Positions 1 to 21,609 of a DNA stretch of 21,609 nucleotides are shown here, piece by piece. This DNA comes from a virus: IMG/VR virus record IMGVR_UViG_3300031566_000431, positions 1-21,609 of that record. One strand, given 5' to 3'. Made by a program: the position numbers and the translations under genes. Within the stretch, counting starts at the first letter, position 1. Every line of letters starts with the position of its first letter. Below the pieces are notes generated by a model. The model saw nothing but the letters and a program-made list of their open reading frames with translations, did no database searches and was not told where the DNA came from.

Positions 1-2
1 TT

Positions 3-77
3 TCATCAGGGATCAAAAATCAAGTGGCCAGGAAGATTGAGTTAAGATTTTCGGCCGGCCTTAAAAAAGGCCAATAA
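3..77 (+). CDS. C-terminal end of a truncated upstream gene (uncertain)
   Basis: An open frame enters from the left edge and stops with TAA at 75-77. The 24 visible residues (SSGIKNQVARKIELRF then SAGLKKGQ) are basic and helical in character. In Mu-like phages the gene just before the transposase is often a small regulator of the repressor or Ner type, so this could be the tail of one. Too little is present to recognise a family, and it may be an open frame by chance. Confidence 0.25.
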   Translation, partial: SSGIKNQVARKIELRFSAGLKKGQ

Positions 78-237
78 GGCGGCTGCGATTAGCAGCGTTA
101 TTCACACCGGGTTAGAGGGCGGCGAGACGTTTCGGAATATCGCCAGCCAGGTCGGCATGGATTTTCACATCGAGAAAGACCAGGCGCACAGTTTGGTGAT
201 GAAAGAGTACCGGGTGAGCGTGCAAGCTGGCGTGTAG
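46..237 (+). pseudogene. Open frame without a normal start, upstream of the transposase
   Basis: This frame is open from the TAA at 43-45 to a TAG at 235-237. Its only ATG is at 157, far into the frame. The predicted peptide (ALKKANKAAAISSVIHTGLE, then GGETFRNIASQVGMDFHIEK, then DQAHSLVMKEYRVSVQAGV) looks protein-like rather than random. It lies +1 relative to the frame that ends at 77, and the two overlap around a run of six A at 63-68. The simplest reading is a single small regulator split by a frameshift, or a gene with an unusual start. Function is not recognised. Confidence 0.25.
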
Positions 238-238
238 G

Positions 239-376
239 TGACTGAACAGTGACTGAACAGGTGACTGAACCTGATTTTTGAGTGATTTGTGGGGCATAGA
301 AATTGAAATTATACAGCAAATTAAGGATATTACGTCATGAGTGAGATTTGGTTGTGCCCAAAAGAGGTGACTGAAC
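239..376 (+). repeat. Four direct copies of TGACTGAAC before and inside the transposase start
   Basis: Exact copies of the 9-mer TGACTGAAC lie at 239-247, 250-258, 262-270 and 368-376, with a weaker TGACAGAA just after the last. The first three are spaced 11 and 12 bases, about one helical turn. They sit immediately upstream of the candidate early promoter, and the fourth lies inside the transposase coding region. The spacing suggests binding sites for a regulator or for the transposase itself, by analogy with the repressor/MuA sites in the Mu operator-enhancer. That role is inferred. Confidence 0.6.
287..315 (+). promoter_or_regulatory. Candidate sigma-70 early promoter for the transposition operon
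   Basis: TTGTGG at 287-292 and TATACA at 310-315 are separated by 17 bases and lie about 20 bases before the transposase ATG. The match to consensus is moderate (3/6 and 4/6). The helically phased TGACTGAAC copies end 17 bases upstream, which is where an operator or activator site would be expected. Confidence 0.35.
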
Positions 377-2388
377 TGGAAAAAGTGACAGAAAGATCGT
401 TTTATAAGCGTTTTAGGCAAAATAAGTATAAAACCTTTCGCTACGTGGAATCTGAAAAAGGCGGCGGGAAAAATGGCAAACGATTGGAAATTGCCCTCTC
501 GAGTTTACATGCCGACGCCAGGGCTCGCTATTATAATGGCCTAAAAGAAGACGATAATAATCCCTCGAGGGAAATCTCCGATGCGCAGTTTGATGATTTT
601 GACCGGCAGCCGCAATATAAAAAGGATGAGGCCCTGCGGTGGGTGAAAATTATCGAGGGCTTTGAAGTCTATGCAAAAAACCAGGGTCCGAAACAGCGCG
701 TAACGGCTGCACATAATTACGTGAAGCTCTTCCGGATCGAACATCCCCGCCATACAGACGGCGGGCAGGCTCACGAAAAATCATTCAGCCATCAGACGCT
801 TTTTCGTAAGGTTCAGAGGTTCAGAGGTTCAGGGGTTCAAGGCTTGCTGCCCCAATCCGGCGCCACCCATAATTTTACCGAGTGGCCGGATGAGGCCAAG
901 GCTTACCTCTGGCAGAAATATTGCAACATCAACCAGCCCACGGCTATCTGGTGTATTGCACAACTGAAGGGCGAAGCAAAAAAACATCGATGGCGGCTGC
1001 CATCGGTTGCCACCATGCGCCGGTACCTGGAGCGGATCCCGCAGGAGACACGCGATCGATGGCGCAAGGGCGAGCGGTACTGGCGGGAGCATTACCTCCC
1101 TTCGGTGCTCAGGGATTATGAGCAGATGGACCCGGGCGAGCTCTATGTTGCCGATCATCAACAGATCAATGTGGCGGTCCGGCACCCGTCCGGTCGCGTT
1201 CTTTTTCCCTGGATCACGGCCTGGAAGGATATGAAGTCACGCAAGATCCTGGGCTGGGTCCTGGCGGATATCCCCTCGAGTAATACCATCAACCTTTCCC
1301 TAAAACATACCATCGAAAAATACGGGGCCTCAGAGCATGCCGTTATCGACAACGGCCGGGATTTCTCGGCACTGCATTTCACAGGCAAACAGACCAAGCG
1401 GTTTCGGTTCAAGGTGAATGAAAATGAGTATGAAGGCATTTATAAGCTTCTTAGCATCGAGCCGCATTTCTGCATCCCTGCCAATGCCCAGTCCAAGAAT
1501 ATCGAGCGGTGGTTCTGGACACAGGAATTGAATTTTCAAAAGGCATTCCCGACCTACCGGGGCAATAATACACAGAATAGACCCGAAGGCGTGGACGACA
1601 GGATTAAAAAGGGCGCCCTTCGGCAGGCTCAGGGTAAAAAAAGCGACATCCTGGAATGGGATGAATTCACCGGATGCCTGGAGAATTATCTGGAAAATTA
1701 CAATCAGGATCATGAGCACCAGGGCCACGGCATGGACGGGCGATCGCCCAATCAGGTATGGAATGAGTATTTTGCCACCCATGCGCAGCGGCGGATCTCG
1801 CCCGCATCGCTCAGGCTTCTGATGATGAAATCCAAGCGGGTCAAGGTGGGCCGGTTCGGGATCGTGGCATTCGGCGAGCGGTACCGCAGCGCAGAGGTCA
1901 TGGAGCATCAGGGTGAGTTCGTGGTGTACCGGTATGATCCGGCAGATCTTGCTATCCTTCATATATACACGGAAGAAAATGAATTCATCTGCACAGTGGA
2001 GCGCACATACCGCACGGCCTGGAATGATGAGACGGCATATCACGAGATCAAAAAGATCGAGAAGAAACGCAAGCAGGCCATTAAGGCCGAGCGCGAGGCG
2101 GCCGAGAACCTGATCGAGGTGGAATTCGGCTATCAGAAACAGGAGCCATCCGGGGAGCACCCGGACAAGCCGGCCAAGGTGATACGGGTGCTGCGCACGC
2201 AGCTGGATGGGGTGGAAAGGCGCATAGAGCGGAGCGCAGCCCACATAGAAGAAAAAGTGAGCCTGGAGCAATCCAGGGAAAAGTATATGGAGGCCTCCAG
2301 GCGGCGGCTCGAAGAGCGGGACAGAAAGCGCGAGGAAGAGCAGCGGCCGGGGAGGTTTTTTAAATTAACCATACCGGGAGGAAATTAA
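337..2388 (+). CDS. A: MuA-like DDE transposase
   Basis: This is the phage transposase (683 aa), which would bind the phage ends and catalyse replicative strand transfer. Residues 1-70 resemble the Mu-type winged-helix DNA-binding domain that opens MuA. The catalytic triad is visible: D273 in VADHQQ, D338 in VIDNGRDF and E390 in KNIERWFW, almost the same numbering as MuA (D269, D336, E392). The C-terminal 130 residues are highly charged and helical, as expected for the region that contacts MuB and ClpX. The start is the ATG at 337, with TAAGGA about 10 bases upstream. The stop abuts the MuB-like ATG directly. Two repeat-derived peptides sit inside: RFRGSGVQG near residues 160-168 and ALRQAQGKK near 427-435. 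The frame stays open, so the protein may still be active. Confidence 0.95.
   Translation: MSEIWLCPKEVTELEKVTERSFYKRFRQNKYKTFRYVESEKGGGKNGKRLEIALSSLHADARARYYNGLKEDDNNPSREISDAQFDDFDRQPQYKKDEALRWVKIIEGFEVYAKNQGPKQRVTAAHNYVKLFRIEHPRHTDGGQAHEKSFSHQTLFRKVQRFRGSGVQGLLPQSGATHNFTEWPDEAKAYLWQKYCNINQPTAIWCIAQLKGEAKKHRWRLPSVATMRRYLERIPQETRDRWRKGERYWREHYLPSVLRDYEQMDPGELYVADHQQINVAVRHPSGRVLFPWITAWKDMKSRKILGWVLADIPSSNTINLSLKHTIEKYGASEHAVIDNGRDFSALHFTGKQTKRFRFKVNENEYEGIYKLLSIEPHFCIPANAQSKNIERWFWTQELNFQKAFPTYRGNNTQNRPEGVDDRIKKGALRQAQGKKSDILEWDEFTGCLENYLENYNQDHEHQGHGMDGRSPNQVWNEYFATHAQRRISPASLRLLMMKSKRVKVGRFGIVAFGERYRSAEVMEHQGEFVVYRYDPADLAILHIYTEENEFICTVERTYRTAWNDETAYHEIKKIEKKRKQAIKAEREAAENLIEVEFGYQKQEPSGEHPDKPAKVIRVLRTQLDGVERRIERSAAHIEEKVSLEQSREKYMEASRRRLEERDRKREEEQRPGRFFKLTIPGGN
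809..842 (+). repeat. GGTTCA-family repeat inside the transposase gene
   Basis: Consecutive units of the form GGTTCAGA/GGTTCAGG/GGTTCAAG encode RFRGSGVQG in frame. The same units recur at 5235-5268, 9191-9256, 18861-18932 and 19875-19944. Here only the left arm of the palindrome is present, and its length keeps the frame open. Confidence 0.7.
1614..1640 (+). repeat. Fragment of the TTCG-CAGGCTCAGG repeat inside the transposase
   Basis: The sequence CTTCGGCAGGCTCAGGGTAA encodes LRQAQGK, a peptide I recognise as a common product of a dispersed TTCGACAGGCTCA-type repeat read in this frame. It falls between the catalytic E390 and the C-terminal part of the transposase, in a likely surface loop. 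Longer palindromic relatives are at 10389-10431 and probably 12119-12189. Confidence 0.6.
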
Positions 2389-3405
2389 ATGGCTATTCAA
2401 CCAGCAGTAAAAGACGATTTAACTGGCGTTAAATCAGCTGATAGCTCACAGCTCATAGCTGATAGTTACAACGAGGCACTTCATGAGCGGTTCATACTCT
2501 GGAAGGATCAGAGCGGGGCCTCGGTGAACCGCATCGCGGGTATGATCGGGCGAAGCGCAGCCCTTGTCTCCCAGTATGTCAACAAGATTTATAAGGGCGA
2601 TATGCCCGCGCTTGAAAAGGATATTATTAACCTCCTACGCAGGGAAGAGGACCTGGAGTTTACCACCCGGGCTGTTACCTTTTGCACTACCCTGTCATCA
2701 AAGCTGATATGGGAGGTCATGCAGTTCTGCGATGAGAATTGCGACATGGGCATGGTGGTCGGCGACGCAGGATCCGGCAAGACAACTACTTGCAACGAAT
2801 ACAAACGGGCCAATCGGAATACCATTTTTATTACCGCTGATATTGCCACCCGCTCAGTCGGTTCGGTGCTGCGAATGATCGCCAAAAAGGTGAGCGGCAC
2901 GCCGCATCCTGGCTCAAACAGCGCATTGCTGCATGCCATTATCGACCGGCTCAAGCACTCCCGGCGGCTCATCATCATCGATGAGGCCCACTTTCTCACC
3001 TGGGATGCATTCGAGGTAATTCGAAAGATTCACGATTGCGCCGAGATCGGTATTGTATATGTGGGCATGCCCCGCACCCTGGATCAAATGAAGGGCACTG
3101 CCGGTCGATCGTTTCTCTTTGATCAGATCTATTCGCGCATCTCCATCAAGCGGGATCACCTGCCGGTTGAGAAAAGCGATGTCCGGGTTATTGCCGATTC
3201 CATCGTCTCGGCTGCGCTCGACGCAGGTCAGCCGGGCCTGGACGCAGGGTGTATCGAGTATCTTTATACAAAGGCCCAGGGCAAGGGCAAGATCAGGACC
3301 GTGGCAAAACTGCTCCAGGTGGCGATCACCAGGCACAGGGAATACAACCAGCCGATGGGCCTGGAGCTGCTGAAAGAAGCAGAGCAATTTCTTTTACGGA
3401 GTTAA
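2389..3405 (+). CDS. B: MuB-like AAA ATPase, transposition target-selection protein
   Basis: In Mu, MuB binds target DNA in an ATP-dependent way, stimulates the transposase and gives target immunity. Here the 338-aa protein has a Walker A motif GDAGSGKTTT at residues 125-134 and a Walker B motif LIIIDEAH with D198/E199. Before these, about residues 30-85, lies a helix-turn-helix region (VNRIAGMIGRSAALVSQYVN) like the MuB N-terminal domain. GGGAGG at 2376-2381 precedes the ATG, which directly follows the transposase TAA, so the two genes are translationally coupled. Residues 15-27 (SADSSQLIADSY) are encoded by a copy of the TAGCTGATAGCTCA repeat, an in-frame addition near the N terminus. Confidence 0.93.
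   Translation: MAIQPAVKDDLTGVKSADSSQLIADSYNEALHERFILWKDQSGASVNRIAGMIGRSAALVSQYVNKIYKGDMPALEKDIINLLRREEDLEFTTRAVTFCTTLSSKLIWEVMQFCDENCDMGMVVGDAGSGKTTTCNEYKRANRNTIFITADIATRSVGSVLRMIAKKVSGTPHPGSNSALLHAIIDRLKHSRRLIIIDEAHFLTWDAFEVIRKIHDCAEIGIVYVGMPRTLDQMKGTAGRSFLFDQIYSRISIKRDHLPVEKSDVRVIADSIVSAALDAGQPGLDAGCIEYLYTKAQGKGKIRTVAKLLQVAITRHREYNQPMGLELLKEAEQFLLRS
2434..2466 (+). repeat. GCTGATAGCTCA-family repeat inside the MuB-like gene
   Basis: TCAGCTGATAGCTCACAGCT followed by CATAGCTGATAG forms an imperfect palindrome and is read in frame. Related units fill gaps at 11770-11870, 15853-15921 and 16582-16623. Confidence 0.65.
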
Positions 3406-3407
3406 GT

Positions 3408-3629
3408 ATGCGGATTGTGCGATTTTTGGCAATCATATTTTTAGGCGCATGCCTGGGGGCGGCTTTGATGGTTCACATATGTCAACCTCTCACGTTGATC
3501 CAGGAGAATGAGGAGCTGCAGGCGGATGTGGCAGGCCTCTCAAAGGCATATACGCGGAGGTTTACGAGATCCCATATTATGCCGTTTCATGGACATATTA
3601 GTGAGGTAAAATATGCCGACAAAGATTGA
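3408..3629 (+). CDS. Small membrane-anchored protein
   Basis: This 73-aa protein starts two bases after the MuB-like stop, with CGGAG about 6 bases before its ATG. Residues 4-24 (VRFLAIIFLGACLGAALMVH) form one hydrophobic segment, either a signal anchor or an uncleaved signal peptide. A short helical stretch (QENEELQADVAGL) and a basic tail follow. Its end overlaps the next gene by 17 bases, so it belongs to the same transcript. I do not recognise a family. Confidence 0.7.
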   Translation: MRIVRFLAIIFLGACLGAALMVHICQPLTLIQENEELQADVAGLSKAYTRRFTRSHIMPFHGHISEVKYADKD

Positions 3630-4533
3630 ATGGGCCACAGAATCATGGAACCCAATCACCGGGTGCAGCCCGGTAAGTGAGGGCTGCGAAAATTGCTATG
3701 CCCGGCGCATGGCCTACCGGCTCAGAGGTCGTTTTGGGTACCCGAAAGATGATCCTTTTAAAATAACTTTTCATCCGGACAAAATTGAGAAACCCCTGCA
3801 CTGGAAAAAACCACGGGTGATTTTTGTCTGCTCAATGGGGGATCTGTTTCATAAGGATGTCCCTCACCATACATATATTGAAAATGAAGTAACTGTGAAT
3901 CATATCTATTTAACAAGTAAAAAATGCCCTCAACATATCTTTTTGATTTTAACGAAAAGACCAAAGGTAATGAAATCTTTTTTTAGTTGGATAACAGCCT
4001 TTGGAGGAAAAATCCCTGATAATCTCTGGCTCGGAGTCAGCGTTGAAAACCAACAACGAGCCGATGAGCGGATCCCGATCCTCTTGCAGATCCCGGCAGC
4101 AAAACGGTTTGTGAGCATCGAGCCCATGCTAGGGCCGGTAAATATAATTAATAAGCCGTGGTGGGATTGGAGATATACCTATTCTTTTTATCCTAAAGAA
4201 TACGTAAAAAAGCCTATTGATTGGGTCATCTGCGGCGGCGAATCAGGACCAGGCGCACGGCCGATGCATCCGAATTGGCCCCGGTCGATTAGGGAGCAAT
4301 GTCGGGAGGCGGAGGTGCCGTTTTTTTTCAAACAGTGGGGCGAATGGGCTCCTGAATGGGCACTGGAAATGGGCTACAAAGAAGAAAGAGCTGTAAAGGG
4401 TAATAAAGGAGGAAACAACAATCTCCCTGGATACCGTCATTTAATGTATAGGGTTGGCAAAAAATTCGCCGGCCGGCTCCTCGATGGCCGGGAATGGAAT
4501 GAAAGGCCGGAGGTAGACCATGCCACATCATGA
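3613..4533 (+). CDS. DUF5131 family protein (phage Gp37/Gp68)
   Basis: This 306-aa protein matches the phage Gp37/Gp68 family (DUF5131), common in Mu-like and other phages. It opens with WNPITGCSPVSEGCENCYA, giving cysteines 18, 25 and 28 in a Cx6CxxC pattern. Later family hallmarks are VICSMGDLF-like FVCSMGDLFH, LTKRP, WLGVSVEN, VSIEPMLGP, CGGESGPGARPMHPNW and FFKQWGEW. The cysteine cluster recalls radical-SAM or metal-binding proteins, but the activity of the family is not established. The stretch around 3870-3990 is more AT-rich than the rest and contains an unusual insert (IENEVTVNHIYLTSKK). GAGG precedes the ATG, and the C terminus overlaps the next gene. Confidence 0.88.
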   Translation: MPTKIEWATESWNPITGCSPVSEGCENCYARRMAYRLRGRFGYPKDDPFKITFHPDKIEKPLHWKKPRVIFVCSMGDLFHKDVPHHTYIENEVTVNHIYLTSKKCPQHIFLILTKRPKVMKSFFSWITAFGGKIPDNLWLGVSVENQQRADERIPILLQIPAAKRFVSIEPMLGPVNIINKPWWDWRYTYSFYPKEYVKKPIDWVICGGESGPGARPMHPNWPRSIREQCREAEVPFFFKQWGEWAPEWALEMGYKEERAVKGNKGGNNNLPGYRHLMYRVGKKFAGRLLDGREWNERPEVDHATS

Positions 4534-5371
4534 AGTGAAATGCCCATGCGGGAAAACTAAAACCATATACCGGAGCCCGAAACAACCGGTGCCGAAATAT
4601 TGCAGCATGGCATGCAGGTGGCGCTTCCATAGCGGCAATTATAAGCAGAGAAGATGGATTTTCACCCCTGAGATGGATGCCGAGATTAGTACGCTCTATC
4701 AGGAGCGGGTGCGGATGGGCTGGAAAAAGGATCGGTATAAAGGCCCGGTTAAGAAATTGGCCGAAAAATTCGGCATGCCCCGGTGGCGGGTGAGTAGTCG
4801 CGCACGCAAGCTCGGGGTCATACCGGTGCAGAAAAAGGAGCCTGTATGGTCGGAGACCGAGCTCTGGATCCTCAATCAATGCGCACATCGAAGCCCGGCC
4901 GTCATACAGAAATATCTCAAGCGGGCGGGACATCAACGAACGCAACTTGGAATCAATCTTAAAATGAAACGGCTGCATCTATCGCGCGCGACCATGAACG
5001 GGTATACATCCCGATCGCTCGCAGGGCTTTTTGGTATCGATGACCACGGGGTCATGCGGTGGATCAAAAAGGGCTGGCTCACTGCACAGAAGCGCGGCAC
5101 GGCCCGGACCGAGGCACAGGGCGGGGATGAATGGTTTATCCGGCCGGAGTGGGTAAAGGAGTTTATCATCAAGAACGTGGCGGTGATCGATTTCCGGAAG
5201 GTGGATAAATATTGGGTGGTGGAGATGCTAACGGAGGTTCAGGGTTCAGAGGTTCACGGTTCAAAGGTTATGTCTATGCCTGAGATTGTGGAGCCGGACG
5301 ACGTCGACATACAGTATTACGACGATGAAGAAGAGATGGATCTGGTTGAGGGATTGAGAGGGGTGTTATGA
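4520..5371 (+). CDS. Zinc-ribbon and helix-turn-helix DNA-binding protein, early region
   Basis: This 283-aa protein has an N-terminal zinc-binding pattern (C8, C10, C28, C32). A region with SANT/Myb- or homeodomain-like helices follows at about 45-150 (FTPEMDAEISTLYQERV, and a second WSETELWILNQC). At about 163-190 there is an excisionase/MerR-like HTH (SLAGLFGIDDHGVMRWIKKG). The C terminus is very acidic (DDVDIQYYDDEEEMD). Residues near 239-250 (VQGSEVHGSK) come from an in-frame GGTTCA repeat between the folded part and the acidic tail. It overlaps its neighbours on both sides. It is probably a phage transcription or replication regulator, but the target is unknown. Confidence 0.75.
   Translation: MPHHEVKCPCGKTKTIYRSPKQPVPKYCSMACRWRFHSGNYKQRRWIFTPEMDAEISTLYQERVRMGWKKDRYKGPVKKLAEKFGMPRWRVSSRARKLGVIPVQKKEPVWSETELWILNQCAHRSPAVIQKYLKRAGHQRTQLGINLKMKRLHLSRATMNGYTSRSLAGLFGIDDHGVMRWIKKGWLTAQKRGTARTEAQGGDEWFIRPEWVKEFIIKNVAVIDFRKVDKYWVVEMLTEVQGSEVHGSKVMSMPEIVEPDDVDIQYYDDEEEMDLVEGLRGVL
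5235..5268 (+). repeat. GGTTCA-family repeat inside the HTH protein gene
   Basis: Four units (GGTTCAGG, GTTCAGA, GGTTCACG, GTTCAAAG) in a row, read in frame as VQGSEVHGSK. Only the left arm of the family palindrome is seen. It falls in a linker between the HTH part and the acidic tail. Confidence 0.65.
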
Positions 5372-5559
5372 AAAAACGAAACTACTTTCACTGTGAACGA
5401 TGGCGCATGATGATGTCCGAGGATGCGTGCATGAATCGATATAGAAAAGGGCTAAAAAAATGTGAGGGGTGTGAGAAGGGAAAGGCACTCCTGGAGGCAA
5501 AAATTGCCGAGTTAAAAGAGGAGCATGCGGTATATGGACTACGTGAAAGTAGTATTTGA
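5368..5559 (+). CDS. Small cysteine-containing protein
   Basis: This 63-aa protein overlaps the preceding stop in an ATGA arrangement, so it is translationally coupled. Cysteines 9, 21, 32 and 35 (the last two as CEGC) could hold one zinc ion. The C-terminal half (KALLEAKIAELKEEH) is a short amphipathic helix. It resembles the tiny zinc-finger-like proteins common in phage early operons, but no family is recognised. Confidence 0.6.
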   Translation: MKKRNYFHCERWRMMMSEDACMNRYRKGLKKCEGCEKGKALLEAKIAELKEEHAVYGLRESSI

Positions 5560-5656
5560 TATGAACTGGTTCTGGCTGGGACCGTACCTGGCCATCAGCC
5601 TGGGGATCGGTGTTGTGGCCGAGATTGTTGAGCTTGTCAGGGATGAATGCCAATGA
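5534..5656 (+). CDS. Short single-pass membrane peptide
   Basis: A 40-aa frame starts at ATG 5534, with GAGGAG at 5518-5523 as ribosome site, and stops at 5654-5656. It has one hydrophobic segment (WFWLGPYLAISLGIGVVAEI) and a charged tail (ELVRDECQ). It overlaps the gene before it and the next gene in an ATGA arrangement, which supports expression. Function unknown. Confidence 0.5.
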   Translation: MDYVKVVFDMNWFWLGPYLAISLGIGVVAEIVELVRDECQ

Positions 5657-5799
5657 AATTGATCTATTACTATATCAGGCCGATGCTGCGGCTTTTATGT
5701 CACTGGCACTATGTGCGGCATGGTCTATGGACTAAGGTTATTATTTTTGAATTTCGCCGGCTCTTTATTGAGCGGATTTTGGTAAAGGGAGCATCATGA
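5653..5799 (+). CDS. Small basic aromatic protein
   Basis: A 48-aa frame whose ATG overlaps the previous stop (ATGA at 5653-5656) and whose stop overlaps the next start (ATGA at 5796-5799). It is rich in Tyr, Trp, Arg and His (YYYIRPMLRLLCHWHYVRHG), with an amphipathic C-terminal half. The coupled overlaps on both sides are the main evidence that it is a gene. No family recognised. Confidence 0.45.
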   Translation: MKLIYYYIRPMLRLLCHWHYVRHGLWTKVIIFEFRRLFIERILVKGAS

Positions 5800-6263
5800 A
5801 AGGAATTAGCCTCCATCAACCGTATGCGACATTCATAGCGATGAAGTGGAAGAAGATCGAGACGAGGTACCACTCCAGGTTTAAATGTCTGGTAGGCGAA
5901 AGGATCGCCATCCATGCTGCCAAAAAAGTGGTACCTATAACTTCGTTTATGTGTGAATGTTTGCCACTCAATGGCACATACCACGACATAGTAAAGATCA
6001 ATAATATAGTCAGATTTATGGAAATGTGCCGGGGAAAGATCCTGTGCACTGCCCTGGTTACCAGGGCACGGTGGGCGCCGAATATTGATTTTGATTTCAG
6101 GAAGGAATGGAATAAGCAGGCCATGTGCGAGGTTGCCGGCAAATTTTTGTTATTCCTGGATGAGATCGAGCCTATCGATCCTATCCCTTTTCGCGGCCAC
6201 CAGGGAATTTTTAACGTGCCGGATGAGTTGCTTATAGGGGGTAAGAATGGAAGAGAAAATTGA
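5796..6263 (+). CDS. ASCH (PUA-like) domain protein
   Basis: This 155-aa protein begins with MKGISLHQPYATFIAMKWKK and IETR, the pattern of small ASCH-domain proteins, then a basic strand region (GERIAIHAAKKV). Its LCTALVTRARW and FRGHQGIFNVPDELL segments fit the later strands of the beta barrel. ASCH domains are related to PUA RNA-binding folds, and some members are RNA/nucleoside-modifying enzymes. The role in phages is unclear. GTAAAGGGAG precedes the ATG. The gene overlaps both neighbours. Confidence 0.78.
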   Translation: MKGISLHQPYATFIAMKWKKIETRYHSRFKCLVGERIAIHAAKKVVPITSFMCECLPLNGTYHDIVKINNIVRFMEMCRGKILCTALVTRARWAPNIDFDFRKEWNKQAMCEVAGKFLLFLDEIEPIDPIPFRGHQGIFNVPDELLIGGKNGREN

Positions 6264-6471
6264 GGGTGTGAATTTTTGGGAGAAGGGTTTTCGTATTTGC
6301 CCGGATTGTGGTGGAGATAAATTCCTTAAAGGACCTGAAGGCGGGAATTGCATAAATTTTAAATGTGCTAATCCTGAATGTGGAAGCGAATTTAATGATA
6401 TGTGGGTTTTTGGTTTTGAGCGGATAAGTGAACCGCAACCCGATAAAAAAGATATGGAGCTCGGCACATGA
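6247..6471 (+). CDS. Small zinc-ribbon protein
   Basis: This 74-aa protein has C18-x2-C21 (CPDCGG) and a second cluster with C35, C40 and C45 (KCANPECGSEF), a typical zinc-ribbon layout. It overlaps the end of the ASCH gene by 17 bases and the start of the next gene by 4, so it is part of the early operon. The base composition is more AT-rich than that of the terminase/portal genes. Probably nucleic-acid or protein binding; exact role unknown. Confidence 0.65.
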   Translation: MEEKIEGVNFWEKGFRICPDCGGDKFLKGPEGGNCINFKCANPECGSEFNDMWVFGFERISEPQPDKKDMELGT

Positions 6472-6956
6472 AACTTATATGCCCGAAATGCGGATCACGA
6501 TTTGAAATGGACCAGGCCGTGAGGGAATTGGAACAGTCGGAAACCCACGACATCGCTGCAAAGCTGGGGCAGCATTGGCGGCTGGTATATGAGTATTCGG
6601 ATTGTTTCAGGCAGAGCGAGTACGGCAATGTTCCATTGACAACTCGCCTGCGCACTTTTAAAAGTATTGTCCAGCTTTTGGATACAAATAAATTTGAATA
6701 TCGCAAAAAATGGTATCGCACTTCCTGGCATGAGTCTATCAAAGCCATGACCCAAATTTGCAATCTGCAAAAAACAGGATTCACGAATAATAACTACCTT
6801 TACAAAATGCTGTTAGGTACCTCTGACCGTCTCAGCGCCGAGGGATTGAGTGCGAAGGAGGAGCAGGCGCGCTTGGATAATCCAGGGCGCGTAGCGTATT
6901 GTGAGGAGCCGGAGAAGGTGGACTTTAAAAAATTGGCCGCAGATGCACGCAGATAG
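6468..6956 (+). CDS. Early-region protein with CxxC motif, unknown function
   Basis: This 162-aa protein starts LICPKCGSRF (C5, C8), half of a zinc ribbon, then a mostly helical body with many aromatic and charged residues (KFEYRKKWYRTSWHESIKAM). It is coupled to the previous gene by an ATGA overlap. The last residues (KLAADARR) and the stop codon are supplied by the CAGAT-type palindromic repeat at 6936-7011, so the original C terminus was probably slightly different. No family recognised. Confidence 0.6.
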   Translation: MKLICPKCGSRFEMDQAVRELEQSETHDIAAKLGQHWRLVYEYSDCFRQSEYGNVPLTTRLRTFKSIVQLLDTNKFEYRKKWYRTSWHESIKAMTQICNLQKTGFTNNNYLYKMLLGTSDRLSAEGLSAKEEQARLDNPGRVAYCEEPEKVDFKKLAADARR

Positions 6957-7011
6957 ACGCAGATTAAAAAATATTAATTATTATCGGTGATGATCTGCGT
7001 AAATCAGCGGC
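6936..7011 (+). repeat. CAGAT-family palindromic repeat, copy 1
   Basis: Left arm GCCGCAGATGCACGCAGATA, a central AT-rich part (AATATTAATTATTAT) and a right arm GATCTGCGTAAATCAGCGGC make an imperfect inverted repeat. The same design recurs at 9684-9758, 10322-10391 and 20465-20539. The copy overlaps the end of the upstream gene and ends about 10 bases before the next ribosome site. Confidence 0.8.
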
Positions 7012-7031
7012 AATAAAATGGAGGTTTTGAA

Positions 7032-7700
7032 ATGAAAGCCGAGGATATGGGGATCAATAGTAAGGGCGAGCATACCCGGAACATGACAAAGGCGGAGACC
7101 AGTATAATGGGGGCGCTCTCGGGGCATGTCGGCAAAAACAACAAGATCTCGGCAGATGATCTGGCGGTGCAATGGCGCGAGCACATGGATTATCTTAAGG
7201 TTTCATATAATGAATATCAACGGATGATCGAGGCATGGAAACGGGATGTCCGATATATGGTACCTCATTTGGAGATCTATCATGGCCAGCCGATATTGAG
7301 TAAGGCAGGGTGCGCCGGCGGGTACTGGATCGCCGAGAGTCGGGCAGAATATGACGAATTCTACGAGACATTCCGGCGCCGGGCCATGACAGGATTCAAA
7401 AGGGCGGCCAGAACCAAGGAGGGATTGACAGATATGGTTAAGCAGCTCACCTTCGAATTCGAGGAGCTCAAGACCGCGCGACCGGCTTTCGCCCCGATAA
7501 AACCAATTGCATCTGAACCGGCACCCGTGGTGATGGTATCAACCTTCCTGGACCAAATGACACGCGAGCCGGAAAAATATGCCAACGAGCTGCGGCTCCT
7601 GCGTGATAAGTTCGGCAAGGTCTTATTACCCAGGGAGATGTTCGGGGAGATCCAGGCCCTGTCGCATAAGTTGAGCGGGCTGCTGGAGAAGGTGGCGTAA
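7032..7700 (+). CDS. Probable winged-helix early protein, unknown function
   Basis: This 222-aa protein starts at ATG 7032 with TGGAGG before it. Residues about 22-110 (ALSGHVGKNNKISADDLAVQ ... MVPHLEIYHGQPILSKAGCA, GGYWIAES) resemble a winged-helix arrangement in which a segment of the form 'HGxPILS...GGYW' forms the wing. The middle has an FRRRAMTGFKRA helix, then a proline-rich linker (PAFAPIKPIASEPAPVV) and a helical C-terminal domain. It is the last gene before the cassette insert and would be co-transcribed with the early genes. A regulatory or replication role is an inference. Confidence 0.55.
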   Translation: MKAEDMGINSKGEHTRNMTKAETSIMGALSGHVGKNNKISADDLAVQWREHMDYLKVSYNEYQRMIEAWKRDVRYMVPHLEIYHGQPILSKAGCAGGYWIAESRAEYDEFYETFRRRAMTGFKRAARTKEGLTDMVKQLTFEFEELKTARPAFAPIKPIASEPAPVVMVSTFLDQMTREPEKYANELRLLRDKFGKVLLPREMFGEIQALSHKLSGLLEKVA

Positions 7701-7736
7701 GGGTAATATGCGGAAAATTTTCTATGTATCGTAGTT

Positions 7737-7743
7737 GTTAGCC
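7737..7743 (+). other. Left boundary of the cassette insert (GTTAGCC core)
   Basis: GTTAGCC fits the integron core site GTTRRRY. Cassette insertion occurs after the first G, so the inserted DNA would begin at 7738. No complete attC or attI is visible upstream (7701-7736), so this looks like a secondary recombination site rather than part of an integron platform. Confidence 0.5.
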
Positions 7744-7765
7744 GCCCAAAGAAAGGAGGCTTTAA

Positions 7766-7966
7766 ATGAATCATCCAGATCCAGAAGTTCAAAAAGCTAT
7801 TGTCAGGTTAGACGATGCTTTGTGTATGTGGGAACGTAGTACATTTCGTCAAAGCGTTTTGATTATCCGAGAAATGGGTGGGTTTGTTCATCGTTCTGTT
7901 TCTGGCAAGCCAGGTGTGCCAGAGGATGTTACTGATTCTCAGATAATAGAGATTGTTGACGGCTAA
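7766..7966 (+). CDS. Gene-cassette protein 1, unknown function
   Basis: This 66-aa protein has a strong ribosome site (AAGGAGG at 7753-7759), 6 bases before its ATG. It starts 29 bases after a GTTAGCC core, and its stop codon lies inside the first seven bases of the downstream attC, the usual layout of an integron gene cassette. Its codon use is AT-richer than the phage genes around it. The sequence (NHPDPEVQKAIVRLDDALCM then WERSTFRQSVLII) looks soluble and helical. I do not recognise a family. Confidence 0.7.
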   Translation: MNHPDPEVQKAIVRLDDALCMWERSTFRQSVLIIREMGGFVHRSVSGKPGVPEDVTDSQIIEIVDG

Positions 7967-8030
7967 CAAGTCGCTCAACTCCGACCCTCAAGGGCAAGGC
8001 CCTTTCGGGCGGGTTAGCTTAACGTTAGGC
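7961..8030 (+). other. attC recombination site 1 (integron cassette)
   Basis: The site opens with GGCTAAC (7961-7967, fits RYYYAAC) and closes with GTTAGGC (8024-8030, fits GTTRRRY). Inside are AAGTCGCTCAAC and GGGTTAGCTTAAC, which pair imperfectly as the L boxes. A central hairpin AAGGGC/GCCCTT completes the imperfect palindrome. The 70-base length and box order are those of classical attC (59-base element) sites. It separates two ORFs pointing the same way. Confidence 0.85.
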
Positions 8031-8043
8031 CGCAAAGAAAATT

Positions 8044-8484
8044 ATGAGTAAGCAATATTGGAAAACACCTCCTGATATGATGAATGCGCTGCAAGCCAAG
8101 TATGCTTTTGACTTTGATCCTTGTCCGCACCCACGCCCTAATGATTTTAATGGACTTACTGTTGATTGGGGTAAGCGTAATTGGGTAAATCCACCTTTCA
8201 CGGGTGGCGTTATGGCGTGGGTGCGTAAAGCTATCATTGAGCGCAATCGTGGAAACATGAGTATTATCATTTTACCGATTTATCAAATGCGGGCGATTTC
8301 TGTCCTTGATGATGCAGGTGCAGAATTGAGTTATGCTGGTAAACCACAGTGGTTAGCACTTGAGGATGATGAACCTAATCCGGTAAGGTTGCAAGATCGC
8401 CAACCATGCTTGTTTGCCATCTTGCGGCCCAACCACTCATTCAACCCAGACGTGATTCAGGCTGCGCCTGATCACGCTGGTTAA
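8044..8484 (+). CDS. Phage-type DNA N6-adenine methyltransferase (Dam), carried as a gene cassette
   Basis: This 146-aa protein matches the small phage Dam family (PF05869 type): YWKTPPDMM at the N terminus, FDFDPCPHP, then WVNPPFTGG, the NPPF catalytic motif of amino-methyltransferases. It would methylate adenine in the phage or host DNA, typically as protection from restriction or for regulation. It starts 14 bases after attC 1. Its last residues ([18 protein letters not shown]) are encoded by attC 2, so the C-terminal tail is recombination-site sequence. There is no clear Shine-Dalgarno site, only AAAGAAA. Codon use is AT-rich like cassette 1 and unlike the flanking phage genes. Confidence 0.82.
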
Positions 8485-8498
8485 TTCGAGCGTTAGGC
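8427..8498 (+). other. attC recombination site 2 (integron cassette)
   Basis: GCCCAAC at 8427-8433 and GTTAGGC at 8492-8498 are the outer cores. The L regions CTCATTCAAC and GTTAATTCGAG pair. The stem CCAGACGTGATTCAGGC pairs with GCCTGATCACGCTGG except for two unpaired bases (A and T) on the left arm, the pattern of extrahelical bases used by integron integrases to choose the bottom strand. This is a very clean attC of 72 bases. Confidence 0.9.
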
Positions 8499-8523
8499 CG
8501 CCGAGAGTGGCAGAGGAGAAACA

Positions 8524-8655
8524 TTGAAACTTACCCGTAAAGGAAAGCTGGCTCTTTTCTTAATGATGCTTCCGTTATGGAGATACCGTTGGTACAAAGC
8601 ACTTGTTGGTAATTTATTTTTTGGTGAAGAAAGCGGCCTATTATTCAAGCGTTAA
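8524..8655 (+). CDS. Possible cassette 3 peptide with TTG start
   Basis: A 43-aa frame begins at TTG 8524 with AGAGGAG at 8512-8518 as a good ribosome site, and its stop overlaps the degenerate GTTAAAC core. It begins KLTRKGKLALFLMMLPLWRY and ends FKR. The N-terminal half has a hydrophobic stretch (LALFLMMLPLW) flanked by basic residues, so it may be membrane associated. Its place between two core sites supports it as the third cassette gene. No family recognised. Confidence 0.5.
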   Translation: MKLTRKGKLALFLMMLPLWRYRWYKALVGNLFFGEESGLLFKR

Positions 8656-8657
8656 AC
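8634..8657 (+). other. Degenerate or collapsed attC end (cassette 3, right boundary)
   Basis: TATTATTCAAGC followed by GTTAAAC fits the L'-R' end of an attC (compare TTAACTCAAGCGTTAG in classical sites). I cannot find a matching left half (RYYYAAC plus a stem) upstream, though GGCCTATTATTCAAGC also resembles a left half, as if the centre had been deleted. Cassette 3 would end at 8651, with phage sequence resuming at 8652. Confidence 0.4.
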
Positions 8658-8676
8658 AGATTTAAAAAAGGGTACT

Positions 8677-9012
8677 ATGAAACACCGTTGGATGGCATTT
8701 CTTATTCTCGCAATTGCCTATATTTCATTGGGCTCGGAGTGCCATACAAAACCACCGGAGAAAACCTGCCTGGATAATACCCTGGCCGTGATAGAGGCCT
8801 TAAAGGATACGTATCCTCTCGTTATTGTCGAGGGTGATTATTGTGATGACGCCAGGCATGTCGAATGCTTTTACTGGGAGGACGGCAGGTGGAAATGCGG
8901 TTACTGGACAGGAGCAATAGTCACAGAACGACCGCAAGATTGGCGCTTTAGTGCCTCTGTTTATAATTATGAGGAATACGAGGAGAGGGTGCGGATGTAT
9001 GGATGGAGGTAG
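8677..9012 (+). CDS. Small secreted or periplasmic protein
   Basis: This 111-aa protein has an N-terminal signal peptide (basic KHR then WMAFLILAIAYISLG), followed by a cysteine at 22 whose preceding residues (LGSEC) do not fit a good lipobox. The mature part has several cysteines (ECHT, KTCLD, DYCDD, VECFYW, KCGYW) that could form disulfides, and many aromatic residues. It is the first gene right of the cassette insert and ends one base before the GemA-like start. No family recognised. Confidence 0.6.
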   Translation: MKHRWMAFLILAIAYISLGSECHTKPPEKTCLDNTLAVIEALKDTYPLVIVEGDYCDDARHVECFYWEDGRWKCGYWTGAIVTERPQDWRFSASVYNYEEYEERVRMYGWR

Positions 9013-9013
9013 G

Positions 9014-9478
9014 ATGAGCTTATCGAATAAACAAAAAACACTGGCGATTGTGGCCTTCCGGCAGCTGGGGATCGGTGAAGAGGACCGGCACCGGATCCAG
9101 GCCGAGTTCGGGGGCCACCGGTCGCTCACAAAGATGAGCTATCAGGGATGGCTGGAGCTGGTCAGGCATCTGGAAGAGTGTGGGTTTAAAGGTTCAGGGT
9201 TCAGGGTTCAGGGTTCAAAATTAAAACCCAGAACGGTGAACGGTGAACGGGGAACCTGCAGTCGTGCACCTCTCATCTCCAAGATCTACGTCCTCTGGTA
9301 TCAGCTGGCAGGCACGTATTATATACCCGGTAAAGAGAAGGCCGCCCTGCGGGGATTCCTGCGCAAGCGATTCCGGGTGGATCATGAGAATTTCCTGGAT
9401 GTGCCAACCGCGATCAAGGTGATCGAGGCCATAAAGGCGATCATCCAAAGGAAGCTTGGAAAAGCGATTTGGGATTAG
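9014..9478 (+). CDS. gemA: GemA/gp16-like regulatory protein (DUF1018)
   Basis: The N-terminal part (KTLAIVAFRQLGIGEEDRHR ... LTKMSYQGWLELVRHLEECG) matches the Mu gp16/GemA family, small early regulators that alter host gene expression. The C-terminal part (ISKIYVLWYQLAG ... FLRKRFRVDHENFLDVPTAI) is also typical. The chosen start is ATG 9014, with GGAGGT just before it. A longer frame from 8951 would overlap the previous gene and add unrelated residues. Residues about 59-81 are encoded by a complete GGTTCA palindrome (9191-9256) inserted in frame between the two family blocks. The protein is 154 aa. Confidence 0.8.
   Translation: MSLSNKQKTLAIVAFRQLGIGEEDRHRIQAEFGGHRSLTKMSYQGWLELVRHLEECGFKGSGFRVQGSKLKPRTVNGERGTCSRAPLISKIYVLWYQLAGTYYIPGKEKAALRGFLRKRFRVDHENFLDVPTAIKVIEAIKAIIQRKLGKAIWD
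9191..9256 (+). repeat. Complete GGTTCA palindrome inserted in frame in the GemA-like gene
   Basis: Left arm: repeated GGTTCAGG/GTTCAGG/GTTCAGG/GTTCAAAA. Right arm: AACCCAGAAC, GGTGAACGGTGAAC and GGGGAACC. The whole inverted repeat is 66 bases, a multiple of three, and is read through without a stop, adding residues such as GSGFRVQGSKLKPRTVNGER. Confidence 0.75.
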
Positions 9479-9489
9479 TATAAAAAATA

Positions 9490-9519
9490 TTGACATATTG
9501 TATATAAACCTGTAAAACT
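9490..9519 (+). promoter_or_regulatory. Possible promoter with TTGACA box
   Basis: A perfect TTGACA at 9490-9495 lies 12 bases after the GemA-like stop in a very AT-rich stretch. At a 17-base spacing the -10 would be TAAAAC (9513-9518), a weak match. The better box TATACT (9519-9524) is 23 bases away, which is too far. It may be a real but weak promoter. Confidence 0.3.
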
Positions 9520-9543
9520 ATACTTTATAAAAAACATAAAATT

Positions 9544-9596
9544 TATCCCGCCCGGAGTTGAGGGCGGGATCAGGGGCAAACGGAGTTCTGTATAAT
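9544..9596 (+). promoter_or_regulatory. Dyad plus TATAAT: candidate activator-dependent middle/late promoter
   Basis: ATCCCGCCC at 9544-9552 and GGGCGGGAT at 9562-9570 form a perfect 9-base inverted repeat. TATAAT lies at 9591-9596, while the expected -35 position has no match to TTGACA. With a start near 9603, the dyad centre falls at about -46. Mu middle and late promoters also have a good -10, a poor -35 and a dyad bound by Mor or C near this position. No Mor/C gene was recognised in the window, so this is inferred. The dyad could instead be a hairpin terminator lacking a T-run. Confidence 0.4.
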
Positions 9597-9622
9597 GGCT
9601 TGTTAACATAAGAACTCATCAG

Positions 9623-9672
9623 AAGCCCGGCATTTGATTCTCGAATGAGGATCGAAGAGCCGGGCTTTTTTT
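9623..9672 (+). terminator. Strong intrinsic terminator
   Basis: AAGCCCGGC at 9623-9631 pairs with GCCGGGCTT at 9659-9667, followed by a run of seven T (9666-9672). Inside the loop GATTCTC and GAGGATC pair as a second helix (one G-U). It would end transcripts from the early region or from the TATAAT box at 9591, before the lysis genes. Confidence 0.85.
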
Positions 9673-9683
9673 ATGGGGGTATA

Positions 9684-9758
9684 GCCGCGGATCTACGCAG
9701 ATTCCCGCAGATTAAAAATATTAATTATTATCTGCGCCTATCGGCGAAAATCAGCGGC
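9684..9758 (+). repeat. CAGAT-family palindromic repeat, copy 2
   Basis: Arms GCCGCGGATCTACGCAGATT and CTATCGGCGAAAATCAGCGG, with the same AATATTAATTATTAT centre as copy 1. It fills the space between the terminator and the amidase start. Confidence 0.8.
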
Positions 9759-9772
9759 AATAAAAGGGCTAT

Positions 9773-10342
9773 ATGAAACCCTTCAAAGTATTTGTTGATC
9801 CCGGTCACGGCGGCCCTGATAACGGCGCAGCCTGGGGTGAGAAATACGATTACCTCGAGGAGGATGATCTGAATCTCAATATTGGTTTTTTGATCCGACC
9901 CGAGCTTCTTCTTTCCGGCTTTGAGGTTCGAATGTCACGAGAAAGTGACGAGCCGGTTCCCTTAGAGCGCCGGGTGGCGATGGCCAATTATTGGGGCGCG
10001 GATGTGTTCGTTTCCATCCACGCCGACGCCTTTCACAACATCACCGCCAAAGGGATCACAACGCATATCTATACGCACGCCTCGCAGGATTCGCTGATTC
10101 TTGCCACATGGGTACAGGCCGGGCTCATCAAAAAATTTATGGATCACACCAACCGGAAGGTCAGGAAATCGAATTTTTATGTCTTGCATCATACCACCAT
10201 GCCGGCGGTGCTGGTGGAATGCGAGTTTATCTCCAATCCGGACACCAGGCGCTTTTTAAAGGAGCCGGAAAACCAGCTTGCCTTAGCACAGGCCATCGGC
10301 GGAGGGGTGAAGAAATATTTAGCCACAGATCAGCGCAGATGA
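9773..10342 (+). CDS. N-acetylmuramoyl-L-alanine amidase (Amidase_3), endolysin
   Basis: This 189-aa protein would cut the amide bond between MurNAc and L-Ala in peptidoglycan to lyse the cell. It has the Amidase_3 fold signatures: VFVDPGHGG with zinc ligand H12, an acidic ligand near 30-32 (EEDDLNLN), SIHAD with H83, and the catalytic glutamate E149 in PAVLVECEFISN. There is no signal peptide, so release would need the holin encoded downstream. It consists of the catalytic domain only, without a wall-binding domain. The last residues (ATDQRR) and the stop come from CAGAT repeat copy 3. The ribosome site is weak (AAAAGGGC). Confidence 0.93.
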   Translation: MKPFKVFVDPGHGGPDNGAAWGEKYDYLEEDDLNLNIGFLIRPELLLSGFEVRMSRESDEPVPLERRVAMANYWGADVFVSIHADAFHNITAKGITTHIYTHASQDSLILATWVQAGLIKKFMDHTNRKVRKSNFYVLHHTTMPAVLVECEFISNPDTRRFLKEPENQLALAQAIGGGVKKYLATDQRR

Positions 10343-10431
10343 ACGCGGATTAAGAAAAAATAATATCTGTGAAAATCTGTGAAAATCAGCCGTTCGACAG
10401 GCTCAAGGCCATGAGCGAAGTCGAATGGCGG
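10322..10431 (+). repeat. CAGAT palindrome (copy 3) fused to a TTCGACAGGCTCA palindrome
   Basis: 10322-10391 has CACAGATCAGCGCAGATGAA and, on the right, ATATCTGTGAAAATCTGTGA. It runs directly into 10389-10431, where TTCGACAGGCTCA pairs with TGAGCGAAGTCGAA around AGGCCA. Two repeat families are joined end to end between the amidase and the next small gene. The open frame crossing them is not treated as a gene. Confidence 0.75.
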
Positions 10432-10447
10432 CAAAAGGGAAATCATT

Positions 10448-10534
10448 ATGAAACAGTCACTCATATTAATCCTCATTATCACGATTATCAGCGCGTGCAT
10501 CCTGGTGTTTGCCTTTCGGATGGCCAATTTTTAG
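10448..10534 (+). CDS. Tiny hydrophobic membrane peptide
   Basis: A 28-aa frame, almost entirely one membrane segment (SLILILIITIISACILVFAF) with a basic start (MKQ). It lies between the endolysin and other lysis genes and is followed 12 bases later by the next start. A small holin-like or spanin-related role is possible from position only. The ribosome site is weak. Confidence 0.4.
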   Translation: MKQSLILILIITIISACILVFAFRMANF

Positions 10535-10546
10535 AAGGAGGAAAGT

Positions 10547-10829
10547 ATGAAAATACTATTAATATTTATAGGATGTGCAGCCATGATTGTTGCGGGGGGG
10601 GGGCTGCGTTACCTGCATGAAGCAGTGTCCGCCTCAGGATGTCGTCTTTTCTATTGTTACCCCGTTTGGCGCTATGCCAGTGAAGATGAAAAAAGGCCAT
10701 TTGAATCCGGATAAGGAAAGGGAAAATTGGATAACCAGTGAAGAATTCGACAGACAGATGAATCAATCCCAAGAGCCAGAGGAGGAAGAGAAAGAGCTAA
10801 ACAAGGAGGGACAGAAACATGGAATTTGA
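10547..10829 (+). pseudogene. Membrane-anchored small protein interrupted at a run of ten G
   Basis: The ATG at 10547 (AGGAGG at 10536-10541) opens a signal-like segment KILLIFIGCAAMIVAGGG. The frame then crosses ten consecutive G (10594-10603) and ends early at 10712-10714 (55 aa). The +1 frame from the same G-run stays open to 10827-10829 and encodes CVTCMKQCPPQDVVFSIVTP, then FGAMPVKMKKGHLNPDKER and ENWITSEEFDRQM with an acidic tail. That tail overlaps the holin start, as a normal coupled gene would. With nine G the two parts join into one protein of about 93 aa with an N-terminal anchor. It is therefore either a frameshifted gene, a phase-variable gene, or a homopolymer error in the assembly. 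Confidence 0.6.
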
Positions 10830-11445
10830 AACAATAAAAAATATTGGCAAAGCAGCCTTTTCCTTTATCCCGGGTGTGGGGCCGATCCTGGCCGGCCTGG
10901 AAAAGGTTGCCGGTGTCATCGGCGGTGCTGCGGGCGAGAAGATTATCAGCGGTATTTCGACGGTGAGCGAGGGCCTTACCGCGGCCACAAAAAATCCCAT
11001 GAGCCCGGAGCAGCAGGTGGAGCTCGAGACGGCCCGCATACAAACAGAGGTGGCTCTCGCCGAGATAGGATACAAACAAGAAAAGCTCACCCATGACGAT
11101 GCAGCCGGGGGCCGCGAGATCGTCAAGACCGCCCTGCTTTCGGACGATCCTATCGTGCGCCAGGCACGGCCGCGCATGATGATTAAGGTGGGCAATTATT
11201 CCATCCTGTATGCTTTTTATGCGCCGCTTTCGGTCATCGCCGCAGGCCATGCCGGATTTTCAGAGGCGATTATTGCGAATTTCATCTCCGTTATTATCTG
11301 GATCGGCGGATTCCTATTCTCAGCCTTTATGACGTCATTCACGGGATACACGGTTGCCAGGTACGGAGATAAGAAGATAGCGGCTGGAGGCGAGGCGGGT
11401 AAATTTTTTAATATGGCCGCCGCGATAGGCAAGAAGATAGCGTAG
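10819..11445 (+). CDS. Holin of the 3-TM family (gene-transfer-agent/phage type)
   Basis: This 208-aa protein matches the 3TM holin family (PF11351 type). It has an N-terminal Gly/Ala-rich amphipathic part (FIPGVGPILAGLEKVAGVIG), a helical middle, and the conserved DDPIVRQARPRM just before the membrane segments at about 125-142 and 150-178 (FISVIIWIGGFLFSAFMTSF). It would make the membrane lesion that lets the amidase reach the wall. AAGGAGGG lies 6-13 bases before the ATG. It overlaps the end of the frame-shifted gene upstream. Confidence 0.85.
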   Translation: MEFETIKNIGKAAFSFIPGVGPILAGLEKVAGVIGGAAGEKIISGISTVSEGLTAATKNPMSPEQQVELETARIQTEVALAEIGYKQEKLTHDDAAGGREIVKTALLSDDPIVRQARPRMMIKVGNYSILYAFYAPLSVIAAGHAGFSEAIIANFISVIIWIGGFLFSAFMTSFTGYTVARYGDKKIAAGGEAGKFFNMAAAIGKKIA

Positions 11446-11455
11446 GAGGTGAGGC

Positions 11456-11785
11456 TTGGAAACCATAAATCTTATCGGGCTATTTGAGTTGGCTAAGAAT
11501 TATGGCCTTATTGGGCTCGTGATCGTTCTCTGGTGGTTTGACTCGAAGAGATTTACAAAAATCCTGACCCAATATAAGGCGGACATGGCAGAGCAGCGCC
11601 GCATGTACGAGAGCAATGTGAGCCTGGTCAAGGATTATTACAGTGTGGCATCGGATCTTAAGGATTTGGTGGTCGTCAATACTCAGATAATTACCACTCT
11701 CTCGGAGGAGATCCGGCAGAATGAATACTGCCCCATGCAACGGGTGGATAAGAAGAAGGTCATTAAAGAAGCTCATAGTGGATAG
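11456..11785 (+). CDS. Small TM plus coiled-coil protein of the lysis region
   Basis: This 109-aa protein uses a TTG start at 11456 after GGAGGTGAGG. It has one membrane segment at about 16-29 (YGLIGLVIVLWWF), then a long helical region and a conserved-looking end (IITTLSEEIRQNEYCPMQR). Small phage proteins with a TM segment, a coiled coil and an 'NxFCP..R'-like tail are common beside holins. A spanin-like or holin-partner role is possible but not shown. The last residues run into a repeat. Confidence 0.65.
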   Translation: METINLIGLFELAKNYGLIGLVIVLWWFDSKRFTKILTQYKADMAEQRRMYESNVSLVKDYYSVASDLKDLVVVNTQIITTLSEEIRQNEYCPMQRVDKKKVIKEAHSG

Positions 11786-11870
11786 CAGCCCATCGGCCTT
11801 GTGCGCTCAGGGCCGAAAGGCTTAGAACTTAGAGCTATGAGTTATGAGCTAAACTCCTAAATTACGGAGT
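11770..11870 (+). repeat. GCTCATAG-family repeat region
   Basis: GCTCATAGTGGATAGCAG, then a hairpin CGGCC/GGGCCG (about 11795-11816), then CTTAGAGCTATGAGTTATGA GCTAA. The right part closely resembles 15870-15900. It fills the gap before the next gene and covers the previous gene's stop. Confidence 0.55.
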
Positions 11871-11876
11871 AATTTC

Positions 11877-12131
11877 ATGGATAAAGAACGACAACATTTT
11901 GAAGGCGGTCTGGCAGTCGGGCAACGTAAGGCCAAAGAGCTCGAGCTCAAGATCAAGGGTCTCCTTGAATCGGTACGGATTCACCTTGATCCCCTGGAGA
12001 AGATAGAGGAACTGGAAATCGATGTCGCCTTCTATGAGATGGCCGAACTGTCCAAGGCCTGGACGCTTTATATGCAGACGCAGGCTGATATCAGGAAAGC
12101 GAAAAAAATTCTGGGAAGACCCCTCGACTAA
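11877..12131 (+). CDS. Small helical protein before the terminase genes
   Basis: This 84-aa protein is nearly all amphipathic helix (AKELELKIKGLLESVRIHLD, then AFYEMAELSKAWTLYMQTQA). CGGAG lies 8 bases before the ATG. Its position just before the small terminase matches that of Mu-like gp26-type small proteins, which suggests a packaging- or head-related role, but the sequence alone does not show it. The final residues (PLD) and stop fall within a TCGAC-type repeat. Confidence 0.6.
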   Translation: MDKERQHFEGGLAVGQRKAKELELKIKGLLESVRIHLDPLEKIEELEIDVAFYEMAELSKAWTLYMQTQADIRKAKKILGRPLD

Positions 12132-12189
12132 GCTCGGGGCCTTGTCTTCGACCCTGAGGCTCAGACCCGAAGGGAGGAAGGTCGAAAGG
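12119..12189 (+). repeat. TTCGAC-family palindromic repeat
   Basis: CCCTCGACTAAGCTCGGGG is followed by TTCGACCCTGAGGCTCAG and GGTCGAAAGG. TTCGACC and GGTCGAA are inverted. It is related to the 10389-10431 palindrome and to the fragment inside the transposase. It fills the gap before the small terminase gene. Confidence 0.6.
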
Positions 12190-12194
12190 GAATA

Positions 12195-12665
12195 ATGACT
12201 TATCCTGAAGATACCAAAGAATTAGCAGAGGAAATCTACGTATACGACGGGAAAACGCTGGAGCAGGTATGCGAGCAGACACAGATTCCCATGCCTACGC
12301 TCAAACAGTGGTCGTCCGATGATGGCTGGTTTCAGAAAAAAAAGGAATACCGGAGCGCGGCCCTGGCCATTAAGCACGATACGATCCAGCTCCAGAGGCG
12401 GTTGACTGAAAAGGCCCTCGAAACCCTGGATCCCCAGGCGATCTATGCACTCTCACGCCTGCGCGCGGCAACCAGGAAAGAGGGTGCGCAGGATCAAAAG
12501 GAGCCGGACATCGACCGGCCGCGGATGTTTCTCGAGGATATGGAGTTTGCCGTGAAGATCCTCCAGGAGGTGGATCCCCAGGCATTGAAAGTATTCGGCA
12601 AACATTTCGGGCTGATTGTGCGGAGGTGGAAGGATAGCCACCAAGACACTAAGACACAAAGCTAA
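12195..12665 (+). CDS. Small terminase subunit (DUF1804/Mu gp27-like)
   Basis: This 156-aa protein begins with an HTH-like region (KELAEEIYVYDGKTLEQVCE, then QIPMPTLKQWSSDDGWFQKK), as in phage small terminases that recognise packaging sites. A long helical region follows. It sits directly before the large terminase. The C-terminal HQDTKTQS and the stop are encoded by the ACACTAAGACACAAAG palindrome at 12637-12703, so the tail is repeat-derived. The ribosome site is weak (AAAGGGAA). Confidence 0.75.
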   Translation: MTYPEDTKELAEEIYVYDGKTLEQVCEQTQIPMPTLKQWSSDDGWFQKKKEYRSAALAIKHDTIQLQRRLTEKALETLDPQAIYALSRLRAATRKEGAQDQKEPDIDRPRMFLEDMEFAVKILQEVDPQALKVFGKHFGLIVRRWKDSHQDTKTQS

Positions 12666-12703
12666 ATAACTAAAAGAACTTCGTGCCTTCGTGCCTTTGT
12701 GGC
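12637..12703 (+). repeat. ACACTAAGACACAAAG / CTTTGTGGC palindrome, copy 1
   Basis: GCCACCAAGACACTAAGACA and CAAAG on the left pair with CTTCGTGCCTTCGTGCCTTT and GTGGC on the right. The same element occurs at 21118-21182. It supplies the end of the small terminase gene and the sequence just before the large terminase start. Confidence 0.85.
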
Positions 12704-12716
12704 AAGCAATAAGCCA

Positions 12717-14246
12717 ATGAGAAAAAGACCTAAAATAACCGAATATCGATTCGATCAGTGGGCCGAGGATCTGGCCGGCTGGATCCAGGAGAATGTCTCG
12801 CCATTCGAGGATGACACCCCGGAGAAGCAGACCGAACGGAAAGCCCGCGCCAAATGGGATAAACTCTTCTTCATGAAGACGTATCTGCCGCATTATTTTT
12901 TCAAGCCGTTCGGGGAGTTTCACGTGGAATGGGCGGGCCTTGGAGATCTGCGGAATGAATGCGCCTTTGTGGCCGCACCGAGGGAGTTCGGAAAATCCAC
13001 GTTCTTTTCATTCGGCGATCCCATCCACGATCTGTGTTACAGGCTCAGACATTTCATCGAGATTATATCCGATACCCACGATCAGGCCACGGTATTTGCC
13101 CTGGCCATAAAATTGGAGTTCGAGGAAAACACCAGGATTCGCCACGATTTCGGCGACCTCAAGGGCCGCGTCTGGAAAGAGGACGAGATCGTTACACGGG
13201 ATGGCGATAAGCTCCTGGCCAGGGGAAAGAAGGATAAATTCAGGGGACTGAAAAACCGGCAATGGCGGCTGGATAAAATAATCCCGGACGATTATGAAAA
13301 CGATGAGAACGTGGATAATCCCACCCTGGTGAAAAAAGCAAAAAAACTTTTGCAGGGCGCCGTCATGGGCTCGGCCGGCGAGGGATTTTGTTTTATTATG
13401 GTGGGCAATATCTTCCATCCGAAAAGCGTGCTGGCCCAGTTCATGGCAGATAAAGACGAAGAGGGCAGCCCGCTGTATATCTCGAAAATATACCGGGCCA
13501 TTATCGATCAGGGCAAGCCCACGGAGCACTCCCTGTGGCCGGAGCTGTGGCCCCTTGATCGGCTCTATCAAAAGCGCCGCATGATGAGCACGATGGTGTT
13601 CAATATCGAGATGATGAATCTCACCGGCGCAGAGGATAGTCCGTTCAAAGAGGAATGGTTCAAATATTACCGCCGGGAGGAAATCGACCTCTCACGCCTG
13701 CAGGTGGCCATCGGTGTGGATCCCTCTGCAAAACAGGGAGAGGCAAACGATTTCAAGGCTATTATAGCCGTAGGGCTTGATCGTGAAACAATGCATTTCT
13801 ATTGCCTCCATGCATGGATTCGCCATGCATCCCCCGGCGAGATGTTCGCGGAATCATATAACCAGGCAGATGATTACGGCGGCAGGGTCGGGATCGAGGA
13901 GAACATGCTCGAAGATTTCCTGCACGAGGCCATCTACAACTATGCCAAGGACGTGGGCCGGTATCTGCCCTGGCAGCCTATTAAACATCTTACGAACAAG
14001 GAGCAGCGCATTATCGGCACACTCCAGTATCTGGTGCAGCATGGCAAGATATTTTTCGAGAAAGGCCATTCGGATCAGGATCTCCTGGTGGAGCAGCTCA
14101 TCTATATCCTGAATAAAAATATTCATGACGACGGCCCCGACGGCCTGGAGATGGCGGTGAGCATGCTGCAGGGAGGGGCATTCGGTCCGGTGGAATACGA
14201 AACCGTCACACCCCGCAGATTTGCGATGGGAGGGGGAGCATATTAA
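12717..14246 (+). CDS. Terminase large subunit (Mu gp28-like)
   Basis: This is the packaging motor and nuclease (509 aa from ATG 12717). The ATPase motif APREFGKST lies at residues 87-95, with an acidic PDDYENDENVDN later as Walker B. The C-terminal nuclease domain starts with GVDPSAKQGEANDFKAIIAV (D335). The sequence HVEWAGLGDLRNECAFVAAP fits the family. An in-frame GTG at 12699 would add MASNKP, but those bases belong to the upstream repeat, so ATG 12717 is preferred. Neither start has a clear Shine-Dalgarno site. It is followed by the portal gene, as in Mu. Confidence 0.92.
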   Translation: MRKRPKITEYRFDQWAEDLAGWIQENVSPFEDDTPEKQTERKARAKWDKLFFMKTYLPHYFFKPFGEFHVEWAGLGDLRNECAFVAAPREFGKSTFFSFGDPIHDLCYRLRHFIEIISDTHDQATVFALAIKLEFEENTRIRHDFGDLKGRVWKEDEIVTRDGDKLLARGKKDKFRGLKNRQWRLDKIIPDDYENDENVDNPTLVKKAKKLLQGAVMGSAGEGFCFIMVGNIFHPKSVLAQFMADKDEEGSPLYISKIYRAIIDQGKPTEHSLWPELWPLDRLYQKRRMMSTMVFNIEMMNLTGAEDSPFKEEWFKYYRREEIDLSRLQVAIGVDPSAKQGEANDFKAIIAVGLDRETMHFYCLHAWIRHASPGEMFAESYNQADDYGGRVGIEENMLEDFLHEAIYNYAKDVGRYLPWQPIKHLTNKEQRIIGTLQYLVQHGKIFFEKGHSDQDLLVEQLIYILNKNIHDDGPDGLEMAVSMLQGGAFGPVEYETVTPRRFAMGGGAY

Positions 14247-14280
14247 ATGCAAATTGAAAATTGCAAATTGGGAAATGAAA
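14246..14280 (+). repeat. AAATTGCAAATTG short repeat
   Basis: AAATGCAAATTGAAAATTGC followed by AAATTGGGAAATGAAATATG. The repeated AAATTG units form an imperfect palindrome filling the 35 bases between terminase and portal genes. It is a family distinct from the others. Confidence 0.5.
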
Positions 14281-14281
14281 T

Positions 14282-15859
14282 ATGATCCTTGATCAATTCG
14301 GCAAAGAGATTACGGTCGAGAAAAAGCCCGAGACCAGGGAGATCGCGGTCACCACGATCAGGGACAGGTGGTCGAGTTACCCGAGCCAGGGGCTCACCCC
14401 GCAGACTCTGGCCACGATCTTCAAGGAGGCGGACGCCGGGGCCGTGTACCGCCAGGCAGAGCTCTTTGAGGAGATAGAGGAAAAAGATACGCATATCTTT
14501 TCCCAGTTTCAGACACGGAAAAATGCGGTACTGGGCCTGGAGCATGAGATCCTTCCCTATTCCGAGAGCGCCGGGGATAAAAAGATCCGGGATTTTATCG
14601 TCGATGTCATTGCCTCTATACAAGAATTTGACGGGAGTATGCTGGATTTGTTGGATGCCATACCCAAAGGATTCGCCCTTTCCGAGATCAACTGGGATGT
14701 GCAGGGAAAGCAGGCGGTGATCAAAGGCCTTTCCTGGATCCATCAGAAACGGGCGCTCTTTTATTCCGATTATTCCAAGGGCTTCTGGGAAAAAGATTTC
14801 GAGATGCCCCGGATCATCACAGAGGCCGAGCAGATCAAGGGCGAGGAGATGCCGCCCTTTAAACTGATCTATCACAGATACAAGGCGCGGTCAGGGTATG
14901 ATACCCGCGCAGGAATTTTACGGACCTGCGCCTGGATGTATCTGTTTAAAAACTATTCGATCAAGGATTGGGTGGCCTTTGCCGAGGTTTTCGGTATGCC
15001 GCTGCGGGTGGGAAAATACGATACCGGGGCAAGCAAAGATGACAAAGATGCCTTGATTTCCGCCATCCGGAGCCTGGGCAGTGATGCGGCCGGGATCATA
15101 TCCAAGAATACCGAGATCGAATTCATCGAGACGGTCAAGGCCGCTGCCAAGGAGAATATCTATAAATCCCTGGCTGATTTTTGCAACAAAGAGATGTCCA
15201 AGGCCATTCTGGGGCAGACGGCAACCACAGAGGGCACGCCCGGCAAGCTGGGCAATGAAGAGGCGCAGGACCTGGTCAGGCATGACCTGATCAAGGCGGA
15301 CAATGAATCGCTGGCCAAGACCTACCGGGGCCAGTTTATCCGTCCCCTGGTGGGCTATAACTATGGATGGGACAAGCCCCTGCCCTGGTTCAAATTCCAT
15401 TTCGAGGAGCCGGAAGATTTAAAGACGCTCTCAGAGGTATATAAAAACCTGCACGGGATCAACCAGCCCATTTCAGCGGAGCATGTATCCGAGCGATTCA
15501 AGGTACCCATGCCGCAGAAAGGCGAGACGGTCCTGGAAAAATCCTCCGGGCCATTTGCGATGAAATCCGCCATAAATCCGGCGGACAGGCAGGTAATCGC
15601 AAAACAGGGCCGGTTTAGCCCTGAACAGGAGAAGATCGAGGGATTGGTCGATGGGAGTGTAGATATTGCAGCCAGGGCCATGAAAGGGCTTGAAACGCCC
15701 GTAAAAAAGCTGATCAGTGAAGCGAATTCCCTAGAAGAGATCCGGGATGGGCTGTATGCGCTGTATGGGGAGATGGATCAGACGGAGCTGCAGGAGCTGA
15801 TCGCACGGGCCATGTATGTGGCGGAATTGTATGGGCGATCTACGATCGCCCATAGCTGA
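14282..15859 (+). CDS. Portal protein (DUF935, Mu gp29-like)
   Basis: This 525-aa protein would form the dodecameric portal ring through which DNA is packed. Family features include the N-terminal SQGLTPQTLATIFKEAD, HIFSQFQTRKNAVLGLEHEI, EINWDVQ, YDTRAGILRTCAWMYLFKNY and the LGQTATTEGTPGKLGNEEAQ block typical of DUF935 portals. The length agrees with Mu gp29 relatives. The start ATG 14282 lies within a short AT-rich gap with only GGGAAATGAAAT upstream. The stop is immediately followed by a repeat. The next gene encodes a MuF-like protein, as in Mu. Confidence 0.93.
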   Translation: MILDQFGKEITVEKKPETREIAVTTIRDRWSSYPSQGLTPQTLATIFKEADAGAVYRQAELFEEIEEKDTHIFSQFQTRKNAVLGLEHEILPYSESAGDKKIRDFIVDVIASIQEFDGSMLDLLDAIPKGFALSEINWDVQGKQAVIKGLSWIHQKRALFYSDYSKGFWEKDFEMPRIITEAEQIKGEEMPPFKLIYHRYKARSGYDTRAGILRTCAWMYLFKNYSIKDWVAFAEVFGMPLRVGKYDTGASKDDKDALISAIRSLGSDAAGIISKNTEIEFIETVKAAAKENIYKSLADFCNKEMSKAILGQTATTEGTPGKLGNEEAQDLVRHDLIKADNESLAKTYRGQFIRPLVGYNYGWDKPLPWFKFHFEEPEDLKTLSEVYKNLHGINQPISAEHVSERFKVPMPQKGETVLEKSSGPFAMKSAINPADRQVIAKQGRFSPEQEKIEGLVDGSVDIAARAMKGLETPVKKLISEANSLEEIRDGLYALYGEMDQTELQELIARAMYVAELYGRSTIAHS

Positions 15860-15921
15860 TAGCTCATAGCAGCTTAGAGCCATGAGCTAAGTTGCTAAAC
15901 TGCTAATTTGTGAAGCAAATT
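15853..15921 (+). repeat. GCTGATAGCTCATAGC-family repeat
   Basis: CATAGCTGATAGCTCATAGC, then AGCTTAGAGCCATGAGCTAA and GTTGCTAAACTGCTAATTTG. It is built from inverted and direct AGCT/TAGC units, related to 2434-2466, 11770-11870 and 16582-16623. It overlaps the portal stop and supplies an alternative GTG start (15910) for the next gene. Confidence 0.65.
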
Positions 15922-16584
15922 ATGATTGAATTAAGACCATTACCATTCGAGGAAGCAATAGAGACTTTCAGGGACCTGGTGCCCCTGACGGCCGACGAGT
16001 TCTATGCCCTGGCTCAAGAGGCAAGGGCAGCGGCCTTCACCGTGACAGGGGTACTACGCATGGACGTGCTCGTGGATATGCATGGGGCCGTGGAAAAGGC
16101 GATTACCGAAGGCGAGACACTGGCGGATTTCAGAAACAGATTCGACGATATCATGGAGACACGGGGCTGGATGGCGCCGCCCGATTTGGCGCCCTACCGG
16201 CTGGAAACGATATTTCGCAATAACGTGCAGACCGCATATAACACGGGGCGCTATAACCAGATGAAGGATCAGAAAGACGCCTTTCCCGCCTGGGAATATG
16301 ATGCGGTCAACGATGCGGACACCAGGCCGGAGCATGCAGCCCAGGATGGAAAAATTTATCCGGTGGATCACCCCTTCTGGGATACCTGGTACCCGCCAAA
16401 CGGACACCGGTGCAGATGCGGGGTAAATCCCGTGCACAAACAGGAGCTTGAAGGTGTAAAAACAGAGTCCGAAATGCCACCCGAAAAGCCCGACCAGGGC
16501 TGGGATCATAACCCGGCCAAGGAAAGATGGAAGCCGGATCTGAGCAAGTATCCGGAAGAATTGCGCACGCAATTCCACCTTTAG
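15922..16584 (+). CDS. F: MuF-like head morphogenesis protein (SPP1 gp7 family)
   Basis: This minor head protein (220 aa from ATG 15922) carries the MuF/SPP1 gp7 domain: LADFRNRFDDIMETRGW, the NNVQTAYNTGRYNQM block, WEYDAVNDADTRPEHAAQDG, YPPNGHRCRCGVNPV. It would be packaged with or near the portal. It is only about the size of the MuF domain, whereas many Mu-like F proteins carry a long C-terminal extension. An in-frame GTG at 15910 adds MKQI but lies in repeat sequence. No strong ribosome site is visible before either start. Confidence 0.88.
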   Translation: MIELRPLPFEEAIETFRDLVPLTADEFYALAQEARAAAFTVTGVLRMDVLVDMHGAVEKAITEGETLADFRNRFDDIMETRGWMAPPDLAPYRLETIFRNNVQTAYNTGRYNQMKDQKDAFPAWEYDAVNDADTRPEHAAQDGKIYPVDHPFWDTWYPPNGHRCRCGVNPVHKQELEGVKTESEMPPEKPDQGWDHNPAKERWKPDLSKYPEELRTQFHL

Positions 16585-16623
16585 CTACTGGCTAATAGCT
16601 GTTAGCTAAAAGTTAAACGAATG
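16582..16623 (+). repeat. TAGCTACTGGCTAATAGC-family repeat
   Basis: TAGCTACTGGCTAATAGCTG and TTAGCTAAAAGTTAAACG, made of TAGCT/AGCTA units like the neighbouring family at 15853-15921. It begins in the stop codon of the MuF gene and ends before the protease ribosome site. Confidence 0.55.
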
Positions 16624-16636
16624 AAATGAGGTTACC

Positions 16637-17683
16637 GTGAAAGCTTTTTTAATTCTCAAGGCAATCGAGGGGGCACCGGGTGAATTCCAGGTGCTGCCCT
16701 TTGGAACAGTGGAAATCGAAGGCGAAGCAGACGCCTTTGTGGATGAGGAGGCAATGGATTCCATCATAGCCGAGTTTGAGCGCAGGGGAAACGATATGGT
16801 GATCGACTATGAGCATCAGACCCTCACCGGAAACGAAGCCCCGGCCGCTGGCTGGCTGCGTAAGTTTGTGAAAAAAGGCCAGGAAGGGCTCTGGGCCGTG
16901 GTGGAATGGACGGAGAAGGCGAAACAGTATCTCGCCAGCAAGGAATACCGCTATTTCTCGCCGGTATTCTGGGTGCGCAAGGCAGACCGGAAGATCGTTC
17001 AAATCGAGAATATCGCGCTGACCAACTTCCCGAAGATCAATAATCTGCACCCGATTACGGCAAAAATGAATAGCGATTTTAATAACCATACAAAAAAAAG
17101 GGAGGAAATAACCATGTGGGAGAAACTTAAAAAATTATTTAAGTTGGCAGAGGATGCCGACGAGGCAAAGGTGGTCGAGGCCGTCGAGGCGGTCGTGGCC
17201 AAAAACAAAGAACTCGAGGCTGCCGGCACGGATAAAATGGAAGTGGTTGCCTGCAAGGAGATCCTGGAAAAATTGAAGCTTGATGAAGGCGCAAAAAAAG
17301 AGGATGTGCTTAATGCCATAGACGGCCTAGAGGCAAGCCATGTCGCAGCAGGGGATTTGAGTAAGCAGGTGGCGAAACTGAGTTCCGATATCGCTGAAAT
17401 GAAAAAGGAAGATATCGTCACGCTCGCGGTCGATGAGGGCAAAATAACGCCCGCACAGCTTGAGGCATGGGGTAACAAAATGGCGTTGACAGATCCGGAA
17501 CAATTCAAAACAGTTGTGCTCTCCAAGGCTGTGGGAAGCGAAATGCCGGTCCGAAAAAATATCCCTCCTGGGCCTAAAGACAAGGATATCATCGACGAGG
17601 CCCAGCAATCCATCAATAAGATGATGGGCATCGATGAGGAGGCCTGGAAAAAATACGGCCCAAAGGAAATGCATAATGCATAG
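16637..17683 (+). CDS. I: Mu gpI-like head maturation protease (with scaffold domain)
   Basis: This 348-aa protein has a GTG start at 16637 after GAGG. The N-terminal domain (about 1-145) is the Mu I prophage protease type: MDSIIAEFERRGNDMVIDYE then HQ, AGWLRKFV, WTEKAKQYLASKEYRYFSPV, IENIALTNFPKINNL. In this family the protease cleaves scaffold and matures the head. After a basic linker (NNHTKKREE) comes a helical scaffold domain (160-348), which is probably also made alone from an internal start at 17114. The gene sits between MuF and the decoration/capsid genes. Confidence 0.9.
   Translation: MKAFLILKAIEGAPGEFQVLPFGTVEIEGEADAFVDEEAMDSIIAEFERRGNDMVIDYEHQTLTGNEAPAAGWLRKFVKKGQEGLWAVVEWTEKAKQYLASKEYRYFSPVFWVRKADRKIVQIENIALTNFPKINNLHPITAKMNSDFNNHTKKREEITMWEKLKKLFKLAEDADEAKVVEAVEAVVAKNKELEAAGTDKMEVVACKEILEKLKLDEGAKKEDVLNAIDGLEASHVAAGDLSKQVAKLSSDIAEMKKEDIVTLAVDEGKITPAQLEAWGNKMALTDPEQFKTVVLSKAVGSEMPVRKNIPPGPKDKDIIDEAQQSINKMMGIDEEAWKKYGPKEMHNA
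17114..17683 (+). CDS. Nested scaffold protein from an internal in-frame start (gpZ-like)
   Basis: ATG 17114 is preceded by GGGAGGAAATAACC, the strongest ribosome site in this gene and better than that of the full-length start. The product (189 aa) begins MWEKLKKLFKLAEDADEAKV and is rich in Glu, Lys and Ala with predicted coiled coils, like phage scaffolds. Mu itself makes protease gpI and scaffold gpZ from one reading frame in this way, so the nested product is well supported by analogy. Confidence 0.75.
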   Translation: MWEKLKKLFKLAEDADEAKVVEAVEAVVAKNKELEAAGTDKMEVVACKEILEKLKLDEGAKKEDVLNAIDGLEASHVAAGDLSKQVAKLSSDIAEMKKEDIVTLAVDEGKITPAQLEAWGNKMALTDPEQFKTVVLSKAVGSEMPVRKNIPPGPKDKDIIDEAQQSINKMMGIDEEAWKKYGPKEMHNA

Positions 17684-17693
17684 CGTATAAATA

Positions 17694-17760
17694 GTTGAAT
17701 GGTTAAATCGTTAAATCGGAAAACTATTTAACAAATCAACGAATTAACCATTTAACCAAA
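17694..17760 (+). repeat. GGTTAAATCG / TTAACCATTTAACC palindrome
   Basis: GAATGGTTAAATCGTTAAAT on the left and GAATTAACCATTTAACCA on the right are inverted around AACTATTTAACAAATC. It forms the whole gap between the protease/scaffold gene and the next ribosome site. Confidence 0.75.
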
Positions 17761-17775
17761 ATGGAGGTTTTTATC

Positions 17776-18852
17776 ATGACAGCATTAACAGAAGATAAAA
17801 AATTGGAGTATACCGAAGGTGTTGAATTGCCCTTCGAGGTATCGGCAGAAGACATAATTTATGCCGGCTCTTTTGTATGTGTAGGTGCAGACGGCTACGC
17901 GGTGCCGGGCGCGGATACGGCAGGATTGATCTTTGAGGGCGTGGCCCGTGAGTACGTTGATAATTCCCTCGGCCTGGATGGCGACAAGAGCGTGGTCCTG
18001 CGAAGGCGCGGCCTGATCAAGGCCCTCATGGAGACGGCCATCACTATCGCCAATGTGGGCGATAACGTATTCCTGGCATACGACAATAGCGTGGATGTCA
18101 CGGGCAATGTCGTCAACAATATTTTCTGCGGGGTCATTGCAGGATACATCGACACCACCCATGCCTGGATCGATATCGAGCCCGCCATCCGCCAGGCGGA
18201 CGTGGCCACCCATATCGCGGACGCAAGCGCGGCCCATGCGGCCTCGGCCATCAGCATTGCCGATGCGGGCCTGTTCACGACCGCGGCCGAGGTGGAGGCG
18301 GCCCTCCAGGAGATCTACCAGCATATTATCACGACAAAGGGGATTATCATTATTCCCATGCCCACGATCACGGATGCGGGAGTAGCACTGGCCGCTTTTG
18401 CGGATGCCGAAGATCCCCTGCCGGGATTCTGCGTGACGGCCGAGGGGCTCGGTATCCGGTGGAATGATCACAACACGCCCACACCGGTCGGGACCAAGGT
18501 CATGATCCCGCCTGATATGGATATCACCGCCAATGCGGTGGTTCATATCCTTGCGGCCAAGATCGGGGCGACGGCAGGCGACGCGACCAAGTTTACCGTC
18601 CAGGCGTTTAACAACGTGGTTGCCGCGCTCTATGATGCGGATGATGATTTCGGAGGCGATACCGATGCGATGGTCGGGGATGAAGATACAAAGACCGTGC
18701 AGCACGTGACCCTCACCCTGGCCCTGGCGAACCTGGCGGCCTATCCGGCGGCATTGGAGCTGACCTTCCAGCCGAAGGACGGCACCCTGGACACGGATGA
18801 TGTCATCATGCTCAGCCAGTGGATCGAGTATACGCGCAAGGCATTGACATAG
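17776..18852 (+). CDS. Capsid decoration-like protein with long C-terminal extension
   Basis: This 358-aa protein starts at ATG 17776, with TGGAGG at 17762-17767. Residues about 1-135 (EGVELPFEVSAEDIIYAGSF, ADTAGLIFEGVAREYVDN, GDNVFLAYD) resemble the DUF2190-like capsid cement/decoration domain seen beside major capsid genes. A linker of the type found in phage surface proteins follows (THIADASAAHAASAISIADA, then TTAAEVEAALQEI). The last 150 residues look like a beta-sandwich (TKVMIPPDMDITANAVVHIL, LELTFQPKDGTLDTDDVIML). The extension probably projects from the capsid surface. Function is inferred from layout and position just before the capsid gene. Confidence 0.7.
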   Translation: MTALTEDKKLEYTEGVELPFEVSAEDIIYAGSFVCVGADGYAVPGADTAGLIFEGVAREYVDNSLGLDGDKSVVLRRRGLIKALMETAITIANVGDNVFLAYDNSVDVTGNVVNNIFCGVIAGYIDTTHAWIDIEPAIRQADVATHIADASAAHAASAISIADAGLFTTAAEVEAALQEIYQHIITTKGIIIIPMPTITDAGVALAAFADAEDPLPGFCVTAEGLGIRWNDHNTPTPVGTKVMIPPDMDITANAVVHILAAKIGATAGDATKFTVQAFNNVVAALYDADDDFGGDTDAMVGDEDTKTVQHVTLTLALANLAAYPAALELTFQPKDGTLDTDDVIMLSQWIEYTRKALT

Positions 18853-18860
18853 TAATAACT

Positions 18861-18932
18861 AGGTTCACCGTTCATCGTTCAGGGTTCAGGGTTAAAACCT
18901 TTGAACCTTTGAACCTTTGAACCTTTGAACCC
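18861..18932 (+). repeat. GGTTCA / TGAACC palindrome, intergenic copy
   Basis: Left arm AGGTTCACCGTTCATCGTTC plus AGGGTTCAGGGTT, right arm AAACC followed by four TTTGAACC units. It is the complete palindromic form of the repeat found in three coding regions here. It ends just before the CGGAGG ribosome site of the capsid gene. Confidence 0.8.
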
Positions 18933-18949
18933 AAAATCGGAGGTTTATC

Positions 18950-19831
18950 ATGATTATTGACCAAGCAAATTTAAGCGGTGTTTATAAGTCGTTTTCAACA
19001 ATTTTCAACCAGGCTTTTGACCAGGCCCCCTCCATGTGGTCCCTGGTGGCGATGGAGGCGCCCAGCGTGGGGCGCAGTGTCGATTATAAGTGGCTTGGGG
19101 ATTACCCGATGATGCAGGAGTGGGTCGGAGACCGGGTCATCAAGGATCTTTCAGCGTTTCATTACGAAATCACCAATAAGAGCTATGAGTCTACCATCGA
19201 GGTGGACCGGGATGACATAAGCGATGACCAGATCGGCGTGTATACGCCTGTGATCCAGGGCCTCGCACAGGCGGCAAAGGCCCACCCGGATATCCTGGTC
19301 TTTGCCCTGCTCGCGGCTGGCTTCGACACGGACTGCTTTGACGGGCAATATTTCTTTGATGACGATCATCCGGTTGGAGAAGGCTCGGCATCCAATGATG
19401 GAGGCGGTGGGGGCGATCCCTGGTTCCTTCTGGATCTTCGCAAGGCGATCAAGCCGATCATTCTCCAGGTTCGCAAACGGCCTGAGTTTGTCTCGCAAGC
19501 TAAGCCGGATGACGAAAACGTATTCCTGCGAAAGAAATTCCGCTACGGCGTGGATGACCGGAAAAACGTGGGTTACGGCCTCTGGCAGATCGCTTATGGA
19601 TCGAAGGATACTTTGAACGCCACCAATTACGCGGCTGCTCGTGCGGCCATGATGGCGTACACCAAGGATGACGAGGTCACCAAGCTGGGGATAGTACCCT
19701 CGCACCTGGTGTATGGCCCCACCAATGAATCCGCGGCAAGGACACTGATTGTGAACGAGCGCGACGATGCCGGCGCGTCCAACCCCTGGTATAAAACCGT
19801 GGAGCCGGTATTGGTGCCCTGGTTGGCGTAA
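18950..19831 (+). CDS. T: Major capsid protein (Mu gpT-like)
   Basis: This 293-aa protein matches the Mu-like major head subunit family: YKSFSTIFNQAFDQAPSMW near the N terminus, WLGDYPMMQEWVGDRVIKDL, EITNKSYESTIEVDRDDISD, QIGVYTPVIQGLAQAAKAHP, then the loop FDGQYFFDDDHPVGEG. It builds the icosahedral shell. The start ATG 18950 follows CGGAGG. Its length agrees with other gpT relatives (around 300 aa). It is followed by gp35- and gp36-like genes, as in Mu. Confidence 0.93.
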   Translation: MIIDQANLSGVYKSFSTIFNQAFDQAPSMWSLVAMEAPSVGRSVDYKWLGDYPMMQEWVGDRVIKDLSAFHYEITNKSYESTIEVDRDDISDDQIGVYTPVIQGLAQAAKAHPDILVFALLAAGFDTDCFDGQYFFDDDHPVGEGSASNDGGGGGDPWFLLDLRKAIKPIILQVRKRPEFVSQAKPDDENVFLRKKFRYGVDDRKNVGYGLWQIAYGSKDTLNATNYAAARAAMMAYTKDDEVTKLGIVPSHLVYGPTNESAARTLIVNERDDAGASNPWYKTVEPVLVPWLA

Positions 19832-19874
19832 AAGATGTCGTATGGCAGTACGGGGCTGGGTTAAGAGCAAATAA

Positions 19875-19944
19875 AGGTTCATAGGTTCACGGTTCAGAGG
19901 TTCAACGTTTTTTAACCTTTAAACCCAGAATCCAGAACCCAGAA
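19875..19944 (+). repeat. GGTTCA palindrome, second intergenic copy
   Basis: AGGTTCATAGGTTCACGGTT and CAGAGGTTCAACG on the left, TTAACCTTTAAACCCAGAAT and CCAGAACCCAGAAC on the right. It lies directly before the three-arm structure at 19946-20003. Confidence 0.75.
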
Positions 19945-19945
19945 C

Positions 19946-20003
19946 GCCCCAGTGAAATCGCCCTTTGGGCGTGTCCCGATATATCGGGACAATTTCACGG
20001 GGC
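19946..20003 (+). repeat. Three-arm cruciform repeat before the gp35-like gene
   Basis: Outer arm GCCCC/GGGGC and GTGAAA/TTTCAC enclose two further hairpins: GCCCTTTGGGC (19960-19970) and GTCCCGATATATCGGGAC (19973-19990). The RNA or single-stranded DNA would fold as a three-way junction. It ends just before the ribosome site GGGAGG (20005-20010). It is a separate family from the others in the window. Confidence 0.8.
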
Positions 20004-20016
20004 AGGGAGGATTATT

Positions 20017-20475
20017 ATGATCCGAATACGGAGTAAACGGCATAATTTTCGCCGGTGCGGTATGCCGCACCCAAAGGAGCCGGTTGACTATCCTGATGAT
20101 CGATTCACTCTCGAAGAGCTCAAGATCCTCGGAAAGGAGGCCATGCTGATTGTGGAGATAATTCCCGATGAACCGGAACTCCCACCGGAGCCAGCGGAGA
20201 TTGAGGAAAAAGAAGTTGAGGCAGAGTCAGAATCAGAGCCGGAGGTAAAAGACGAGCTCGTAGAGGCGGAGAAGGAAGAGCCTGGAGAGGATGAACTTTC
20301 AGTAGACGTAGAAATAGGGGAATCGCCCATCGTATTGGCGGCCCTGGCTGCTATTGATGCCGGCGAGGTGACAAAGGATGGCAAGCCGCTCGTAGAAGCG
20401 ATGGAGGAAAAGCTCGGCAGAGCTATCACCGCGGTTGAGCGGGATGCAGCCTGGGAGAAGTTGGTCACAGATTAA
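20017..20475 (+). CDS. Mu gp35-like head protein (HI1506 type)
   Basis: This 152-aa protein begins IRIRSKRHNFRRCGMPHPKE with PVDYPDDRFTLEELKILGKE, the conserved N terminus of FluMu gp35-like proteins. The centre is a strongly acidic, Glu/Pro-rich stretch (ELPPEPAEIEEKEVEAESES), and a small helical domain ends the protein (AALAAIDAGEVTKDGKPLVE ... ERDAAWEKL). It is located as in Mu, between the major capsid and gp36. The ribosome site is GGGAGG at 20005-20010. The C terminus (LVTD) and stop run into CAGAT repeat copy 4. Confidence 0.75.
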   Translation: MIRIRSKRHNFRRCGMPHPKEPVDYPDDRFTLEELKILGKEAMLIVEIIPDEPELPPEPAEIEEKEVEAESESEPEVKDELVEAEKEEPGEDELSVDVEIGESPIVLAALAAIDAGEVTKDGKPLVEAMEEKLGRAITAVERDAAWEKLVTD

Positions 20476-20539
20476 CACAGATGAACGCGGATTAAAAAAA
20501 ACAATAACTATCTGTGAAAATCTGCGTGTATCTGCGGCA
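20465..20539 (+). repeat. CAGAT-family palindromic repeat, copy 4
   Basis: CACAGATTAACACAGATGAA and CGCGGATT on the left, ATCTGTGAAAATCTGCGTGT and ATCTGCGGC on the right. It begins inside the last codons of the gp35-like gene and ends before the AAAGGAG ribosome site of the next gene. Confidence 0.8.
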
Positions 20540-20550
20540 AAGGAGTATGC

Positions 20551-20976
20551 ATGGCATACAGTGCAAAAGTAGACATCCTGGAGCAGCTGGATGAGGACAT
20601 CCTCATCCAGCTCACCGACGATGCCAATGCCGGCGTGGCGGATGACGACGCGGTGACCCGGGCTATTGCCGATGCCGACTCGGAGATCGATTCCTATTGC
20701 GGCACGCGGTATGCAATCCCCTTTTCCACGGTACCGCCCAGGGTCCGAAAACTCTCGGTTGATATCTCGATATACAATCTCTATGCACGCAGAAAAGGCG
20801 CGCCCGAGGATCGAAAGACACGATACGATAATGCAATCCGTTTTTTAAAAGACGTGGCCAAGGGTCTGGCTACCCTGGGAGAGAATGACCCGGACGGAAG
20901 CCCCGCTGAATCCAACACGCCGGATATCGACCAATCAGACCGGATCTTTACCAGGGATAAAATGAAGGGATTTTAG
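20551..20976 (+). CDS. DUF1320 protein (Mu gp36-like)
   Basis: This 141-aa protein fits the DUF1320 family: DILEQLDEDILIQLTDDANA, DDAVTRAIADADSEIDSYCG and TRYAIPFSTVPPRVRKLSVD with ISIYNLYARR, then the RYDNAIRFLKDVAKG helix. Members are head-completion or connector proteins in Mu-like and other tailed phages. AAAGGAG lies about 8 bases before the ATG. The next small gene starts 2 bases after its stop. Confidence 0.9.
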   Translation: MAYSAKVDILEQLDEDILIQLTDDANAGVADDDAVTRAIADADSEIDSYCGTRYAIPFSTVPPRVRKLSVDISIYNLYARRKGAPEDRKTRYDNAIRFLKDVAKGLATLGENDPDGSPAESNTPDIDQSDRIFTRDKMKGF

Positions 20977-20978
20977 GT

Positions 20979-21113
20979 ATGAGCGGCCGGGTGGCGAAAA
21001 AGATCAGGAAGGTCGCCAACAAACGATATATGGCGATGATACGGGCAATAGGGAAATTGCCATTTAAAAAACGGCTCTGGTTTGCCTGGCGCATAGTAAA
21101 GGGACTTAAATAA
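20979..21113 (+). CDS. Small very basic protein
   Basis: A 44-aa frame starting 2 bases after the gp36-like stop, rich in Lys and Arg (SGRVAKKIRKVANKRYMAMI), with an amphipathic C-terminal half (KRLWFAWRIVKGLK). Short basic proteins of this shape occur among head genes of several phages. The coupled position supports it as a gene. It may bind DNA or capsid, but this is not shown. Confidence 0.55.
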   Translation: MSGRVAKKIRKVANKRYMAMIRAIGKLPFKKRLWFAWRIVKGLK

Positions 21114-21117
21114 GGAG

Positions 21118-21182
21118 GGCCACTAAGTCACCAAGACACAAAGCTTAATATTTTATTCTTAGTGCCTTAGTGCCTTTGTGGC
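21118..21182 (+). repeat. ACAAAG / CTTTGTGGC palindrome, copy 2
   Basis: GGCCACTAAGTCACCAAGAC with ACAAAG pairs with TTAGTGCCTTAGTGCCTTTG and TGGC around an AT-rich centre. It is the same family as 12637-12703 and again sits exactly between two genes. Confidence 0.85.
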
Positions 21183-21190
21183 GAAAATAA

Positions 21191-21609
21191 ATGATCTCCA
21201 TCAAAACCACCATCAAAGATATGGGGATGAAGGCCGCCGTTAAGGGGCTTTCTGATCGGCTCAGCAGGCCCCGGAAGCCGCTCAAGGAATGTGGTCTGGT
21301 GGGTTTGCGGTCAATAAATAAGACCTTTAAGGCAGGGGGCAGACCGATACGGTGGAAACCCTCTAATCGTGTCAAAATGACCGGCGGGCAAACCTTGGTA
21401 AAAAGCGCCCGGCTTATGCGCTCTGTCTCAATGAAGACACTATCTAAGAGCGTACAATGGTTCACCAATGTTAAATATGCGGCTATCCAGAATCTGGGCG
21501 GCATTATCCCTGCCCGCACGATAGTACCACGAAGGGCAAAGGCCCTGCGCTGGATAGGCAGAGACGGCCACGTACGCTTTGCAAAGAAGGTAAAGATGCC
21601 TGCCATCAG
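21191..21609 (+). CDS. G: Virion morphogenesis / tail completion protein (Mu gpG-like), partial
   Basis: A frame starting at ATG 21191 is still open at the window end (139 residues visible). It matches the phage virion morphogenesis family: RWKPSNRVKMTGGQTLVKSA, RLMRSVSMK, NVKYAAIQNLGGIIPARTIV and PRRAKALRWIGRDGHVRFAK. In Mu, gpG lies between F and the protease gene; here it comes after the gp36-like gene. No good ribosome site is seen, because the upstream bases belong to a repeat. Confidence 0.82.
   Translation, partial: MISIKTTIKDMGMKAAVKGLSDRLSRPRKPLKECGLVGLRSINKTFKAGGRPIRWKPSNRVKMTGGQTLVKSARLMRSVSMKTLSKSVQWFTNVKYAAIQNLGGIIPARTIVPRRAKALRWIGRDGHVRFAKKVKMPAI

Follow-up and report, generated by a model that had tools for sequence, protein, structure and literature searches.

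A heptamer-built palindrome in frame in the gemA gene of a Mu-like phage, probably one copy of an element dispersed in phages and many bacterial phyla

Introduction

Palindromes that lie within coding sequences and are translated have been described in Rickettsia, where these protein-coding elements (RPE) are about 150 bp long (Ogata 2000, as summarised in the review PMC10969869). Short tandem units are the hallmark of a second kind of repeat, the dispersed heptamers, among which TAACTGA shows a patchy cross-phylum range (PMC4679880) and GGGNATC is another example (PMC4692102).

The DNA analysed here (the window, meaning the whole stretch) is an entire virus record of 21,609 bases. Its gene set includes MuA-, MuB-, portal-, MuF-, gpI- and gpT-like genes, and the phage is Mu-like. 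Its GemA-like gene contains a 66-nt palindrome which, as argued below, is probably one copy of a dispersed palindromic element built of heptamers, which many bacterial phyla share with this clade of phages.

The palindrome in the gemA gene

The features of this locus are the following:
9014 to 9478, plus strand: GemA-like coding sequence of 154 residues (open reading frame; PF06252, E 6e-18)
9191 to 9256, plus strand: GGTTCA heptamer palindrome, in frame, codons 60 to 81 (sequence, fold, translation, pLDDT)
9191 to 9217, plus strand: left arm, four GGTTCA units at spacing 7 (GGTTCA count, array detection)
9230 to 9256, plus strand: right arm, GAACGGT-type units at spacing 7 (array detection)

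The 66 bases are exactly GGTTCAGGGTTCAGGGTTCAGGGTTCAAAATTAAAACCCAGAACGGTGAACGGTGAACGGGGAACC, which occurs once in the window and consists of four GGTTCA units, an AT-rich loop and four GAAC units. Starting at codon 60 of the frame opened by the ATG at 9014, they are translated without stops into the 22 residues GSGFRVQGSKLKPRTVNGERGT. The preliminary description had reported both arms at this place, a length divisible by three with no stops, and a 22-residue linker between two conserved blocks; the sequence bears out the first two, and for the third the reading frame and an AlphaFold model agree. The window has 35 occurrences of GGTTCA where 9.9 +/- 3.3 would be expected, a count reached by 0 of 100 shuffles. 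The strand from 9171 to 9276 folds at -38.6 kcal/mol (z -4.1, with none of 200 shuffles equally good), although the palindrome is imperfect, each seven-base unit giving a helix of 4-5 bp with small internal loops in between. The left arm could also form a G-quadruplex as far as its sequence goes, but this folding would hardly be general, since most other unit families lack G runs.

The identity of the host gene was confirmed by Pfam (66.3 bits, where the gathering cut-off is 27). Residues 22-146 (125 residues) align with model positions 3-119 (117), so that the net gain in length over the family model is about 8 residues and not 22. The AlphaFold model, built from nine sequences, has a mean pLDDT of 73.9; the helical halves on either side of the linker reach about 80-88, and linker residues 62-66 and 68-82 fall below 50. 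On this model, the peptide is best explained as an unstructured spacer of 22 residues that would join two folded halves.

The GemA linker in related phages

Five relatives of this GemA were found in viral contigs in a first search and more in a second one. The nearest is G001 (locus L001), with 81% identity in the best segment, whose linker has the same element in the same position. It is the only homologue with this feature, the others having different repeats or none, and therefore the palindrome does not belong to the old, conserved parts of GemA; homologues that had all kept a linker of this sequence and length might have suggested that it did. The linkers contain AACTCGC units in G003 (L003), ACAACGG units in G004 (L004) and GTCAGAA units in P105, and those of G005 and P104 are without an array. 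In total, arrays with a period of seven (lag-7 arrays) are present in five of the eight aligned GemA genes and belong to four unit families; a CCCTTCGACTTCGCTCAGGGC hairpin in G002 (L002), seen by eye, comes in addition. It should be noted that eight arrays or hairpins recognised by eye, such as this one and the hairpin in the MuA linker of the window, were missed by the lag detector. Just before gemA, G001 has an insert of 54 nt with GAAACTK units that the window does not have.

Repeat-free linkers were observed in Mu and in three bacterial GemA homologues (L226-L228), the three matches obtained from 389 genomes of one class. A tblastn search for relatives in GenBank phages returned none at 1e-5, and a GemA pattern search of the genome collection confirmed none of 257 stretches. 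The linker is about 20-25 residues long in repeat-free relatives and 31 in the window, from which it follows that the element fills a segment of variable sequence and that its net contribution to length is small. Thus, the earlier wording that the palindrome was spliced into the gene holds for its in-frame position, but not for a plain gain of 22 residues.

Regarding the comparison between the window and G001, the element is identical at 56 of 66 positions and parts of gemA at 160 of 177 and 161 of 190. The element diverges about as fast as its gene, and thus there is no sign of recent movement. A recent exchange, considered because of an exact run of 44 nt common to both, was rejected, as a run of 52 nt lies close by and the similarity is just as high across the 5' part of gemA (the 160 of 177 positions). 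The left arm and the loop are as in the window; the right arm differs, CCCAGAAC-type units replacing the GGTGAAC units.

These linkers bear on the explanation that should be considered the main rival, namely expansion in place. Replication slippage would produce heptamer arrays in fast-evolving linkers and spacers, and template switching would add hairpin arms, with no movement from site to site, and different units at one site would be independent expansions. Each copy has homogeneous arms that are unlike those of other copies, the right-arm difference from G001 being a uniform one, and the G003 linker includes units intermediate between the GGTTCA and GAGTTAC types, all of which would fit such a process. 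In addition, heptamer over-representation is already known and is ascribed to slippage (PMC4679880, PMC4692102). Slippage within sites probably contributes to the turnover of units; as the whole explanation, however, it is unlikely, as one unit family with nearly the same peptide recurs in unrelated genes and phyla.

It could also be thought that selection maintains the palindrome for its structure, as an RNA hairpin that regulates gemA. The strong fold in the window is matched by that of the G001 copy (z -4.2) and approached in the G003 linker (z -2.6). Nevertheless, the arrays at the same site in G004 (z 0.3) and P105 (z 1.8) form no strong hairpin, G005 and P104 have no array at all, and a scan of the window with Rfam gave no match to known RNA families, so this function is the least probable of the explanations considered here.

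Repeats at other sites of the window and of related phages

Further repeats in the window were compared with the corresponding sites of related phages:
810 to 839, plus strand: GGTTCA array at spacing 8, left arm only, inside the MuA-like coding sequence 337-2388 (aligned without gaps to four orthologues)
1612 to 1634, plus strand: GGCGCCCTTCGGCAGGCTCAGGG hairpin in the MuA linker, with other repeats or none in orthologues (alignment)
2436 to 2465, plus strand: AGCTGAT heptamer array near the N-terminus of the MuB-like coding sequence (array detection, alignment)
5236 to 5269, plus strand: GGTTCA array in the open reading frame 4520-5371 (AGCTGATAGC at the same place in the G001 orthologue)
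14251 to 14270, plus strand: AAATTG-type array between terL and the portal gene (site empty in G004)
17694 to 17756, plus strand: GGTTAAAT palindrome upstream of the open reading frame beginning at 17761 (array detection, fold)
18862 to 18931, plus strand: GGTTCA palindrome between the open reading frame 17761-18852 and the gpT capsid gene (a GGTTAC array there in G004)
19876 to 19946, plus strand: GGTTCA palindrome downstream of gpT (array detection, fold)

Partial GGTTCA copies in other genes, mentioned in the preliminary description, are thus found at 810-839 and 5236-5269. The changes of repeat seen in GemA recur at several of these sites. The MuA linker contains a CCCTTCGGCAGGCTCAGGG hairpin (by eye) in the window, GAAACTK units in G003 and GCGCAAA units in G004, and it is short and repeat-free in P104 and P105. 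At the N-terminus of MuB, G004 has another hairpin (by eye) and four other phages have nothing. The portal gene carries a GGTTCA array in G008 and none there in the window, G003, G004 or G005. Together with the open reading frame at 4520 and the filled or empty sites at gene junctions, these cases support the reading of a dispersed element.

On the other hand, the array at 810-839 is a counterpoint, as its gap-free alignment to four orthologues indicates that not every array is an insertion. This array arose without a change in length, which favours expansion in place. The length of the orthologues and much of their peptide are retained, as if the site had been overwritten in place, and the G003 orthologue shows a different 8-base periodicity at this spot.

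Other repeats were also observed in the window. A second dispersed family, with a GCAGATnnACGCAGAT arm and a ATCTGCGnnnATCAGCGG arm at a spacing of about 10, has four copies at gene junctions (6933-7021, 9681-9768, 10319-10403 and 20461-20548) and several more in G001. A third one, CACTAAGACAC ... CTTCGTGCCTTCGTGCCTTTGTGGC at spacing 8, has intergenic copies at 12630-12703 and 21112-21182. Finally, there are short palindromes, TCCCGATATATCGGGA (19974-19989) and GCCGTTCGACAGGCTCAAGGC (10389-10409), with similar ones in the GemA linkers of G003 and G002.

Heptamer periodicity

Lag 7 accounts for 40 arrays in ten phage pieces (160.7 kb), compared with 0-9 at each of the lags 4-6 and 8-13. Markov controls give hardly any, and phage Mu lacks lag-7 arrays altogether. 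P104 includes a CAGTNAT array which is close to the TAACTGA type. Strong hairpins (z < -2) were found at 16 of 39 phage arrays (lags 7 and 8) versus 9 of 118 random windows. The remaining arrays are single arms, and several of those inside genes have no second arm, so what the arrays have in common is the short tandem unit, which takes the form of a palindrome in some of them. In bacterial loci (80 of the 120, L106-L185), 61 lag-7 arrays remain after masking GTTC/GAAC arrays, and at most 10 at any other lag from 4 to 13. Mismatches seemed somewhat concentrated by phase, as if the heptamer core were conserved, with 45 of 62 phage arrays exceeding expectation, but this result was not used, as selecting arrays by lag identity biases the test.

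Palindromes in bacterial genes

A gapped palindrome pattern was searched in the genome collection and at least 121 palindromes were found in at least 120 stretches, mostly from metagenome-assembled records. The phyla among the matches listed include Planctomycetota, Desulfobacterota, Proteobacteria, Lentisphaerae/Verrucomicrobia, Omnitrophota, Acidobacteria and others. Across all 120 loci, 24 of the 121 listed palindromes lie inside an open reading frame (at least 100 residues, with at least 30 on either side of the palindrome). This share is far below gene density, as would be expected if most insertions in genes were harmful. A Pfam scan of these 24 frames matched 15 of them to families and gave nothing for nine. 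The matched proteins are ValRS, Gln/Glu-RS, PheS, PheT, MnmG, an M50 peptidase, homoserine dehydrogenase, an M17 aminopeptidase, an epimerase, a GcvPB-like protein, a secretin, a solute-binding protein, two Eco57I-like proteins and a TPR protein. The insert falls within a domain in some of them and between or before domains in others, and the peptides are similar from gene to gene (GSGFRVQGS, then EPRTLNPEP or alike). In the case of ValRS, the insert is missing from the T. thermophilus chain 1gax.

The Gln/Glu-RS offers the clearest comparison. Lacipirellula limnantheis and two relatives (L129:841-2718, L264-L266) carry an in-frame palindrome inside the catalytic domain. The synthetase was found in 35 of 43 genomes of the family and 30 loci were compared, of which three have the insert (+28, +22 and +24 residues) and 27 an empty site, 25 of these recognised by pattern, each exactly 11 residues long, and two by alignment. 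The site thus passes from 11 to 33-39 residues with no intermediates among the 30 loci, which argues against stepwise expansion in place. No target-site duplication was seen by eye at this site, where the flanks have diverged. An empty and filled pair is clear for this gene; in GemA, relatives carry other repeats or none.

Among Desulfobacterota, GTTCA palindromes occur in 14 of 148 genomes, and GAAACT arrays in five of 148, a result of little weight since controls match too. These genomes bear on another explanation, a REP-like element mobilised by a host RAYT (Y1 HUH) transposase. The element is palindromic and dispersed, and long Y1 open reading frames (at least 250 residues) were found in 12 of 16 palindrome-positive versus four of 16 palindrome-negative genomes. 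This count is uncorrected for phylogeny; the positives are 13 of the 14 palindrome genomes (G016 left out) plus G009, G013 and G014, and the 16 negatives were drawn from the head of a list of 134, not at random. REPs normally flank their RAYT. Here, however, a GTTC heptamer array lies within 300 bp of only one of the 34 long Y1 loci in positive genomes (L295), and no GTAG or CGTC tag was seen. RAYT mobilisation was rejected despite the association at genome level, and is considered very unlikely.

At that one locus (L295:850-966), a GGTTC heptamer palindrome lies close upstream of the long Y1 transposase.

Tolerance in reading frames

According to the genetic code, a (GGTTCAG)n arm gives the cyclic peptide G-S-G-F-R-V-Q in all three frames without stops. 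In the opposite arm, built of CCTGAAC units, a TGA recurs at intervals of 21 nt in each frame, and the arm stays open if only the in-frame TGA changes, to CGA or AGA. The element can be tolerated because one arm is stop-free in all frames and the other needs this single change. In the 15 Pfam-matched genes, the critical base is C at 13 of 13 in-frame positions, and T at 25 of 35 out-of-frame positions of the same copies; it is T at 161 of 283 in copies outside open reading frames, and A at the corresponding base of the window and G001. The C at the in-frame stop position follows from the open reading frame, so it is a position-specific change and not independent proof of translation.

Proposed origin of the element

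Considering all these data, a dispersed heptamer-built palindromic element is probably the best explanation. Insertion or replacement would bring its copies to many places, and those in loops, linkers and gene junctions that leave the frame open would be retained by selection. The arms probably turn over through slippage or conversion between units, as the uniform right-arm difference between the window and G001 suggests. The copies are not near-identical, and a pattern of units describes them better than a single fixed sequence does. In the loci examined, neither a target duplication nor an exact junction nor a mobile enzyme was found for the element.

A broader proposal may be put forward tentatively, as possible but rather doubtful: a cross-phylum superfamily of heptamer palindromes, common to phages and hosts, that a dedicated mechanism copies into junctions and loops, with unit families interchangeable at each site. 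Since seven-base units give the same cyclic heptapeptide in every frame, they could serve as ready-made, frame-blind linkers that reshape core enzymes such as the aminoacyl-tRNA synthetases.

Comparison with known systems

No description of this element was found in the open-access literature by DNA string, peptide string or topic. Phage Mu GemA belongs to the same family and has two conserved halves around a variable linker, but this linker has no repeat. REP/REPIN sequences with their RAYT are also short dispersed palindromes; the present element, in contrast, has neither the tag nor systematic RAYT flanking, and many of its copies are coding. The TAACTGA and GGGNATC repeats resemble it in their dispersed arrays of about four tandem seven-base units, and the lag-7 excess of the phage DNA agrees with this. 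However, they are mostly intergenic direct repeats, whereas complementary arms form a hairpin here and coding copies lie in conserved genes.

The RPE, as the review presents them, are the closest in behaviour, being dispersed palindromes found in frame in many unrelated genes, with a recurrent peptide and several families. The element described here is in frame in GemA and in the 15 Pfam-matched reading frames, and has an empty site in Gln/Glu-RS. It would thus behave like an RPE, but its description sets it apart from RPE proper: about 50-70 bp instead of about 150 bp, tandem seven-base units, and occurrence in phages and many phyla instead of Rickettsia. The separate parts (coding palindromes of Rickettsia, TAACTGA and GGGNATC heptamers) are already in print.

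How selfish DNA enters essential genes and is tolerated there is a question that could be tested in the cultured L. limnantheis, and arms that are open in all frames in one direction offer a simple reason for this tolerance. In-frame coding palindromes are best known from Rickettsia; the same behaviour now appears in phages and in many phyla, synthetase genes included, and the element appears to be widespread, a stretch of DNA for which proteins can find room as a linker.
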